Assembly: GCF_003711805.1 (NCBI RefSeq)
Contig: NZ_QXCP01000004.1
Coordinates: 248,001 to 312,000, forward strand
Reading direction: 5' to 3'
From: Brachybacterium sp. EE-P12
GTDB lineage: Bacteria; Actinomycetota; Actinomycetes; Actinomycetales; Dermabacteraceae
DNA length: 64,000 nt
In this document: positions 1 through 64,000 of the stretch, one piece after another
How the letters are laid out: every line of letters begins with the position of its first letter
How positions within the stretch are numbered: position 1 is the stretch's first letter
Notes under the pieces: model-generated
What the model was told of the DNA's origin: nothing
The model's database searches: none
Seen by the model: the letters and a program-made list of their open reading frames with translations, nothing else
Program-made: the position numbers and the translations under genes

Positions 1-1894
1 GCCCGGTGTCGTTGACGGCGTAGCCCACCCACGCCCCGACCACCAGCGCGACCCGCACTCGCTGGGCGACAGGATGCGCCTCGTCGAGCGCGACCAGCCG
101 CCGCCACCGCAGCCGGCGCGGCATGAGGATCGCGATCGAGGCGAGCACGGCGAGCACGAGCAGCAGCGCGAGCGCCCAGTAGCCGGTGGCCATCTGGATG
201 TTCTGGGCGAGCTTGCGCACGATCACCGCGACCAGCTCGCCGCTGAGCAGCTCGTCGATGAAGCGTCCCAGGTGGGTGCGGTCCTCGGGCGGCCGCAGCC
301 AGTCCAGGAAGGACACGCCGAGCACCGCCGCCGCTCCGCCCGCACCGAGGGCGAGCACATGCCACACCCGCAGTCGGATCCCGGAGACCAGCAGGGCGAG
401 CAGCCCGAACGCCGGGATGGTCGCGAGGCCCGAGCCGAAGTCCGCGCCCATCGACGGGGCGATGCACACCCCGGCCACCGCGAGCCCCGCCCCGACGGTC
501 CACAGCACCCGTGCCCGCTGCGCGTGCACCACTGTGAACAGGCACAGCAGCGCCATCAGCGCCGCGGCCAGCACCAGCCCGAAGAGGTGGTTGGACAGCC
601 CGTAGAAGCGCCCGCCGGAGATCGGCTGCGCCCCGAGCGGGGAGGAGAGCTGCAGTCGCGACCCGGTCGCCGACTCGAGCAGGACGATCCCCGCGATCAG
701 CGCCGAGGAGAGGCCGACGGGCCCGAACCTGCTGCGCCGCCACGGCCCGGCCAGCACCAGCGCGGACAGCAGCGCGCTTCCGCCCCACACCACGCCGGTC
801 AGCGCGAGCGTCGGGCTCTCCGCCCGCCACCACGGCACGAGCGAGGCGCACAGCCCCACCGGCAGGGCGAGCGGCGCGATCGCGGCGAGGGACCGGCCGA
901 CGGCGGCGAGCCGCGGTCGCCGGGCGAGCGACGGGACCAGCACGATCACGAGGCCGACGACGCCGAGCGCGAGCCAGGACCCGAGCGCTGGGACGGTCGC
1001 GGCGTCGACGAGGCGACCTGCCTCCGACCGGTCCCAGGCGAGCTGCTGGGCGTCGGCGTCCTCGACGCCGCGGAAGGGCTGGCCGGGGATGAGCCCCGCG
1101 GCGCTCGCGTCATGGGAGGAGAGGATCGTGGCGAGCACGTCGGTGACCATCACGACGCCGTTCTGCTTCGTCGCACCGCTGGTCAGCGCCTGGCCGGGCA
1201 GGGCGGTGTCCATCGCGACCTGCAGGCCGACGGTGCGGGAGGCGACCGCGCCGGTGCGCTCGACCGCCTCCGGGTCCTCCGGGTCCGTCGCGGCGACGGA
1301 GACCAGCAGGGTGCGCGGCAGGTCCGCGGCCTCGCAGCCGCCGAGCTCCTCGAGCGTCGCGGCGACCGTGCCGTCGAGCTCCGTGAGCGCCTCCTCGCGG
1401 GCGGGATCGTCGTGATCGGGGAGCGAGGGCGCGACGAGCTCGACGAGGTCTCCGTCGTCGAGCGCCTCGGGGACCTCGGACGGGTAGTCGGTCTCGGCGA
1501 CGGCGACGGGAAGCTGCTCCCACTGGTCCGTCGGAGGGGTCGGGATGCCGCTGGTGCGCGGCGCCTCCTCGGCGAGACCGCGGTAGCCGGTGCGCAGCGT
1601 CTCGAGCCCCTGCCGCTTCGTGGAGACGACGGTGGTGGAGGTGGTGTTCATGGCGCCGAGCCCGGAGCGGTCGGCGAGGCACTGCAGCGCCGGGGTGCTC
1701 TCCGCGTCGATGTCATCCCAGGTCAGCCCGGCAGTCGCGATGACCAGGCGCACCGGCGCATCGGCCTCGGCGGGACCGTCGGCCCGTGAGGAGGCCATCG
1801 GCAGCAGCGTGAGCGCGGCGAGGATGGCGAGCAGCACCGTCCCGAGGGACCGGGGGAGGGAGCGCGGGACGGAGCGAGCAGAGGAGGCGGACAC
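1..1894 (-). CDS. Polytopic membrane protein with phosphatase-like ectodomain (3' end cut off)
   Basis: The reading frame is open from a GTG at 1894 to the window edge, about 631 residues. A signal-anchor (GTVLLAILAALTLLPMASS) is followed by roughly 280 extracytoplasmic residues beginning VRLVIATAGLTWDDIDAEST, then about ten hydrophobic segments. The opening of the ectodomain resembles the start of alkaline-phosphatase-superfamily folds seen in conserved actinobacterial membrane proteins, but I cannot find a full set of metal ligands, so it may be inactive. The substrate is unknown. The GTG lies six bases after a TAGCAT box, so the mRNA is probably leaderless. An in-frame ATG at residue 35 is less likely because it would remove the export signal. 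Confidence 0.6.
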   Translation of the reverse strand, partial: MSASSARSVPRSLPRSLGTVLLAILAALTLLPMASSRADGPAEADAPVRLVIATAGLTWDDIDAESTPALQCLADRSGLGAMNTTSTTVVSTKRQGLETLRTGYRGLAEEAPRTSGIPTPPTDQWEQLPVAVAETDYPSEVPEALDDGDLVELVAPSLPDHDDPAREEALTELDGTVAATLEELGGCEAADLPRTLLVSVAATDPEDPEAVERTGAVASRTVGLQVAMDTALPGQALTSGATKQNGVVMVTDVLATILSSHDASAAGLIPGQPFRGVEDADAQQLAWDRSEAGRLVDAATVPALGSWLALGVVGLVIVLVPSLARRPRLAAVGRSLAAIAPLALPVGLCASLVPWWRAESPTLALTGVVWGGSALLSALVLAGPWRRSRFGPVGLSSALIAGIVLLESATGSRLQLSSPLGAQPISGGRFYGLSNHLFGLVLAAALMALLCLFTVVHAQRARVLWTVGAGLAVAGVCIAPSMGADFGSGLATIPAFGLLALLVSGIRLRVWHVLALGAGGAAAVLGVSFLDWLRPPEDRTHLGRFIDELLSGELVAVIVRKLAQNIQMATGYWALALLLVLAVLASIAILMPRRLRWRRLVALDEAHPVAQRVRVALVVGAWVGYAVNDTG

Positions 1895-1973
1895 GGTCCG
1901 ATGCTACGGGCCGATGCCCGGCGCGGACCCCGGGGTGCACGAGGCCTCCACGTCCTCCGCCTATCGTGTCCTC
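1895..1973. promoter_or_regulatory. Divergent leaderless promoters
   Basis: The 79 bases between the divergent membrane-protein and GntR genes hold two -10-like boxes. TAGCAT on the minus strand (1906-1901) lies six bases before the GTG at 1894. TATCGT on the plus strand (1962-1967) lies six bases before the ATG at 1974. With the usual -10 to +1 distance, transcription would start at each start codon. Neither gene has a Shine-Dalgarno sequence. Confidence 0.55.
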
Positions 1974-2381
1974 ATGCCCTCTCCCCAGCCCCCGTACGAG
2001 CAGGTCCGTCGCGAGATCGTCGAGCAGGTGCGCAGCGGCGAGCTGCGGCCGGGCGACCGACTGCCTGCGATCCGCGCCCATGCCGCGGATCTCGGCCTCG
2101 CCGCCGGCACCGTCGCCCGCGCCTACAAGCTCCTCGAGGAGGCGCAGATCATCGTCACCCGCCGCGGCGCGGGCACCACGATCGCGCCCGGAGCGGTGGC
2201 GCAGGCGCGTCGGGCGGCGGAGCCCGTCCAGCGCGAGGACGGCGGACCCGTCGACGCGGCGCTGCTCTCCCTGTTCGCCGGCCCCGTCGCCGAGGCCCGC
2301 ACCCGCGGCGCGCGCGACGTGGAGATCCTCGCGACCGTGCGGGCGGTGCTCGCGGGGGAGAGCGCGGGCGGGAGCCGATGA
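1974..2381 (+). CDS. GntR-family transcriptional regulator (short YhcF/YtrA-like)
   Basis: A 135-residue regulator. An N-terminal winged helix-turn-helix (residues about 3-72: YEQVRREIVEQVRSGELRPG, then GTVARAYKLLEE) matches GntR DNA-binding domains. The C-terminal part is too short for a FadR or HutC effector domain, as in YhcF/YtrA-type regulators. The start lies six bases after a TATCGT box. The stop overlaps the next gene's ATG (ATGA), so it is probably co-transcribed with the acetyltransferases downstream. Ligand and targets cannot be read from the sequence. Confidence 0.85.
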   Translation: MPSPQPPYEQVRREIVEQVRSGELRPGDRLPAIRAHAADLGLAAGTVARAYKLLEEAQIIVTRRGAGTTIAPGAVAQARRAAEPVQREDGGPVDAALLSLFAGPVAEARTRGARDVEILATVRAVLAGESAGGSR

Positions 2382-2908
2382 GCGCGACGGACGGCGCCGC
2401 TGCGCACCTGGCCGTGCACGACGGCGAGGGCGCGCAGCCCTTCCGGGATCGGGTGCTCGCGCTGTGGCCCCTGGCCTTCGGTCCCGTGGCGGACGCGGAC
2501 GACTGGCGGCACCGCTTCTGGGAGCAGCACCGCACCCGTGCCGAGTTCCGACTGGTCACCGCGGAGCTGGGCGGGGAGCTGGCGGGCTTCGCCTGGGGGT
2601 ACACCGGGCAGCGGGGACAGTGGTGGGCCGACAGGGTCGCTGGTGTGCTGGGCGATGCGGCCGACGCCTGGGTGGGCGGGCACTGGGAGTTCGTCGAGCT
2701 CGCCGTGCACCCCGAGCACCGCCGCCGGGGACTCGGCGGTCTCCTGCACGACGCCCTGCTCGAAGGGCTCCCGCACGGGCGGGCGCTGCTCCAGACCGAC
2801 GAGGCCCCCGACGGAGCCGGCCACAGCCTCTACCGCCGCCGCGGCTGGCAGGTGATCGGCGGCCTCCCCGAGGGGAAGTCCGTGATGGGGAAGCACCTGC
2901 CGGGATGA
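2378..2908 (+). CDS. GNAT-family N-acetyltransferase
   Basis: A 176-residue acetyl-CoA-dependent acyltransferase. The acetyl-CoA loop is visible as ELAVHPEHRRRGLGGLLHDA (an R-x-x-G-x-G/A motif), and LYRRRGW near the end matches the final GNAT helix. The substrate is unknown. It overlaps the GntR stop by four bases (ATGA) and overlaps the next acetyltransferase the same way, which indicates a tightly coupled three-gene operon. Confidence 0.85.
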   Translation: MSATDGAAAHLAVHDGEGAQPFRDRVLALWPLAFGPVADADDWRHRFWEQHRTRAEFRLVTAELGGELAGFAWGYTGQRGQWWADRVAGVLGDAADAWVGGHWEFVELAVHPEHRRRGLGGLLHDALLEGLPHGRALLQTDEAPDGAGHSLYRRRGWQVIGGLPEGKSVMGKHLPG

Positions 2909-3414
2909 TCCGCCTGGAGAGCCTGGGCCCGCCGCATGCCGAGGAGATCCTCGCCGGTCAGGACGAGTCCCTCGCGCGCGAGATCATCGGGCGAAGGTGG
3001 GAGCGGGAGCAGCTCGAGGAGTTCCTCGGCCGCTGCGCGAGCTGGCGGAAGGACGGACCGGTCCAGGAGCTCGCGGCGTTCGAGGGGGACGCCGGGCGGA
3101 TGGTCGGCGGGGGAGGGGTGAACCGGCTCGCGCCGGGTCTTGCGCGGGACCAGGTGGCGCTGACGTACTGGCTGCTCGAACGGGCGCGCGGTCGGGGTTT
3201 CGGGATCCCGCTCGCGTCGGCCGTGGTCGAGCGGGCGCGATCGGTGACCGGGGCGCGGGAGGCAGTCCTCCTGATCTCCCCCGACAACACGGCCTCGCAG
3301 TCCGTCGCCCGCGCTCTCGGCGCCCGACCGACGGGGGAACAGGTGCGGCACCCGGCCGACGGCACCCGTCAGGCGGAGCGCTGGCTGCTGGATCTTCAGC
3401 GGTCCGTGCCCTGA
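2905..3414 (+). CDS. GNAT-family acetyltransferase, RimJ/RimL-like
   Basis: A 169-residue protein starting MIRLESLGPPHAEEIL. YWLLERARGRGFGIPLASAV contains an R-G-x-G acetyl-CoA binding loop, and PDNTASQSVARALGA matches the N-x-x-S-x-x-V/L-x-x-x-G segment of RimJ/RimL-type N-acetyltransferases. Its start overlaps the preceding stop (ATGA). The acceptor substrate is unknown. About 250 bases without a gene follow. Confidence 0.8.
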   Translation: MIRLESLGPPHAEEILAGQDESLAREIIGRRWEREQLEEFLGRCASWRKDGPVQELAAFEGDAGRMVGGGGVNRLAPGLARDQVALTYWLLERARGRGFGIPLASAVVERARSVTGAREAVLLISPDNTASQSVARALGARPTGEQVRHPADGTRQAERWLLDLQRSVP

Positions 3415-3668
3415 GCGGTGCGCGTCGGCGCCGAGCCGATGACGGTGCCGTGGCCGGATGCCCAGGAGCGCCTGACGCGCGCCTGATCCGGACCGCCGGG
3501 GCGACTTGCGGCGCGCGACCTCTCCTCCACAGGCCTCAGCCGTCCACATCCGTCGCTGACCCGCAGCGGCCCGGCGCGTCGAATGTCAGGGTGGTCCCGT
3601 AGGGTGATGACCAGCTGGAACACCCAGCACGGCGGCATCGACGACGAGTCCACGAGGAGGTGGAGGCG
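3415..3668 (+). promoter_or_regulatory. Intergenic region with probable promoter of the HNH gene
   Basis: No gene is visible in these 254 bases. A TAGGGT box at 3599-3604 could serve as the -10 element for the HNH gene, leaving a leader of about 60 bases. A strong Shine-Dalgarno run (GAGGAGGTGGAGG) lies just before 3669. I see no convincing -35 element. Confidence 0.3.
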
Positions 3669-5261
3669 ATGACCACGACGGACCTCGGCCCTGTGGCGTC
3701 CTCCACCCGCGCGCGGCGTCCCGGCGACCGCCGCCCGGCCTCGCGCGCCGCAACCGCCCCGCCCCGCGCCCGGGTGCGGGCACGCGCACCCCTCACCGAG
3801 GACTCCCTCCTGCGCCGCGGCGCCGTCGAGCCCGGAGGCGCCGACGCCCGGACCATCGCCCGCCTGCTCGAGGAGGAGCGGGAGGACTCCCGGCGCCATG
3901 CTCGCCGGCTGCGGGACCTCGCTCCCTTCTGGATCGACCACGAGGACCCCGACCTCGACGACGACCGCGAGGAGCGCAGCCTCGCCGTCGCGATCGCGAC
4001 CCGCACCACGACCGCGATCGCCTCCTACCGGATCAACGACGCGCACACCGCCGTCACCGAGATGCCCGCGACCTTCGAGCGCCTCGCCGACGGTGACATG
4101 CCCGTCGAGTGGCACACGCGGATGATGAAGGCAGTCCGCGACCTCACCCCCGTCCAGCGCTCCCAGGTCGACGAGATCGTCGCCTCCTGGGACCTCGCCT
4201 CCATTCCCGCGGACCGCTTCCGCGACGAGCTGCGCCAGCTGCGTTCCTGGTTCGATCGCGAGCCGGCCACGAAGCGTCCCGAGGAGATGCGGGACGTGAC
4301 GCTCGAGAACTCGGGGCACGACGACGGCACGGCCTGCCTGCGCATCACCGGCCCCATCCCCGAGATCCTGGATCTCGCCCGGCGCCTCGACCTCTCCGCG
4401 AAGGCGGTCCAGGCCCAGCAGCGCCGCGCACTCGAGCAGGACGGGCCGATCCCCTTCGACCTCGACGGCGACGTGGCCCGCGACGCGAGGGCCATGACCC
4501 TCGCCGCGCTGCGCTACGCGATCCTGCTGCGCACCCAGCTCGACACGGGCGGCGTCGAGGTGCCCGCGCCGCGCCACCGCGTCAACGTCGTCATCCCGGT
4601 GCTCACCCTGATGGGCCTCGCAGACACCCCTGCACTGTACGACGGGATCCACCCGCTGCCCGCTCAGATGGCCCGCGACCTCGCCGCCGCCGAGCCCGTC
4701 TGGTACCGCGTGTTCGCCGACCCGCTGAAGGGGCGGTACCTCCCGGTGCCGCCCGACCGCTACCGCCCCTCCGCCGCGCAGGTGGAGCACCTCCGGCTGC
4801 AGGACCCGCGCTGCGCGGTCCCCGGCTGCATGCACCCCACCACCGATGATGCCGAGAACGACCACATCGAGGAGTTCGACCACGCCGATCCCACCCGTGG
4901 TGGGCCCACTGACCTGAACAACCTCCATCGGCTCCACTGGAAGCATCACGATCTCAAGACCGCCGGCCGCATCGACCCCGTCCGGGAGCCCGACGGCTCG
5001 ACGACCTGGACGGTCGGCTCCCCGGTGCTGATCACCACCCGCGTCGCCCCTCGCGGTGACCTCGCCGCGCCCCATCACGCCCGGGCGCTCATGGAGTCGT
5101 GGGAGGAGTACTGCTGGCACCGGGACCTCGACCAGATGCAGGCGAACGGCGAGATCGACCGGATCCTGCAGGAATGGGGACCGGCGGACCCGCTGCACGA
5201 CCCGCCGCCCGACCCCGACGAGGAGAACCGCGAGTACTGGGAGCAGGACCCGCCGTTCTGA
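3669..5261 (+). CDS. DUF222 / HNH endonuclease family protein
   Basis: A 530-residue protein with an N-terminal DUF222 region (about residues 40-330) and a C-terminal HNH nuclease signature (about 380-440): CAVPGC, then NDHIEEFDH, then NLHRLHWKHHDLKTAG. Many actinobacterial genomes carry several such proteins, and their role is unsettled. The ATG at 3669 is preferred because GGAGGTGGAGGCG precedes it at good spacing. An in-frame GTG at 3660 would add three residues. The tail is rich in Asp, Glu and Pro. Confidence 0.85.
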   Translation: MTTTDLGPVASSTRARRPGDRRPASRAATAPPRARVRARAPLTEDSLLRRGAVEPGGADARTIARLLEEEREDSRRHARRLRDLAPFWIDHEDPDLDDDREERSLAVAIATRTTTAIASYRINDAHTAVTEMPATFERLADGDMPVEWHTRMMKAVRDLTPVQRSQVDEIVASWDLASIPADRFRDELRQLRSWFDREPATKRPEEMRDVTLENSGHDDGTACLRITGPIPEILDLARRLDLSAKAVQAQQRRALEQDGPIPFDLDGDVARDARAMTLAALRYAILLRTQLDTGGVEVPAPRHRVNVVIPVLTLMGLADTPALYDGIHPLPAQMARDLAAAEPVWYRVFADPLKGRYLPVPPDRYRPSAAQVEHLRLQDPRCAVPGCMHPTTDDAENDHIEEFDHADPTRGGPTDLNNLHRLHWKHHDLKTAGRIDPVREPDGSTTWTVGSPVLITTRVAPRGDLAAPHHARALMESWEEYCWHRDLDQMQANGEIDRILQEWGPADPLHDPPPDPDEENREYWEQDPPF

Positions 5262-5304
5262 TCCGTCCATCTCGCGGCGCGTACACCCGAGTACCCTTCC
5301 CTCC

Positions 5305-6282
5305 ATGCGGTACGGATTCCTCGGTCCCGAGACGACCTTCACCCACCAGGCACTCCTCCAGGCGCTCACGGAGATCCCCGAGGAGTTCCGCGCCGAGGAG
5401 CCCGAGCTGGTGCCCTTCGCCTCGGTCGCCACCGCCACCACCGATCTGCTCGCCGGGGAGATCGACGCGCTCATGGCGCCGATCGAGAACTCCGTCGAGG
5501 GCGGTGTCTCCGGCACGCTCGACGTGCTCGCCGCGACCGACTCGATCACCATCGTCGCCGAGCAGACCGTGCAGATCACCTTCGTGCTCGCCGCCCGCGA
5601 GGAGACCGCGCTCGAGCAGCTGACCACCGTCTCCTCCCACCCCCACGCTCAGGCGCAGGTGCAGGGCTGGCTGCGGGAGAACGTGTCCGGCGCGCACATC
5701 GCCGCCGCCTCGTCGACCGCCGCCGCGGCCCGTGACCTCGCCGCGATGAGCGAGGACGAGGCCTGGGGCCGCGCCGCCGTCTGCTCCCCGCTGGCCGCCG
5801 AGCACTTCGGCCTCGCCGTCCTCGCCGAGGGCATCGAGGACCACGCCGGTGCGATCACCCGCTTCGTGCTCGTCACCCGCGAGGGCAGGATCCCCGCCCG
5901 CACCGGCACCGACAAGACCACCGTCGTGATCCAGCTGCCGCACAACCGCTCCGGCGCGCTCCTCGAGGCGCTCGAGATCCTCGGCTCCAACGGCGTGAAC
6001 ATGTCCCGGATCGAGTCGCGCCCGATCGGCGACTTCCTGGGCAGGTACTCCTTCTCCCTCGACCTCGAGGGGCACATCGAGGACCGCCGCGTCGCCGCTG
6101 CCCTGCGCTCCCTGCACCGGCTCTGCCCCGTCGTGCACTACCTGGGCTCCTACCCTCGCACCGACGGCGGCTCCACCGAGGTGCGCGAGGACTACGCCGA
6201 TCACGCCTACGACGAGGCCCATGTGTGGCTCGAGCGTCTGGCCGGCATGATCACCCCCACCGATCCGACCACGGAGATCTGA
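5305..6282 (+). CDS. pheA: Prephenate dehydratase
   Basis: A monofunctional 325-residue prephenate dehydratase, converting prephenate to phenylpyruvate for phenylalanine synthesis. The catalytic domain starts YGFLGPETTFTHQAL and contains PIENSVEGGV and the TRF motif (GAITRFVLV). A C-terminal ACT domain carries the phenylalanine-binding elements GALLEALEILGSNGVNM and ESRP, so feedback inhibition by phenylalanine is expected. The ATG lies seven bases after TACCCT (5292-5297), a leaderless arrangement. A small YdeI-like gene starts two bases after the stop. Confidence 0.95.
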   Translation: MRYGFLGPETTFTHQALLQALTEIPEEFRAEEPELVPFASVATATTDLLAGEIDALMAPIENSVEGGVSGTLDVLAATDSITIVAEQTVQITFVLAAREETALEQLTTVSSHPHAQAQVQGWLRENVSGAHIAAASSTAAAARDLAAMSEDEAWGRAAVCSPLAAEHFGLAVLAEGIEDHAGAITRFVLVTREGRIPARTGTDKTTVVIQLPHNRSGALLEALEILGSNGVNMSRIESRPIGDFLGRYSFSLDLEGHIEDRRVAAALRSLHRLCPVVHYLGSYPRTDGGSTEVREDYADHAYDEAHVWLERLAGMITPTDPTTEI

Positions 6283-6283
6283 G

Positions 6284-6823
6284 ATGGCACCCAAGGCCCC
6301 CGTCACCGTCACCGGCACCGCCGCAGTGCGCGCGATCGACGAGCGGCTGATCCTGCCGCTGCCCCAGGAGGCCAGCGCGCAGCTGCCCTCCCGCGGTCAG
6401 GTCGCCGTCCACGCCGTGCTCGGCGGGCATGAGCGCGACGCCGTCGTCGAGCCCGACGGGCGCCGTGGGCACTGGCTGGACCTGCCCGCGCAGCTGGTCC
6501 GCGACCTCGACCTGCGCGAGGGCGGCGAGGTCGAGTTCACCCTCACCACCACGAAGGACTGGCCGGAGCCGGAGGTCCCCGACGACCTCGCCGACGCGCT
6601 CGAGAGCGCCGACGACCTCGCCGGGACGTGGCCGTCTCTGACCCCGATGGCGCGCTGGGAATGGGTGCGCTGGATCGGCGCGACCCGCAGCGAGGAGACC
6701 CGCGCGAAGCGGGTCGACGTCTCGATCGACAAGCTCCGAGCCGGCTCGCGCCGCCCCTGCTGCTTCGACCTCTCCTCCTGCACCGATCCGGAGCTCGCCC
6801 GCAGCGGCAAGCTGCGTGACTGA
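6284..6823 (+). CDS. YdeI/OmpD-associated family protein with DUF1905 domain
   Basis: A 179-residue protein. Residues about 5-90 fit the DUF1905 beta fold (GHWLDLPAQLVRDLDLREGG). The C-terminal part (MARWEWVRWIGATRSEETRA, then RVDVSIDKLRAGSRRPCCFD) fits the helical YdeI/OmpD-associated domain, found in small cytoplasmic bacterial proteins of unknown biochemical role. It starts two bases after pheA and is probably co-transcribed with it, though no functional link is evident. It ends 14 bases from the convergent beta-helix gene. Confidence 0.75.
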   Translation: MAPKAPVTVTGTAAVRAIDERLILPLPQEASAQLPSRGQVAVHAVLGGHERDAVVEPDGRRGHWLDLPAQLVRDLDLREGGEVEFTLTTTKDWPEPEVPDDLADALESADDLAGTWPSLTPMARWEWVRWIGATRSEETRAKRVDVSIDKLRAGSRRPCCFDLSSCTDPELARSGKLRD

Positions 6824-6837
6824 GCAGCGCTGTTCCG

Positions 6838-8376
6838 TCAGCCGCCGCGCCGCCACATCTCGTCGTTGTGCGGCCCTGCCTCGAGCGAGCCGTTCTCCTC
6901 GATCACGAAGCGGCGGTCTCCGGGCGGGAGGCTGCCCACGAGGAAGCCGAGCGGCGAGTCGATGCGGTTGGTGCCCTCGAGCACCAGGCGCCCGCCGAGC
7001 GTGAGGTCGACGGCGTGATCGAGGCCCTGACCGAAGGAGCTGTCGCGCACGATCACCTGCCCCGCCGACGGGGCGGCTCCGGCCACCCAGATCCCCACGA
7101 CCGGCTCGCCGCCGTCGTTCGTGCCCTCCGCCGCGGCGGGCGAGAAGGTGCAGCGGTCGAAGACGACCCGGCGGGGGTTGTTCAGCGCGGCGGCGTCGAA
7201 GGAGTAGGTCTGCTGGATCCGCACCCCGGCGAGGATCTCGGCTCTCGGGGTACCGACGCGGGTGCCGTGGGCGCGGAAGTCGCAGCGGGTGAAGGTGACG
7301 TCGTCGCCGCGATGGACCACGCGCGGCACGATCCCCTCGGAGCCGTCCTTGCCGTGCAGCTCGCAGTCGGTGACCTCGATCGTGCCGTTCAGGCCCATCA
7401 TCGTGAACCCCGAGCGGAAGGCGCTGTCGGTGATGACGGCGCGCCCGCCGTCCCCGCACTCGATGTCGGTGGGGCGGGTGTGCGGGCCGTCCTCGACGAT
7501 CGCGTCGTCGATCTCGAAGTCGCCGTGGAAGCGGCCGTTGGAGAGGGTGTCGAGCTCGATGTCGATGTGGGCGCCGGTGAACTCGCCCCCGCCCCGGTAG
7601 CCGCGCAGGCGCACCCGGTTGTCCCCGCCGGTGATCGTCAGCCCGCCGCGGAAGCAGTCCACCCCACGCAGGTTCGTGATCGTGGCGTCGGTGGCGGTCC
7701 ACAGGTGGATGCCGTCGGAGACCGAGTTCATGACCGTCACGTCCGCGATCTCCACGACCTGGCGGTGCGGGGTGTCCTTCTGGCCGTTGAGGAAGATCAG
7801 CGAGGACTGCTCCTGCTCGTAGGCGCGGAAGGCGCCCTGCTCCTGGATCGCGCCGTCGACCGTGAGGTTCCGCAGCACGATCGCCCGGGCGTGCTCCTGC
7901 GCGGTCTGCGCCGGCCGGTGCTGGGTGGTGAGGGTCCGCACCCCGTTCTCGTGGCCGGCGGGGCGGAGGATGCGAGCCCCGTTGCCCTCGAGGGTCAGGC
8001 CGTGCTGGATGTCGACGCTCGAGACGAGATACACGGCGTCACGGCGCAGCTCCACGGTGCCGACGCCCTCCTCGCGCACCGCATCGATCGCGGCCTGCAG
8101 CGCGGCGGTGTCGTCGTTCACCCCGTCGCCGACGGCGCCGAACTCCTCCGGGGTGTGGACGCGGTCGAGCCCGGCCTCGGCGGAGGCGCTCTCCGGAGCG
8201 CCGTCCGTGGTCGGGAGGTCGACGGGATCGGCCGGGGAGGGGTCCGCGGCGGTGGGGGTCTCCGCCTCGCTGCTGCCCGCGGCGGCGAGCACGGCCGCGA
8301 CGCCGCCGGTCACAGCGGCGGTGCCGAGGAGCCGTCGCCGGGAGGGGCGGGAGGAGTCGGGGTTCACGGTGCCCAT
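6838..8376 (-). CDS. Tat-exported right-handed beta-helix protein (pectate-lyase superfamily)
   Basis: 512 residues. The N-terminus has a twin-arginine signal (SRRRLLGTAAVTGGVAAVLA). After a Pro/Asp/Ala-rich linker, VHTPEEFGAVGDGVNDDTAA and the following ALQAAIDA are typical of the pectate-lyase-3 / tailspike beta-helix family. Repeating short strands (such as VVEIADVTVMNSVSDGIHLW) run to the end. Families of this type are polysaccharide lyases or hydrolases, but I cannot assign catalytic residues or a substrate. The ATG lies seven bases after TAGGAT on the minus strand. Confidence 0.8.
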   Translation of the reverse strand: MGTVNPDSSRPSRRRLLGTAAVTGGVAAVLAAAGSSEAETPTAADPSPADPVDLPTTDGAPESASAEAGLDRVHTPEEFGAVGDGVNDDTAALQAAIDAVREEGVGTVELRRDAVYLVSSVDIQHGLTLEGNGARILRPAGHENGVRTLTTQHRPAQTAQEHARAIVLRNLTVDGAIQEQGAFRAYEQEQSSLIFLNGQKDTPHRQVVEIADVTVMNSVSDGIHLWTATDATITNLRGVDCFRGGLTITGGDNRVRLRGYRGGGEFTGAHIDIELDTLSNGRFHGDFEIDDAIVEDGPHTRPTDIECGDGGRAVITDSAFRSGFTMMGLNGTIEVTDCELHGKDGSEGIVPRVVHRGDDVTFTRCDFRAHGTRVGTPRAEILAGVRIQQTYSFDAAALNNPRRVVFDRCTFSPAAAEGTNDGGEPVVGIWVAGAAPSAGQVIVRDSSFGQGLDHAVDLTLGGRLVLEGTNRIDSPLGFLVGSLPPGDRRFVIEENGSLEAGPHNDEMWRRGG

Positions 8377-8458
8377 GAGGCGGATCCTAGCCGTGCCGAC
8401 GAGGCGAATGAAGGGCTCTCAGACCTTACCGACGGGTCTCCGCAGCCCGGCCGTCAGC

Positions 8459-9619
8459 TCACGCCCGCGAGGGGTCGGTGCCCTCCGGGACGCGCAGTCG
8501 CAGCACGCCCGGATCGACGGTCGCGATGAGATGCGTGGCCGCGATGTCCGTGTCCCCGTCGAGCTGCACGGGCTGCGCCTTGGTGGTGGTCACCCGCACG
8601 CCGGGGGTCAGATAGCGCTCCATCGTGGACAGCTTCGGGCCCACCTTCGGCACCAGCTTCGGGTTGATCACCTGGGTGGCGACCTGGCTGAACCCCGCGG
8701 CGCCGCGCCAGCCGGCCACGACGACCTCGAGCCGTCCGTTGTCGATCGTCGCATCGGGCATCAGCACGAACCCGCCGGGCAGCCTGCCGACGTTGCCCAG
8801 CAGCACGGTGCGGGCCTTGTGCGCGTGACGCGACTCGTCGGGCAGCTCGACGACCACGTCGACGGAACGACCCAGCACGGTGCGGACCCCGCCGAGGATG
8901 TATGCGATCCAGCCGATGCGCTTCTTCATCCGAGGGTCCGTGTACCCGATCATCTCGGCGTCGGCGCCGAAGCCGGCGATCACGAGGAAGATCTGCCGGG
9001 GCGCGGCGAGCGCGGCGCCGGGGGAGTCCCCGAACCGCAGCCAGCCGACATCCACCTGGTGGTCCTTCCCCGTGAGGGCGGCGACCATCGCGGCGGCGGG
9101 GTCCTCGAGCGGGAGGTCGATGTTGCGTGCCAGGAGGTTCCCGGTGCCGGAGGGGATGATGCCCATGCGGGTGTCGGTGCCGGCGAGCTCTGCGGCGACC
9201 ATCCGCACGGTGCCGTCGCCGCCCGCGGCCATGACGAGGTCCGCGCCGTCGGCGACCGCCTGCCGTGCCTGCCCGCGCCCGGGATCGTCGATCGTGGTCT
9301 CGTAGAACACGGTCTCGGCGCCCTCGACCCGCTCGATCACGTCGGAGATCTGCCGGCGGAACGCCGCGGTGCTGGCGAACTTCGAGGGGTTCAGCACCAC
9401 CGCGATCCGGCGCAGGCGACCGGTGCCGGCCCCGATCCCCGCAGGTTCGCCCGACGGCGGGTGCTCGCGCTCGCCCGCCCTCGCGTCGGCGGCGGTGCGC
9501 AGCACGGCCAGCTCCCGTCGATGACGGCCCAGCCGGCTCAGCACCACCACCAGCAGCACGATGGCGACGATCGTGGTGACCACCGAGACGATGCTCAGCA
9601 CGAGGAGGGTCAGATCCAT
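8459..9619 (-). CDS. Diacylglycerol/lipid kinase family protein, membrane-anchored
   Basis: 386 residues. An N-terminal transmembrane helix (residues about 3-28, rich in V/I/L) precedes a lipid-kinase catalytic domain from about residue 70 ([18 protein letters not shown]; nucleotide-binding [31 protein letters not shown]). Such enzymes phosphorylate diacylglycerol or related lipids with ATP at the inner membrane face; the exact lipid is unknown. The ATG lies six bases after a minus-strand TAGTCT box. It is divergent from serS with 50 bases between the start codons. Confidence 0.9.
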
Positions 9620-9669
9620 CCGCCCAGACTACTGGCAGGGGTGCCCGCGCGCGCAGGTACCCTGGAGCA
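9620..9669. promoter_or_regulatory. Divergent leaderless promoters of the lipid kinase and serS
   Basis: On the minus strand TAGTCT (9631-9626) lies six bases before the kinase ATG. On the plus strand TACCCT (9658-9663) lies six bases before the serS ATG. Neither start has a convincing Shine-Dalgarno sequence, so both mRNAs are predicted to begin at the start codon. Confidence 0.6.
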
Positions 9670-10941
9670 ATGATCGATCTGCGGCTCCTGCGCGAGAATC
9701 CCGACGTCGTCCGAGCGGCCCAGCGGGCCCGGAGGCGCGACGAGTCCACCGTCGACGCGGTGCTCGAGGCCGATGCGCGCTGGCGCGAGACCACCGCCGC
9801 CTACGAGTCCGCGCGCGCCGAGCAGAAGTCCTTCGGCAAGAAGGTCGCGCAGGCGAAGGGCGAGGAGAAGCAGGCGCTGCTGGCCGAGGTGAAGCAGCTG
9901 TCCGCCGATGTGAAGCGGCTCGAGGGCGAGACGGGCGAGGCGCTCGCCGCCCGCGACGCCGCGCTGCGCGAGATCCCGAACCTCGCCGAGGGTGCGCCCG
10001 AGGGGCTCGAGGAGGACTTCGTCGTCCGCGAGACCGTCGGCGAGATCCCGAGCTTCGACTTCGCGATCAAGGATCACCTCGAGATCGCCGAGGGCCTGCA
10101 GGCGATCGACATGGCGCGCGGCGCGAAGGTCTCCGGCGCCCGCTTCTACTTCCTGCGCGGCGTCGGCGCGCAGCTCGAGCTCGCGATCCTGAACTCCGCG
10201 ATCGACCAGGCCACGAAGGCCGGGTTCACGCCGATGATCACCCCCACCCTGGTGCTGCCCGAGTCGATGGAGGGCACCGGCTTCCTCGGCGAGCACGCCG
10301 ACGAGGTCTACCACCTCGACAAGGGCGACGACCTCTACCTCGTCGGCACCTCCGAGGTGGCGCTCGCCGGCTACCACAAGGGCGAGATCCTCGACCTGTC
10401 CGACGGGCCGATCCGCTATGCCGGCTGGAGCGCCTGCTACCGCCGCGAGGCCGGCAGCTACGGCAAGGACACCCGCGGCATCATCCGCGTGCACCAGTTC
10501 CACAAGGTCGAGATGTTCTCCTACTGCCGGATCGAGGACTCCTACGAGGAGCACGAGCGGCTGCTGGACTGGGAGCGGGAGATGATGGCGCGGATCGACG
10601 TGCCCTACCGCATCATCGACACCGCCGCCGGCGACCTCGGCACCTCCGCCGCCCGCAAGTACGACTGCGAGGCGTGGATGCCCAGCCAGAGCACCTACCG
10701 CGAGCTGACCTCCACCTCGAACACCACCCAGTTCCAGGCGCGCCGGCTCGACATCCGCGAGCGCACCGAGGACGGCCTGCGCCCGGTCGCGACGCTGAAC
10801 GGCACTCTCGGCACCACCCGGTTCATCGCCGCGATCCTCGAGAACCACCAGCGCCCCGACGGCTCCGTCGTGGTGCCGGAGGGGCTGCGGCCCTATCTCG
10901 GCGGGCGCGAGGTCTTCGAGCTCGCGGGCGGCGCTGCCTGA
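9670..10941 (+). CDS. serS: Seryl-tRNA synthetase
   Basis: A 423-residue class II aminoacyl-tRNA synthetase that charges tRNA-Ser. The N-terminal long helical arm (about residues 27-100, rich in Lys, Glu and Ala) binds the long variable arm of tRNA-Ser. The catalytic core has motif 2 ([20 protein letters not shown]) and motif 3 ([19 protein letters not shown]). The length is normal for the family. Two tRNA-Ser genes lie in the same window (17057 and 44854). It is followed at 11036 by an HAD phosphatase gene with its own promoter-like box. Confidence 0.97.
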
Positions 10942-11035
10942 GATGTCCTTCCCCCGCCCTCTCCAGAGGCTGCGCGACGCTCTTCGTCACCGCCGGTTCA
11001 CCGTATCGTCGGGGGCCGATGGCACACTGCCGCGC

Positions 11036-11899
11036 ATGAGCACCTCCACCGCGACCGCCGACCCCGCCGCCCGGGAGCGCCTGGCCGCGCACCTCGACCG
11101 GCTCGACGGGAAGGCGCTGCTGATCGGCCTCGACGTCGACGGCACCCTCGTCGACCACGACGGGCGGATGACCCCCGCGATGCGCGAGGCGCTGGTGCGT
11201 GCCGCGACCGAGCACACCGTCGTCATCGCCACCGGCCGCTCCGTGGGTGCGACCCTGCCGATCGTCGAGGCCGCCGGGATCACCAGCGGCTACGCCGTCT
11301 GCTCCAACGGTGCGGTGACCGTGCAGATGAGCCCCGAGGCGGAGGACGGGCATCGCATCGTCGACACCCGCGCCTTCCAGCCGGGCCACGCCCTGCGCAC
11401 CCTGCGCGAGGTCGCCCCCGATGCGCACTACGCAGTCGAGACGGCCGACGGCGGATTCCATTCGACCGAGGGGTTCCAGGACGCGAGCTTCGGCGTGGAG
11501 GCGACCGAGACCGCGCTCGACGACCTGATGGAGCTCGAGGCGGTGCGCGTGGTCGTCCACGTCCCCGACCTCTCCCCGCAGGAGTTCTCGAAGGTGATCG
11601 CCGAGTCCGGGGTGCACGGCGTCGAGTACTCGATCGGGTGGACGGCGTGGCTGGACATGGCGGCGCCCGGCATCTCCAAGGCGAGCGCGCTCGAGGGGAT
11701 CCGCGCCCGGCTCGGCATCGCACGGGAGGCGACCGTCACCGTCGGCGACGGCTTCAACGACACCGAGATGCTCAGCTGGGCGTCGGTCGGCGTCGCGATG
11801 GGGCAGGCGCCGCAGGGCGTCAAGGACGTCGCCGACGTCGTCACCGGCACGATCCACGAGGGCGGTGCCGTGCTGGTGCTGGAGCGGCTCCAGCGCTGA
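11036..11899 (+). CDS. HAD-superfamily phosphatase (Cof-type)
   Basis: A 287-residue haloacid dehalogenase-type hydrolase. Motif I is GLDVDGTLVD (nucleophile Asp in DVDGT), the motif III Lys lies in GISKASALEG, and motif IV is GDGFNDTEMLSWA. A C2-type cap between the motifs places it with Cof/YbiV sugar-phosphate phosphatases. The natural substrate is unknown. The ATG lies seven bases after CACACT, a weaker leaderless-type context. Confidence 0.9.
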   Translation: MSTSTATADPAARERLAAHLDRLDGKALLIGLDVDGTLVDHDGRMTPAMREALVRAATEHTVVIATGRSVGATLPIVEAAGITSGYAVCSNGAVTVQMSPEAEDGHRIVDTRAFQPGHALRTLREVAPDAHYAVETADGGFHSTEGFQDASFGVEATETALDDLMELEAVRVVVHVPDLSPQEFSKVIAESGVHGVEYSIGWTAWLDMAAPGISKASALEGIRARLGIAREATVTVGDGFNDTEMLSWASVGVAMGQAPQGVKDVADVVTGTIHEGGAVLVLERLQR

Positions 11900-11949
11900 G
11901 AGCGCGCGGCCCCGCCACGGTTCTGCGCCCGCCGGTCCGGAGAGCTGAC

Positions 11950-12216
11950 TCAGGGGTGACGCTGACGGTGCGCGCGGAGCCAGGCGTCGGCGTCCTTCAC
12001 GGACTGCTCGTCGGCGTGGCGTATGGGACGGGCCCATTTCGGGTAGACGGCGTCGGGGATCGGGATGAAGCTCAGCCGGCAGATGATCAGCGGGATGAAG
12101 CACAGCACCCCGATCGGGACCGCGACGAAGGCGAGGTGCTTCCCGACCGCCGGCAGCACGATCGCTGCGAAGCAGAGGCACATCACGCCGATCATCGGAG
12201 CGCCGAGCACGCTCAT
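11950..12216 (-). CDS. Small membrane protein of unknown function
   Basis: 88 residues with two predicted transmembrane segments (GVMCLCFAAIVLPAVGKHLA and FVAVPIGVLCFIPLIICRLS) and a basic C-terminal tail with KWARPIRHADEQSVKDADAW. I do not recognise a family. It overlaps the stop of the upstream quinone oxidoreductase gene (ATGA), so it is the last gene of a three-gene operon. Confidence 0.65.
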   Translation of the reverse strand: MSVLGAPMIGVMCLCFAAIVLPAVGKHLAFVAVPIGVLCFIPLIICRLSFIPIPDAVYPKWARPIRHADEQSVKDADAWLRAHRQRHP

Positions 12217-13241
12217 GCGCTGCGGCGACGCCTCCCGCGGCGGTGCCCGTCTGCCGGTGCCCCGACCTCCAGGATCACCTTGCCGAGGTGCCCGCCGGCG
12301 CGCAGGATCTCGTGCGCCCGGGCGGCCTCCGCGAGCGGGAGGCGATCGTGGATCGGGATCTGCAGCTGCCCGGAGGCCAGCAGCGGCCAGGCCAGGTAGC
12401 GGGTCGCCTCGAGGATCGCGGCCTTGTTCTCCACCGGGCGGGAGCGCAGCGTCGACCCGATCACGCGGGCGCGCTTGCCCATCAGCTGCCCGATCGGCAG
12501 CTCGCCCTCCGCGCCGCCGAGCGTCCCGATGATCACCAGGCGCCCGCCCTCGTTGAGCATCGAGACGTTGTCGGGCAGGGCGGAGCCGCCGACGATGTCG
12601 AGGATGACGTCGGCGCCGCCCGCCTCCCGCACCGCGGCCGGCAGGTCGATGATGCGACGGTTCCACGCCTCGGCGGCGCCGAGCTGCGCGACGATCGGCA
12701 GCGCGTCGTCGGAGCCGACGGTCGTCAGGACCCGCGCGTCCATGTGCGTGGCGAGCTGGATCGCGACGGTGCCGATCCCGCCCGTGCCGCCGTGGACGAG
12801 CACCGTCTCGCCCTCGCGCAGACCCGCCTCGAGCACCAGGTTCGACACGACGGTCGCGGTCGCCTCGACCACTCCGGCCGCGTCGATCAGCCCGATCCCC
12901 TCGGGGGCGGGCAGCAGTTGCCCCTCCGGCACGGCGACGACCTCGGCGTAGCCGCCGCCGGCGAGCAGCGCCACGACCTCCTCGCCCGTGTCCCGGCGGC
13001 GGCCGGAGACCTCGAGGCCCGGCAGCTCGGAGGCCCCGGGCGGCGGCGGGTACTGACCCGCTGCCTGGGCCAGGTCGGCGCGGTTCACGCCGGCGGCGAC
13101 CACGTCGACGAGCACCTCGCCGGGGCCGGGAACAGGTTCGGGCAGCTCGGCGAGCTGCAGCTCGCCCGGGCCGACGATGGTGATCGCGCGCATGGTCCTC
13201 GTCTCGTTCCGGGAGTGGTCGGTGGTCGGGTCCTCGCTCAT
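12213..13241 (-). CDS. NAD(P)H quinone oxidoreductase / zinc-free alcohol dehydrogenase family
   Basis: 342 residues from the ATG at 13241, which overlaps the upstream stop. An alternative ATG at 13193 (MRAITIVGPGELQL) is the more usual start for the family and has GAGGACC before it. The GroES-like N-domain (ASELPGLEVSG) is followed by a Rossmann domain (VLVHGGTGGIGTVAIQLATH). No zinc-binding cysteine cluster is present, matching PIG3-like quinone reductases. Substrate unknown. The operon partner upstream is another medium-chain reductase. Confidence 0.88.
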   Translation of the reverse strand: MSEDPTTDHSRNETRTMRAITIVGPGELQLAELPEPVPGPGEVLVDVVAAGVNRADLAQAAGQYPPPPGASELPGLEVSGRRRDTGEEVVALLAGGGYAEVVAVPEGQLLPAPEGIGLIDAAGVVEATATVVSNLVLEAGLREGETVLVHGGTGGIGTVAIQLATHMDARVLTTVGSDDALPIVAQLGAAEAWNRRIIDLPAAVREAGGADVILDIVGGSALPDNVSMLNEGGRLVIIGTLGGAEGELPIGQLMGKRARVIGSTLRSRPVENKAAILEATRYLAWPLLASGQLQIPIHDRLPLAEAARAHEILRAGGHLGKVILEVGAPADGHRRGRRRRSA

Positions 13242-14215
13242 CGTCCCACCTCGACGACGGTGCGGCCGCGGACCTCCCCGGCCAGTATCCGCTCCGCGGC
13301 GGGCAGGGCCTCGGCGAGGCCGACGGAGGTGGTCATCGAGTCCAGCAGCGCCGGGTCGAGCTCGGCGGCGAGCGCCGCCCAGGCCCGTTCGCGCAGGGGC
13401 GTGGGGCACTCGACCGAGTTGATCCCCGCGAGGGTCACGCCGCGCAGGATGAAGGGCAGCACGGTGGTGGGCAGGTCGGGGCCCTGCGCGAGGCCGTAGG
13501 CGGCGACGGTGCCGCCCCAGGCCGTCTGCGCGAGGACGTTCGCGAGCGTCGTCGAGCCGACTCCGTCGATCGCGGCGGTGAAGCGCTGGGACTGCAGGGG
13601 ACGACCCGGCTCCTCCGAGAGCTCGCGGCGGTCGAGGATCTCCGCGGCGCCGAGGGAGCGCAAGTACTCGCCGTGCTCCTGCCCGCGGCCGGTTGAGGCG
13701 ATCACGCGATGGCCGCGACCGGCCAGCAGCGCGATCGCGATCGAGCCGGCCCCGCCGGAGGCGCCGGTGACCAGCACGTCACCGTCCCCCGGGGCGAGGC
13801 CTGCGTCCTCGAGGCGCAGCACGGCGAGCATCGCGGTGAAGCCGGCGGTGCCGATCGCCGCAGCGCGGCGGGTGGACAGGGCGGAGGGGAGGTGGACCAG
13901 GGCATCCGGTCGCACCCGGGCACGGGTCGCGAAGCCGCCGTGGCGGGACTCGCCGATCCCGTCGCCGTTGAGGACCACCGCGTCGCCGGAGGAGAAGCGC
14001 TCGTCGGCGGACTCGGTCACGGTGCCGACGAGGTCGATGCCGGGGATCAGCGGATGGGTGCGGGCGATGCCCTTCCCGGCCAGGGCCATCCCGTCCTTGT
14101 AGTTCAGGGAGGAGAACTCGACGTCCAGGGCGACCTCGCCGTCCAGCAGGGACTCGTCGGCGTCCTCGACCAGGCGCGGGGCCGCGCCCTCGGACTCGAT
14201 CAGGATCGCGCGCAT
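13238..14215 (-). CDS. Acrylyl-CoA reductase (AcuI/YhdH)-like oxidoreductase
   Basis: A 325-residue medium-chain reductase. The N-terminus (FSSLNYKDGMALAGKGIART, then PLIPGIDLVG) is characteristic of the YhdH/AcuI group, which reduces acrylyl-CoA with NADPH. The Rossmann motif is VLVTGASGGAGSIAIALLAG, and GGTVAAYGLAQGPDLPTTVL also fits. A Shine-Dalgarno GGAGGAG precedes the ATG, with a TAGGCT box about 35 bases further upstream. It is the first gene of a three-gene operon. The acrylate role is a family inference. Confidence 0.87.
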   Translation of the reverse strand: MRAILIESEGAAPRLVEDADESLLDGEVALDVEFSSLNYKDGMALAGKGIARTHPLIPGIDLVGTVTESADERFSSGDAVVLNGDGIGESRHGGFATRARVRPDALVHLPSALSTRRAAAIGTAGFTAMLAVLRLEDAGLAPGDGDVLVTGASGGAGSIAIALLAGRGHRVIASTGRGQEHGEYLRSLGAAEILDRRELSEEPGRPLQSQRFTAAIDGVGSTTLANVLAQTAWGGTVAAYGLAQGPDLPTTVLPFILRGVTLAGINSVECPTPLRERAWAALAAELDPALLDSMTTSVGLAEALPAAERILAGEVRGRTVVEVGR

Positions 14216-14271
14216 GGGAGCTCCTCCGGGTAGCGGGACCGGGCCCGGCCAGCCTAACGCCGCGGCATCCC

Positions 14272-14317
14272 TTGACGGACCAATGGTTCCATGGTTCATT
14301 AGTGGGGTAATGAACCA
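14272..14317 (+). promoter_or_regulatory. Promoter and operator of the GntR/ABC operon
   Basis: TTGACG (14272-14277) and TTCATT (14295-14300) are 17 bases apart and fit a sigma-A-type promoter. Overlapping the -10 is a perfect 10-base inverted repeat, TGGTTCATTA (14292-14301) and TAATGAACCA (14308-14317), separated by six bases. This is the size and position expected for a repressor operator. The adjacent GntR gene is the obvious candidate regulator, giving autoregulation. Confidence 0.75.
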
Positions 14318-14354
14318 ATGAGCCGCGGTCGCGGCGCCGACACCGGAGGTCCTC

Positions 14355-14714
14355 GTGCTCGACGAGTCGAAGCCCCTCTTCATCGCCGTGGCGGACCAGA
14401 TCGAGGACGGCGTCCTCGACGGCACCTACCCGGAGGAGACCCCTGTGCCCTCGACCAACGAGCTCGCCGCCTTCCTGCGCATCAACCCCGCCACCGCGGG
14501 CAAGGGCCTGAACCGCCTCGCCGACGCCGGCGTGCTCGTCAAGCGACGCGGGGTGGGGATGTTCGTCGCCCCCGGCGCCACCGACCTGGTGCGGCGCCGT
14601 CGCCGCGAGGACTTCCGCCAGGCCTACATCGCCCCGCTGCTGCGCGAGGCGGACCACCTGGGGCTCACCACCCAGGAGCTCATCACCATGCTCACCGAGG
14701 AGGCCCCCCGATGA
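14355..14714 (+). CDS. GntR-family regulator, YtrA type
   Basis: 119 residues starting at a GTG with GGAGGTCCTC before it. The winged helix (DQIEDGVLDGTYPEETPVPS, then ATAGKGLNRLADAGVLVKRRG) is followed by a short helical tail. This is typical of YtrA regulators, which control neighbouring ABC transporters. Its stop overlaps the ATPase start (ATGA), and an inverted-repeat operator overlaps the upstream promoter, so it probably represses its own operon. In characterised YtrA systems cell-wall stress or peptide antibiotics are often the signal; that is only suggestive here. Confidence 0.9.
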   Translation: MLDESKPLFIAVADQIEDGVLDGTYPEETPVPSTNELAAFLRINPATAGKGLNRLADAGVLVKRRGVGMFVAPGATDLVRRRRREDFRQAYIAPLLREADHLGLTTQELITMLTEEAPR

Positions 14715-15595
14715 CCGCCGTCCAGACCCGATCCCTGACCAAGCATTTCCGTGACGTCGCCGCGATCGACGGCGTCGACCTCGACCTCGACGAGGGGCGC
14801 GTCCACGGCCTGCTCGGCCGCAACGGCGCCGGCAAGACCACCCTGATGAAGCTGCTCACCGGGCAGGTCTTCGCCACCTCCGGGCAGATGCGCGTGCTCG
14901 GGGAGGCCCCCGTGGAGAACGCCTCCGTGCTCGCACGGACCTGCTTCATCCAGGAGAGCCAGAAGTACCCCGACGGGTTCCGGCCCCGGGACGTGCTGCG
15001 CATCGCCGAGGGGCTCTACCCCGCGTGGGACCGGGAGCTCGCCCGCGAGCTGATCGGCGAGTTCCGACTCCCCGAGAAGCGGCCCATCGCCAAGCTCTCG
15101 CGCGGCCAGCTCTCGGCCGTGGGGATCATCCTCGGCCTCGCCTCGCGCGCCCCTGTGACCTTCTTCGACGAGCCCTACCTGGGGCTCGACGCCGTCGCGC
15201 GCCGACTGTTCTTCGACCGGCTGCTGGCCGACTTCGCCGAGCATCCCCGCACGGTGATCCTGTCCACGCACCACATCGACGAGGTCTCCAACCTCCTCGA
15301 GCACGTGGTGCTGCTGGATGGCGGTCGGGTCGTGATCGACGCGGAGGCCGAGGAGCTGCAGGCCGCGGCGATCGAGGTCTCCGGTCGCGCCGAGGAGGTG
15401 CGCGAGTTCGTCGGCGACGCGGATCTGCTGCATCTCCAGGAGATCGGCGCGCTCGCCACCGCCGCCGTCCACGCGGACCGGGGGCGCGCGGAGCGTGCTC
15501 GTGCCGCCGGGCTGCAGGTGGCGCCCGTGTCCCTGCAGAACTACATCGTCCACCGCACGAACACCGCCGTGGAGCAGACCGCGGCGATCTCCTGA
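14711..15595 (+). CDS. ABC transporter ATP-binding protein
   Basis: 294 residues. Walker A is GLLGRNGAGKTTLMKLLTGQ, the signature is LSRGQLSAV (a variant of LSGGQ), Walker B is VTFFDEPYLGLD and the H-loop is ILSTHHIDE. About 75 extra C-terminal residues follow the nucleotide-binding domain, as in efflux-type ATPases partnered with a separate permease. It lies between the YtrA-type regulator (four-base overlap) and the membrane protein downstream, with which it should form an efflux system of unknown substrate. Confidence 0.93.
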   Translation: MTAVQTRSLTKHFRDVAAIDGVDLDLDEGRVHGLLGRNGAGKTTLMKLLTGQVFATSGQMRVLGEAPVENASVLARTCFIQESQKYPDGFRPRDVLRIAEGLYPAWDRELARELIGEFRLPEKRPIAKLSRGQLSAVGIILGLASRAPVTFFDEPYLGLDAVARRLFFDRLLADFAEHPRTVILSTHHIDEVSNLLEHVVLLDGGRVVIDAEAEELQAAAIEVSGRAEEVREFVGDADLLHLQEIGALATAAVHADRGRAERARAAGLQVAPVSLQNYIVHRTNTAVEQTAAIS

Positions 15596-15607
15596 GAGGA
15601 CCTCGCC

Positions 15608-16324
15608 GTGAGATATCGCAGCGTCATCGACATGCACGTCGTCAACCGCATGCAGGCCTTCGGGTGGCCGCCCGTCGTGGGCGCCCTCTCGCTCCTGCTG
15701 GTCCTCGCCATCGGCGCCATCGTCGGCAGCCAGGGGCCGGACGCCCGGGCCGGCATGTACGAGGGGATGACCTGGAACGGCGCGATCTTCGCCGTGCTCG
15801 GGCCCATGATCGGCTACGGCTTCACCTCGATGGGGCAGTACTTCCCCCTCGCCCTCGGCCTGGGGCTGACCCGCCGGGAGTTCGCGACCGGGGTGAGCCT
15901 CGTCTTCCTCGGCAACGCGGCCGTCTACTCCGCGGTGATCACGTTCGGGAAGATCATCGAGGTCGCGACCGGCGGGTTCGGGCTGCAGATCCGCTTCTTC
16001 GACGTCTTCTACACCGGCACCGGACCTGCCTGGCAGACCCTGGTCCAGACCTTCCTGCTGATCCTCGGCGTGCTGTTCCTGGGCGCCGCGATCACCGCGG
16101 CCTACCTGCGGTTCGGCCAGCCGTTCCTGTGGATCGCCGGGGCGGTGCTCTCCATGCTCGCCGTCGCGATCCTGGCCGGGATCGTCCTCCTCGACGGGTT
16201 CGGGCGCGGCCTGCTGGAACTGCTCACCATGAGCTGGGGGCCGTGGATGGCCGTGATCGCGGTGATCGGCGCGGCGTCCGCCGGGATCTGGCTGCTGCTC
16301 GTACGGCGCACCCAGACCCGCTGA
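15608..16324 (+). CDS. ABC transporter permease (ABC-2-like membrane protein)
   Basis: 238 residues starting at a GTG with GAGAGG about ten bases upstream. Six hydrophobic segments are visible (for example PPVVGALSLLLVLAIGAIVG, AILAGIVLLDGF and WMAVIAVIGAASAGIWLLLV). There is no ATPase motif. Its place 12 bases after the ATPase gene makes it the membrane partner of that transporter. Such permeases are poorly conserved, so the identification rests mainly on topology and context. Confidence 0.8.
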   Translation: MRYRSVIDMHVVNRMQAFGWPPVVGALSLLLVLAIGAIVGSQGPDARAGMYEGMTWNGAIFAVLGPMIGYGFTSMGQYFPLALGLGLTRREFATGVSLVFLGNAAVYSAVITFGKIIEVATGGFGLQIRFFDVFYTGTGPAWQTLVQTFLLILGVLFLGAAITAAYLRFGQPFLWIAGAVLSMLAVAILAGIVLLDGFGRGLLELLTMSWGPWMAVIAVIGAASAGIWLLLVRRTQTR

Positions 16325-16447
16325 CCGGCGGGGAGCGGTGCTCGACGCGGGCAGGGTCGTCCCTGTGGTCGAGACGGAGGGCATCTTTCCTGGTGAGAGC
16401 CTATGGTGCGGAGAGCACATCCCATCTGACGGAGGAAGATCATCCCG

Positions 16448-17020
16448 ATGCGGAAGACCGCGCTGCTCCTGTCCGCCCTCGCCCTGTCGACTCTCCCGCT
16501 GGCGGCCTGCGGGGGAGGGGCCGAGGACGCTCCTGCCCAGGATCCCGCCCCGACGGCCGCCGAGGACACCGTCCGTGAGGACGCGCCCGAGGAGGTATCC
16601 GACGGGGGCGGGGAGCCGGCCGCCGAGGAGCCCGAGGCCACCGTCGGCGGGCCCGCGGCGGAGAACGCCGTGATCCCCGCCGAGGCGGTGGCCGATCCGC
16701 CGCAGGAGGTCGGCGAGTTCTCGCTGATGGACGGCAGCGGGCCGGCCCACATGTACTCCCACGCCGAGGAGAGCATCCTCATCAGCGTCGACTCCACGGT
16801 GCTCTCCTCCGAGTACGAGACCCTCGCCGAGGAGATCGCGACGGACAACGCCCCTGCCGGCACGGGCAGCTGCGGGACGAACGAGTCGGGCTCCTCGATC
16901 GTCTGCTACCAGCGCACCGAGGACGGAGTGATCACCGTGACCGCGATCCCCGAGGAGATCAGCCTCGAGGACACGGTCGCGTTCGTGGACCAGTACGCCG
17001 AGCAGGCTGGAGCTGCCTGA
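16448..17020 (+). CDS. Secreted lipoprotein of unknown function
   Basis: 190 residues with a lipoprotein signal: MRKTALLLSALALSTLPLAAC, with Cys21 as the expected lipid-attachment residue. An acidic, Pro/Ala/Glu-rich linker (about 22-75) precedes a small domain with two cysteines (GSCGTNESGSSIVCYQRTED) that could form a disulfide. I do not recognise the domain. The 123 bases upstream include a TATGGT box at 16402-16407. Confidence 0.75.
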   Translation: MRKTALLLSALALSTLPLAACGGGAEDAPAQDPAPTAAEDTVREDAPEEVSDGGGEPAAEEPEATVGGPAAENAVIPAEAVADPPQEVGEFSLMDGSGPAHMYSHAEESILISVDSTVLSSEYETLAEEIATDNAPAGTGSCGTNESGSSIVCYQRTEDGVITVTAIPEEISLEDTVAFVDQYAEQAGAA

Positions 17021-17029
17021 GCGCGACGG

Positions 17030-17035
17030 TAGACT
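17030..17035 (+). promoter_or_regulatory. Probable -10 box of tRNA-Ser
   Basis: TAGACT lies 21 bases before the mature 5' end of tRNA-Ser(UGA), a typical distance for a tRNA promoter in this genome style. No clear -35 element is visible. Confidence 0.4.
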
Positions 17036-17056
17036 CCCGGGGGCGCCTCGGCGCCG

Positions 17057-17144
17057 GGAGGGTTGTCAGAGCGGCCGAATGAGATGGTCTTGAAAACCAT
17101 TGTGCAGTGACCCTGTACCGCGGGTTCGAATCCCGCACCCTCCG
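17057..17144 (+). tRNA. tRNA-Ser (anticodon TGA)
   Basis: An 88-base type II tRNA. The acceptor stem is GGAGGGT / ACCCTCC, the anticodon stem ATGGT / ACCAT, with TGA at 17091-17093. A long variable arm and a TTCGAAT T-loop follow. The 3' CCA is not encoded. It reads UCA and other UCN serine codons. Confidence 0.95.
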
Positions 17145-17157
17145 CTGACCTGCGAGT

Positions 17158-17952
17158 TCACCGCTCCGTCGGCTCCACCCGTCGCTCGCCGGCACGGACG
17201 GCGAGGGGCAGGTGGTTCCCCGCCGGCGGGCGCGGGCAGGTGGCCCAGACGCTGAAGGCGGAGGGGAAGTTCAGCGACCGGTTCAGGTCCACCTCGACCC
17301 GGTCCCCGTCGATCCGGGCCGGGACCTGGCGCCAGTCCGCGCTCTCGGTGCCCGAGGTCTCGTCGGTGAAGATCAGGGTCGAGGCCCCGGTGACGACGAG
17401 CTCCACCTCGCGCCCGGCGATCTCGAACACCGCGAGACCGGGGGAGGGCAGGCGCGAGGAGAGCCACGGCAGGAACGAGCCGACCGTCACCTCCTGCGGC
17501 TGCGGGGTGAACCGCCCGGTCAGCACCAGGTCCGGGTCATGGTCGAAGACGGGCACGCCCTCGAAGCCGGTGCGGCGCGGGGCCGACGGGTCCAGCACCC
17601 GCAGCCCGATCCGGTCCCCGCGGCGGATCACGTCGATCTGCACGTCCTGCCCGAAACGGGCCAGGCGCACGTCCCCGGCCGCACCGACCCTGACGAGGGT
17701 GTTGCCCCCGTGGCGTTCGACCAGGGCCTCGGGTGCGTCGGCCAGCAACTCGAGAGCCTCGCCTTCCCAGCCGACCTCGAGCACCTCGTCCTCCCGCCGC
17801 CACGTGCCCGGCAGTCCGTCGATCGCGTGCGCGCCGTCGGCGGGATCGACCCAGTGCAGGCCCACCTGGGAGAGGACCCCGTGGGGTGCGGCGAGCTCGC
17901 TCTCGCGGCGGGTGCGGAAGGCGAGGAGGTCCTCGGGGGCGGATGCGGTCAT
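17158..17952 (-). CDS. DUF1684 domain-containing protein
   Basis: 264 residues. The N-terminus (LLAFRTRRESELAAPHGVLS, then VGLHWVD) and the C-terminal LNFPSAFSVWATCPRPPAGN, then HLPLAVRAGERR, match DUF1684 proteins, which are common in actinobacteria and have no settled biochemical role. The final Asn-x-Leu-Pro-x-x-x-x-x-Gly-Glu segment is the family hallmark. It ends 14 bases from the tRNA on the opposite strand. Confidence 0.8.
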   Translation of the reverse strand: MTASAPEDLLAFRTRRESELAAPHGVLSQVGLHWVDPADGAHAIDGLPGTWRREDEVLEVGWEGEALELLADAPEALVERHGGNTLVRVGAAGDVRLARFGQDVQIDVIRRGDRIGLRVLDPSAPRRTGFEGVPVFDHDPDLVLTGRFTPQPQEVTVGSFLPWLSSRLPSPGLAVFEIAGREVELVVTGASTLIFTDETSGTESADWRQVPARIDGDRVEVDLNRSLNFPSAFSVWATCPRPPAGNHLPLAVRAGERRVEPTER

Positions 17953-18183
17953 AGCGGTCTCTCCTCCGTGTCCGGTGCGTCAGGGGCAGTCTCCACCCGC
18001 CGGCAGCGCGCGTCGAGGGCCCTGTCATCTGCGGTCATCCGCCGACGTCGTCGACCTCGCCCGGCTCCGCGAGCTGACCTGTCGGTCATCTCCGCCGGGG
18101 ACCTCCACAGGTCTGCGACGGTGCCGCGGCGCGTAGCATGTGCGCCACCAGGAGCAGGCGGCCCTATCGAGGAGATGACGACG
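17953..18183 (+). promoter_or_regulatory. Intergenic region with probable ptsI promoter
   Basis: No gene is visible. On the plus strand TAGCAT (18134-18139) is a plausible -10 for ptsI, giving a leader of about 40 bases. GAGGAG at 18169-18174 is the Shine-Dalgarno sequence that selects the ATG at 18184. Confidence 0.4.
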
Positions 18184-19902
18184 ATGGCGCAGTACACAGG
18201 AGTGGCAGTGAGCCCCGGACGGGTGATCGGCACCATCCGCACGATGGCCCCGCCGGTCGCCGAGCCGCCCGCCGAGGCCGTGCTCGCCGCAGGCGCCGAT
18301 GCGCAGGCCGAGTCCGAGCGGATCCCCGCCGCGGCCGCCGCCGTGCAGGCCACCCTCACCCGTCTCGCCGAGCGCGCGAGCGGCGAGGGGAAGAAGATCC
18401 TCGAGGCGACCGCGCAGATGGCGGCGGATCCCTCCCTCACCCAGACCGCGCAGGGGCTCGTCCTCTCCGGCGGCAAGAGCGCCGAGCGCGCCGTCTGGGA
18501 GGCCGGGGACCAGGTCGCCTCGATGCTCGAGGGGCTCGGCGGGTACATGGCCGAGCGCGCCACCGACGTGCGCGACGTGCGCGCCCGGATCGTCGCCGAG
18601 CTGCGCGGGGAGCAGGCCCCCGGCATCCCGGAGGTCGACGAGCCCTTCGTGCTCACCGCGATCGACCTCGCCCCCGCCGACACCGCGACCCTCGACCCCG
18701 AGCGGGTGATCGCGCTGGTCACCTCCGATGGCGGCCCCCAGTCCCACACCGCGATCCTCGCCCGCCAGCTGGGCCTGCCCGCGATCGTCGCCGCGAAGGG
18801 CATCCACGAGTTCTCCGACGGCACCGAGGTGTTCATCGACGCCGGGCTCGGGACCATCACCGACGAGGTCACCGAGGAGCACCAGCGCTACGCCGAGGCG
18901 TGGGCGGAGCTGCAGCGCCATCCCCTGACCTACGAGGGCGGGGGAGGGGTCCTCGCCGACGGCACCCGCGTGCAGCTGCTCGCCAACATCGGCGGAGCCG
19001 CGGATGCCGAGAAGGCCGCCGCCGCGCATGCCGACGGGGTGGGCCTGTTCCGCACCGAGTTCCTGTTCCTGGACCGGGAGGACGAGCCCGATGTGGAGGA
19101 GCAGACCGCCGCCTACGAGGCCGCCTTCGCCCACTTCCCGGGCAAGAAGGTCGTGGTGCGCACGATCGACGCGGGCGCCGACAAGCCCCTGCCCTTCCTC
19201 ACCGACGCCGACGAGCCGAACCCGGCGCTCGGCGTGCGCGCCTATCGCACCTCCTGGGAGAAGCGCTCGGTGCTGACCAACCAGCTCGACGCGATCGCCG
19301 CGGCGGCGCGGACCACCGAGGCGAAGCCCTGGGTGATGGCGCCGATGATCGCGACGGTCGACGAGACCGAGGACTTCGTGGCCCTGTGCCGGGAACGGGA
19401 CCTCGCACCCGCCGGGATCATGGTCGAGACCCCGTCGGCCGCGATCATCGCCGACCGCCACCTCACCGAGTGCGACTTCGCCTCGATCGGCACCAACGAC
19501 CTCACCCAGTACACGATGGCCGCCGACCGCCAGCTCGGCTCCCTCGCGCACCTGAACTCGCCCTGGCAGCCGGCCGTGCTCGCGCTGGTGAAGGCCACCT
19601 GCGACGGTGCCCGCACCGCCGGCGGCGATCCCGACGCCTTCGGCGAGAGCGCGAACCGGCCCGTCGGCGTGTGCGGCGAGGCGGCGGGCGATCCCGGCCT
19701 CGCGGTGGTGCTCGTCGGCCTCGGCGTGAACTCGCTGTCGATGACCCCGCGCTCCCTGCCGGCGGTCGCGAAGGTGCTCTCGACCGTCACCCTCGAGCAG
19801 GCGAAGGACCTCGCGGCCCAGGTGCTCGCGGCCCGCACCTCCGAGGACGCGGTGTCGATCGCGCGCGCGAACCTGCCGATCCTGGGCGAGCTGGGGCTCT
19901 GA
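18184..19902 (+). CDS. ptsI: PTS enzyme I (phosphoenolpyruvate-protein phosphotransferase)
   Basis: 572 residues, normal for enzyme I. It takes phosphate from PEP onto a histidine and passes it to HPr. The active-site His is residue 188 in SDGGPQSHTAILARQLGLPA. The C-terminal PEP-binding barrel contains GVGLFRTEFLF and FASIGTNDLTQYTMAADR, and the late Cys lies in PVGVCGEAAGDP. The start at 18184 is favoured by GAGGAG nine bases upstream; an ATG at 18175 sits directly against that site. It faces ptsH across a strong hairpin. Confidence 0.96.
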   Translation: MAQYTGVAVSPGRVIGTIRTMAPPVAEPPAEAVLAAGADAQAESERIPAAAAAVQATLTRLAERASGEGKKILEATAQMAADPSLTQTAQGLVLSGGKSAERAVWEAGDQVASMLEGLGGYMAERATDVRDVRARIVAELRGEQAPGIPEVDEPFVLTAIDLAPADTATLDPERVIALVTSDGGPQSHTAILARQLGLPAIVAAKGIHEFSDGTEVFIDAGLGTITDEVTEEHQRYAEAWAELQRHPLTYEGGGGVLADGTRVQLLANIGGAADAEKAAAAHADGVGLFRTEFLFLDREDEPDVEEQTAAYEAAFAHFPGKKVVVRTIDAGADKPLPFLTDADEPNPALGVRAYRTSWEKRSVLTNQLDAIAAAARTTEAKPWVMAPMIATVDETEDFVALCRERDLAPAGIMVETPSAAIIADRHLTECDFASIGTNDLTQYTMAADRQLGSLAHLNSPWQPAVLALVKATCDGARTAGGDPDAFGESANRPVGVCGEAAGDPGLAVVLVGLGVNSLSMTPRSLPAVAKVLSTVTLEQAKDLAAQVLAARTSEDAVSIARANLPILGELGL

Positions 19903-19904
19903 GC

Positions 19905-19938
19905 CGCGGCCGCGCCGCGCCGCGCCGCGCCGCGCCGG
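19905..19938. repeat. CG-rich simple repeat
   Basis: A run of (CCGCG)-type pentamers directly after the ptsI stop. It is the only obvious microsatellite-like tract between genes in the window and could vary by slippage. No function is evident. Confidence 0.7.
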
Positions 19939-19949
19939 GGCACGAACGC

Positions 19950-19995
19950 CGAGACCACCGTTCCCTCGGGAATCCCGGGGAGAACGGTGGTCTCG
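19950..19995. terminator. Bidirectional terminator between ptsI and ptsH
   Basis: A perfect 14-base stem, CGAGACCACCGTTC (19950-19963) and GAACGGTGGTCTCG (19982-19995), encloses a loop that itself can pair (CGGG-AAT-CCCG). There is no U-tract, as is common in high-GC actinobacteria. It lies between two convergent genes. Confidence 0.8.
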
Positions 19996-20045
19996 GTGCA
20001 TGCGTGCGGGGTGTCGGCGGCGGGGCCACGGTCGCCGCCGTCCGC

Positions 20046-20318
20046 TCACTCCTCGGCGTCGAGATCCTTCTCGAGCAGGTCCGCGAGAGCGTTGACCGAC
20101 TCCTCGGCGCCCTCGCCCTCGGCCTTCAGGGTCACCTCGTCGCCGTGGCCGGCACCGAGGGTCATGAGCATGAGCATGCTCGAGGCCTGCACGGCGCTGC
20201 CGCCGGCCTTCTCGATGGTGACGGTGGCCGGCTGCTGCGCGGCGGCCTGGGCGAAGATGCCGGCGGGTCGGGCGTGGAGCCCGGAGGCGCTGGCGATGGT
20301 GACGGTGCGCTCTGCCAT
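20046..20318 (-). CDS. ptsH: PTS phosphocarrier protein HPr
   Basis: 90 residues, a standard HPr. His15 in SGLHARPAG accepts phosphate from enzyme I and passes it to sugar-specific EIIA domains. The region around the regulatory serine of other HPr proteins reads QASSMLMLMTLGAGHGDEV. It lies 58 bases downstream of mtlD on the same strand, so the likely operon is mtlA-mtlD-ptsH. Confidence 0.95.
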   Translation of the reverse strand: MAERTVTIASASGLHARPAGIFAQAAAQQPATVTIEKAGGSAVQASSMLMLMTLGAGHGDEVTLKAEGEGAEESVNALADLLEKDLDAEE

Positions 20319-20376
20319 GGTGGATGCCTTTCGATCAGGTGGCCCCGCGGGCTGCGGGGGCGTGTCGGGGTCGACG

Positions 20377-21528
20377 TCAGTCGGCGTGACGCGAATATAC
20401 CGGGGAGGCGATCCTCTCGCGCACCTCGGTGTACAGGGGGTGGGAGGGGTCGAGGCCGGTGATCTCCGCGGTCGCGGCGTCCGGGTCCGAGGAGGCGAGG
20501 ATCTCCTGCAGGCGGTCGACCTCCTCGTCCCCGGCCGGGGTGAACACGAGAGCGGCCGAGAGCGCGTCCAGCAGCGCCTCGTGATCCAGGCCCCGTTCGG
20601 CGAGCTCGGCGGCGGGGCCGATGATGCGGTCCTCGCGGGAGAGCTTGCGCAGCGGGGCACGGCCCACGCGCTCCACCGGGTCCGGCAGGGAGGTGTTCGC
20701 GAAGCGGCCCAGCACCTTCGTGCGATAGGCCGCCATCTCCTCCTCGGCGAAGCCGTGCTTGGCCACCAGCAGCGAGGAGGTCTCCTCCAGCACGGCCGTG
20801 ACCTGCGCGGCGACCTCCGGATCGGCGATCGACTCGGAGATCGTGGCATGGCCGGCGCGGGCGCCGTGCCAGGCGGTGGTCGCATGGCCGGTGTTCACGG
20901 TGAACAGCTTCCGCTCGATGTACGGGCCGAGGCTGTCCACCCAGGTGATCCCCGGGACCTCGGGCTCGGTGCCCTCGAAGGGGCCGCGCTCGACGGCCCA
21001 CTCGTGGAAGTCCTCGACCGTGACGTCCAGGCCCGCGCCGCCGGCCTGGACCGGGACGATGCGGTCCACCGCCGTGTTCGCGAACAGCGCCTTCTCATCG
21101 AGGTCCTCGCCCTGGTAGGCCCCGCGCACTTCGGCCTCGAGCAGGTCCGTCGCATTGATCGCGTTCTCGCACGCGAGCACCGCCAGGCGCGGCGCACCCT
21201 CGGGACGCGCCGCGATGCCGGCGGCGATGTGCGGGGCGACGAAGGGCAGGATCCGCGCGCCGACGGCGGTGGTGACCATGTCCGCCGAGGCGATCTCGCC
21301 GGCCAGCGCCTCCGGGTCCTCGTTCGAGTTGATCGCCTGGAAGCCGTCCACGACCGTGCTGGTCGGGTTCTGGCCGACGGTGGTGACCGTGTACGAATCC
21401 GCGTCCTGCAGCGCCTGGACGAGCGGCGCGGCGACGTCGGAGAACACCACCTCGAAGCCGGCCTCGTGCAGCAGCAGCCCCACGAAGCCGCGGCCGATGT
21501 TCCCTGCGCCGAAGTGCACTGCCTTCAT
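20377..21528 (-). CDS. mtlD: Mannitol-1-phosphate 5-dehydrogenase
   Basis: 383 residues from ATG 21528, oxidising mannitol-1-phosphate to fructose-6-phosphate with NAD+. The Rossmann start is [19 protein letters not shown], and [20 protein letters not shown] carries the Lys-x5-Gly-His region of polyol dehydrogenases. AAGGAG precedes the ATG by eight bases. A GTG at 21537 overlaps the mtlA stop and would add three residues. It uses the product of the adjacent EII. Confidence 0.95.
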
Positions 21529-21533
21529 CGCGC

Positions 21534-23609
21534 TCACTCCTTCTCGTCCCCGAGGATCTCGAGGATCTCGTCGGTGGTGGTGGCGTTCTCCAGGCGCTGG
21601 ACCTGGGCGGGGTCGGAGAAGGTCATGGCGACCCTCTGCAGCAGAGCGAGGTGCTCGTCGCCGACCCCGGCGATGCCGATCACGAAGGTGGTCGGGTTGC
21701 CGTTCCAGTCGATGCCGCCCGGGTAGCGGACGAAGGACATCGCCGAGCGGGTGATCGAGGACTTCGCCTCGTTCGTGCCGTGCGGGATCGCCAGGCCGTT
21801 GCCCATGAAGGTCGACACCGTCGCCTCGCGGTCATGCATCGCCTCGACGTAGCCCTCGTCCACGGCGCCGGCGGCGACCAGCAGGGCACCGGCCTCGTCG
21901 ATGCCGGAGGCGGAGTCCGTGGCAGTGCCGTCCAGGACGATGCTCGAGGGGGCGAGGATCTGCGGGGCGTCGTCGGCCGACGGGGCGGCTGGTGCCGCAT
22001 CAGGGCCCGCCGCGTCTGCTCCGGTCCCGGTGCTCGTGCCGTCGGCCGCGTCCGGGGCGTTGCGCTGCCCGACCAGCTCGACGACCTCGTCGTAGCGGGG
22101 CGAGTTCATGAATTGGTCCACGCTCACGTGCACGGCCGAGCCGGTGCGCTGACGGGCGCGGTCGGTGAGCTCCTTCTGGGTCACCACCACGTCCCACTCG
22201 TCGGAAAGGCTCGAGATGGCCTTGTTCGTCACCTCGACGTCGTCGAAGCCGGCCGCGCGCACCTTCTTGCGCAGCACGGTCGCGCCCATCGCGGAGGAGC
22301 CCATGCCCGCATCGCAGGCGAAGACGATCTTCCGGATCGGGCCCGTGTGCCCGGAGTCGTCGGCCGCGGCGGCGGCGCCCGCACCCGCGGCCCCGGCGCC
22401 GGTGAGCGCGCCCGCGACGGAGGACTTCTTGCCCTTCATCTGCTCCATCTTCGCGGTCGCCGAGGCGATGTCGCCGTCGTCCTGCTTGCCGATCTTGAGG
22501 AACAGGGCCGAGAGCACGAAGCTGACCGCGGCGGCGCCGGCGACCGCGAGCGCGATCCCCAGATAGGAGTCACGGGCGGCGACGCCGAAGATCGCGAAGA
22601 TCGAGCCCGGGGAGGCCGGGGCGATCAGGCCCGTGCCGAACAGGACGTTGATGAACACGCCGGTCATGCCGCCGCCGATCGCGGCGACGATCAGGATCGG
22701 CTTCATCAGCACATACGGGAAGTAGATCTCGTGGATGCCGCCGAAGAACTGGATGATCGCGGCACCGGGGGCGGAGGCGCGCGCCGCGCCGCGGCCGAAG
22801 ATCGTGTAGGCCAGCAGGATGCCGACGCCCGGGCCGGGGTTCGCCTCGAGCAGGAACAGCACCGACTTGCCGTTCTGGCTCGCCTCGGACAGGCCCAGCG
22901 GGGTCAGCACGCCGTGATTGACCGCGTTGTTGAGGAAGAAGACCTTCGCCGGCTCGATCAGCAGCGAGACCAGCGGCAGCAGGCCCACCTCGACCAGGGC
23001 GCCCACGCCGTTGGACAGCAGCGTCATCAGCCCGTTCACCAGAGGGGCGAGACCGAAGAAGCCCGCCACCAGCAGGCCGAAGCCGACGATGCCGGCGGAG
23101 AACATGTTCACGAGCATCTCGAAGCCGGCCGGGATGTGGTCCTGCCAGAGCCGGTCGAGCTTCTTCATGACCCACGCCGCCAGCGGTGCCATGATCATCG
23201 CGCCGATGAACATGTGCACCTGGCCGAGCTCGGCGTAGTCACCGGCGGCGTTGCCGGCGGCGACCCACTGTTCGAGGAGCTTCGCGTTCTCCTGCGCGAT
23301 CAGCCAGTCGGAGCCGCCGATCACGCCCATCGTCGCGATCACGCCGACGACGGCGCCGCGCGCCTCGTACACCATCCGGCCGCCCGTGTTCGCGATGAGC
23401 AGCGGCAGCAGGAAGTGGATCATCGGGGTGACGACGCTCGCGAGCGGCTCGTTCGGCGTCCATCCGTCGGGGATGAAGAACGCGGTGAGGATGCCCCAGG
23501 CGATCAGGGCCGGGATGTTCGGCATCACCATGTTCGACAGTGATGTGCCGACCTTCTGCAGGACGACGCGCGGGCTGAACCCGCTCCTGTTCTCGGTCGT
23601 GGCGGTCAT
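21534..23609 (-). CDS. mtlA: PTS mannitol transporter, EIICBA fusion
   Basis: 691 residues combining three PTS domains. The membrane EIIC (about 15-345) has the sugar-site motif [19 protein letters not shown] (about 430-520) has its phospho-cysteine in [22 protein letters not shown] (about 545-691) has its phospho-histidine in [16 protein letters not shown] long Ala/Asp/Pro linker separates EIIB and EIIA. The C-B-A order is as in E. coli MtlA. It imports mannitol as mannitol-1-phosphate, and mtlD and ptsH follow. No dedicated MtlR-type regulator is adjacent. Confidence 0.95.
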
Positions 23610-23811
23610 GAGCCATCCTCACGGGGGTGCGGGACCACGGGGGCTGGTCCTCGGTGGCGACGGCACGGGCCGGGCGGCCCGCTGCGGCCGGTCGGGGCCG
23701 TGCCCTCTCGAGGAACTGTGGGCATGCTCCGTCGGCGTGCCCCGCAGTCTAGACCCGCGCGGCTGCGCCGTCAGCGGCTTCGGGCCCGGCGTTCTGCGAG
23801 GTGAGCGGGGT
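23610..23811 (-). promoter_or_regulatory. mtl operon leader and promoter candidate
   Basis: About 200 bases lie between mtlA and the stop of the same-strand TVP38-like gene. TAGACT on the minus strand (23751-23746) is a plausible -10, which would give mtlA a 5' leader of roughly 130 bases. I do not see a clear operator or anti-terminator structure. Confidence 0.35.
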
Positions 23812-24522
23812 TCAGGCGGCGCCGGTCGCCCCGGCCGCGGTGCGGGTGGCGCGCCAGCGCCGGTAGGAGAGCACCGTCAGCACGATCACCACGATCCAGG
23901 AGACCACCACCGCGCTGCCGTGCAGCGCGTTCGGGGTGGCCAGGAAGGCGCCGATCGCGAGCAGGGAGACCTGGCCGGGCAGGGCGGCCAGCGCCGTCGC
24001 CAGCAGGAACTCGCGGCTGGGGATCCCCAGGGCGCCGCTGCCGTAGTTCACCGGCCAGTAGGGGATCCCCGGCATCAGGCGCAGGGTGCACACCGCGTAG
24101 AACCCGCCGCCCTCGAGCCGCTCCTCGACGACCTCGCGGTGCGAGCCGAGCGCCCGCATCACCGTCTCGCGCCCCAGGGCGCGCGCGAGCCAGTACGCGC
24201 CCAGGCAGCCGGAGACCACCCCGAGCATCGACAGCAGCGTGCCCGCCCCCAACCCGAACAGCATCCCGCCCGCGACAGCCATGATCGTCACCGGGATCGG
24301 GGTGAGCGCCACCACCGCGTAGACGGCGACGAAGGCGAGCGGGCCCCAGACGCCGAGGTCCGCGAAGTCCGCCCGCAGCTCGTCCAGCGTGGGTAGGCGC
24401 ACGTTCAGCGCGAGCCACACCATCGCCAGCGTCGCCGCGACGAGCGCGACGTTGCGCGCGATCGAGCCCCAGGGCGTGCTGTCCCGCTCCGCCCTGGAGC
24501 TCGGCTCCTCGGAGGTGCTCAG
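23812..24522 (-). CDS. TVP38/TMEM64 (DedA-like) membrane protein
   Basis: About 236 residues with five or six membrane segments and the VTT-type core: ALTPIPVTIMAVAGGMLFGL, then RLMPGIPYWPVNYGSGALGI and LATALAALPGQVSLLAIGAF. SNARE-associated/TVP38 proteins act in membrane homeostasis, and several relatives move lipids. The start is unclear. The frame runs back to a CTG at 24522 that overlaps the TGA of the upstream gene (CTGA), and the first in-frame ATG (24423) would begin inside the first membrane helix. CTG initiation coupled to the previous gene is my best reading. Confidence 0.75.
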   Translation of the reverse strand: MSTSEEPSSRAERDSTPWGSIARNVALVAATLAMVWLALNVRLPTLDELRADFADLGVWGPLAFVAVYAVVALTPIPVTIMAVAGGMLFGLGAGTLLSMLGVVSGCLGAYWLARALGRETVMRALGSHREVVEERLEGGGFYAVCTLRLMPGIPYWPVNYGSGALGIPSREFLLATALAALPGQVSLLAIGAFLATPNALHGSAVVVSWIVVIVLTVLSYRRWRATRTAAGATGAA

Positions 24523-24830
24523 AGGGCGCCCTGGGTCTCCGTGCCGGCCGGGATCGGGGTCATGCGGGTGACGGTCGCCGGGCCCTCGATGAGGTCGGCG
24601 ATGTCCTCGCGCAGGATCTTGACCTGGTCGCTGTCGCCGTGGACGTCGAGGTCCTCCACCGTCGTCCACTTCTCGATCATGGTGACGGTGCCGTCCTCCG
24701 CGTCGTGGATCGCGTAGAGCTCGCAGCCCTTCTCGGTGTGGACGGCCTCGATACCGCGGCGCATCGCCTCGGCGAGCTCCTTCTGCTTGCCGGGCTTGGG
24801 CTGGAACACGGCGGTGACGACGACGGTCAT
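24519..24830 (-). CDS. Antibiotic-biosynthesis-monooxygenase-like (ABM) protein
   Basis: 103 residues. VVTAVFQPKPGKQKELAEAM, then HTEKGCELYAIHD and TMIEKWTTVEDLDVH, fit the small dimeric alpha/beta-barrel ABM/YgiN family. Members include quinol monooxygenases and haem-degrading enzymes, but the substrate here is unknown. It overlaps the TVP38-like frame by four bases, so the two are likely co-transcribed. Confidence 0.85.
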   Translation of the reverse strand: MTVVVTAVFQPKPGKQKELAEAMRRGIEAVHTEKGCELYAIHDAEDGTVTMIEKWTTVEDLDVHGDSDQVKILREDIADLIEGPATVTRMTPIPAGTETQGAL

Positions 24831-24913
24831 GGGAACTCCTCGGGGTGCGGGAACGCGGAACGCCCCCATGGTGCCGTGCCCGGCTGAGCCGTTCCACCGC
24901 GTCCCACGCGGCC

Positions 24914-25903
24914 TCACGCGGACTTCTTCGAACCGCCTGATCTCTTGGCGGTACCGGACTTCTTGCTGCCGCCGGACTTCTTGCTGCCGCCGGACTTCCT
25001 GTTGCCGCCAGACTTCTTGGTGCCGCCGGACTTCCTCGTGCTGCCGGATTTCTTGCTGCTGCCGGGCTTCGTGCCGCCCGACTTCTCGCCGTCGCCGCTC
25101 GCTCCCGTGTCGCCGCCGCGGCGCCCCCGCACGCTGCGCTCGAGGGCGTCCATGAGGCTGAGGACCTTGCCGCCCTCCTCCGTCCCCTCCCCGGAGCTCT
25201 CCTCGCCGAAGGTCGCGTCGGTGTCCACCGTGTCTCCCTCCTCCAGCTTCGCCTCGAGCAGCCGGCGCAGCTCCGCCTGGTACTCGTCGGTGAACTGCTC
25301 GGGATGGAAGTCGTCGCTGAACTGCTCGACCAGCGCGGCGGACATCTCCATCTCCTTCGCGGAGACCTTCGACCGCGAGGGGCCGAAGTCGACGTCCTTG
25401 AGATCGGTCGGCCAGCGCAGGGTCTGCAGGGCCAGCAGGTCCTCGTGCACGCGGAGCACGCCCAGGCGGGTCTTCGTCCGCAGCGTGAAGGTGACGATCG
25501 CAGTGCGCTCGGTCTCCTCGAGGGTCCGCCGCAGCAGCACGTAGGCCTTCGAGGAGCGGCCGACGGGCTCGAGGAAGTACGAGGTGCCCAGCAGGATCGG
25601 GTCCACCTGGTCCGACGGCACGAACTGCACCACGTCGATCTCGTCGTTCTCCTCCGCCGGCAGGGCGTCGAGCTCCTCGTCGGAGAGCACGACCGTCTTG
25701 TCGCCCTCCGCGTAGGCCTTCTCGATGTGCTCGTAGTCGACCTCCCTCCCGCACACCTCGCAGCGCCGCTCGTAGCGGATCCTGCCGTGGTCGTCGTCGT
25801 GGACCTGGTGGAAGGAGATGTCGTGCGAGCGCGTCGCCCCGTAGAGCTTCACCGGCACGTTCACGAGTCCGAAGGTGATCTCACCGCTCCATATCGCACG
25901 CAT
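24914..25903 (-). CDS. ku: Ku protein, non-homologous end joining
   Basis: A 329-residue bacterial Ku, a homodimeric ring that binds broken DNA ends and recruits LigD. The start MRAIWSGEITFGLVNVPVKL is canonical, and the core Ku fold continues to about residue 255. After an acidic linker comes a tail of about 48 residues made of imperfect 7-residue units (KKSGGSK type), rich in Lys, Ser and Gly. Lys-rich Ku tails in mycobacteria help DNA binding and threading. It is divergent from ligD, with about 100 bases between the starts. Confidence 0.96.
   Translation of the reverse strand: MRAIWSGEITFGLVNVPVKLYGATRSHDISFHQVHDDDHGRIRYERRCEVCGREVDYEHIEKAYAEGDKTVVLSDEELDALPAEENDEIDVVQFVPSDQVDPILLGTSYFLEPVGRSSKAYVLLRRTLEETERTAIVTFTLRTKTRLGVLRVHEDLLALQTLRWPTDLKDVDFGPSRSKVSAKEMEMSAALVEQFSDDFHPEQFTDEYQAELRRLLEAKLEEGDTVDTDATFGEESSGEGTEEGGKVLSLMDALERSVRGRRGGDTGASGDGEKSGGTKPGSSKKSGSTRKSGGTKKSGGNRKSGGSKKSGGSKKSGTAKRSGGSKKSA
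24917..25066 (-). repeat. 21-bp tandem repeats encoding the Ku C-terminal tail
   Basis: Six to seven imperfect copies of a 21-base unit encode K/R-K/R-S-G-G-S/T/N/x-K/R heptads. Copy number could vary between strains by slippage or recombination, changing tail length. Confidence 0.8.
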
Positions 25904-26003
25904 GCCCCATGACACCACGGTGCGCGGCACGAGGCCAGGAACGATCGGTCGGGAACGCGGCCCGGCGGATGACGGATCGCGTGATCGGGGGCACAGTGGG
26001 GCC

Positions 26004-28508
26004 ATGGCCACTCGAGAGCAGCAGGTGGAGATCGACGGGCGCCGGCTGAGGCTGTCGAACCTCGACAAGGTCCTCTACCCCGCCACGGGCACCACCAAGG
26101 GCGAGGTGATCGACTACTACCACCGCATCGCCCCGGTGATGGTCCCGCAGGCGACGCGCCGCCCGGCCACGCGCAAGCGCTGGGTGGACGGGGTGGGCAC
26201 CGCCGACTCGCCGGGCAAGGTGTTCTTCCGCAAGGATCTCGAGGACCACGCACCGGACTGGATCCCGCGCGCCGACATCGAGCACAGCGACGGCGTCTCC
26301 ACCTACCCGCTCGTGGACGAGCCGGCCGTCCTCGTGTGGCTCGCCCAGCTCGCCGCGCTCGAGGTCCACACGCCCCAGTGGCGCTTCGACGCAGATCTCG
26401 AGCCTGCACGTCCTGACCGATTGGTCCTGGACCTCGACCCCGGCGAGGGGGCGGGGCTGACGGAGTGCGCCCGCGTGGCGGCCTGGTGCCGGGAGATCCT
26501 CACCGACATGGAGCTCGAGAGCTACCCGGTGACCTCAGGCTCCAAGGGCATCCATCTCTACGCCCCCCTCGACGGCGGCGCGAGCGCCGACGAGGTCGAC
26601 CAGGTCGCCCACGAGCTCGCCCGCGCTCTCGAGACCGACCATCCCGAGGACGTCATCAGCACCCAGGCCCGCTCGAAGCGCGCCGGGAAGGTGCTCGTGG
26701 ACTGGTCGCAGAACAACGGCACGAAGACGACCGTCTGCCCCTACTCCCTGCGCGGACGCCTCCGACCCACCGTCGCCGCACCGCGCACGTGGGAGGAGAT
26801 CGAGGATCCCTCCCTCGCACACCTCGAGATGGCCGACGTGCTCGAGCGGGTCGAGGACGGGAACGACCCCCTCGCGCCCCTCGGACTGGACGAACAGGGC
26901 GACGCCTCCTCGGCCGCGACGGCCCGCGACCGCCTCGAGGTGTACCGCTCGAAGCGCGACCCAGGGCGCACGCCCGAGCCCGTCCCCGCCCCCGACGTCG
27001 GCAGCGCGGCCGCGCAGGAGGCGCTCGAGGACGCGGAGCCGATGTTCGTGGTCCAGGAGCATCATGCCAGCAGCCTGCACTGGGACTTCCGCCTCCAGCA
27101 CGAGGGGGTGCTCGTCTCCTGGGCGGTGCCGAAGGGGCCGCCGCTCGAGACGGGCGTCAACCGCCTGGCCGTGCAGACCGAGGACCATCCGCTCGAGTAC
27201 GGCACCTTCGAGGGCACCATCCCGAAGGACGAGTACGGCGGCGGCGACGTCACCCTCTGGGACACCGGCACGATCGAGATCGAGAAGTGGCGGGAGGGGC
27301 GCGAGGTGATCGTGGTCTGCCACGGACAGTCCGACGGCGGGCTCGGCGGCGTGCCGCGCCGCTTCGCCCTTCTCCACACCGGCGGCATGGGCGGATCGCG
27401 CCGTTCCGCCGCGGCGCAGGAGAAGGCCGAGGCGAACTGGCTGCTGCACCTGATGAAGGACCAGCCCGAGGCCGCCGGTGCCGAGAGGCCCGACCCCGCT
27501 CCCGCGGGGACCTCGGAGGACGTCGAGATGAGCGAGCCGATCACCCCGATGCTCGCCACCCTCGGACGCCGAGAGGACATCGGTGACGAGGATGAGTGGG
27601 CCTTCGAGATGAAGTGGGACGGGGTGCGTGTCATCGCGACCGTCCTGGGCGACCGGGTCCGTCTGACCAGCCGCGGCGGCAAGGACCTCACCGTCACGTT
27701 CCCCGAGCTGGCCGAGCTCGTCGACGCCGTGGCACCGACGCTGCGGGAGGCGGGGGAGACCGTGCTCGACGGGGAGATCGTGGCCCTGGACGGCCGTGAC
27801 CGGCCCTCCTTCTCCCGCCTCCAGCAGCGGCTCGGCCTCACCCAGGAGCGCGACGTCGAGCGGGCCCGGAAGGACGTCGAGGTCCACGTCATGCTCTTCG
27901 ACCTGCTCGTGCAGGGAGGCGACTCGCTGCTGCGCACCCCCTACCGGCAGCGGCGCGACCGGCTGTTCGAGGCGGTGCACGTGACCGACCACGTCCAGCT
28001 GCCGCACGCAGACCACGGCGGCGTGGACCAGGCGGTCGCGCTGTCGAAGGAGCTCCAGCTGGAAGGGGTGATGGCGAAGACGGAGAACGGCGTGTACCGG
28101 CCGGGCAAGCGCAGCCGCACCTGGATCAAGCTCAAGAACGCCCATCACCAGGAGGTCGTCGTGATCGGGTGGCGGCACGGCAAGGGGGAACGGACCGGGG
28201 CCATCGGCTCCCTCCTGGTGGCTGTCCCCGACCGGAGCGGCGAGCTGCACTACGCCGGCCGCGTGGGCACCGGGTTCTCCGCGCGCGACCTCGAGGAGAT
28301 CGCCGCTCGGTTCCGCTCCCGCTCCCGGAAGACCCCGCCGGTCGACGACGTCCCGCGAGCCGACCGGCGGGACGCGGAATGGGTCCGCGCCGATCTGGTG
28401 GGGGAGGTGCAGCACACCGAGCGCACCGAGGACGGTCGGCTGCGCCATCCCGTGTGGCGCGGATGGCGACCGGACAAGCAGGCCGAGCAGGTGCGGTGGG
28501 AGTCATGA
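26004..28508 (+). CDS. ligD: Multifunctional ATP-dependent DNA ligase LigD
   Basis: 834 residues with the mycobacterial order Pol-PE-Lig. The N-terminal polymerase/primase domain (about 10-300) has LDLDPGEGAG as the metal site and VTSGSKGIHLYAPLDG. The 3'-phosphoesterase domain (about 345-470) has VVQEHHASSLHWDFRLQHEG. The ligase domain (about 535-834) has the adenylation Lys537 in AFEMKWDGVRV, and EGVMAKTENGVYRPGKRSRT, then WIKLK. It works with Ku to repair double-strand breaks. The ATG lies six bases after CACAGT, with no Shine-Dalgarno sequence. Confidence 0.97.
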   Translation: MATREQQVEIDGRRLRLSNLDKVLYPATGTTKGEVIDYYHRIAPVMVPQATRRPATRKRWVDGVGTADSPGKVFFRKDLEDHAPDWIPRADIEHSDGVSTYPLVDEPAVLVWLAQLAALEVHTPQWRFDADLEPARPDRLVLDLDPGEGAGLTECARVAAWCREILTDMELESYPVTSGSKGIHLYAPLDGGASADEVDQVAHELARALETDHPEDVISTQARSKRAGKVLVDWSQNNGTKTTVCPYSLRGRLRPTVAAPRTWEEIEDPSLAHLEMADVLERVEDGNDPLAPLGLDEQGDASSAATARDRLEVYRSKRDPGRTPEPVPAPDVGSAAAQEALEDAEPMFVVQEHHASSLHWDFRLQHEGVLVSWAVPKGPPLETGVNRLAVQTEDHPLEYGTFEGTIPKDEYGGGDVTLWDTGTIEIEKWREGREVIVVCHGQSDGGLGGVPRRFALLHTGGMGGSRRSAAAQEKAEANWLLHLMKDQPEAAGAERPDPAPAGTSEDVEMSEPITPMLATLGRREDIGDEDEWAFEMKWDGVRVIATVLGDRVRLTSRGGKDLTVTFPELAELVDAVAPTLREAGETVLDGEIVALDGRDRPSFSRLQQRLGLTQERDVERARKDVEVHVMLFDLLVQGGDSLLRTPYRQRRDRLFEAVHVTDHVQLPHADHGGVDQAVALSKELQLEGVMAKTENGVYRPGKRSRTWIKLKNAHHQEVVVIGWRHGKGERTGAIGSLLVAVPDRSGELHYAGRVGTGFSARDLEEIAARFRSRSRKTPPVDDVPRADRRDAEWVRADLVGEVQHTERTEDGRLRHPVWRGWRPDKQAEQVRWES

Positions 28509-28958
28509 GAGCGGGCGCCGAGGCTCTCCGACTCGCCCGGCGACGGTGCCCGCGGACGAGCTGCCGCTCGGACGTGCTCGGCGCTGCGGTGTGGCCGTCG
28601 TCACTGTCCCGAGCGGCTCGGCTGGGTCACATCGAGCCGCCGTCGGTCCGCCGCATGCCGTAGGGTCGGGGGTGTCGCCTGCGGACCGCCGGTGGCGCGC
28701 ACGACGACGACAGCGAGACCTCATCACCCCTCCCCGCTCCGCCTGCGGCTCCGAGCCGTCGCCGACCCCTGCGTCGGCGCGCTCGTCGAGCAACGGCTCC
28801 TCCCCGGCCCTCGGGCCCCAGATCTCCCGCAGCGGACGACGACCTGTCGTGCGCCGCGGGCTCGACGGCCGCGAGGCCGTCCTCTCTCCGCGGCGGAGCC
28901 GTCGCGGAGAACCTACGGGCCACCGCTCGGTGGCTCACGACTGAGAAGGAATATCGCC
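28509..28958 (+). promoter_or_regulatory. 450-base gene-free region; probable long 5' leader of cspA
   Basis: No credible gene is visible; open frames here have no recognisable protein pattern. TAGGGT at 28661-28666 is a -10 candidate that would give the cold-shock gene a leader of about 285 bases, similar in idea to cspA leaders elsewhere. A hairpin CTCCGCG / CGCGGAG (28886-28909) lies 50 bases before the start codon. GAAGGA at 28945-28950 is the Shine-Dalgarno sequence. Confidence 0.4.
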
Positions 28959-29162
28959 ATGGCTACTGGCATCGTCAGCTGGTTCAACTCCGACAAGGGC
29001 TACGGCTTCATCGCCCCCGAGGACGGCTCCGCCGATGTGTTCGCGCACTTCAGCGCGATCGTCGGCACCGGTCGTCGCGACCTGGTCGAGAACCAGCGCG
29101 TGGAGTTCGACGTCGAGCAGGGCCCCAAGGGCCTGCAGGCGACGAACATCCGCGGCATCTGA
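28959..29162 (+). CDS. cspA: Cold-shock protein, CspA family
   Basis: 67 residues, a single cold-shock (OB-fold) domain that binds single-stranded RNA or [23 protein letters not shown] contains RNP1 (KGYGFI), DVFAHFSAI is the RNP2 region, and [19 protein letters not shown] closes the fold. The length and end are standard for actinobacterial CspA. It is preceded by a long gene-free leader and followed by a strong hairpin. Confidence 0.95.
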
Positions 29163-29174
29163 GCTTCCGCACCA

Positions 29175-29216
29175 CGACGCCCGTCGTCCCGGCACCTGCC
29201 GGGGCGGCGGGCGTCG
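29175..29216. terminator. Terminator between cspA and the GH78 gene
   Basis: A 9-base stem CGACGCCCG (29175-29183) / CGGGCGTCG (29208-29216) with an inner CCCGGC / GCCGGG stem and a four-base loop. It lies between convergent genes and can serve both. Confidence 0.75.
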
Positions 29217-29234
29217 CCGCGTCCGGGGACGGGC

Positions 29235-31550
29235 TCACCAGCTGAGGCGATGGGTGCCCGGCCCCGCCTCGTGCTCGCCGCCCGGGAGGTGCACGCGGGC
29301 GCGTGCGCCGTCGGGGACCGTCAGCGCGAGCGTGCGCGCGTCCCGATCGAGGTCCAGGGCGATCTTCCCGCGATCGGTCGCGCGGGTCATCGCGATGCGG
29401 CCGACGGGCACGTCCGGGTCCGGGGCGATGAGGAACTCGTCCCAGCCCTCCGGCCCGCGGCGCAGCCCGGCGACGTGCTCGTGGATCCAGGTCACGGGCG
29501 TGCCCATGAAGTAGTGGGAGTGCGAGCGCGGCTCCTCCCACATCTCCGCGAAGGTCGAGTTCCCTGCCTCGAGCCAGGCCCGCCAGCCGGGGGCCGTCGG
29601 GGTCGACAGCACCCGCAGCGCGAGCGCGCCGTGGCCGTGCGCGGAGAGCACCGGCAGCAGGAACCGCACCCCGAGATGGCCGCAGTCGTGGTGGTCGCCG
29701 CGGGAGACGATGTCCGCGACGAGGTGCTCCACGACCGCCTCGACGAGCTCGGGCGGGACGATCCCGAAGGCCAGCGGGAGGACGTTCGAGGTCTGGCGGT
29801 ACGTGCTCGTGCCCGGCTCCGCGGGGGTGCCGGGGTCGCGATAGAGGCCGCGCTCTGGGTCGAGGAAGACGCTGTTCACGGCCCGCTCGAGGCGCGCGGC
29901 GTCCTCCCGCAGCGCCTCCGGGGCGGGCAGGTCCGGCGCGAGCTGCTCGCCATCGGCCGCGGCGCGCTCGAGCGCATGGGCGAGACGGCGCAGGGCATGG
30001 GCGACCAGGAGCGTGCCGCTGAGGCGCCTGTCCTCCGGGGCGGGACCCGGGCTGCCGGGGGAGAGGTAGTCCCCGAGCACAGAGGAGATCAGCCCGTCGC
30101 CGTCCCGTCGGCCCAGCTCGTGGGAGAGATATCGGACAGCGGCCGCGCCGTGGCGGGCGACGAGCTCCGTCTCCCCGTGCTCGAGCACCAGCTCGTCCAG
30201 CGCCACCGGCAGCAGGCAGGTCCATTCCGGAGCCGGGGAGAGCTCCTCGTAGCCCCAGCCGGGATTCGGGGAGATCACCGCCAGGGAGCCGTCGGCGCGC
30301 TGTCCGTCGGCCTGGTCGTCGAGCCACTTGCGCAGCATGCGGCGCATGTCGAAGCTCGTGGTCATCGCGGCGAGCGCGGTCAGCGCGTCCCCGGTCCAGC
30401 CGTTCTTCTCCTGGCTCGGGGTGTCCGTGGGGACGTGGTGCATGTTGTTGAGCAGGGAGGCGCGCATCGCCGCGTCCATCCGCGCCAGGTGCGGGTCCGA
30501 GCAGGTGAGCGTGCTCGCCGGGCGCAGGTCGGCGTGGGCGAGGATGCCCGTGACGCGCAGGCGTGCGAGGTCCTCGCCCGTCGCCTCGACCTCCACGTAG
30601 CGGAATCCCTTGTAGGAGTGACGGGGCGCGAAGGAACGGGCGAAGGCGGGCTCCAGCCGCACCCGGTCCTCCTGGAAGCGGCCGGTGTGCACGTGCTCGT
30701 TGCGGGCGTCGACCCGGCCGTCCTCGCGCAGCTTCTCCGCGTGACGGGCGATGAGCTGGAGCGGCGGGGCGTCGGAGGGGACGTCCTCGCGCAGCGCGAA
30801 GCGGCACCAGCCGGCGATCACCCGGCCCATGTCCAGCACCATGCGGGAGGGGGAGGAGCAGACGACCGCGGGGGTGATCTCCTCCTGCTCGCGGACGGGC
30901 TCCTGCACCTGGCGCTGCAGGACGGGCTCGGCGATCTCGCGGCCGTGGGTGCCGCGCCGGATGCCGCGCCGCGAGGACGCCGCGAGCACCGGCACCCAGT
31001 CCGCGTCGTCGTAGCCGGGCAGCAGCCAGGCGGAGGGGTCCTCCATCGGCGCGAAGGTCTCGCCCTCGTACATCGAGTCGAGCGTCACCGGCCCCGGGCG
31101 AGTGCGCCAGTCGGGGCCGGTCGAGACCGCGCGGGAGGAGCCGTCGGCCAGGTGGATCCGCAGATGCGCCCAGGCGCGCACCGGGCCGCGCCACGGCGCC
31201 AGCTGCCAGCGCCACTCGTTCGGGGTGGCCATCGCGTGGAAGCTGCGCCCCAGCTCGATGCCCAGCACGTTCTCGCCCCGGCGCAGCAGAGCGCCCACCT
31301 CGAGCTCCCGCACCTGCACGCGGGCGCGGGGATCGGTGAGGCCCGGATCCAGACGGGCATCGTCCACCTCGGTGCCGTTGAGCGCCGCACGGAACGTGCC
31401 CAGTCCCGTGACCAGCAGCGTCGCCGAGACCGGTGGGGCCGGCAGGTCGACGACGACGCGCAGCAGCGGGTTCTGCGGATCCTCGCCGGGGGCGGTGATC
31501 CAGGAGGCGAGCGCGGGGTCCACGGCAGGGGAGGGCGCGAGCGCGGGCAT
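29235..31550 (-). CDS. Alpha-L-rhamnosidase, glycoside hydrolase family 78
   Basis: 771 residues with no signal peptide, so probably cytoplasmic. GH78 enzymes invert and release terminal alpha-L-rhamnose from glycosides. N-terminal beta domains (VTGLGTFRAALNGTEVDDAR; SAWLLPGYDDADW) precede an (alpha/alpha)6 catalytic domain with VPTDTPSQEKNGWTGDALTA, which holds the acidic catalytic residues, and the late motif SHSHYFMGTPVTWIHEHVAG. No rhamnose import or catabolism genes are adjacent. The upstream neighbour (31645) is divergent, with 94 bases between the starts. Confidence 0.92.
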   Translation of the reverse strand: MPALAPSPAVDPALASWITAPGEDPQNPLLRVVVDLPAPPVSATLLVTGLGTFRAALNGTEVDDARLDPGLTDPRARVQVRELEVGALLRRGENVLGIELGRSFHAMATPNEWRWQLAPWRGPVRAWAHLRIHLADGSSRAVSTGPDWRTRPGPVTLDSMYEGETFAPMEDPSAWLLPGYDDADWVPVLAASSRRGIRRGTHGREIAEPVLQRQVQEPVREQEEITPAVVCSSPSRMVLDMGRVIAGWCRFALREDVPSDAPPLQLIARHAEKLREDGRVDARNEHVHTGRFQEDRVRLEPAFARSFAPRHSYKGFRYVEVEATGEDLARLRVTGILAHADLRPASTLTCSDPHLARMDAAMRASLLNNMHHVPTDTPSQEKNGWTGDALTALAAMTTSFDMRRMLRKWLDDQADGQRADGSLAVISPNPGWGYEELSPAPEWTCLLPVALDELVLEHGETELVARHGAAAVRYLSHELGRRDGDGLISSVLGDYLSPGSPGPAPEDRRLSGTLLVAHALRRLAHALERAAADGEQLAPDLPAPEALREDAARLERAVNSVFLDPERGLYRDPGTPAEPGTSTYRQTSNVLPLAFGIVPPELVEAVVEHLVADIVSRGDHHDCGHLGVRFLLPVLSAHGHGALALRVLSTPTAPGWRAWLEAGNSTFAEMWEEPRSHSHYFMGTPVTWIHEHVAGLRRGPEGWDEFLIAPDPDVPVGRIAMTRATDRGKIALDLDRDARTLALTVPDGARARVHLPGGEHEAGPGTHRLSW

Positions 31551-31644
31551 GCGGGGTCACCTGCTCCTGGGGTCGTCGTCGACGGGTCCGGCCAGTCTGG
31601 CACGCTCCCAGCGCCCTCCGGGCCGGCGGTGCCACCATGACCCG

Positions 31645-32355
31645 ATGGACATCGGCGAGATCATCGACGCGTTCGGAGGGCGCCTCGCGCCCGGACCCGT
31701 CCCGGACGACGGGCCCTGGATCCTGCTCGCCCTGGCCGTCGCGGCGCTCGCCGTCGTGGTGCCGCCGCTGTGGCGGCTGCTGCGGCCGGGCGTGACGATC
31801 GTGCACGAGCTCGGCCACGCCCTGGTCGGGATCCTCATGGGCAGGCGCTTCACCGGCTTCGTCGTCTCCGCCGACATGTCCGGGCACGCTGTGACCGTCG
31901 GCCCCCGCCGCGGCATCGGCCGGATCCTCTCGACCTGGGCCGGCTATCCCGCGCCAGCGCTGCTCGGCGCCCTGCTCGTGCAGATCGCGCTGCACGGCTG
32001 GGCGCGCACGGCGCTGTTCGCCGCGCTCTGCGTGCTCGTGCTCTCGCTGGTCTTCACCCGCTCCGGGCACACCCTCCTCGCCGTCCTCGCGAGCGCCGCC
32101 GGGATCGGGGCGCTGTGGTGGTGGGGCAGTCCCGCGCTGACCGCCCTGCTCACCCTCGCCGCCGGCGTGTTCCTGCTGCTCGGCGCGTGGCGCCACCTCG
32201 GCGCCGTCGCCCGACGGGGCGGCCGCCAGGACGATCCCGGTCAGCTCGCCCAGCTCACCCCGCTGCCCGCCGCGCTGTGGACGGTCAGCTTCGCGCTCGT
32301 GATCGGCCTCGCCACCTGGTGGGCGGGGGCCACGCTGGTGGCGCTGCTGCGCTGA
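31645..32355 (+). CDS. M50B-type membrane zinc metalloprotease-like protein
   Basis: 236 residues with about six membrane helices. The zinc-binding motif HELGH appears in PGVTIVHELGHALVGILMGR, followed by a G/R-rich stretch (VTVGPRRGIGRILSTWAGYP), matching the M50B-like family of actinobacteria. Members are assumed to cleave within or near membranes, but substrates are unknown. A second M50 motif (NxxPxxxxDG) is not obvious, so activity is uncertain. The ATG lies six bases after CACCAT. Confidence 0.8.
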   Translation: MDIGEIIDAFGGRLAPGPVPDDGPWILLALAVAALAVVVPPLWRLLRPGVTIVHELGHALVGILMGRRFTGFVVSADMSGHAVTVGPRRGIGRILSTWAGYPAPALLGALLVQIALHGWARTALFAALCVLVLSLVFTRSGHTLLAVLASAAGIGALWWWGSPALTALLTLAAGVFLLLGAWRHLGAVARRGGRQDDPGQLAQLTPLPAALWTVSFALVIGLATWWAGATLVALLR

Positions 32356-32398
32356 GCCGCGGCGGGGATATTCCCTCGCCTCGCGTGCCCGCCTCCTC

Positions 32399-32404
32399 TA
32401 CCGT
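32399..32404 (+). promoter_or_regulatory. -10 box of the erm leader transcript
   Basis: TACCGT lies seven bases before the leader-peptide ATG, so transcription should begin at or next to that ATG. An AT-rich patch (GATATT, 32368-32373) lies just upstream of where a -35 would fall. WhiB7-controlled promoters have such a patch, but the match is too short to claim WhiB7 control. Confidence 0.5.
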
Positions 32405-32411
32405 GGCGCCC

Positions 32412-32459
32412 ATGGGCATCATGACCATGTCGTTCTTCGTCCGGATCCGCCGTCGCTGA
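32412..32459 (+). CDS. Erm leader peptide (ribosome-stalling regulatory ORF)
   Basis: A 15-codon frame, MGIMTMSFFVRIRRR, ends 103 bases before erm. Leader peptides that stall the ribosome when a macrolide is bound often carry an Arg/Lys-x-Arg/Lys motif (as in ErmDL). Here Arg11-Ile12-Arg13 fits, and those codons (32442-32450) form the first arm of the downstream hairpin. The start lies seven bases after TACCGT, so the mRNA would be leaderless. Shorter in-frame starts at 32421 and 32427 keep the same ending. Confidence 0.8.
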   Translation: MGIMTMSFFVRIRRR

Positions 32460-32524
32460 CGGCGCGGATCCGCACCTCGACCCCTCCAGGCTCCGCGCCG
32501 CCCCGGTCCACCGCCGGGCGGCGC
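32442..32524 (+). promoter_or_regulatory. Erm attenuator: two hairpins with an alternative pairing
   Basis: Segment 1 (32442-32454) pairs with segment 2 (32458-32472) over 13 base pairs with a two-base bulge. Segment 3 (32495-32503, GCGCCGCCC) pairs perfectly with segment 4 (32516-32524, GGGCGGCGC). Segment 2 can instead pair with segment 3: CGGCGCGGA (32460-32468) is complementary to TCCGCGCCG (32492-32500). A ribosome stalled on the Arg-Ile-Arg codons would cover segment 1 and favour the 2:3 pairing, removing hairpin 3:4 upstream of erm. This is the classical erm design. Confidence 0.8.
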
Positions 32525-32562
32525 TCCATGCTGCCCGGCTCCCGCACGTCCGAGGAGCCCCC

Positions 32563-33366
32563 ATGCCCCGCACCCCGCATCACCCCCGCCCCGGCGCCCA
32601 TGAGCTGGGCCAGAACTACCTGCGCGATCGCCGCACCGTCCGCCGCGTCGTCGAGCTCGCGGGCCGCACCCGCGGCCCGCTCGTCGAATGGGGCGCCGGG
32701 GACGGCGCCCTGACCCTCCCGCTCTCCGGGCTCGCCCGTCCGCTCGAGGCCGTGGAGATCGACGAGCGCAACGTCGCACAGCTGCTCCGCCGGGTACCCG
32801 CACACGTCACCGTGCGCTGCACGGACATCCTCCGCCACGCCCCGCCCGCGGGATCGACGCTCGTGGCGAACCTGCCCTTCCACCTCACCACCCCGGCCCT
32901 GAAGCACCTGCTGCGCTCGCCGGGCTGGCTCGACGCGGTGCTCATCACCCAGTGGGAGGTGGCGCGCAAGCGGGCCGGCGTCGGCGGCGTGACCATGCTC
33001 ACCGCCCAGTGGGCGCCCTGGTTCACCACCCGCCTGGAGGGACGGATCCCGGCCGATGCCTTCCGGCCGAGGCCCGCCGTCGACGCCGGGCTGCTCGTGC
33101 TGCACCGGCGCGAGCAGCCCCTGCTGCCCGCAGGCCGCCGCCGGGCGCACCATGACCTCGTGCGACGTGTGTTCACCGGACCCGGTCGAGGCCTCGAGCA
33201 GATCCTCCGCCGCACCGGGATGCCCGCCCCCGCGGTCGCGTCCTTCCTCGACCGTCACGGCTACGACCGCCGCGGCCTCCCGCGTGACGTGGACCCGGAG
33301 CACTGGGCGGAGCTGCTCGGTACGGAGCGCGGCAGGGGCGTTGGCGCGCGCAGGCGGCGGGGGTGA
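32563..33366 (+). CDS. erm: 23S rRNA adenine N6-methyltransferase, Erm family
   Basis: 267 residues. Erm enzymes methylate the adenine equivalent to A2058 of 23S rRNA and so block macrolide, lincosamide and streptogramin B binding. The N-terminus HELGQNYLRDRRTVRRVVEL, SAM motif I (VEWGAGDGALTLPL, residues 41-54) and target-base motif NLPFHLTT (103-110) are all present. ITQWEVARKRAGVGGVTMLT, then AQWAPW, is typical of actinobacterial Erm proteins. GAGGAG (32552-32557) precedes the ATG. The tail is Arg/Gly-rich. It is preceded by a leader peptide and attenuator. Confidence 0.93.
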   Translation: MPRTPHHPRPGAHELGQNYLRDRRTVRRVVELAGRTRGPLVEWGAGDGALTLPLSGLARPLEAVEIDERNVAQLLRRVPAHVTVRCTDILRHAPPAGSTLVANLPFHLTTPALKHLLRSPGWLDAVLITQWEVARKRAGVGGVTMLTAQWAPWFTTRLEGRIPADAFRPRPAVDAGLLVLHRREQPLLPAGRRRAHHDLVRRVFTGPGRGLEQILRRTGMPAPAVASFLDRHGYDRRGLPRDVDPEHWAELLGTERGRGVGARRRRG

Positions 33367-33402
33367 GAATCGGAGGGCACCCGAGGCGCGGAGGTGAGAC
33401 GC

Positions 33403-34884
33403 ATGGACTGGACCAGCTGGCTGGGCCTGCTGGACGCCCCGGAGTCGTGGATCGCCCGCGAGATCCTCCAGCGCGGCGTCGCGGCGGTGTTCGTGCTCGC
33501 CTTCCTCTCCACCCTCCACCAGTTCCCGGTGCTGCTGGGCGAGCGGGGGCTGCTGCCCGCCCCGGAGTTCCTGGAGCGGGCGGGGGACAGGGCGGGCCCC
33601 ACCCTGTTCCGGCGCCTGCGCTACAGCGATGCCCTGCTGCGCGGCCTGTGCATAGCCGGGATGCTGCTCGGGATCGCCGTGGTGCTCGGACTGCCGCAGC
33701 AGGGGCCTGCCTGGAGCATGCTCGCCGTGTTCGGGGCGATGTGGGCGATGTACCTCTCGATCGTCTCGGTGGGGCAGATCTTCTACGGCTACGGCTGGGA
33801 GTCGATGCCGCTGGAGTGCGGGGCGCTCATGGGGCTGCTCGGCTCCCATGCGGTCCCGCCGCCCGCGGTGATGATGCTGTTCCTCGCCTGGCTGCTGATC
33901 CGGCTCGAGTTCGGGGCCGGGATGATCAAGATGCGCGGCGACGCGTCCTGGCGGGACCTCACCGCGATGGACCACCACCACGAGACCCAGCCGATGCCCG
34001 GGCCGCTCAGCCGCACCGCCCACCTCATGCCGCGCTGGTGGCACCGGGCCGAGGTGCTCGGCAGCCACGTCGTGCAGCTGGGGCTGGTCTGGCTCGTCCT
34101 CGCCCCGCAGCCGCTGGCCGTGATCGGTGCGCTCGCCGTGATCCTCACGCAGCTGTTCCTGGTGCTCACCGGGAACTACGCCTGGCTGAACTGGTTGACG
34201 ATCCTCGTCGCCTGCGCCGCGATCCCGGATGCCTTCTGGCGCTGGCTCGCCGGCGGGCCGCCGCCGGGATGGAGCTGGTTCGGCGTGCCGCTCGGGGCCG
34301 ACGGGGCCGACGGCGTCGACGCCTCCTCGCCGCTGTGGTGGTCGCTGCTGGTCCTCACTGCGTTCCTCGGTCTCGCCGTGCTCTCCCGCAAGCCGCTCGC
34401 GAACCTGTTCTCCCCGCACCAGCTGATGAACGCGAGCTTCGACCGCTTCCACCTCGTGAACGCCTACGGCGCCTTCGGCTCGATGACCGAGCGGCGCTAC
34501 GAGGTGATCATCGAGGGGACGGAGCACGCGGCCGGCGAGGACGCCCCCGAGGAGGCCTGGCGACCCTACGAGTTCCGCGGCAAGCCCGGTGACCTGCGCC
34601 GCCTGCCCGGCCAGTTCGCGCCGTACCACCTGCGGCTGGACTGGCAGATGTGGTTCCTCGCGCTGCGTCCCGGCGGCGAGCGCTGGTTCGTGGCCCTGCT
34701 CGAACGCCTCGCCGACGGGGATCCCGGCGTGCGCCGCCTGCTGGCGAGCGACCCCTTCGAGGGGCGGGAGCCGACGGCGCTGCGCGTACGGTACTGCCGC
34801 TACCGCTTCGCCCGCCGCGAGGAGCGTCGGGCGAGCGGGGAGAGGTGGGTCGCGACGGACCTCGGCGTCATCGCGCAGCGGTGA
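33403..34884 (+). CDS. Lipase maturation factor (LMF1)-family membrane protein
   Basis: 493 residues, about eight membrane segments, then a soluble C-terminal domain (about 345-493). QIFYGYGWESMPLECGALMG, RLEFGAGMIKMRGDASWRDL and AMDHHHETQPMPGPLSRTAH match the LMF1 family, known in animals as an ER factor for lipase folding; the bacterial role is unknown. A very strong Shine-Dalgarno (GGAGGTGA) five bases before ATG 33403 favours that start over GTG 33394. It begins 36 bases after erm and may be on the same transcript. Confidence 0.88.
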   Translation: MDWTSWLGLLDAPESWIAREILQRGVAAVFVLAFLSTLHQFPVLLGERGLLPAPEFLERAGDRAGPTLFRRLRYSDALLRGLCIAGMLLGIAVVLGLPQQGPAWSMLAVFGAMWAMYLSIVSVGQIFYGYGWESMPLECGALMGLLGSHAVPPPAVMMLFLAWLLIRLEFGAGMIKMRGDASWRDLTAMDHHHETQPMPGPLSRTAHLMPRWWHRAEVLGSHVVQLGLVWLVLAPQPLAVIGALAVILTQLFLVLTGNYAWLNWLTILVACAAIPDAFWRWLAGGPPPGWSWFGVPLGADGADGVDASSPLWWSLLVLTAFLGLAVLSRKPLANLFSPHQLMNASFDRFHLVNAYGAFGSMTERRYEVIIEGTEHAAGEDAPEEAWRPYEFRGKPGDLRRLPGQFAPYHLRLDWQMWFLALRPGGERWFVALLERLADGDPGVRRLLASDPFEGREPTALRVRYCRYRFARREERRASGERWVATDLGVIAQR

Positions 34885-34899
34885 TCCGCGGACGGCAGG

Positions 34900-34934
34900 G
34901 ACCGCACGGGCCCCGGCAGGGGCCACGTGCGGTC
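34900..34934. terminator. Terminator between the LMF-like gene and uxaE
   Basis: GACCGCACG (34900-34908) pairs with CGTGCGGTC (34926-34934), continued inside by GGCCCC / GGGGCC. It is a strong hairpin without a U-tract between convergent genes. Confidence 0.8.
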
Positions 34935-34950
34935 CGTCCGTCGCAGACGC

Positions 34951-36381
34951 TCAGCGGGTGGCGGCGGCCTCGAAGGGGCCGAGGTGCCGGCCGATGTGCG
35001 CCGCGACGAGCTCGGTGTGCTCGTCCTGGTGGGCGCCGACCACCGCGAGGAAGCGATCGTGGAGCGAGGTGCCGTCGGCGTCGGCGGCGTTCAGGGAGTC
35101 GCCGTAGCCGACGTGGAGGATCTGCCGCGCGTCGTCGGAGCGGATCAGCTCGACCAGGTCGACGCCCTCCAGCGACGTCGGAGTGCGGTCCTCATGGGCC
35201 GAGACCTGGTAGGAGGCGCGGGCCTTCGCATAGGCGGCGCGGGAGATGTCCCAGATCCGTGCGAACAGCTCCGGGTCGTGCCGCGCGATGATCTCCACGC
35301 CGCAGAGGTAGCTGGTGCCGGAGGTCTTCAGGTGCACGTGCCCGCCGGTCGCCTCGACGCACAGCTCGTAGATGGAGAACTTGTCCGAGCCGGAGTGCAG
35401 GGAGATCTTGTAGCCGCCGAACTGCTCGGAGATCGCGTGATGCGCCTCGAGGTTCCTGCGCAGCTCCTCCCGGTCGCCGAGGAAGTCCAGGCCCTTCTCG
35501 AAGCCGTCGACGTAGCGCGGCGCGAAGCTGAACCACTGCGCGCCCAGGCGGGTGAGCTCCGAGGCCATGTAGTAGTGCTCGAAGAAGGTGGTCAGCCAGG
35601 CCGTCTCGTCGACGGCGAACTCGGCCTCGACCTCGTGCTGCGCGTTGTCGACCAGGTGGCGGTAGAGGCGCATCGACTCTGCGACGGCGCGGCCGTACTT
35701 CACGACCGCGGTGAGGACGTCCTGCTCGGTGACCTCGATCTGCTCGACGCCCACGTCGATCGTCCGCCCGGCATAGCGGGCGAGGGTGTCCTCGAGGGTG
35801 TCCTCGAGCTGGTCCCAGGGCAGGTTCTCCGCTGCGGCGCGGTCCACGCCCGCGGTCACGTCGGTGACGAAGTCGCCCGGATCGAGGGTGAAGGTGGTGA
35901 AGCCCGCCTGCAGGCCGCGATCGATCCCCTCGGTGGACTTGATGTGGTCGCAGTCGGCTCCGAAGCCGCGGTCCCAGCCCGCATCGACCAGGCCGAACAC
36001 GGCGTCGTCCATCACGGAGCGCGCCGAGCGGCCCAGGCGGTCCATCTCGCGGATCGACTGCTGGGCGAGGACGGGCATCACCCCGGGGTGGGCGGCGAAG
36101 GCGCGGGCCTGCCCCGGGGTCGCGAGCCCGATGCGGTCGCCGGTGCCCACCGAGACGCGATGGCCGCCGATCAGCTGCGGGCGGAGGGAGGGGAAGCGCT
36201 CCTGGAGCGCCACGGCGTTGGCGGTGCTCAGCGGGCCGGTCAGCACGTGGTGGCCGTCCTCGGCGCGGATCTCGCCCTCGAAGCCGGTCAGGGCCTCGGC
36301 GGTCTCGGCGGTCAGCTGCAGGCGTCGCTCGGCGCCGGCCTGCACGATGTCGGCCCGGAGGGCGTCGTTCTGGAGGGACAT
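34951..36381 (-). CDS. uxaE: Tagaturonate epimerase family protein
   Basis: 476 residues. The sequence (GGHRVSVGTGDRIGLATPGQ; WDRGFGADCDHIKSTEGIDR; FGGYKISLHSGSDKFSIYEL) fits UxaE, a metal-dependent epimerase interconverting D-tagaturonate and D-fructuronate in galacturonate use. Conserved His and Asp residues in the CDHIK and LHSGSDKF motifs are likely metal ligands. It lies 71 bases after a same-strand zinc dehydrogenase and near a decayed TRAP binding protein, which suggests an acidic-sugar locus. Its true substrate may differ from tagaturonate. Confidence 0.87.
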   Translation of the reverse strand: MSLQNDALRADIVQAGAERRLQLTAETAEALTGFEGEIRAEDGHHVLTGPLSTANAVALQERFPSLRPQLIGGHRVSVGTGDRIGLATPGQARAFAAHPGVMPVLAQQSIREMDRLGRSARSVMDDAVFGLVDAGWDRGFGADCDHIKSTEGIDRGLQAGFTTFTLDPGDFVTDVTAGVDRAAAENLPWDQLEDTLEDTLARYAGRTIDVGVEQIEVTEQDVLTAVVKYGRAVAESMRLYRHLVDNAQHEVEAEFAVDETAWLTTFFEHYYMASELTRLGAQWFSFAPRYVDGFEKGLDFLGDREELRRNLEAHHAISEQFGGYKISLHSGSDKFSIYELCVEATGGHVHLKTSGTSYLCGVEIIARHDPELFARIWDISRAAYAKARASYQVSAHEDRTPTSLEGVDLVELIRSDDARQILHVGYGDSLNAADADGTSLHDRFLAVVGAHQDEHTELVAAHIGRHLGPFEAAATR

Positions 36382-36452
36382 GGGGAACTCCGTTCGTCGG
36401 TGGAGAGGGGGTCGTGGGGTCCTGGTCCGGCGTGATGCCGGAGACGGACAGG

Positions 36453-37475
36453 TCAGGAGACGGCGGGGAACTCGATGAGCACCTTGATGTCGTCGGTCGC
36501 GCCGGCGGCGGCGTCCTCGAGCGCCTGCTTCGCCTCCGTGAGAGGCACGATCTTCGTGCGCAGCGGGGAGACGTCGACGACCCCGCGCTCGAGCAGGTCG
36601 ATGAGGGTCTCGAAGACGCCCCTGCTGTTGCGGGAGCCGAGGACGTCCAGCTCCTTCTTGATCAGTGCGGACTGGTTCAGGGTCACCTCGCGGGTCCCGT
36701 TGCCGATCAGGACCAGGCGCGCGCCGAACGCGGCGGCCTCGATCGCGTTGAGGAACGAGACGGGCAGGCCCGTGGCCTCGAAGACGACGTCGAACCCGTC
36801 GCCGCCCGTCGCGGCCTGCACGACCGAGTCGACGGTCTCCTGGGCGAGGTCGACGGTGCCCGCGGCGCCGAGCGTCGTGGCGGCCTCGAGCCGGGAGGCG
36901 ACGACGTCGGCGATCCAGACCTCTGCGCCCCTGGTGCGCGCGGCGATCATGGTCAGCAGGCCGATGGCGCCCGCGCCGAGGACGAGCACGCGCTCGCCCT
37001 CGGCCACGTCGGCGCGCAGCACGGCGTGGTAGCCGATCGAGAACGGCTCGACGATCGCGAGATCCCGGGGATCCACGCCGCGGGCGCGGTGCAGACGCTC
37101 CAGCGGCATCGTGATCAGCTCCTGGAAGGCGCCGTCGCGGTGGACGCCCATGGTCTCGTTGCGCTCGCAGGCGTTGATCAGCCCGCGGCGGCAGGAGTAG
37201 CAGGTCCCGTCCTGGAAGTAGGGGACGCCGGTGACCACGTCGCCGACGGCGAGGTCCTCGGAAGAGCCGTTGATCTCGAGGATCTCGGCCGAGAACTCGT
37301 GCCCCGGCACCCGCGGATAGCTCGCGAAGGGCTGCGTGCCGCGGAAGGTCTGGACGTCCGACCCGCAGATGCCGGCATAGCGGACGCGCAGCAGCGCCTC
37401 CCCGGGCCGGGGACGAGGATCCTCGACCTCGACGACGTCGACCTCACCGGGCGTGGTGACGTGGATGGAGCGCAT
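36453..37475 (-). CDS. Zinc-dependent medium-chain alcohol/polyol dehydrogenase
   Basis: 340 residues. Catalytic zinc ligands are in GICGSD and PRVPGHEFSAEI. The structural-zinc loop reads DGTCYSCRRGLINAC, where the first of the usual four cysteines is Asp. NAD(P) binding is at VLVLGAGAIGLLTMIAART. It resembles idonate/threonine/sorbitol-type dehydrogenases, and with uxaE downstream it probably oxidises a sugar acid or polyol. Its ATG lies within the stop region of the broken TRAP gene, and GGAGGAAACTG supplies the ribosome site. Confidence 0.9.
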   Translation of the reverse strand: MRSIHVTTPGEVDVVEVEDPRPRPGEALLRVRYAGICGSDVQTFRGTQPFASYPRVPGHEFSAEILEINGSSEDLAVGDVVTGVPYFQDGTCYSCRRGLINACERNETMGVHRDGAFQELITMPLERLHRARGVDPRDLAIVEPFSIGYHAVLRADVAEGERVLVLGAGAIGLLTMIAARTRGAEVWIADVVASRLEAATTLGAAGTVDLAQETVDSVVQAATGGDGFDVVFEATGLPVSFLNAIEAAAFGARLVLIGNGTREVTLNQSALIKKELDVLGSRNSRGVFETLIDLLERGVVDVSPLRTKIVPLTEAKQALEDAAAGATDDIKVLIEFPAVS

Positions 37476-38094
37476 CAGTTTCCTCCGTAGACGAGAGAGA
37501 CAGGAGCGGTGGTGATGGCCGGCAGCGGGTTCACGAGCCCGTCGATCTCCCCTGCTGGAGCGAGGTGTAGACGTCGCCGAGGGCCATCGGGGTCGGGGTG
37601 GGAGTGAGCAGGGTGTGGCGCTCGCCGTAGATCCAGTTCGAGCACAGGATCTTCAGGCCCTTCTGCTCGAGGGCGGCGAGCTGCTGGCGATACCACTCGC
37701 TCTCGGTCAGGGTCCAGCAGTCCTCCCAGGTCTCGAACAGGAACGGCGCGAAGGTGATCCCGAAGTCCGGGACCCCCTGATCCGCGTAGAAGGCCCCGTC
37801 GGCCAGGGTGATCACGGGGGAGCCCGCGAGCATCTGGTCGATCACGTCCGTCTTCGAACCGAGCTGGCTCGAGGGGAACAGGGACATGCGCACCTCGCCG
37901 TCGGAGCGCTCGTCCAGGAGGCGGGCCCACTCGAGCATCGAGTCATGGATCGGCTCGCCTGGGTTGTTCTCGTACGCGCCCTGCAGGACTATCGGGTCCC
38001 CGGGAGCGCGGTCGGGTGCCCTGGTGCACGCGGCGGTGCCCAGGGTGGCAGTGGCGACGGAGGCGCCCAGGAAGGACCTGCGTCCAAGCGTCAT
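37475..38094 (-). pseudogene. Decayed TRAP transporter substrate-binding protein (DctP family)
   Basis: The frame starts as a Tat lipoprotein (MTLGRRSFLGASVATATLGTAAC, lipid Cys23) and reads well as DctP through GITFAPFLFETWEDCW to GERHTLLTPT. It then jumps directly to PTPMALGDVYTSLQQG, missing about 30 residues that family members have there. Next, one G is missing in a G-run near 37555, so the frame stops at 37531. The other frame continues IDGLVNPLPAITTAPVSL and ends at 37475. Roughly the last third of the protein, and any DctQ/DctM membrane genes, are absent. It is a remnant of an acidic-sugar TRAP importer. Confidence 0.85.
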
Positions 38095-38210
38095 CGCTCT
38101 CATTCCTCCAGGTGGTCTCCGGCACTGTCGTCGTGCCGGTGGTCTCGTGCGCCGGGAGCTCCGGCGGGATCGGCGGTGACTCGGCTTCACGGGGCCGATC
38201 ACCGCACGAA

Positions 38211-38224
38211 TGTATACGATTGCA
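38211..38224. promoter_or_regulatory. LacI-type operator candidate 1
   Basis: TGTATACGATTGCA fits the LacI-family consensus TGNAANCGNTTNCA with one mismatch and has the expected central CG. It overlaps a possible minus-strand -10 (TATACA, 38216-38211) for the TRAP remnant/dehydrogenase/uxaE group, so binding would repress that promoter. Confidence 0.55.
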
Positions 38225-38277
38225 GACCAATGGCCTGGGTGCAATAGGGGGCGTGTGGCGACTTCAAGGGGGCAGGC

Positions 38278-38290
38278 TGCAAACGTTGCA
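38278..38290. promoter_or_regulatory. LacI-type operator candidate 2
   Basis: TGCAAACGTTGCA is an inverted repeat (TGCAA / TTGCA around ACG), one base shorter than the usual LacI-family site. It lies about 30 bases upstream of the probable lacI -10 (TAGAGT, 38319-38324), a position suited to autoregulation. Confidence 0.5.
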
Positions 38291-38380
38291 ACTCGTGCCG
38301 AGGGTCCCGCACACGCGGTAGAGTCCTGCTCGGTCCGTCGACGGTCGAGCGGTCCGAGCGGGGGAGGAGAGGGGGCCTGG

Positions 38381-39382
38381 ATGGCAGCGACACTCAAGGA
38401 CGTCGCCGCCCGTGCGGGCGTCTCCGTCGCCACCGCGTCACGCGCCTTCCAGCGTCCGGACATGGTCGGGGCCCGCTCCCTGGAGCGGGTGCGTCGCGCG
38501 GCCGACGAGGTGGGCTACATCCCCAACAGCGCGGCACGCGCCCTGATCTCCGGGCGCCGCGGCGTCTACGGCGTCGTCGTCCCCGACCTCGAGAACCCCT
38601 TCTTCCCCGCGGTCCTCAAGGGCGCTCAGGCCCGCGCCCACCACCACGGCGTCCAGCTGCTCCTCGCCGATGCCGAGGAATCCCCGGAAGGGGAGCGGAG
38701 CCTGGTGCGGACCCTCGCCGGCCAGGTCGACGGCGTCGTGCTGTGCTCGAGCCGCATGGACGAGGAGGCACTGCTCGAGGCCGCCTCCCTCACACGCATC
38801 ACGTTGGTCAACCGCGTCCGCCCGGGGATGACCGGGGTGTTCGCCGATCCCGTCCCGGGCATCCCCGCGGCCGTGCGGCACCTGCACCGGATGGGGCATC
38901 GCCGCCTCGGCTACGTCGGCGGGCCCGCCACCAGCCGCTCGGACTCGGCGCGCCGCACCGCCCTGGAGGAGGTCTGTCGGGAGGTCGGCATCGACCTGCT
39001 CGACGTCGGCCACTTCGAGCCCGGCGTCGAGGGAGGGCGCCGCGGCGCCGAGGAGCTCCTGCTCACCGACGCCACCGCGGTCGTCGTCTACAACGACCTG
39101 ATGGCGCTCGCCCTCATCGATCGCCTGAAGGGCTTCGGCGTCTCCGTGCCCGAGGACCTGAGCGTCGTGGGGTGGGACGACATCCCCTTCGCCTCCCTGC
39201 TCACCCCCGGGCTCAGCACCGTCCAGGTGCCGCGCTATGACATGGGGGCGCTCGCCGTGGACCTCCTGGTCGCCGCCGGGGAGCCCGAGCGCGAGGACGA
39301 GGGCGGCGAGGGGCGCGCGATCGGCCTGCCCACCCAGTTCGTGCCGCGCGCGTCCACGGCCCGTCTCGCCCGGGAGGTCTGA
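38381..39382 (+). CDS. LacI-family transcriptional regulator
   Basis: 333 residues. The helix-turn-helix and hinge (TLKDVAARAGVSVATASRAF, then NSAARALISGRRG) are followed by a periplasmic-binding-protein-like sensor domain (VVVPDLENPFFPAVLKGAQA; HRRLGYVGGPATSRSDSARR; VVGWDDIPFASLLTPGLSTV). GGGGGAGGAGAGG precedes the ATG. It is divergent from the TRAP remnant-dehydrogenase-uxaE group, with two operator candidates between them, and is the likely repressor of that group. The inducer is presumably a sugar acid. Confidence 0.93.
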   Translation: MAATLKDVAARAGVSVATASRAFQRPDMVGARSLERVRRAADEVGYIPNSAARALISGRRGVYGVVVPDLENPFFPAVLKGAQARAHHHGVQLLLADAEESPEGERSLVRTLAGQVDGVVLCSSRMDEEALLEAASLTRITLVNRVRPGMTGVFADPVPGIPAAVRHLHRMGHRRLGYVGGPATSRSDSARRTALEEVCREVGIDLLDVGHFEPGVEGGRRGAEELLLTDATAVVVYNDLMALALIDRLKGFGVSVPEDLSVVGWDDIPFASLLTPGLSTVQVPRYDMGALAVDLLVAAGEPEREDEGGEGRAIGLPTQFVPRASTARLAREV

Positions 39383-39431
39383 GCGGCGGTACTGTGGGCT
39401 CTCAGCTTCCTGCCCCGCCTCGAGGAGACCC

Positions 39432-40049
39432 ATGTCCGCGCTCGCCGTCCCGGCCCGCCGCCCCGTCCTGGCCGACGCCCTCGCCCCGCACCGCACACTG
39501 CTGCGCGATGCCGTGCTCGTCCTCGCCGGCGCCGCCGTCGTCGCGGTCCTCGCCCAGATCACGATCCCGCTGCCGCTCGTGCCGATCACCGGCCAGACCC
39601 TCGGGGTGCTCCTCGTCGGCGCGGCGCTCGGCTCCCGCCGCGGCGCCGCAGCGCTCGGGACCTACATGCTCGCCGGACTCGCCGGTGCGCCCGTCTTCGC
39701 CGAGTTCACCGGTGGTCCCGCGACGGTCCTCTCGCCGAGCTTCGGCTTCGTGATCGGCTTCGTGCCCGCCGCGTTCCTCGCCGGCTGGTTCGCCGAGCGC
39801 GCCTGGGACCGCCGCCCCCTGCTCGCGATGGCCGGCTTCGTGGCCGCGAGCGCCGTGCCCTTCCTCGTGGGCGTGCCCTATCTCGCGATGATCCTGAACG
39901 CCGTGATGGGCGTCGACGCCGGGCTCGGCGCGGTGCTCGCCGCGGGCCTGTGGCCCTTCATCCCCGGCGGCCTGGTCAAGGCGGCCCTCGCGGCCGTGCT
40001 GATCCCCGCCGCATGGAAGGGCGTGCGCGCCCTCGACGCCCGCCGCTGA
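39432..40049 (+). CDS. bioY: Biotin transporter substrate-specificity protein BioY
   Basis: 205 residues with six membrane helices. QITIPLPLVPITGQTLGVLL, the following LVGAALGSRRGAAALGTYML and AGAPVFAEFTGG are the BioY signature. BioY is the S-component of an ECF transporter and binds biotin. The energising units (BioM/N or EcfAAT) are not in this window, so a shared ECF module elsewhere is assumed. GAGGAG precedes the ATG, and TACTGT at 39390-39395 is a plausible -10. No BirA-type operator is obvious. Confidence 0.95.
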   Translation: MSALAVPARRPVLADALAPHRTLLRDAVLVLAGAAVVAVLAQITIPLPLVPITGQTLGVLLVGAALGSRRGAAALGTYMLAGLAGAPVFAEFTGGPATVLSPSFGFVIGFVPAAFLAGWFAERAWDRRPLLAMAGFVAASAVPFLVGVPYLAMILNAVMGVDAGLGAVLAAGLWPFIPGGLVKAALAAVLIPAAWKGVRALDARR

Positions 40050-40155
40050 GCCGCGCCGGGTCGTCGGACCCAGGATCTCGGAGCCCCGTCCTCGCACCGC
40101 CCCCGGTGCGGCGGCGGGGCTCCCGTCCGTCGCGGATCTGGCCCACACTCTGCGT

Positions 40156-40830
40156 ATGACCACACTCGAGACCCTCATCGGCGACGTCCCCGGCGTGGGT
40201 GCACCCGCCGCCCGCGCGCTCGCCGAACAGGGCCTCGGGACCGTCGGCCAGCTCGCCGGACGGGACTGGGCCCAGCTCGCGACCCTGCACGGGGTCGGCC
40301 CGGCCGCGGGCCGACGGCTGCAGGCCGTGCTCGAGGAGCACGGCGCGGGGATGGAGAACCCGCCAGCGCCCGCGACGGGCCGCACCACCGTGACCCGCGG
40401 TGCGACGGGCAGGAATGCGAAGGACATCAGGACCCACGCCACCGCCGTCGACCCCGCCGACTACGTCGACGGCCTCGAGGGGCGGCGTCGCGCGGAGGGG
40501 ACGCGGCTGCTGGAGATCTTCGGCCGCGCGACGGGCGAGCGGGCCGTGATGTGGGGGCCCAGCATGATCGGTTACGGCGAGGTGCACTACCGCTACGCCA
40601 CCGGCCGCGAGGGCGACACCTTCCAGCTCGGCTTCAGCCCTCGCAAGGCCGACCTCGCCCTGTACGGGCTGCAGGGTTTCCCTCGCTCCGACGAGCTGCT
40701 CGAGCGGCTCGGGACGCACCGCCGCGGCGCAGGCTGCGTGTGGGTGAGGAAGCTGCCCGACATCGACGAGACGGTGCTCGAGGAGCTCATCGCCCACGCC
40801 TGGCAGGGCGGGCCCGGCACCGTGTGCTGA
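40156..40830 (+). CDS. Helix-hairpin-helix protein fused to a DUF1801 domain
   Basis: 224 residues in two parts. Residues about 5-65 form a helix-hairpin-helix pair (GDVPGVGAPAARALAEQGLG; ATLHGVGPAAGRRLQAVLEE), a fold often used for DNA contact. Residues about 95-215 match DUF1801/YdhG (MWGPSMIGYGEVHYRYATGR; FQLGFSPRKADLALYGLQGF), whose function is unknown. The ATG lies six bases after CACACT. It ends 16 bases from the convergent gntP gene. Confidence 0.82.
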   Translation: MTTLETLIGDVPGVGAPAARALAEQGLGTVGQLAGRDWAQLATLHGVGPAAGRRLQAVLEEHGAGMENPPAPATGRTTVTRGATGRNAKDIRTHATAVDPADYVDGLEGRRRAEGTRLLEIFGRATGERAVMWGPSMIGYGEVHYRYATGREGDTFQLGFSPRKADLALYGLQGFPRSDELLERLGTHRRGAGCVWVRKLPDIDETVLEELIAHAWQGGPGTVC

Positions 40831-40846
40831 GCCCGCGCCCCTCGGA

Positions 40847-42232
40847 TCAGCCGACGAACAACGAGAGCAGCAGCACCATCCCGAGGCCCACCAGCGAGTT
40901 GCACAGCTGGAACAGGCCCCAGGTCTTCAGCGTGTCTTTCACCGACAGGTCGAAGTAGCCCTTGAACAGCCAGAACGACGCATCGTTCACATGGGTGAGG
41001 GTGTTGGAGCCGACGGCCGTCGCCATCACCAGCAGCGCCGGGTCGAGTCCGGCCGCGAGCTCCCCGGTGGTCGGATCCATCACGGCCGCGGCGATGATGC
41101 CCGCCGCCGTCATCGCCGAGACCACGCCCTGGCCGGTCGCCAGGCGGATCAGCACTGTGATCAGCCACGCCATCACGTACGGGTTCGCGTCCACACCGGT
41201 CATCAGACCGCCGATGAAGTCGCCGATCCCGGTGTCGATGATGACCTCCTTGAGCGCGCCGCCGGCGCCGATGATCAGCACCACCACCGCGATCGACTTC
41301 ACCGCCTCCTCGAAGCGGCCCATCACCCAGCCGGCGTCCTTCCCACGGCGGGTGCCGAACAGGACGAACGCGGCGACCATCGCGATCGTGATCGCGACGG
41401 GGGAGGAGCCGATGAAGTTCACGATGTCGTAGGCCCAGGTCTCCTTGACCAGCCAGACGTTCGCCAGCGTCGCGGCCATCATGATGAGCGCCGGGATCAG
41501 CGGCACCAGGATCGACAGCGCGAAGCTCGGGCGCTCCTCCATCGGGACCTCCTCGGAGGAGCGCATGATCGCGGGCGTCGCGTAGTCGAGGTTCCCCAGG
41601 AAGCGGGGGAGCACCCAGCCCGTCACGGCGACGGTCACGATCGCGATAGGGATGCCGTAGATGTAGGTCATGCCCGTGTCGGCACCGTAGGCGTCCACGA
41701 GCGCCACCGGGCCGGGCTGCGGCACGAAGAGGGAGTGGGCGGTGGTGGTTGCTGCGACCGCGGGGATCGCCAGCTTCATGAACGGCATCTTCGCCTGGTG
41801 CGCCACCGCGATGATCAGCGGGGCCAGCACGATGAAGGCGACCTCGTAGAACATCGCCAGGCCGAACACGGTGCCGGTCAGCACCAGCGAGATCTTCACC
41901 CAGCGCAGGCCGAGGCGGTCGATCAGGGTGGAGGCGATCTGGTCGGCCGCGCCGGAGTCGACCATGAGCTTGCCGATCACCGCGCCGAACACGACGATGA
42001 TCGCGAGCGAGCCGAGCGTGCCGCCGAAGCCGGTGGAGATCGTCTCCAGCAGGGAGCCGAGGGTGAAGGGCTCCCCGTCGATCCAGCCCGCCTCGACCGA
42101 GACGAGCTCGGCGATCCCGATCAGCAGTGCCGCGAGCAGCAGCGCCAGCATCGCGTTGAGCTTGTACTTCATGTTCAGGAACAGCATCAGCGCGATGCCG
42201 CCCACGACCCAGACGATATGGAGCCACTCCAT
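40847..42232 (-). CDS. gntP: Gluconate:H+ symporter, GntP family
   Basis: 461 residues with 12-14 membrane segments. [20 protein letters not shown], the following [40 protein letters not shown] and [20 protein letters not shown] are typical of GntP permeases for gluconate and related sugar acids. No gluconate kinase is adjacent. It may serve the sugar-acid genes to its left now that the TRAP binding protein is broken. Confidence 0.94.
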
Positions 42233-42494
42233 CGTCGATGCCTCCCTGATGACTGAGAACAGGTGCGGCCGCCATCGACCGCACCTGAGGGTTTTCCCCT
42301 CACGCTAGGTCGATCCTGTGTCCCCTTCCTGTCGGTGCCGGATGTTCCCATCCGGGTCCCGGAGGCGGGGGCGGACGAGGTGAGGCTCGGCTCAGGCGTC
42401 GGGAGCGGGGTCGTCCTCGGCCTGCCATGGGCCTACGATTCGAGCGGCCGCGACCGCGCGGCCGCCGGACATCGACCAGAGAGCGGAGGCGACC
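42233..42494. other. Intergenic region between gntP and the K+ channel gene
   Basis: 262 bases between divergent genes. I see no gene. GAGCGGAGGCGACC before 42495 is the ribosome site of the channel gene. No strong palindrome or clear operator for gntP is visible. Confidence 0.4.
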
Positions 42495-44225
42495 ATGGGC
42501 CAGACGGCGCGCGAGCGTCGACGCGCGGAGAGGCATCCGCTCGTCGGCCGGCGGTCGCGGGCGGCGCTGGTGATCCTCGGCGTCGGAGCGGCGATGGTGC
42601 TCGTCCACGCGGCGGGATTCACGATCCTCATGCGCCTCGAGGGCGAGGAGCACTCCTGGCCGAGCGCCGTCTACTGGACCATCACCACGATGTCCACGCT
42701 CGGCTACGGCGACATCACCTTCGACACCGACGCCGGGCGCCTGTTCTCGCTCTGGGTGCTGCTCAGCGGCGTGGTCTACATGCTGGTGCTGCTGCCGTTC
42801 TTCGTGATCCAGTACCTGGTCACGCCGTGGCTCGATCATCGCCGCGCCACCCGCACTCCGCGGAAGGTCGCCCCGGGGGTGAGCGAGCACGTGCTGCTGG
42901 TCGGCTCCGAGGCCGTCACCCAGGCCTTCGCCGCCCGCGCCGAGCGCTCCGGCATCACGGCCGTGATGGTCCTCGAGGACGCCGTGAAAGCGGCGGAGCT
43001 GCATGACCAGGGCCGACAGGTCGTGGTCGGCCCCCTCGACTCCGCGATCACCTATCGCAACGCAGGCGCCGCCCGGGCGCGCCTGGTGATCTCCACCCTC
43101 TCCGACACCGCCAACACCAACGTCGCCTTCACCGTGCGCCAGGCCGCGACAGCCGTGCCCGTGTCCGTGACCGCTGCGAAGCCCGCCTCGGTGGACGTGC
43201 TCGAACTCGCCGGCGCCGATCACGTGCTCGAGCTCGGCCAGCTGCTGGGCCGCGAGATGGCCTCGCGCGTGCTCGGCTCCACCGGACGCGTGCACGCGAT
43301 CGGGACCATCGGCGACACGATCATCGCCGAGGCCGCCGCCCGGGGCACCGAGCTGGTCGGGAAGCTCCTCGGCGAGGCGGTCGAGATGCAGCGGTCCCGG
43401 GCGCGGATCCTCGCGGTGCTTCGCAAGGGGCGCCTGCGCGCGATGACGCCCGATCTGCGGATCACCGACGGGACGGTGCTCGTGCTCGCCGGCACCGCCG
43501 AGGACCTCGCGCAGTACGACGAGCAGTTCCAGAGCCGCGAGGTCTCCGAGGAGCCGGTGGTGATCCTCGGCGGCGGGCGCGTCGGTCGCGCGGCCTCCCG
43601 GGCGCTCAGCGACGAGGGCGTGCCGAACACGATCGTCGAGCTCGAGCCCGGTCGCGTGGAGAACTCCTATTCGGTGCTCGAGGGCACCGCGAGCTACGCC
43701 GTGGTGCACGGGGATGCCGCCGACCAGCGGATCCTGCGCCGTGCAGGCCTCGAGCACGCCTCGGCCGTGCTGGTCACTCCGCGCGACGACGACCTGAACG
43801 TCTATCTCACGCTGTTCTGCCGTCGGCTGCGCCCCGAGCTGCAGGTGGTCTCCCGCGCGACCTACGAGCGCAATGTCGCCACGCTCTACCGCGCCGGCGC
43901 CGACGGGGTGCTCTCCTATGCGACGATCGGCGCGACCGAGCTGTGGAACCACGCCGGCTTCAGCCACCGCGTGCTGCTGGCCGAGGGCAACGAGCTCTTC
44001 CTCGCCCCCTGCCCCGCCTCCCTGGTGCGTCGCTCCCTGCGCGACGACGAGGTCCACCGCCGCACCGGCTGCCACATCGTCGCCGTGCTCGAGCAGGACG
44101 GCACCCTCGGCTACGACACCGAGTCGATCCCCACCTCCGGCGGCCGCCTGCTGCTGCTCGGGGACCGGCACGCCGAGCGTCGCTTCCGCGAGACCTACCT
44201 CGGCCGGCGCCTGCGCCGTCGATAG
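42495..44225 (+). CDS. Potassium channel subunit with two RCK (TrkA-N) regions
   Basis: 576 residues. A two-helix pore unit (TM1 about 22-46, filter TMSTLGYGD about 67-75, TM2 about 85-110) precedes two tandem RCK regulatory units. The second has an intact Rossmann loop (VVILGGGRVGRAASRAL). The first reads VLLVGSEAVTQAFAA and lacks GxGxxG, so it probably does not bind a dinucleotide the same way. Channels of this plan conduct K+ and are gated by ligand binding to the RCK ring. Confidence 0.9.
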   Translation: MGQTARERRRAERHPLVGRRSRAALVILGVGAAMVLVHAAGFTILMRLEGEEHSWPSAVYWTITTMSTLGYGDITFDTDAGRLFSLWVLLSGVVYMLVLLPFFVIQYLVTPWLDHRRATRTPRKVAPGVSEHVLLVGSEAVTQAFAARAERSGITAVMVLEDAVKAAELHDQGRQVVVGPLDSAITYRNAGAARARLVISTLSDTANTNVAFTVRQAATAVPVSVTAAKPASVDVLELAGADHVLELGQLLGREMASRVLGSTGRVHAIGTIGDTIIAEAAARGTELVGKLLGEAVEMQRSRARILAVLRKGRLRAMTPDLRITDGTVLVLAGTAEDLAQYDEQFQSREVSEEPVVILGGGRVGRAASRALSDEGVPNTIVELEPGRVENSYSVLEGTASYAVVHGDAADQRILRRAGLEHASAVLVTPRDDDLNVYLTLFCRRLRPELQVVSRATYERNVATLYRAGADGVLSYATIGATELWNHAGFSHRVLLAEGNELFLAPCPASLVRRSLRDDEVHRRTGCHIVAVLEQDGTLGYDTESIPTSGGRLLLLGDRHAERRFRETYLGRRLRRR

Positions 44226-44266
44226 GCTGGGCGCCCTGCCCTGCCCCTCGCCCCGTTCGGAGGATC

Positions 44267-44743
44267 ATGTCGTCCGCCCCCGTGAAGCTCGCCGTCGGCG
44301 ATGCCGCCCCCGCCCTGGACCTGCCCACCGCCGGCGGCGGGCGGATCACGCTCGAGGATCTCCGCGGCGCCCCCGCGCTGCTGTGGTTCTATCCCGCGGC
44401 GAACACCTCGCTGTGCACCAAGCAGGCCTGCGACCTGCGCGACAACCATCAGATGTTCCTCGACGCGGGCTACCGCGTGGTGGGCATCTCCCCGGATCCC
44501 GTCGCGGAGCTCGATCGTTTCGTCGCCGAGCAGGACCTGCCCTACACCCTCGCCTCCGACGAGTCCCACGAGGTGATGACCGCCTACGGCGCCTGGGGCG
44601 AGAAGAACATGTACGGCCGGATCGTCGAGGGCACGATCCGCTCGACCTTCGCGATCGACGAGTCGGGGACCCTCACCTTCGTGAAGTACCGCGTGGGCAC
44701 CCCGAAGCACATCGCGCTGCTGCAGGAGAAGCTCGGGCTCTGA
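44267..44743 (+). CDS. bcp: Peroxiredoxin, BCP/PrxQ type
   Basis: A 158-residue thiol peroxidase. The peroxidatic Cys lies in FYPAANTSLCTKQACDLRDN (T-x-x-C context), and the second Cys five residues later is the expected resolving Cys of the PrxQ class. VVGISPDPVAELDRFVAEQD and GRIVEGTIRSTFAIDESG also fit. It reduces H2O2 and organic peroxides with thioredoxin-like donors. GGAGGATC precedes the ATG. Confidence 0.95.
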   Translation: MSSAPVKLAVGDAAPALDLPTAGGGRITLEDLRGAPALLWFYPAANTSLCTKQACDLRDNHQMFLDAGYRVVGISPDPVAELDRFVAEQDLPYTLASDESHEVMTAYGAWGEKNMYGRIVEGTIRSTFAIDESGTLTFVKYRVGTPKHIALLQEKLGL

Positions 44744-44853
44744 GCGGCGGGGCCCGACGGGGCGGCGGTGTGACGTGAACCGCGCCGCCTCGCTTTGGCG
44801 CACCCCTCCAGCTCCCGTATGCTGGCTCGGCGTACCGCGCCAGCGCGGTGCCA

Positions 44854-44942
44854 GGAGACGTGGCAGAGCGGCCGAATGCGCTCCCCTGCTAAGGGAGTAG
44901 GCGACTACAATCGCCTCGGAGGTTCAAATCCTCTCGTCTCCG
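44854..44942 (+). tRNA. tRNA-Ser (anticodon GCT)
   Basis: An 89-base type II tRNA. The acceptor stem is GGAGACG / CGTCTCC, the anticodon stem CTCCC / GGGAG, with GCT at 44888-44890. A long variable arm and a TTCAAAT T-loop follow. The 3' CCA is not encoded. It reads AGC and AGU serine codons. Confidence 0.95.
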
Positions 44943-44947
44943 CCGAG

Positions 44948-44987
44948 AAGGCCCCTCACCAGCGACGATCTCGCCGGGAGGGGCCTT
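44948..44987 (+). terminator. Terminator of tRNA-Ser(GCT)
   Basis: A perfect 10-base stem AAGGCCCCTC (44948-44957) / GAGGGGCCTT (44978-44987) starts six bases after the tRNA and ends in TTGTC. Confidence 0.85.
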
Positions 44988-45039
44988 GTCCATGCACGGT
45001 GATCACGTGCAGCGTCCCTGCGCGGTGCCGGCCTCGGAT

Positions 45040-45160
45040 CGGCGCCTGGCGACATCGGCTGTCGTCCGCGGGCCTATGGCGACACGAGCTGCCTATATAG
45101 CCACCTCGCGTCACCATCGGCCCGGCGGCGACACGGAGGCAGCGGCGATGAGCCCTCGGG
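45040..45160. repeat. Degenerate repeats and a 42-base palindrome centred on TATATA
   Basis: In a 290-base gene-free stretch, an imperfect palindrome at 45076-45117 has 18-base arms matching at 14 positions around TATATA (45094-45099). The core GGCGACAC/T recurs at about 45048, 45078 and 45130, giving the look of three related units. The AT centre is unusual in this genome. It could be a REP-like element, a regulator-binding site for the nearby GntR gene, or a remnant of a mobile element next to the tRNA. I cannot decide between these. Confidence 0.5.
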
Positions 45161-45279
45161 GTGCCGGCAGCGCTCCGTGCGACGCCGGTGCACACGGTCA
45201 CGGACGCAGAACCAACCGGATCCAGACACGCGATCCGGCCCATGCCCTCGCACAGACGCGCGCTGTCACGGGGCCTCCG

Positions 45280-46083
45280 TCACGTTCCGGACGGCGCCTC
45301 GCCCTCCAGCGTCGTCCACTCCGGGCCGTCGGACTCCAGCAGGTCCGGATCGCGCACCAGCTCCTGGTCCTCCCCGCCGCCGCGCAGACGCGCGGCGAGA
45401 TCGCGCAGCGACTCGCGCAGCAGCCTCCTCGCCTGCGAGGCGTCGCCGGCCTCGAGAGCGGCCACGAGCTCCTCGTGCGTGGTGGTGAGATCCGCGCGCA
45501 CGCCGTAGCCGCGCGGATCGGAGAAGGTGCCCATCCGGGTGAGGATCACGATCGTGTTCATCGCCGTGACCAGGAAGCGGTTGCGCGCGATCTCCGCGAG
45601 GCGCTGATGGAGGTCCAGATCGGCGTTGCCCGCCTCGATCACCTCGCCCGCCGCGAGCGCGCGCCGGGTGCGCTCGACGCACTCCCGCAGCGGGGCGAGC
45701 AGCGCGGGGATCTGCTCCTGCCGCCCGTCGGCGCGCAGTGCGGCCACGTGCTCGGCGACGTTGGTGGCCGCCTGCATCTCGATGCCCAGGCGATAGTCGA
45801 TGAAGTCCGACATCGTCCCGGCGTCCATCCTGGTCACGAACAGGCCGCGACCCGGGATCTGGGTGAGCAGGCCGTCGCGCACCAGACGCTGGCACGCCTC
45901 CCGCAGCGAGGAGCGGGAGATGCCCATCTGCTTGGAGACCTGGACCTCGGGCACCGAGTCGCCCGGGCGCAGGTCGCCGACGAAGATCGCATTGCGCAGC
46001 TCGAGCTCGGCCTGGTCGATGATCGAGGGCCGACGGATGGGCTGCATCATCGGCAGCCGGACGGAGTCCTGGTGAGGGGGCAT
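45280..46083 (-). CDS. GntR-family regulator, FadR/FCD subfamily
   Basis: 267 residues. The winged helix (AELELRNAIFVGDLRPGDSV; VSKQMGISRSSLREACQRLV) is followed by an all-helical FCD effector domain containing LDLHQRLAEIARNRFLVTAM and a His in TTTHEELVAALEAGD, consistent with the metal-binding FCD pocket. GGAGGATCC precedes the ATG at 46083. It is divergent from the amino-acid/ectoine-type ABC operon and probably controls it. The effector is unknown. Confidence 0.92.
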   Translation of the reverse strand: MPPHQDSVRLPMMQPIRRPSIIDQAELELRNAIFVGDLRPGDSVPEVQVSKQMGISRSSLREACQRLVRDGLLTQIPGRGLFVTRMDAGTMSDFIDYRLGIEMQAATNVAEHVAALRADGRQEQIPALLAPLRECVERTRRALAAGEVIEAGNADLDLHQRLAEIARNRFLVTAMNTIVILTRMGTFSDPRGYGVRADLTTTHEELVAALEAGDASQARRLLRESLRDLAARLRGGGEDQELVRDPDLLESDGPEWTTLEGEAPSGT

Positions 46084-46336
46084 GGATCCTCCTGTGACGG
46101 TGCGCCGTCGATGGGCGTGCGTGGACACCATCATCCGCTTCCGCATCGCCCGACGCACCCCCGGCGGGCGTCATCGCCGTCACAGTCGCGGCGGATCACG
46201 ACCCCATCACGAATGTGGACGGCTGCCCGGTTCGCTCCGATCGGCCCGGTACGGTGGGGCGGAATCCGATATCCAGAGATCTGATTGTCCGACACGACGA
46301 GAGTGCGGGCGCAGATCGCTCAGCGAGAGGGAACCC
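46084..46336. promoter_or_regulatory. Divergent regulatory region with FadR-type operator candidate
   Basis: 253 bases without a gene. TACGGT (46249-46254) is a plausible -10 for the ABC operon. TGTCCGACA (46286-46294), a palindrome around a central C, resembles TGTCNGACA sites of several FCD-type GntR regulators and lies just downstream of the expected transcription start, a repressing position. CAGAGATCTG (46273-46282) is a second small inverted repeat. Confidence 0.45.
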
Positions 46337-47266
46337 ATGCACCGCACCCAGGGCCACGACCGACGCACGTTCTTCCGAGGCACCGGTCTGGTGCTCTCCG
46401 CCGCAGCCCTGGGAGGCGGGCTCGCCGCCTGCAGCCGCACCAGCACCGGGGGCGGCGACGGCGGCTCGGAGGGCGGCGGGGACCTGCTCTCGCAGCTGCA
46501 GGACGCCGGCAAGATCGTCGTCGGCTTCGCGGGGGAGGCCCCCTACAGCTTCGAGGACGGCGGCGAGCTGCAGGGTGCGACCGTCGCCATGCACCGCGAG
46601 ATCTTCGGGGAGCTCGGCATCGACGAGGTCGAGGGCAAGCTGACCGACTGGAACTCCCTGATCCCGGGCCTGAACTCGCGCCAGTTCGACGCGGTCAGCG
46701 CCGGCATGTCGATCCTGCCCGAGCGCTGCGCCGAAGCGGCCTTCAGCGAGCCCGAGTTCCAGTACACGACCGCCCTGATGGTCCCCGAGGGCAACCCCGA
46801 GGGCCTGGAGAACATGCAGTCCTTCGTGGACTCGGGCCTCACCGTCGCGACCATGTCCGGCGCGATCGAGTCGACCTACGCGACGGACCTCGAGCTGGAC
46901 AGCATCGAGGTGGGCGGTCCGCAGGACGGCGTGGACGCGCTCAAGGCCGGCAACGCCGACGCCTTCGCGCTCACTGCGATCTCGCTGAACTACCTCGCCG
47001 ACAACACCGTCGACGGTGTGGAGGTCACCGAGAGCTTCGTCGCCGAGATCGACGGGGTCAAGCAGTACGGCGCGGGCGGGACCGTCTTCCGCAAGGAGGA
47101 CACCTCCCTGCTGGACGCCTACAACGAGAAGCTCGCGGAGATCGTCGCGGACGAGGAGCGCTACCTCTCCATCGTCGGCGACTTCGGTTTCACCGCCGAG
47201 GAGCTGCCGCCGAAGGACATGACCGCCGAGATCCTCTGCTCGGGCGATCTCTCCTCCCTGCAGTGA
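46337..47266 (+). CDS. ehuB: ABC transporter substrate-binding lipoprotein, EhuB-like
   Basis: 309 residues. A Tat-type lipoprotein signal (DRRTFFRGTGLVLSAAA, lipid Cys32 in LAACSR) precedes a family 3 binding domain: KIVVGFAGEAPYSFEDGGEL, GIDEVEGKLTDWNSLIPGLN, SAGMSILPERCAEAAFSEPE. The pattern AGMxIxPERCxxxxFSxPE is close to EhuB, the ectoine/hydroxyectoine receptor. The following genes are two permeases and an ATPase, the ehuBCDA order. No ectoine-breakdown genes are near, so import as an osmoprotectant, or a related amino acid as substrate, are both possible. Confidence 0.85.
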   Translation: MHRTQGHDRRTFFRGTGLVLSAAALGGGLAACSRTSTGGGDGGSEGGGDLLSQLQDAGKIVVGFAGEAPYSFEDGGELQGATVAMHREIFGELGIDEVEGKLTDWNSLIPGLNSRQFDAVSAGMSILPERCAEAAFSEPEFQYTTALMVPEGNPEGLENMQSFVDSGLTVATMSGAIESTYATDLELDSIEVGGPQDGVDALKAGNADAFALTAISLNYLADNTVDGVEVTESFVAEIDGVKQYGAGGTVFRKEDTSLLDAYNEKLAEIVADEERYLSIVGDFGFTAEELPPKDMTAEILCSGDLSSLQ

Positions 47267-47351
47267 ACCCCGCCCCCCACCGTGCTCGTCCGACGGCGGG
47301 CCCCGCCACGGGGCCCGCCGTCCGCCCGCCCGCCCGAGAGGAGAGGCGCCC

Positions 47352-48128
47352 ATGGACGGAGTGATCGGCTTCTTCGCCGACCTCGCGCCCAACCTCCAGC
47401 TGCTCGTCGACCGGTCCCCGCAGATCCTCGACGGGGTCCGGACCACGGTGCTCGCCACCGTGGTCGGCGCCCTGCTCGCGCTGATCATCGCGTTCGTCTT
47501 CGGCCTCGCGCAGCTTGCGAAGGTCGCCGTGGTGAGGATCGTGGCGCGGGTGTTCGTGGAGTTCTTCCGCGGCACCTCGCTCGTGGTGCAGCTGTTCTGG
47601 CTCGCCTTCGTGCTGCCGCAGCTGCCCTATCCGCTCGGCTTCCGGCTCGACCCGCTGCTCGTGGGCGTGATCGCGCTGGGCCTGAACTACGGCGCCTACG
47701 CCGCAGAGGTCGTGCGCGGCTCGATCAACTCGGTGCCCAAGGGGCAGTACGAGGCGATCAGCGCGCTCAGCCTCAGCCCCGTGCGCGGGATGTTCCGGGT
47801 CGTGATCCCGCAGGCCTGGGCGCTGATGATCCCCTCGCTGTCGAATCTGTGGATCCAGCTGCTCAAGGGCAGCGCGATCGTCAGCTCGGTGACCCTGTAC
47901 GACCTGTTCTTCCAGATCGAGCAGGTCCGTGACCGCACCGGCACCTGGTTCGCCTATCTCTTCGCGCTGGTCGCCTACTTCGTCATCGCCTGGGTGATCG
48001 TCGTGATCATGAACGCCCTCGAGGTGCGGGCCAAGCACAGCATCGGCCGAGGCCCGGCCCTCTCGCAGTCCTGGCGCACCCTCTTCCGGGCGCCGGGCAG
48101 CAAGACCGCGGAAGGAGGACTGGCATGA
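47352..48128 (+). CDS. ehuC: ABC transporter permease, EhuC-like
   Basis: 258 residues, a HisM/GlnP-type permease of the polar amino-acid uptake family. RGTSLVVQLFWLAFVLPQLP and the EAA-loop region EAISALSLSPVRGMFRVVIP, which contacts the ATPase, are visible. GAGAGGAGAGG precedes the ATG. Its stop overlaps the next permease start (ATGA). With the following permease it forms the membrane channel. Confidence 0.9.
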   Translation: MDGVIGFFADLAPNLQLLVDRSPQILDGVRTTVLATVVGALLALIIAFVFGLAQLAKVAVVRIVARVFVEFFRGTSLVVQLFWLAFVLPQLPYPLGFRLDPLLVGVIALGLNYGAYAAEVVRGSINSVPKGQYEAISALSLSPVRGMFRVVIPQAWALMIPSLSNLWIQLLKGSAIVSSVTLYDLFFQIEQVRDRTGTWFAYLFALVAYFVIAWVIVVIMNALEVRAKHSIGRGPALSQSWRTLFRAPGSKTAEGGLA

Positions 48129-48775
48129 GCACCTCCTGGTGGAGCTGGGACCACGCCGCCGCCGTCCTCCCCCTCCTGCTCGACGGCTTCAAGGTCACGC
48201 TGCTCGCGACCGTGCTGGGCACGCTCATCGCGCTCGTGCTGGGGCTGATCGTCGCGATCGTGCGGCGCAGCGCCCCGAGGGTCGTCTCCGCCCCGGTCAC
48301 CGGGGTGGTCGAGTTCGTGCGCATGACCCCGCTGGTCGTGCAGCTGGTGTTCGCGAACCTCGTCCTCTCGCCGTACATCGACAGCACCCTGGCCATCGGC
48401 ATCTGGGTGCTCGGCATCCACTACACGACCTACATGGCCGAGGTGTACCGCGCGGGCATCGACTCCGTGCCGACGGGGCAGTGGGAGGCCGCCACCGCGC
48501 TCTCGCTGCCGCGCGCACGCACCTGGCGCGCCGTCGTCGTCCCGCAGGCGATCCGCAACACCCTGCCGGCGCTGGGCAACTACGCGATCTCGATGTTCAA
48601 GGAGACCCCGTTCTTCGTGGTGATCTACATCCCCGAGATGGTGCGCAACGCCCAGACCTACGGCGGCGACACGTTCCGCTACACGGAGGCGATCACGCTG
48701 GCCGGCCTGATCTTCCTGGTCGCCAGCTATCCGACCTCCCTCCTGATCCGACGACTGGAGAAGAAACTTGCCTGA
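48125..48775 (+). CDS. ehuD: ABC transporter permease, EhuD-like
   Basis: 216 residues, the second permease of the operon. FVRMTPLVVQLVFANLVLSP, then YMAEVYRAGIDSVPTGQWEA and ATALSLPRARTWRAVVVPQA are typical of amino-acid-type permeases. It overlaps the ATPase gene by eight bases. Confidence 0.9.
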   Translation: MSTSWWSWDHAAAVLPLLLDGFKVTLLATVLGTLIALVLGLIVAIVRRSAPRVVSAPVTGVVEFVRMTPLVVQLVFANLVLSPYIDSTLAIGIWVLGIHYTTYMAEVYRAGIDSVPTGQWEAATALSLPRARTWRAVVVPQAIRNTLPALGNYAISMFKETPFFVVIYIPEMVRNAQTYGGDTFRYTEAITLAGLIFLVASYPTSLLIRRLEKKLA

Positions 48776-49565
48776 GAAGACACCGGGTCCCGACACCGCA
48801 GGGACGCCGCACCTCGAGTTCCGCGACGTGGTGAAGTCCTTCGGGGACAACACCGTGCTGAACGGACTGGACTTCACCGTCGCGAAGGGCGAGCGGGTCA
48901 CCCTCATCGGCCCCTCCGGCTCGGGGAAGACCACCATCCTGCGCCTGGTGATGACCCTCGAGGAGCTCACCGGCGGGTACATCCATGTCGGCGGCGTCCC
49001 GCTGCAGTACGAGGAGCAGGGCGGCAAGCGGGTGCGGATCCCGGACAAGCGCCGACGCCGCACCACCACCGACATCGGGATGGTGTTCCAGCACTTCAAC
49101 CTGTTCCCGAACATGAGCGTGCTCGAGAACATCGTCGAGGCCCCGATCCACGTCATGGGGCTCTCGCGCTCCGAGGCGACGGCGAAGGCGGAGGGGCTGC
49201 TCGCCAAGGTCGGCATGGAGGAGAAGCGGGACATGAAGCCCTCGCAGCTCTCCGGCGGCCAGCAGCAGCGCGTCGCGATCGCCCGGGCGCTCGCGATGGA
49301 CCCCGAGATCCTGCTGCTGGACGAGGTGACCTCGGCGCTGGACCCCGAGCTGGTGGGAGAGGTGCTCGCCGTGCTGAAGGACATCGCGGCGGAGACCGAC
49401 ATCTCGATGCTCATCGTCACCCACGAGATGCAGTTCGCCCGCGACGTCTCCGACCGCGTGATGATGTTCGACCAGGGGTCCGTCGTCGAGGAGGGGCCGC
49501 CCGCGCAGATCTTCTCCGAGCCCGCGCACCAGCGCACCCGCGACTTCCTCAGCGCGGTGCTCTGA
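48768..49565 (+). CDS. ehuA: ABC transporter ATP-binding protein, EhuA-like
   Basis: 265 residues starting at a TTG with GGAG nine bases upstream. Walker A is LIGPSGSGKTTILRLVMTLE, the Q-loop VFQHFNLFPNMSVLENI, the signature QLSGGQQQRVAIARALAMDP, Walker B ILLLDEVTSALDPEL and the H-loop TH in IVTHEMQFA. It powers the uptake system encoded upstream. The order B-C-D-A matches actinobacterial ehu operons. Confidence 0.92.
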   Translation: MPEKTPGPDTAGTPHLEFRDVVKSFGDNTVLNGLDFTVAKGERVTLIGPSGSGKTTILRLVMTLEELTGGYIHVGGVPLQYEEQGGKRVRIPDKRRRRTTTDIGMVFQHFNLFPNMSVLENIVEAPIHVMGLSRSEATAKAEGLLAKVGMEEKRDMKPSQLSGGQQQRVAIARALAMDPEILLLDEVTSALDPELVGEVLAVLKDIAAETDISMLIVTHEMQFARDVSDRVMMFDQGSVVEEGPPAQIFSEPAHQRTRDFLSAVL

Positions 49566-49604
49566 CCCGCCCCGGCCCGTCCGCCCAGTGACGCCGGGGG
49601 CGGG
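49566..49604 (+). terminator. Terminator after the Ehu-like operon
   Basis: CCCGCCCCGGC (49566-49576) pairs with GCCGGGGGCGGG (49593-49604) with one bulged base. It starts directly after the ATPase stop. Confidence 0.65.
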
Positions 49605-49621
49605 CCCGCCGGGCACGCCTG

Positions 49622-49627
49622 TAGTCT
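49622..49627 (+). promoter_or_regulatory. Probable -10 box of ppc
   Basis: TAGTCT lies 88 bases before the ppc start, between the preceding terminator and a clear Shine-Dalgarno (AGGAGG). It would give a leader of about 80 bases. Confidence 0.4.
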
Positions 49628-49715
49628 GTGCCCGTTCGTTCCGCGCCGCCGCGGCCGCCCTGAGTGCTGCTCTGCCGGTGGTCGCGTCTCGGCGTGCCGA
49701 CCCCCAGGAGGCCCT

Positions 49716-52544
<2,829 letters not shown>

Positions 52545-52562
52545 TCCCGCCGCGGCGCATCA

Positions 52563-52610
52563 CGACGCGCCCCGCCGGATGCCCCTCGGGGCGCCCGACG
52601 GGGCGCGTCG
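52563..52610. terminator. Bidirectional terminator between ppc and the aldo/keto reductase
   Basis: A perfect 12-base stem CGACGCGCCCCG (52563-52574) / CGGGGCGCGTCG (52599-52610), with an inner GCCCC / GGGGC stem. It lies between convergent genes. Confidence 0.85.
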
Positions 52611-52628
52611 TCGTGCGTGCCCGCGGCG

Positions 52629-53645
52629 TCAGCGGCCGGTGCCGTCGATCGCGAACTCGTCGATGCGGGCCAGCTCCTCGTCGGTGAGGGCGAGGTTCTG
52701 CGCGGTGGCGACGTTCTGCTCCAGCTGCGAGACCGAGGAGGCGCCGACCAGTGCGGTCGAGACCTGCGGGTGACGCAGCGCCCAGGCGAGCGCGAGCTGG
52801 GCGAGGCTCTGACCGCGCCCGTGCGCGATCTCCGACAGCCCGCGCACGCGCGCCTGGTAGTCCGGATCGGTGACCTGGCGCTCGCTGAGCGAGCCCGAGG
52901 GGCCGCCGGCGCGGGAGCTGCGCGGCACGCCCGAGAGGTAGCGGTTGGTGAGCAGACCCTGCTGCAGCGGGGAGAACGCGGCCAGGCCCACCCCGAGCTC
53001 GTCGACGGTCTCGAGCAGGCCGTCCTCGACGTGACGGTTGAACATCGAGTACGAGGGCTGGTGGATCAGCAGCGGGGTGCCGAGGTCGGCGAGGATCCGC
53101 GCCGCCTCCCGGGTGCGCTCGGGGGAGTAGTTCGAGACCCCGACATACGTGGCCTTCCCGCTGGTCACGGCATGGGCGAGCGCGCCCATCGTCTCCTCGA
53201 GCGGCGTCTGCGGATCCTCGCGATGGTGGTAGAAGATGTCCACGTGGTCCAGGCCGAGGCGGGTCAGGGACTGGTCCAGGGAGCCCAGCAGGTACTTCCG
53301 GGACCCGCCGTCGCCGAAGGGGCCGTCCCACATGCGGTAGCCGGCCTTCGTCGAGATGACCAGCTCGTCGCGTTGGTGTTGGAGGTCCTGCGCGAGGATC
53401 CGCCCCACATGGGTCTCGGCGCTGCCCGGGGGAGGCCCGTAGTTGTTGGCGAGATCGAAGTGGAAGACCCCGAGGTCCACGGCGCGGCGCACGATCGCGC
53501 GCAGCGTCTGCGGGTCGCGGTCCTCGCCGAAGTTCTGCCAGAAGCCGAGGGAGATCGGGGGCAGCTGCACCCCCGAGCGACCCACGCGGCGCAGCGGCGT
53601 GCGGTCGTAGCGTGCGGGGGAGGGGGACCAGGCGTCGTTGCTCAT
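52629..53645 (-). CDS. Aldo/keto reductase, YghZ/Kv-beta-like
   Basis: 338 residues. The catalytic tetrad is visible: Asp and Tyr in FHFDLANNYGPPPGSAE, Lys in LVISTKAGYRMW and His in VDIFYHHREDP. WNGPF-like WDGPFGDGGSRKYLLGSLDQ and QPSYSMFNRHVE place it near YghZ (L-glyceraldehyde-3-phosphate reductase). It uses NADPH; the physiological substrate is unproven. The ATG lies six bases after TATGCT on the minus strand, a clear leaderless start. Confidence 0.93.
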   Translation of the reverse strand: MSNDAWSPSPARYDRTPLRRVGRSGVQLPPISLGFWQNFGEDRDPQTLRAIVRRAVDLGVFHFDLANNYGPPPGSAETHVGRILAQDLQHQRDELVISTKAGYRMWDGPFGDGGSRKYLLGSLDQSLTRLGLDHVDIFYHHREDPQTPLEETMGALAHAVTSGKATYVGVSNYSPERTREAARILADLGTPLLIHQPSYSMFNRHVEDGLLETVDELGVGLAAFSPLQQGLLTNRYLSGVPRSSRAGGPSGSLSERQVTDPDYQARVRGLSEIAHGRGQSLAQLALAWALRHPQVSTALVGASSVSQLEQNVATAQNLALTDEELARIDEFAIDGTGR

Positions 53646-53719
53646 GCTCGGAGCATAGCCCGGCACCTGCCCTCAGTGTCGGGACCGTGCTGGTCAACGC
53701 GGGATCGGGCGGGGTGTGA

Positions 53720-54271
53720 TCAGGCGGAGGTCCGGTCGGCCTGCTCCGCGGCCGCCAGCGGGCGCTCCATGATGTCCATCCCGAGCCCGGCGACCTTCAG
53801 CATCGCCGCATCTCCCGCGAAGGGGACGGCGCGGCCGGTGCGGGTGAAGCCGTGCCGCTCGTACCAGCGGTGCAGCTCGGGCCGGGACTGGAGCACCTGG
53901 ATCATCAGCACGTCCACCCCGTCGGCCGCGAGCGACTGCGCCTGCGCCTCCAGCAGCCGGCCTCCGAGCCCGCCTCCCTGCGCGGCGGGATCCACTGCGA
54001 ACAGGCCGAGCTCCGCCCGGACGATGCCGTCGTCGGCCGCCGGGGGCTCGCGCCGCGTGTAGCAGCAGCCGCGCACGCGATCATCCTCGACCGCGACCAG
54101 CAGGGTCACCGCAGGGTCGGCGAGCATGCCGCGCACCTCGGCGGCGTCGGTGCGGTGGCCGTCCACGAGATGCGCCTCCGTGGTCCATCCTCCCTCGCCG
54201 CGATAGGCCGCCTGGACGACGTCGACGATCTGGGGGACATCCTGGTCGAGGGCGGGGCGCATCGTGCTCAT
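53720..54271 (-). CDS. GNAT-family N-acetyltransferase
   Basis: 183 residues. LGLFAVDPAAQGGGLGGRLL is the acetyl-CoA-binding region, and LHRWYERHGFTRTGRAVPF is the last GNAT helix. The start overlaps the stop of the APP1-like gene (ATGA). It is the third gene of a minus-strand operon. Substrate unknown. Confidence 0.87.
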   Translation of the reverse strand: MSTMRPALDQDVPQIVDVVQAAYRGEGGWTTEAHLVDGHRTDAAEVRGMLADPAVTLLVAVEDDRVRGCCYTRREPPAADDGIVRAELGLFAVDPAAQGGGLGGRLLEAQAQSLAADGVDVLMIQVLQSRPELHRWYERHGFTRTGRAVPFAGDAAMLKVAGLGMDIMERPLAAAEQADRTSA

Positions 54272-55377
54272 CGGGACATCTTCCCATGTCGCTGCAGGGC
54301 GGCGAGGAGGGCGTGGCCGTCGGGCGCAGCGAGGGCGAGCGGACCGTCGCCCCCGCGGCGGGAGACGGCCAGGGGTCGCAGCGTGCCGTGGGCGAGCAGC
54401 TGCTCCGGCTCGGTCAGCTGACGGATCAGCACCTCCTCGACCAGATCCGGATGCCGCTCGGCGAAAGCGGCGTAGAGGGAGGGGTCGTGCTGGCCGTCAT
54501 CGCCCACCAGGATCCATCGGATGTCCGGATAGGCGGCGGCGAGCCGCTCGAGCGAGCGGGTCTTGTGCTCGGGGCCGGAGCGGAAGAAGCCGGTGTGGGT
54601 GGGGCCCCAGTCGGTCAGCAGCAGCGGGCCGTCGGGATAGCCGTTGCGGTACAGGAAGCGCTTGAGCACCGGGAACACGTTCCACGCCCCGGTGGACAGG
54701 TACACCACCGGCATGTGCGGGTGCTCGCGCATCAGGCGCTGGTACAGCATCGGCATGCCGGGGACGACCTGGCGGGAGGACTGGTGGACCACGAACGCGT
54801 TCCAGAAGGCCAGCAGCGGCCGGGGCAGCCAGGTCACCATCACGGTGTCGTCGATGTCGCTGACCAGGCCCACGCGCGCCTCGGGCGGGACCACGGTGAT
54901 GTCGGCGGTGACCTCGTTCCCGGGGACGGTCCACAGCTTCGCCTGGTGCACGCCGGGCTCGAGGGAGATCTCCAGGGTCGCGTCGACGATGCCGGAGCGG
55001 TCGGCCCGGACCGTGAACTCCTGGTCGCCGAGGAGGATGTGCACGGTGCGGTGCGGGGCGACCTGGCTGGTGAAGTTGCGCCAGCCGCGCACGGCGACAG
55101 TGCGCATGTCGTGCACCGGCTGGTCGTGGAAGTCCGCGGCGGTGCGCGGGGAGGCGTACAGCACCTTGGCCAGCACCCTGACCTCGTGCGCGGAGCCGTA
55201 TCCGTGGAACGGCTGCAGGCGCAGGTCCCAGTGCAGGCGGCGCAGGGCCCCTCCGACGAGGCGGTTCTTCACGTCCTCCGCGCGGGCCGCCCAGTGGGGC
55301 CGGTCCGCGTCGACGTCGGCGGCCGTGCGCGGCCGCAGCATCGAGCGGGCGGCGGACAGCGCAGAGCCGATGCCCAC
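54268..55377 (-). CDS. APP1-family (DUF2183) phosphatidate phosphatase-like protein
   Basis: 369 residues starting at a GTG with GAGG just upstream. VGLVSDIDDTVMVTWLPRPL contains the HAD-type DxDxT nucleophile (Asp174-Thr178), PVVYLSTGAWNVFPVLKRFL and LPDG-like GYPDGPLLLTDWGP follow, and RWILVGDDGQHDPSLYAAFA is the distal acidic motif. APP1 proteins dephosphorylate phosphatidate in yeast; the bacterial substrate is not established. It lies between two acetyltransferase genes in a tight operon. Confidence 0.9.
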   Translation of the reverse strand: MGIGSALSAARSMLRPRTAADVDADRPHWAARAEDVKNRLVGGALRRLHWDLRLQPFHGYGSAHEVRVLAKVLYASPRTAADFHDQPVHDMRTVAVRGWRNFTSQVAPHRTVHILLGDQEFTVRADRSGIVDATLEISLEPGVHQAKLWTVPGNEVTADITVVPPEARVGLVSDIDDTVMVTWLPRPLLAFWNAFVVHQSSRQVVPGMPMLYQRLMREHPHMPVVYLSTGAWNVFPVLKRFLYRNGYPDGPLLLTDWGPTHTGFFRSGPEHKTRSLERLAAAYPDIRWILVGDDGQHDPSLYAAFAERHPDLVEEVLIRQLTEPEQLLAHGTLRPLAVSRRGGDGPLALAAPDGHALLAALQRHGKMSR

Positions 55378-55381
55378 GACC

Positions 55382-55867
55382 TCAGACGCCGCGGGTCATC
55401 TTCAGCCAGGCGCCGTCGGGGTCGTCCTCGACGATCTGCCAGCGCTCGCCGCTGTCGGAGAAGCCGAGCGACTCGTAGAGGGCGCGCGCGCCGGTGTTCT
55501 GGGGGCCGACGTAGAGGGTGACGGTGTCCGCCCCGTCCTCGCGCGCCCACTCGAACACGGCCTCGGCCAGACGGCCGGCGATGCCGGAGTGGCGGGATCC
55601 GGGGGTGACCCACATGGCCTGCAGCTCCCGCTCGTTGGCGGGGGAGTCGTCCTCATGACGCACGGCGACCACCGCGACGGGCTGGCCGTCGTCCATGGCG
55701 AGGAACCAGGCGGCATCGCGCACACGCTGCTCCCAGACGGAGTCCTCGTAGGTGGACTCCTTCTCCCAGCTCTGCCCGAACGCGCTCGGGTCGGTGCTCA
55801 GAGAGCGGAGACGGATCTCCCGCACGAGCGGCCAGTCCTCGTCGTGGGCGCGGATGATGTCGGCCAT
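55382..55867 (-). CDS. GNAT-family N-acetyltransferase
   Basis: 161 residues. The coenzyme A loop is in QAMWVTPGSRHSGIAGRLAE, and LYVGPQNTGARALYESLGFS is the C-terminal GNAT motif with the conserved Tyr. The N-terminus ADIIRAHDEDWPLVREIRLR, then SLSTDPSAF, is common in this subgroup. GGAGG precedes the ATG. It is the first gene of a three-gene operon. Confidence 0.9.
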   Translation of the reverse strand: MADIIRAHDEDWPLVREIRLRSLSTDPSAFGQSWEKESTYEDSVWEQRVRDAAWFLAMDDGQPVAVVAVRHEDDSPANERELQAMWVTPGSRHSGIAGRLAEAVFEWAREDGADTVTLYVGPQNTGARALYESLGFSDSGERWQIVEDDPDGAWLKMTRGV

Positions 55868-56024
55868 CGGTGTCCTCCTGAGCCGTGGTGGCGTGGTCAC
55901 GGGCGGTGCTGCCCTGGCGTAATGCTCTCGTGCTGACCCGAGAACCGCATGCACTCCTCCCGACAGTGTACGGGGCTCGGCGGTTCCGCGCCTCCGGGCC
56001 GCCGCGGTGACACACAATGGGGGG

Positions 56025-56540
56025 ATGACGCGCTTCCGTCTGCTGACAGTGTGCACCGGCAACGTCTGCCGGTCGCCGGCCGCCGCCGTGATCCTCCGCC
56101 GCGCCCTCGAGCTCGAGGGCCTCGGCGACCGGGTCGAGGTCGGCTCGGCCGGGACCAGCTGGGAGGTGGCCGGGATGCCGATGGACGACCGGACGGAGCT
56201 CGCGCTCGAGCGGGCCGGCTATCCGCGGCCCTTCGAGCACACGGCCCGCACGATCCACCTCACCGAGCTGATGGCCTGGGACCTGGTGCTGGCGATGACG
56301 CCCGAGCACGCCCAGACGATGCGGCGCATGGCCGAGCAGGCGCCCGAGGGATGCGTGGCGCCGCGGATCGCGATGTGGCGCCGCTACGAGCCCGGAGCGG
56401 AGCAGCTGGCGGAGACCGAGCTCGCCGTCGAGGACCCGTGGTACGAGGGGCAGTCGGCGTTCGACCGCACCGTGAAGGACATGGAGCGGGCGGTGCCGGG
56501 GATCCTCGCGGACCTGCGCGAGGAGCTCTCCCGGCGCTGA
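56025..56540 (+). CDS. Low-molecular-weight protein-tyrosine phosphatase
   Basis: 171 residues. The P-loop Cys10-x5-Arg16 is in LTVCTGNVCRSPAAAVI, and the catalytic Asp is in AVEDPWYEGQSAF. Bacterial members often control export of polysaccharide or other processes by dephosphorylating tyrosine kinases; no kinase is adjacent. The ATG at 56025 lies six bases after CACAAT. A GTG at 56007 would add six residues that do not look conserved. Confidence 0.93.
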   Translation: MTRFRLLTVCTGNVCRSPAAAVILRRALELEGLGDRVEVGSAGTSWEVAGMPMDDRTELALERAGYPRPFEHTARTIHLTELMAWDLVLAMTPEHAQTMRRMAEQAPEGCVAPRIAMWRRYEPGAEQLAETELAVEDPWYEGQSAFDRTVKDMERAVPGILADLREELSRR

Positions 56541-56556
56541 GCCGCGGCGCTCAGCG
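56535..56556. terminator. Hairpin overlapping two convergent stop codons
   Basis: CGCTGAGC (56535-56542) pairs with GCTCAGCG (56549-56556). The stem contains the TGA of the phosphatase gene (56538-56540) and the TGA of the opposite surface-protein gene (56551-56553). It is short but is the only candidate terminator between these genes. Confidence 0.5.
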
Positions 56557-57987
56557 GCGGTCGCCGTGGCGGCGCGAGTGCCAGGTCGCGCCGACGAACC
56601 CGGCGGTGGTGAGGAACCCGATCGCGAGGGCCGCGATGAGGACCTGGCGGATCTGGCCGAAGCCCGTGGACGAGTCGTCGGAGATCGCGTTGAACAGCCG
56701 CACGATCGGCCCGTCCTCGCCGGAGGCCGTGGGCTGAGCAGACTCGGGGGCGGGGGAGCTGGGCTCGTCGTTGCCGACGCCCGCGATCTCGGTCTCCTCC
56801 GTCTCCTCGGTGGTCTGCGAGGTCTGCGCGGACTCGGTGGTCTTCTCGACGGGAGCCTCCGAGGTCGGCTCCTCGGTCTTCTCAGCGGTCGGAGCGGGCT
56901 CGGCGCGCTCCTCCTGAGCGGTCGGGGCCGGAACCGGTGCCTGACTCTGCGACTGAGTGGTGGGCTGCTCGGACGTCGTCTCGGGAGCGAGCTCCGGGGT
57001 TTTCTCGGGGCTCTCCGTCGGCGTCGGCGTGGGTGTCGGCGTCGGTGACGGGGACTCGGAGTCCGACTCCTGGCCGGTCTCGTCGCTTCCAGTCGGCGTG
57101 CCCGTGTCGCCCGACGGGGATTCCTCGTCCGTCGTCGGCGGCGTCGAGTTGCCCTCCTCATCATCCTCACCGGGGGAGGTCGGGCAGCCGCAAGGGCATT
57201 CCTCGTCATCGTCCTGGTTGGCGTCGTCCTCATTCTTCGAGCGGTCATAGGCGAGCACTCGAATAGAGGTGCCGCTGGAACGCTGGCTCTTCACGGACTG
57301 CTGCGCGGTGTCGTCGTCATCCGAGCCCTCGCTTTCGCCGCCCTCGCTTTCGCTTTCGCCGCCCTCGCTTTCGCCGCCCTCGCCTGTGCCACCGCCGGGT
57401 GCGCTAGTGCAGGTTTCGGCGGACTCCGTGTTCTCGGTGCTGTTGCTCTCGGACGAGGAGGGGGAGCCGGAGGGGGTCGATTCGGCGGTCACGCTCTGCG
57501 GCGGCACGGCGGGCGGCGTGTTCGTGGTCGCGCTCGTCGTGCTCTCGGCCTTCTCGCCGTCGCCATCCTCCGACTCCTCGGGAACGGCGGGGAGGGAGCT
57601 CCCGGAGGAGCTCGGCTCGACCGTCGCCTCGGTCTCGGCCGGCTCCTCGGGCGTCGTCGTACGCGGCTCGGCCGGCGGGTCATCCTCGGGGGGATCGACG
57701 GCCGGCTCAGGAGTCTCGGAGGCCGGCTCGTCGGGTTCGCTCGTCGTCTCGGCCGGTTCATCGGTCTCGGCCGTCGCCCCGGGTGCCTCGTCGGCGTCGC
57801 CGGTCGAGGCGTCGGCGGGCGGCGTGGGGACGTCGGCGGAAGAGGGCTCTGGGACCGGCTCCGACTCCTGCTCGGCCGACGGGGTGCTGTCGCCCGTCTC
57901 GTCGGCGAGGGCGGCCGTCGTCGCGAAGGGGAGAGCTGTGAGGGCGAGGGTGGCGGAGGCTGCGCAGAATCGTGCCCTCAGTCGCAT
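56551..57987 (-). CDS. Large Pro/Ser/Thr/Glu-rich surface protein with one C-terminal membrane anchor
   Basis: 478 residues from ATG 57987. A Sec signal peptide (ARFCAASATLALTALPFATT) is followed by about 380 low-complexity residues (E, S, T, P, A, D). A C-terminal membrane helix (RQVLIAALAIGFLTTAGFVG) and the basic tail WHSRRHGDRR place it outside the cell with a short cytoplasmic end. One non-repetitive island, VKSQRSSGTSIRVLAYDRSK followed by an acidic run and CPCGCP, interrupts the stalk. No sortase motif is seen. I do not recognise a family; a cell-wall-spanning stalk or mechanosensor-like role is only a guess. Confidence 0.75.
   Translation of the reverse strand: MRLRARFCAASATLALTALPFATTAALADETGDSTPSAEQESEPVPEPSSADVPTPPADASTGDADEAPGATAETDEPAETTSEPDEPASETPEPAVDPPEDDPPAEPRTTTPEEPAETEATVEPSSSGSSLPAVPEESEDGDGEKAESTTSATTNTPPAVPPQSVTAESTPSGSPSSSESNSTENTESAETCTSAPGGGTGEGGESEGGESESEGGESEGSDDDDTAQQSVKSQRSSGTSIRVLAYDRSKNEDDANQDDDEECPCGCPTSPGEDDEEGNSTPPTTDEESPSGDTGTPTGSDETGQESDSESPSPTPTPTPTPTESPEKTPELAPETTSEQPTTQSQSQAPVPAPTAQEERAEPAPTAEKTEEPTSEAPVEKTTESAQTSQTTEETEETEIAGVGNDEPSSPAPESAQPTASGEDGPIVRLFNAISDDSSTGFGQIRQVLIAALAIGFLTTAGFVGATWHSRRHGDRR
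57325..57382 (-). repeat. Short tandem repeats in the surface-protein gene
   Basis: Copies of a 15-base unit GCCCTCGCTTTCGCC, one extended to 21 bases, encode the GES/EGGESE repeats of the stalk. Copy number may vary. Confidence 0.7.
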
Positions 57988-58436
57988 CGGACGGCCCCCT
58001 TTCCCTGTTCTCGCCGCGCTTCTCCGCGGCGCTCGACGTCGTTCGCGGTGGGTCCGACCGAGCACACTACCCTACCGAACCTTTACTCACCCACCCCATG
58101 GTCGACGTGCTCATTGGCTCGCGCAAGGGGTGTGTGGACGGCGCCACCGGCGCGTGACATACCTCAAATTAGCCAGCGCTTGACCCGGCCTTTGCCTGGC
58201 GTGCTGTGGCACACGTGTCTGAAACGTTATGTATCCGCAGGTCGCTGCGGTGCGGGCAGCGGCTCGACGTCCGGGCCGCTCGGCGCTGCGAGAGCCGTGC
58301 ATCGCCGATCGGCGGAGCCGCACGCCCGCTCCCCAGCGCCGTTCGGGCGTCCGAGAGGCCCTGGGGAGGAGAGGTCCGGCCTCGGGCGCGGGCGGCGGAC
58401 GGGTGGCCGACGAGCGCGGCGCCCGGCCCACGAGCC
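57988..58436. other. 450-base gene-free region with a lower-GC core
   Basis: Between the start of the surface-protein gene and the 3' end of pgm, both on the minus strand. TAGGGT (58074-58069, minus strand) and TAGTGT (58069-58064) are -10 candidates for the surface protein. The core at 58080-58240 is clearly less GC-rich than the rest of the window (AAATTAGCC, AAACGTTATGTATCC). I see no gene, tRNA or known riboswitch. It could hold a regulatory site or an unannotated small RNA. Confidence 0.4.
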
Positions 58437-60074
58437 TCAGTCCGCGAGCGCGCCGTCCACGAGCTCCTTCGCGGCCTGCTGCACCTGCGCGAGATGCTCC
58501 TCGCCGCGGAAGGACTCCGCATAGATCTTGTAGATGTCCTCGGTGCCCGACGGTCGAGCCGCGAACCAGGCGGACTGTGTGGACACCTTCAGCCCGCCGA
58601 TCGCACCGCCCGAGGGCGCCTCGGTGATCGCCGAGACGATCGGCTCGCCCGCGAGCTCCGTGGCGGTCACCTGCGCGGGGCTGAGCGCCTTCAGCTTCGC
58701 CTTCTGCTCACGATCGGCAGGGGCGTCCGTGCGCGAGTACGCGCTCGCGCCGAACTTCTCGACGAGCTCCGCGTGGAGCGTGCTGGGGGAGCGACCGGTG
58801 ACGGCGAGGATCTCCGAGGCCAGCAGCGCGAGGATGATCCCGTCCTTGTCCGTGGTCCACACCGAGCCGTCGTGGCGCAGGAACGAGGCCCCTGCGCTCT
58901 CCTCGCCGCCGAAGCCCACGGAGGAGTCGATCAGACCCGGGACGAACCATTTGAAGCCGACCGGCACCTCGAACAGCTCACGGCCCAGATCGGCGACGAC
59001 CCGGTCGATGAGGCTCGAGGAGACGACGGTCTTGCCGACCTTCGCCCCCGCCGGCCAGCCCGGGCGGTGCGCGAACAGATAGGTGATCGCAGTGGCCAGG
59101 TAGTGGTTGGGGTTCATCAACCCGCCGTCGGGCGTGACGATCCCGTGCCTGTCCGCATCCGCGTCGTTGCCCGTGGCGACGTCGTACTCGTCCCGCTTCT
59201 CGAGCAGCGAGGCCATCGCCCACGGGCTCGAGCAGTCCATGCGGATCTTCCCGTCCCGGTCCAGGGTCATGAAGGACCACTGCGGGTCGACCGCGGGGTT
59301 GACCACCGTGAGGTCCAGGTCGTGCATCTCCCCGATCTCGGCCCAGTAGTCCACGGCCGCGCCGCCCAGCGGATCCGCGCCGATGCGCACGCCCGCGCGG
59401 CGGATCGCCTCGAGGTCGATGACGGAGGTCAGATCCTGCACATAGGTGCGCAGGTAGTCGTACTGGGAGGCGTCCTGCAGGGCCTTCTGGCGGCCGTGGC
59501 GGCGCACGTCCTTCAGTCCCGCGCGCAGCAGCTCGTTCGCCCGATCCGCGATCCACGAGGTCGCGTCGGTGTCGGCCGGACCGCCGTGGGGCGGGTTGTA
59601 CTTGAAGCCGCCGTCGCGGGGAGGGTTGTGGCTCGGGGTGACCACGATGCCGTCGGCGCGGCCCGGGTCGTTCGCGGCGCGGTCCCGGTTGTGCACGAGG
59701 ATCGCGTGGGAGACGGCCGGGGTGGGGGTGTACCCGTCCAGCGAGTCGACCTGCACCGCGACGTCGTTGCCCACGAGCACCTCGAGCGCCGTGTCGAAGG
59801 CGGGACGGGACAGGGCATGGGTGTCCCGGCCGATGAACAGCGGGCCGCGGATGCCCTGTGCCGCCCGGTGCTCGACGATCGCCTGCGTGGTCGCCGCGAT
59901 GTGGTCCTCGTTGAACGCTGCGTCCAGCGAGGAGCCGCGATGGCCGGAGGTGCCGAAGGAGACCGCCTGATCCGGGTCGTCGGGGTCCGGGTGGAGGTCG
60001 TAGTAGGAGTCGAGGAGTGCGTCGACGTCGACGAGATCCTCCTGCTGTGCCGGTAGGCCTGCGCGGGGGTGCAT
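58437..60074 (-). CDS. pgm: Phosphoglucomutase (alpha-D-glucose phosphate-specific)
   Basis: 545 residues, matching the E. coli Pgm type. It interconverts glucose-1-phosphate and glucose-6-phosphate. The phosphoserine loop is [20 protein letters not shown], the metal loop [20 protein letters not shown] and the substrate loop [13 protein letters not shown]. The late phosphate-binding motif is [22 protein letters not shown] 60074 has GGAG about nine bases upstream; GTG codons just upstream are alternatives. TAGAGT (60118-60113, minus strand) is the likely -10. Confidence 0.96.
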
Positions 60075-60125
60075 TGTCACCACTCCATCCTCGAGAACTG
60101 GGGCTCGGCGCCACTCTAGGTCAGC

Positions 60126-60148
60126 GACGCCCGCGGGTCAGGGGCGTC
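60126..60148 (-). terminator. Terminator of the two-helix membrane protein gene
   Basis: GACGCCC (60126-60132) / GGGCGTC (60142-60148), a 7-base stem with a 9-base loop directly after the stop codon on the minus strand. Confidence 0.6.
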
Positions 60149-60943
60149 TCAGGCGCGGCGCGAGCGGACCAGCAGCACGATGCCGATGATCGTGAGCACC
60201 AGACCCACCAGCCCCGCGACCACGCCGATGATCGGGCCGATCACGAGCGGCGCCATCATGCCGAAGAGGCTGTACGGGCCCAGGTGGGCGGGGGCGTCCG
60301 TGCCCGTGCACGAGATGGTCGCGGTGGTGTCCTGCAGGGAGGCCACACCCAGCACCTGCACGTACTCCGAGCCGTCGCCGAAGGTGGTCGAGGTCGAGCT
60401 CGGCACGGTCGTGAGGTCCCCGGCGGAGGTGCCCTCCGCCGTGCACTGGGCGGTCGCGGCGTCCTCGGCGGGGACGTAGACGATCACCATCTCCTGGGCC
60501 GAGAGCTCGAGCGTCGAGCTCGCCTCCATCGGCGTCGGGCCCGAGGACGCATCGCCGACCAGCGAGCTGACAGACCACACGATCCCGACGATCGTCGCGA
60601 CCGGCGCGATCACGACCAGCAGCACCAGCCCGATCACGAGCGGCAGCACGCCGCGGCGACGCCTGGTCCGGGAGCCGCCGGGGGAGGAGGGTGAGGAGCT
60701 CACGCTCGGGGGCAGCGGGCCCGTCACCGGCATCTCGCCGTAGCCCCCGTGCCGGCCGTGCGCCTGCGGGTCGCTCGACGACTGCGGCGCGTACGGCGAT
60801 CCCTGCCAGGACCCGTGCCGCGGCTCGCCGTGCTGGGACGGTCCCGGCTGCGGCTCCGCGCCCGGGACGGGCTGCGTCGGCCCCGGCAGCCCGAAGCTCG
60901 GGCGCTTCCGCGGGGCGGGCGTGGTGGGCTCACCGTCGGACAT
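60149..60943 (-). CDS. Membrane protein with Pro-rich cytoplasmic N-terminus
   Basis: 264 residues. A Pro/Gly/Ser-rich N-terminal tail (1-95), one membrane helix (VLPLVIGLVLLVVIAPVATI), an outside domain of about 100 residues with two cysteines (ATAQCTAEG and TATISCTGTD) that may pair, then a second hydrophobic region (VIGPIIGVVAGLVGLVLTII). The family is not recognised; the plan recalls actinobacterial proteins of unknown function. GAAGGAG precedes the ATG, and TATCCT lies further upstream. It is a single gene between pgm and the phosphate transport pair. Confidence 0.7.
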   Translation of the reverse strand: MSDGEPTTPAPRKRPSFGLPGPTQPVPGAEPQPGPSQHGEPRHGSWQGSPYAPQSSSDPQAHGRHGGYGEMPVTGPLPPSVSSSPSSPGGSRTRRRRGVLPLVIGLVLLVVIAPVATIVGIVWSVSSLVGDASSGPTPMEASSTLELSAQEMVIVYVPAEDAATAQCTAEGTSAGDLTTVPSSTSTTFGDGSEYVQVLGVASLQDTTATISCTGTDAPAHLGPYSLFGMMAPLVIGPIIGVVAGLVGLVLTIIGIVLLVRSRRA

Positions 60944-61063
60944 CGGGACTCCTTCGAGACTCGGCTCCGCCAAGGATAGTGGTCCGTCCTGCACGACCTC
61001 TGCGCGCACGTGGCGCGAGGCTGCGGTCCGGCCCGCAGCCGGGCGTCGTCCCGCAGCGCCGCC

Positions 61064-62086
61064 TCACGGCCCGAGGAGCTCCCGACCCACGCCGTGCAGC
61101 GCCGCGCCGAGCACCGCGCACGCCACCGGGGTCACGAGCCACACAAGCAGCACCTCCCGCGCGACCCGCCAGCGCACGGTCCGCCGGCCCCGGGCGACCC
61201 CCGCGCCGACGACGCTCGAGGCGAGCGCCTGGCTGGTGGAGACGGGGGACTGGAGCCCGAACACCGACAGCGAGGTCGTCATCGCCGCGGAGGACTCCGC
61301 CGCCAGACCCTGCGCGGCCGTGAGATCCGTCAGCCGACGTCCCAGGGTGCGGATGATGCGGTGGCCGCCCATCAGCGTCCCGGCGCCGACGGCGACCGCG
61401 ACGGACACCATCAGCGTCATCGCCGTGGTGCCGGAGGGGCCGTGACCGGCCGTGCCCAGCGCGATCACCACGACCGCGAGGGGCAGCCGGGCATCGCTCA
61501 GACCGTGGCCGGCCGCGACGGCGCTCGCCGAGAAGGTCTGCGCGAAGCGGATCGTGCCGGGGCCCATCAGCTCGGCACGGGCCAGGCGCTGGATCAGCTG
61601 CATCAGCAGATACGCGACCGTCGCCGAGATGACAGGGCCGACGAGGGAGACGACCACCATCAGGCCCAACCGGTCCCAGGCGGCCGACGTCCCCACCACC
61701 AGCGCCACCCCGGAGGAGGCCCCGAAGAAGGCGTGCCAGGTGGAGGAGGGCATCCCAAGCCACCAGGTGAGCAGGTCCCAGCAGAAGGTCGTGATCAGCA
61801 GCGCCAGCAGCGCCGCGCCGAGCACGTCGGGGGCGGCGCCCAGGCTGTCGACCAACGGCCCCAGTCCCAGCAGGCGCACCGCCCAGGGCACCGTCATCGC
61901 CAGCAGCGCCAGCCCCAGCAGCGCACCGAGGGTGTTCAGCACCGCCGCCGCCCACAGGGCCGAGGACGCCCTCAGCGCCCGGGTGGTGATCGTCGTGGAG
62001 ATCGCGTTGGAGGCGTCGTGGAAGCCGTTCATGTAGGCGACGGCCAGCGACAGCGTCACGACCAGGGCGAGCAGGAGCGGCGTCAC
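61064..62086 (-). CDS. pit: Inorganic phosphate transporter, PiT family
   Basis: 340 residues with about ten membrane helices. The first PiT repeat signature is YMNGFHDASNAISTTITTRA. The second repeat has FSASAVAAGHGLSDARLPLA in place of the more usual GANDAxKxxG, and TLMGGHRIIRTLGRRLTDLT precedes the last part. It imports phosphate, often as a metal-phosphate complex, with H+ or Na+. The start is a GTG directly after the DUF47 stop (TGA-GTG), so the pair is translationally coupled. Confidence 0.92.
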   Translation of the reverse strand: MTPLLLALVVTLSLAVAYMNGFHDASNAISTTITTRALRASSALWAAAVLNTLGALLGLALLAMTVPWAVRLLGLGPLVDSLGAAPDVLGAALLALLITTFCWDLLTWWLGMPSSTWHAFFGASSGVALVVGTSAAWDRLGLMVVVSLVGPVISATVAYLLMQLIQRLARAELMGPGTIRFAQTFSASAVAAGHGLSDARLPLAVVVIALGTAGHGPSGTTAMTLMVSVAVAVGAGTLMGGHRIIRTLGRRLTDLTAAQGLAAESSAAMTTSLSVFGLQSPVSTSQALASSVVGAGVARGRRTVRWRVAREVLLVWLVTPVACAVLGAALHGVGRELLGP

Positions 62087-62722
62087 TCAGGCGTCCTTGA
62101 TGCGCAGCAGGTCCGCGATGCGCGCCACCCTCTCCTGCAGGGCGATCGTGCGCTGGATCGACCCGGCGACGTCGTGCAGGGGCAGCAGTTCCTGGGTGGC
62201 GCCGCCGCGGGAGTACAGCTCGCCGAGGGCCTGGCGCACCAGGCGGTCGCCCTGTCGCTTGAGCTTGCGGACCTGGACGTAGTAGTCGCCGAGGTCCTGG
62301 GTGTCGTTGAGCTTCCAGGACGCGGCGACGGTGAGCTCGGCCGCGCGCTCGATCCCCTCGGCCGCATCCAGCAGCGGAATGGGCAGCGTCCCCGTGCGGG
62401 CGGCCACGAGCAGCCCCGCGGTGTGCTCCATCGCATCCACGGCGTCGGCGATCGTGAGCGAGAAGTCGTAGAGCAGCTCGGCCTCGTAGGGCGTGATCAG
62501 GGACTCCGCGAGACGGCGTGAGGTGCGCAGGCACAGCTCCTCGGCGACCGTGGACTGCTCGTGCAGCGTCGGCGCGAGGCGCGTCCGCTCCCGATAGCCG
62601 CTGCCCAGCAGCTTCGAATGGGTGTCAGCCGCCTGGACCAGCAGCTCGGCCAGCTCGGAGAGCAGCTCGCTCAGCGGTCGTTCCGTGCGGGCGGGGAAGA
62701 GCCGGGAGAGGAACTGCACCAC
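62087..62722 (-). CDS. DUF47 / PhoU-like Pit accessory protein
   Basis: 211 residues, almost entirely helical (LLSELAELLVQAADTHSKLL; LLYDFSLTIADAVDAMEHTA; YYVQVRKLKRQGDRLVRQAL). DUF47 proteins are PhoU-like and are usually encoded next to Pit permeases, whose activity they are thought to regulate. Start GTG 62722 (or 62719) follows GGAGGAG. TACGAT on the minus strand (62901-62896) is a plausible -10, giving a leader of about 165 bases. Confidence 0.88.
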   Translation of the reverse strand: MVQFLSRLFPARTERPLSELLSELAELLVQAADTHSKLLGSGYRERTRLAPTLHEQSTVAEELCLRTSRRLAESLITPYEAELLYDFSLTIADAVDAMEHTAGLLVAARTGTLPIPLLDAAEGIERAAELTVAASWKLNDTQDLGDYYVQVRKLKRQGDRLVRQALGELYSRGGATQELLPLHDVAGSIQRTIALQERVARIADLLRIKDA

Positions 62723-62993
62723 CTCGCGTCTCCTCCTCGCGCCGTGGGCGCGTGCATGCCTCGTCGTCCGTGCGATCGGACGCGGGTTCCTGCTCGTGAT
62801 GCTGAGGCGCCGGACCGGGATGCGCCTGTCGGCGCGAAGGCCGCTCGAAGCGGCAGATGTTGGAGCCCGGGGCAACCGCGGCCCGACGCGCGCCCATCGT
62901 AGAGCACCGCCCCGGAGGCGACGCAAGTGCGCGGCCTGCGCACTATGGCGAGGACCTCAGCAGGCCCCGGCGCGCCCCGGCGGGCGGCACGGA
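62723..62993 (-). promoter_or_regulatory. Upstream region of the DUF47-pit operon
   Basis: 271 bases without a gene. Apart from the TACGAT -10 candidate (62901-62896, minus strand), I see no PHO-box-like direct repeats. Confidence 0.3.
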
Positions 62994-63620
62994 TCAGTCC
63001 AGACGCCCGGCCTCCGCATGCCGTCCGGCAGCGATGAGGTCCTCGCCCGTGCGCAGCAGCCGCTCCGCCTGGCGGGTGCGCGCGTCGTCGCGGTCGTCGT
63101 CGGCCAGATGGGCGGTGCCGTGCGCGAGCAGCGTCGCGACCGCGCCGGCGCGGCGCAGCGCGAGGCCGAGGTCGCCGGTGAACGCGCCGCGCAGGATGTC
63201 GTCCATCGTCTCCTGGACCTGCGTCACCTCCGGCGGCTCGGCGAAGCCCGTCAGATAGCGCAGCCCCGGCACCGTGCGCGAGCCGGCCCGGTAGCGGCGC
63301 GCGACCTCGTCGCCGCTGCGCCGCACCCAGGTGTGCAGCACGTACATCCGCCACAGCGCCCCGGGCAGCGTGGTCGCGGGCGAGGCGGACCACAGCGCCG
63401 CCAGATCCGTCAGCCCGTCGTCGGCCGCGAGGGAGACCACCCGCTGGACGACCTCCGGGTCGGAGCTGTGGAACACCCCGTCCAGCAGCGCCCGCGCCGA
63501 GTCGTGCGCGAGATCCGTCGAGGTCGAGGGGTCCGGCTCCCCGGGGATCGACTCGGCGACCGAGGGATACATCGAGGCGGGGCGGCGGAAACGCGGGGCG
63601 GAGGAGTCGTGCGAGGACAT
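62994..63620 (-). CDS. Conserved hypothetical actinobacterial protein
   Basis: 208 residues, mostly helical, with no signal or membrane segment. Distinct stretches include LWRMYVLHTWVRRSGDEVAR, YRAGSRTVPGLRYLTGFAEP and a Ala/Arg-rich C-terminal half. I do not recognise a named domain. The ATG lies seven bases after TAGGGT on the minus strand, a leaderless context, which supports it being a real, separately transcribed gene. Confidence 0.7.
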   Translation of the reverse strand: MSSHDSSAPRFRRPASMYPSVAESIPGEPDPSTSTDLAHDSARALLDGVFHSSDPEVVQRVVSLAADDGLTDLAALWSASPATTLPGALWRMYVLHTWVRRSGDEVARRYRAGSRTVPGLRYLTGFAEPPEVTQVQETMDDILRGAFTGDLGLALRRAGAVATLLAHGTAHLADDDRDDARTRQAERLLRTGEDLIAAGRHAEAGRLD

Positions 63621-63642
63621 GCACCGCACCCTACGCCGCGCG

Positions 63643-64000
63643 TCAGGCCGCGGGCGGGGCGCTCGTGCCGTCCTCCCACAGCGCCCGCACCACCTCCGGC
63701 AGCTGCGCCGCGGTGACCTCGGAGACGGTGAGGACGCCCCGGTCGTCCAGGGGCAGATGGCCGAGCCGCCAGCTGCCGTCGGCCTCGACGTGCACCATGA
63801 GCGGGGCCGGCTCCTCGGGGGCGGCGAGCGAGGTGCGGCGCAGCGAGACGGTGCGCTCGTGCCCCTCCTCGAGGAAGGCCAGCACGATGTCGGAGACCGA
63901 GGCGGGCACGTGGGCGGCGTCCGGCAGGGCGGAGACGAGGAAGGAGTCCAGCTCGTCCTGGGTGAGCATGAGGATCACGTCGTCCGCCTTGATGACGAAG
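63643..64000 (-). CDS. Hypothetical protein (5' end cut off or start near 63970)
   Basis: The frame is open from the window edge to a stop at 63643, at least 118 residues, reading FVIKADDVILMLTQDELDSF, then LMVHVEADGSWRLGHLPLDD. ATG 63972 or GTG 63978 are possible internal starts, but the upstream residues look like protein, so the gene probably continues beyond the window. No domain is recognised. Confidence 0.55.
   Translation of the reverse strand, partial: FVIKADDVILMLTQDELDSFLVSALPDAAHVPASVSDIVLAFLEEGHERTVSLRRTSLAAPEEPAPLMVHVEADGSWRLGHLPLDDRGVLTVSEVTAAQLPEVVRALWEDGTSAPPAA

What the first reader, a model, noticed from the sequence alone, without database searches (positions are those of the whole stretch)
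32399..32562. Leaderless stalling-peptide attenuator in front of erm
Seen directly: TACCGT seven bases before a 15-codon ORF (MGIMTMSFFVRIRRR), hairpin 1:2 (32442-32472), hairpin 3:4 (32495-32524), and an exact 9-base complement between strands 2 and 3 (32460-32468 with 32492-32500). The Arg-Ile-Arg codons lie in arm 1, so a ribosome stalled there would open hairpin 1:2 and let 2:3 form, removing 3:4 upstream of erm. The +x+ stalling motif is known from other erm leaders. New here are the exact leader sequence and its leaderless transcription, which would make the first initiation event itself drug-sensitive.
Basis: partly seen in the sequence, partly recalled or inferred. Interest (0 to 1): 0.8.

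Follow-up and report, generated by a model that had tools for sequence, protein, structure and literature searches.

The report
Leaderless stalling-peptide switch before erm
In front of a macrolide-resistance methyltransferase gene lies a tiny gene that seems to begin at the very first base of the message and to make the ribosome stall when macrolides are present, refolding the RNA so that the resistance protein is made; the same unusual layout recurs in front of most related genes that were checked in other actinobacteria.

Summary
TACCGT (32399-32404) ends seven bases before the 15-codon ORF MGIMTMSFFVRIRRR (32412-32459), and all three pairings exist. The genus is Brachybacterium. The layout is conserved: 77 of 90 actinobacterial erm loci have a short Arg-X-Arg-type leader with TANNNT 6-8 nt (65 at exactly 7) before ATG/GTG; controls gave 0 of 79 inside erm and 0 of 79 antisense. 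Three of 115 leaders have a Shine-Dalgarno core. Published WblC/WhiB7 promoters start 7-8 bp after such a -10, i.e. on the leader start codon. With a ribosome parked on codons 9-12 the cost of opening the Shine-Dalgarno falls from about 8.5 to 5-6 kcal/mol; at the stop codon it does not. A post hoc test over 56 loci gave P=6e-7; an earlier, differently defined test gave P=0.19. Drug-sensitive initiation has no support. New variant of a known kind: a leaderless macrolide-sensing leader, widespread in the phylum. Stalling and transcription start remain inferred.

The parts
32367..32372 (+). GATATT, WhiB7/WblC-like AT box 3 bp upstream of the -35 (published motif GAAAWY; 5 of 6 match)
   Evidence: sequence; AT-rich box at this position relative to -10 in 30 of 45 nonredundant loci; motif from PMC7157823 and PMC10727445, passages read
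32376..32381 (+). probable -35 (TCGCCT), 17-bp spacer to -10; several relatives have TTGCC there
32399..32404 (+). -10 element TACCGT (TANNNT), 7 nt before the leader start codon
   Evidence: TANNNT at spacing 6-8 in 77 of 90 loci, 65 at exactly 7
32412..32459 (+). leaderless leader ORF MGIMTMSFFVRIRRR, predicted transcription start at 32412; Arg-Ile-Arg = codons 11-13
32442..32455 (+). arm 1 (Arg codons), pairs with 32460-32472
   Evidence: 92.8% of cells paired in 16 loci
32460..32472 (+). arm 2, directly after the stop codon; 32460-32468 also pairs with 32492-32500 (2:3)
32492..32506 (+). arm 3; 32492-32500 pairs with arm 2 (ON) or 32495-32506 with 32511-32524 (OFF)
32511..32524 (+). arm 4; pairs with arm 3 (OFF) or 32513-32522 with 32530-32539 (ON)
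   Evidence: (4:5 99.4% of cells paired in 16 loci)
32530..32542 (+). arm 5; 32537-32542 (GGCTCC) pairs with the erm Shine-Dalgarno, 32530-32539 pairs with arm 4
   Evidence: 5:6 of at least 6 contiguous pairs in 15 of 16 loci
32553..32559 (+). arm 6: Shine-Dalgarno AGGAG of erm plus CC; the paired GGAGCC is 32554-32559
32563..33366 (+). erm, 23S rRNA adenine methyltransferase, 267 aa
   Evidence: NF000499 215.3 bits over cut-off 212; PF00398

Best explanation
This is a macrolide-inducible translational attenuator with a leaderless sensor peptide. A WhiB7-type promoter starts transcription at, or within a base of, the first base of the leader start codon, so ribosomes load on the 5' end without a Shine-Dalgarno. 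Without drug the ribosome runs to the stop codon and the RNA folds as 1:2, 3:4 and 5:6, hiding the erm Shine-Dalgarno. With a macrolide or ketolide the ribosome stalls around Arg-Ile-Arg, occupying arm 1; arm 2 pairs with arm 3, arm 4 with arm 5, and the Shine-Dalgarno becomes easier to reach. Shown: sequence features, their conservation, and the computed switch. Inferred: transcription start, WhiB7 binding, drug-dependent stalling, and induction.
For: Conservation of -10 spacing and leader: 77 of 90 loci; 67 of 79 upstream against 0 of 79 inside erm and 0 of 79 antisense; 47 of 55 erm places in a sample of the order, of which 12 are also among the 90. No Shine-Dalgarno at leaders, 3 of 115, against 110 of 112 erm starts, the erm start having been chosen with a preference for one. 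The base before the start codon is C in 42 of 46 nonredundant loci, 35 of 35 at spacing 7, as expected for a transcription start there. Published WblC promoters have TANNNT with the start 7-8 bp downstream (PMC7157823, passages). Position scan of the window RNA: cost of opening the Shine-Dalgarno 8.1-8.5 kcal/mol with codons 6-8 in the P site, 5.2-5.6 with codons 9-11, 6.1 at codon 12, 8.5-8.7 at codons 13-15. 56 loci: mean release 1.29 against -0.02 in shuffles, 47 of 56 above their null mean, 22 of 56 at 0.05 or less. Contiguous 2:3 complement at 0.05 or less in 22 of 59 loci.
Against: A first, differently defined folding test (free RNA against stall) was not significant over 56 loci (P=0.19; 11 of 56 at 0.05 or less); the measure was chosen. 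On 23 further loci the effect is mixed: 14 above their null mean, 9 at 0.05 or less, and two plasmid loci (erm(50), erm(51)) raise the mean. For the window locus alone the shuffle fractions are 0.03 and 0.06. Among 16 close loci the helices hardly vary, so covariation neither supports nor refutes them (one double change in each, no better than shuffled columns). Duplex energy of 2:3 exceeds shuffles in only 1 of 59 loci. Even in the ON model 5:6 pairs keep probability near 0.8. With Ile12 in the P site the release nearly vanishes if the ribosome edge is put one base further. Thirteen of 90 loci lack the leader at spacing 6-8. No transcript or toeprint data.
Confidence: 0.76

Rival explanations
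1. The leader controls erm by transcription attenuation or by mRNA stability rather than by freeing the Shine-Dalgarno: a stalled ribosome alters a termination (possibly Rho-dependent) or cleavage event in the stretch of about 93 nt between leader stop and Shine-Dalgarno.
For: The 4:5 hairpin sequence is very conserved; a number of loci, the long-spacer ones among them, show no Shine-Dalgarno release; whiB7 itself is known to use transcription attenuation (PMC10727445 introduction, passage).
Against: No terminator-like stem with a T run in 32300-32650; 4:5 forms in the stalled state, the wrong logic for a terminator; Shine-Dalgarno release at the motif position exceeds shuffles overall.
Confidence: 0.15
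2. The leader is translated from a message with a short or longer 5' UTR (start further upstream, or readthrough from the upstream M50 gene), so it lacks a Shine-Dalgarno but is not leaderless.
For: No start mapping; the upstream gene ends only 56 nt before the leader; 12 of 77 loci have spacing 6 or 8 instead of 7.
Against: Sharp spacing peak at 7: 65 loci against at most 12 at any other spacing from 0 to 35; C before the start codon in 35 of 35 nonredundant loci at spacing 7; no Shine-Dalgarno at leaders.
Confidence: 0.1
3. Induction is purely WhiB7-driven and the leader is a passive or decaying remnant.
For: AT box and -35 fit the WhiB7 pattern; a whiB7 homologue with an AT-hook is in the genome; one relative, L010, seems to have lost leader start and -10.
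Against: Leader peptide and motif are retained across genera with changing sequence; motif position coincides with the computed switch window.
Confidence: 0.08

Closest known systems
ermC / ermB / ermD-type macrolide-inducible erm leader peptides
   Same: Short leader ORF, drug-dependent stalling motif (Arg-X-Arg as in ErmDL, PMC8298421, passages read), alternative structures that expose the erm Shine-Dalgarno (ermC, PMC6685928, passage)
   Different: No Shine-Dalgarno before the leader and predicted start of transcription at the leader's first base; six-arm chain; WhiB7-type promoter
Leaderless poly-cysteine attenuator sORFs of mycobacteria (Canestrari 2020, not held; known here only through a passage of the review PMC9031893, and the earlier proposal in PMC4633059, passages)
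   Same: A leaderless short ORF acting as attenuator of a downstream gene in an actinobacterium
   Different: Senses cysteine supply, not a drug; no Cys run here
whiB7/wblC uORF attenuators
   Same: Antibiotic-responsive uORF in actinobacteria (PMC4128351, and PMC10727445, passages read)
   Different: Those have a Shine-Dalgarno-led uORF (mycobacteria) and a rho-independent terminator; here neither was found
ermE of Saccharopolyspora erythraea, leaderless methylase mRNA (Bibb 1994, seen only as a reference title)
   Same: Translation without a conventional ribosome-binding site at an erm locus
   Different: There the methylase mRNA itself lacks the site; here the sensor peptide is leaderless and erm has a Shine-Dalgarno

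Membership tests
Erm 23S rRNA methyltransferases | Score over the curated family cut-off | tested here: met
   NF000499 215.3 bits, cut-off 212; no specific Erm class reached its own cut-off
Inducible erm leader (translational attenuation) | Short leader ORF with a known stalling motif just upstream of erm | tested here: met
   Arg-Ile-Arg at codons 11-13; leaders with Arg/Lys-X-Arg/Lys conserved
Inducible erm leader (translational attenuation) | Alternative pairing that hides or frees the erm Shine-Dalgarno | tested here: met
   By computation only: this locus; across loci, not significant and mixed
Inducible erm leader (translational attenuation) | Drug-dependent stalling and induction | not testable with these tools
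   Needs toeprinting and a reporter
Inducible erm leader, ermC-type | Leader translated from its own Shine-Dalgarno (recalled for ermC) | tested here: not met
   No Shine-Dalgarno core before this leader; 3 of 115 leaders have one
Leaderless transcript | Promoter spacing that puts the start of transcription on the start codon | tested here: met
   TANNNT at 7 nt; start 7-8 bp after -10 in WblC promoters
Leaderless transcript | Mapped 5' end at the start codon | not testable with these tools
   No transcript data
WhiB7/WblC-activated promoter | AT box, -35, TANNNT in the published register | tested here: inconclusive
   This locus: GATATT, 3-bp gap, weak -35 TCGCCT, 17-bp spacer; AT box in register in 30 of 45 nonredundant loci; binding untested
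Transcription attenuator (whiB7/ermK type) | Intrinsic terminator with a T run before the gene | tested here: not met
   None in 32300-32650
Poly-Cys leaderless attenuator | Run of Cys codons | tested here: not met
   MGIMTMSFFVRIRRR has no Cys

The most novel reading that the evidence does not exclude
Leaderless initiation is part of the sensor. Undissociated 70S ribosomes, already carrying macrolide, load directly on the 5' start codon, so the leader samples drug occupancy of the 70S pool with no Shine-Dalgarno competition. This, combined with a WhiB7-type promoter that itself answers ribosome stress, is the general and probably ancestral two-input control of erm genes across Actinomycetota, including plasmid loci such as erm(X), erm(36) and erm(55).
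Probability: 0.25. Interest if true: 0.82.

Novelty: new variant of a known kind. Interest (0 to 1): 0.63.

Why it matters
Textbook erm induction comes from Firmicute leaders that have their own ribosome-binding site. If actinobacterial erm genes use leaderless sensor peptides under a WhiB7-type promoter, inducible macrolide resistance in this phylum starts from a different initiation pathway and has two inputs. Gene finders that rely on Shine-Dalgarno motifs would miss these leaders, and studies of leaderless translation would gain a natural drug-controlled switch with a simple read-out.

Tried and rejected
Rfam search of 32200-32800: no family at E up to 1. Transcription terminator: none. 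Duplex-energy test: 1:2 beats shuffles (0.05 or less) in 27 of 59 loci, 2:3 in 1 of 59; the test lets gapped GC-rich helices through, so contiguous complement was used next (1:2 in 12, 2:3 in 22, complement to the Shine-Dalgarno region in 9 of 59 at 0.05 or less). First switch test not significant over all loci; replaced by a position-based measure, chosen after seeing the scans, then tried on 24 other loci of which 23 could be scored. Covariation among 16 close loci: uninformative. One slip: the AT-box count used 45 of the 46 nonredundant loci because L065 was left out of a typed list. Loci without an identifiable Shine-Dalgarno or start could not be scored in the folding tests. Phylum sample: 27 places in 26 of 396 genomes at E up to 1e-22, many of them KsgA-like by their N-termini (judged by eye; the planned family search failed). 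Of the five with the HELGQN signature four have the leader (L001, L119, L169 at spacing 7, L130 at 6) and L168 has none.

Literature: ten searches of the open library. I saw capped listings (for example 20 of 29, 20 of 144, 20 of 31, 10 of 16, 12 of 54 and 10 of 414 papers); in what was listed no title or abstract start dealt with leaderless erm leader peptides. The whole-word search for erm, leader peptide and leaderless together returned 5 papers, four unrelated by title and one (PMC4128351) read in passages. Most subscription papers are not held, so absence is weak.

Full report
OBSERVATION. The gene downstream is an Erm (NF000499, 215.3 bits over cut-off 212; PF00398), 85% identical to its nearest relative in the genus and below 60% to the best place in each of 911 plasmid records. 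Upstream lies an M50B-like peptidase gene and downstream a lipase maturation factor gene.

LEADERLESS START. Fourteen of 38 genus genomes carry an erm match with E at or below 1.2e-60. I added 80 erm loci from the species-genome collection, the best 80 of a longer list; four duplicate genus loci, leaving 90. A leader was defined by peptide content alone (ATG/GTG, 7-35 codons, Arg/Lys-X-Arg/Lys in the last eight residues, ending more than 30 nt before the erm match). Over all candidate starts TANNNT peaks at 7 nt before the start (65 of 90 loci), against 0-12 loci at any other spacing from 0 to 35; 77 of 90 lie at 6-8 (65, 7 and 5 at 7, 6 and 8), and 46 of these remain after removing similar promoters (75% identity). 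Controls on the genome-collection loci: 67 of 79 upstream, 0 of 79 inside erm, 0 of 79 on the antisense strand (one of the 80 dropped because its contig ends early). In a sample of the order, 54 of 396 genomes gave 55 erm places at E up to 1e-40, and 47 of 55 have the feature under a slightly wider definition (His allowed, last nine residues); 12 of the 55 are also among the 90. The eight without it include three with a leader-like ORF lacking Arg-X-Arg (L136, L138, L145) and two with a degenerate -10 at the same spacing (L123, L127, by eye). Leaders lack a Shine-Dalgarno core (3 of 115) while erm starts have one (110 of 112); the erm start was chosen with a preference for such a core, so only the leader figure is unbiased. 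The base before the start codon is C in 42 of 46 nonredundant loci, 35 of 35 at spacing 7. Published WblC promoters in Streptomyces coelicolor have GAAAWY, TKGMNN, a 16-19 bp spacer, TANNNT and most starts 7-8 bp downstream (PMC7157823, passages); M. abscessus WhiB7 sites have an AT box 3 bp upstream of -35 (PMC10727445, passages); M. tuberculosis starts favour a purine flanked by C at -1 (PMC3898074, passages). The erm promoters show an AT box in that register in 30 of 45 nonredundant loci, against 0-6 at positions away from it. The genome has a WhiB7 homologue by its AT-hook (RGRGRPRK, L159). Of seven plasmid loci, six of them named erm classes, erm(X), erm(36), erm(55) and the Nocardioides locus fit the definition; erm(46), erm(50) and erm(51) have a short ORF with TANNNT at 6-7, but erm(46) has no Arg-X-Arg and erm(50) and erm(51) have theirs in the middle.

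SWITCH. For the window RNA the free transcript folds as 1:2, 3:4 and 5:6, where 5:6 covers the erm Shine-Dalgarno. A fragment that stands for a ribosome masking arm 1 (first free base 32456) folds as 2:3 and 4:5; fragments with first free base 32462 or 32471 fold as 3:4 and 5:6. Scanning ribosome positions with an edge of +16, the cost of opening the Shine-Dalgarno is 10.2 kcal/mol for free RNA, 8.1-8.5 with codons 6-8 in the P site, 5.2-5.6 with codons 9-11, 6.1 with codon 12 and 8.5-8.7 at codons 13-15. So the computed ON window covers the approach to Arg-Ile-Arg up to Ile12, the place where such motifs stall (middle residue in the P site for ErmDL, PMC8298421, passages). At codon 12 the effect depends on the assumed ribosome edge: one base further and it is nearly gone (first free base 32462).

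ACROSS LOCI. In 62 loci, close relatives included, a drop of 2 kcal/mol or more from stop-codon position to the better of two motif positions occurs in 26 and the reverse in 0. Against shuffled spacers, 56 loci (mean of the two motif positions) give 1.29 versus -0.02, 47 of 56 above their null mean, 22 of 56 at 0.05 or less, Wilcoxon 6e-7. This measure was fixed. The earlier measure (free RNA against motif position, edge one base further) gave P=0.19 with 11 of 56 at 0.05 or less, 7 of those 11 with Arg-Ile-Arg. On 23 scoreable further loci the mean is 1.13 versus 0.05, 14 above null, 9 at 0.05 or less; the long-spacer group is mixed and erm(50) and erm(51) are the strongest. The contiguous 2:3 complement passes 0.05 in 22 of 59 loci with different sequences in different clades. 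In the 16 closest loci pairs are kept (2:3 and 4:5 98.7% of cells; 1:2 92.8% and 3:4 88.5%; 5:6 in 15 of 16), but nearly without variation, so covariation is uninformative.

VERDICT. The idea that initiation itself becomes drug-sensitive has no support. Stalling, transcription start and WhiB7 binding remain inferred. As a kind, macrolide-sensing leader peptides with Arg-X-Arg are known, and leaderless attenuator ORFs are known for cysteine; the combination was not seen in the capped listings of ten searches of the open library, which lacks most subscription papers.

Noticed in passing
L160 (G000:C4:398800-400300): A second erm in the same genome, of the ErmE/ErmO/ErmS group (NF000337 315.3 bits, cut-off 320; NF000499 256.1 over cut-off 212), with what looks like the end of an IS transposase gene just upstream; no Arg-X-Arg leader found by the same scan.
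   Followed up: partly
L159 (G000:C18:764804-764956): whiB7 homologue with AT-hook; upstream there is an AT-rich promoter-like stretch and a short ORF that by eye looks Shine-Dalgarno-led, in contrast to the erm leader.
   Followed up: partly
window 32563-33366: The Erm passes the broad family cut-off but no named class, and is below 60% identical to the plasmid Erm proteins found: probably an unnamed erm class.
   Followed up: partly
L078, L085, L095 and L055, L072: Leaders with repetitive N-terminal parts: Cys/Ala-rich repeats in Streptomyces, Met-Asn-Ala repeats in Promicromonospora.
   Followed up: no
L122, L124-L126, L128, L131-L133, L139-L141, L143, L144, L146, L148, L150: Unnamed same-order genomes with leaders ending in variants of IRDRRA or IRHRSA and 270-324 nt from leader start to erm start, about twice the usual distance; computed Shine-Dalgarno release is mixed there.
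   Followed up: partly
L187, L190: Two distant erm-like genes have an ORF with TANNNT 7 nt before ATG and an internal RLRT motif, not counted as hits because the motif is not near the end.
   Followed up: no
L010: A genus relative that keeps leader-like coding sequence but has no start codon or TANNNT in place: a possibly decayed leader.
   Followed up: no
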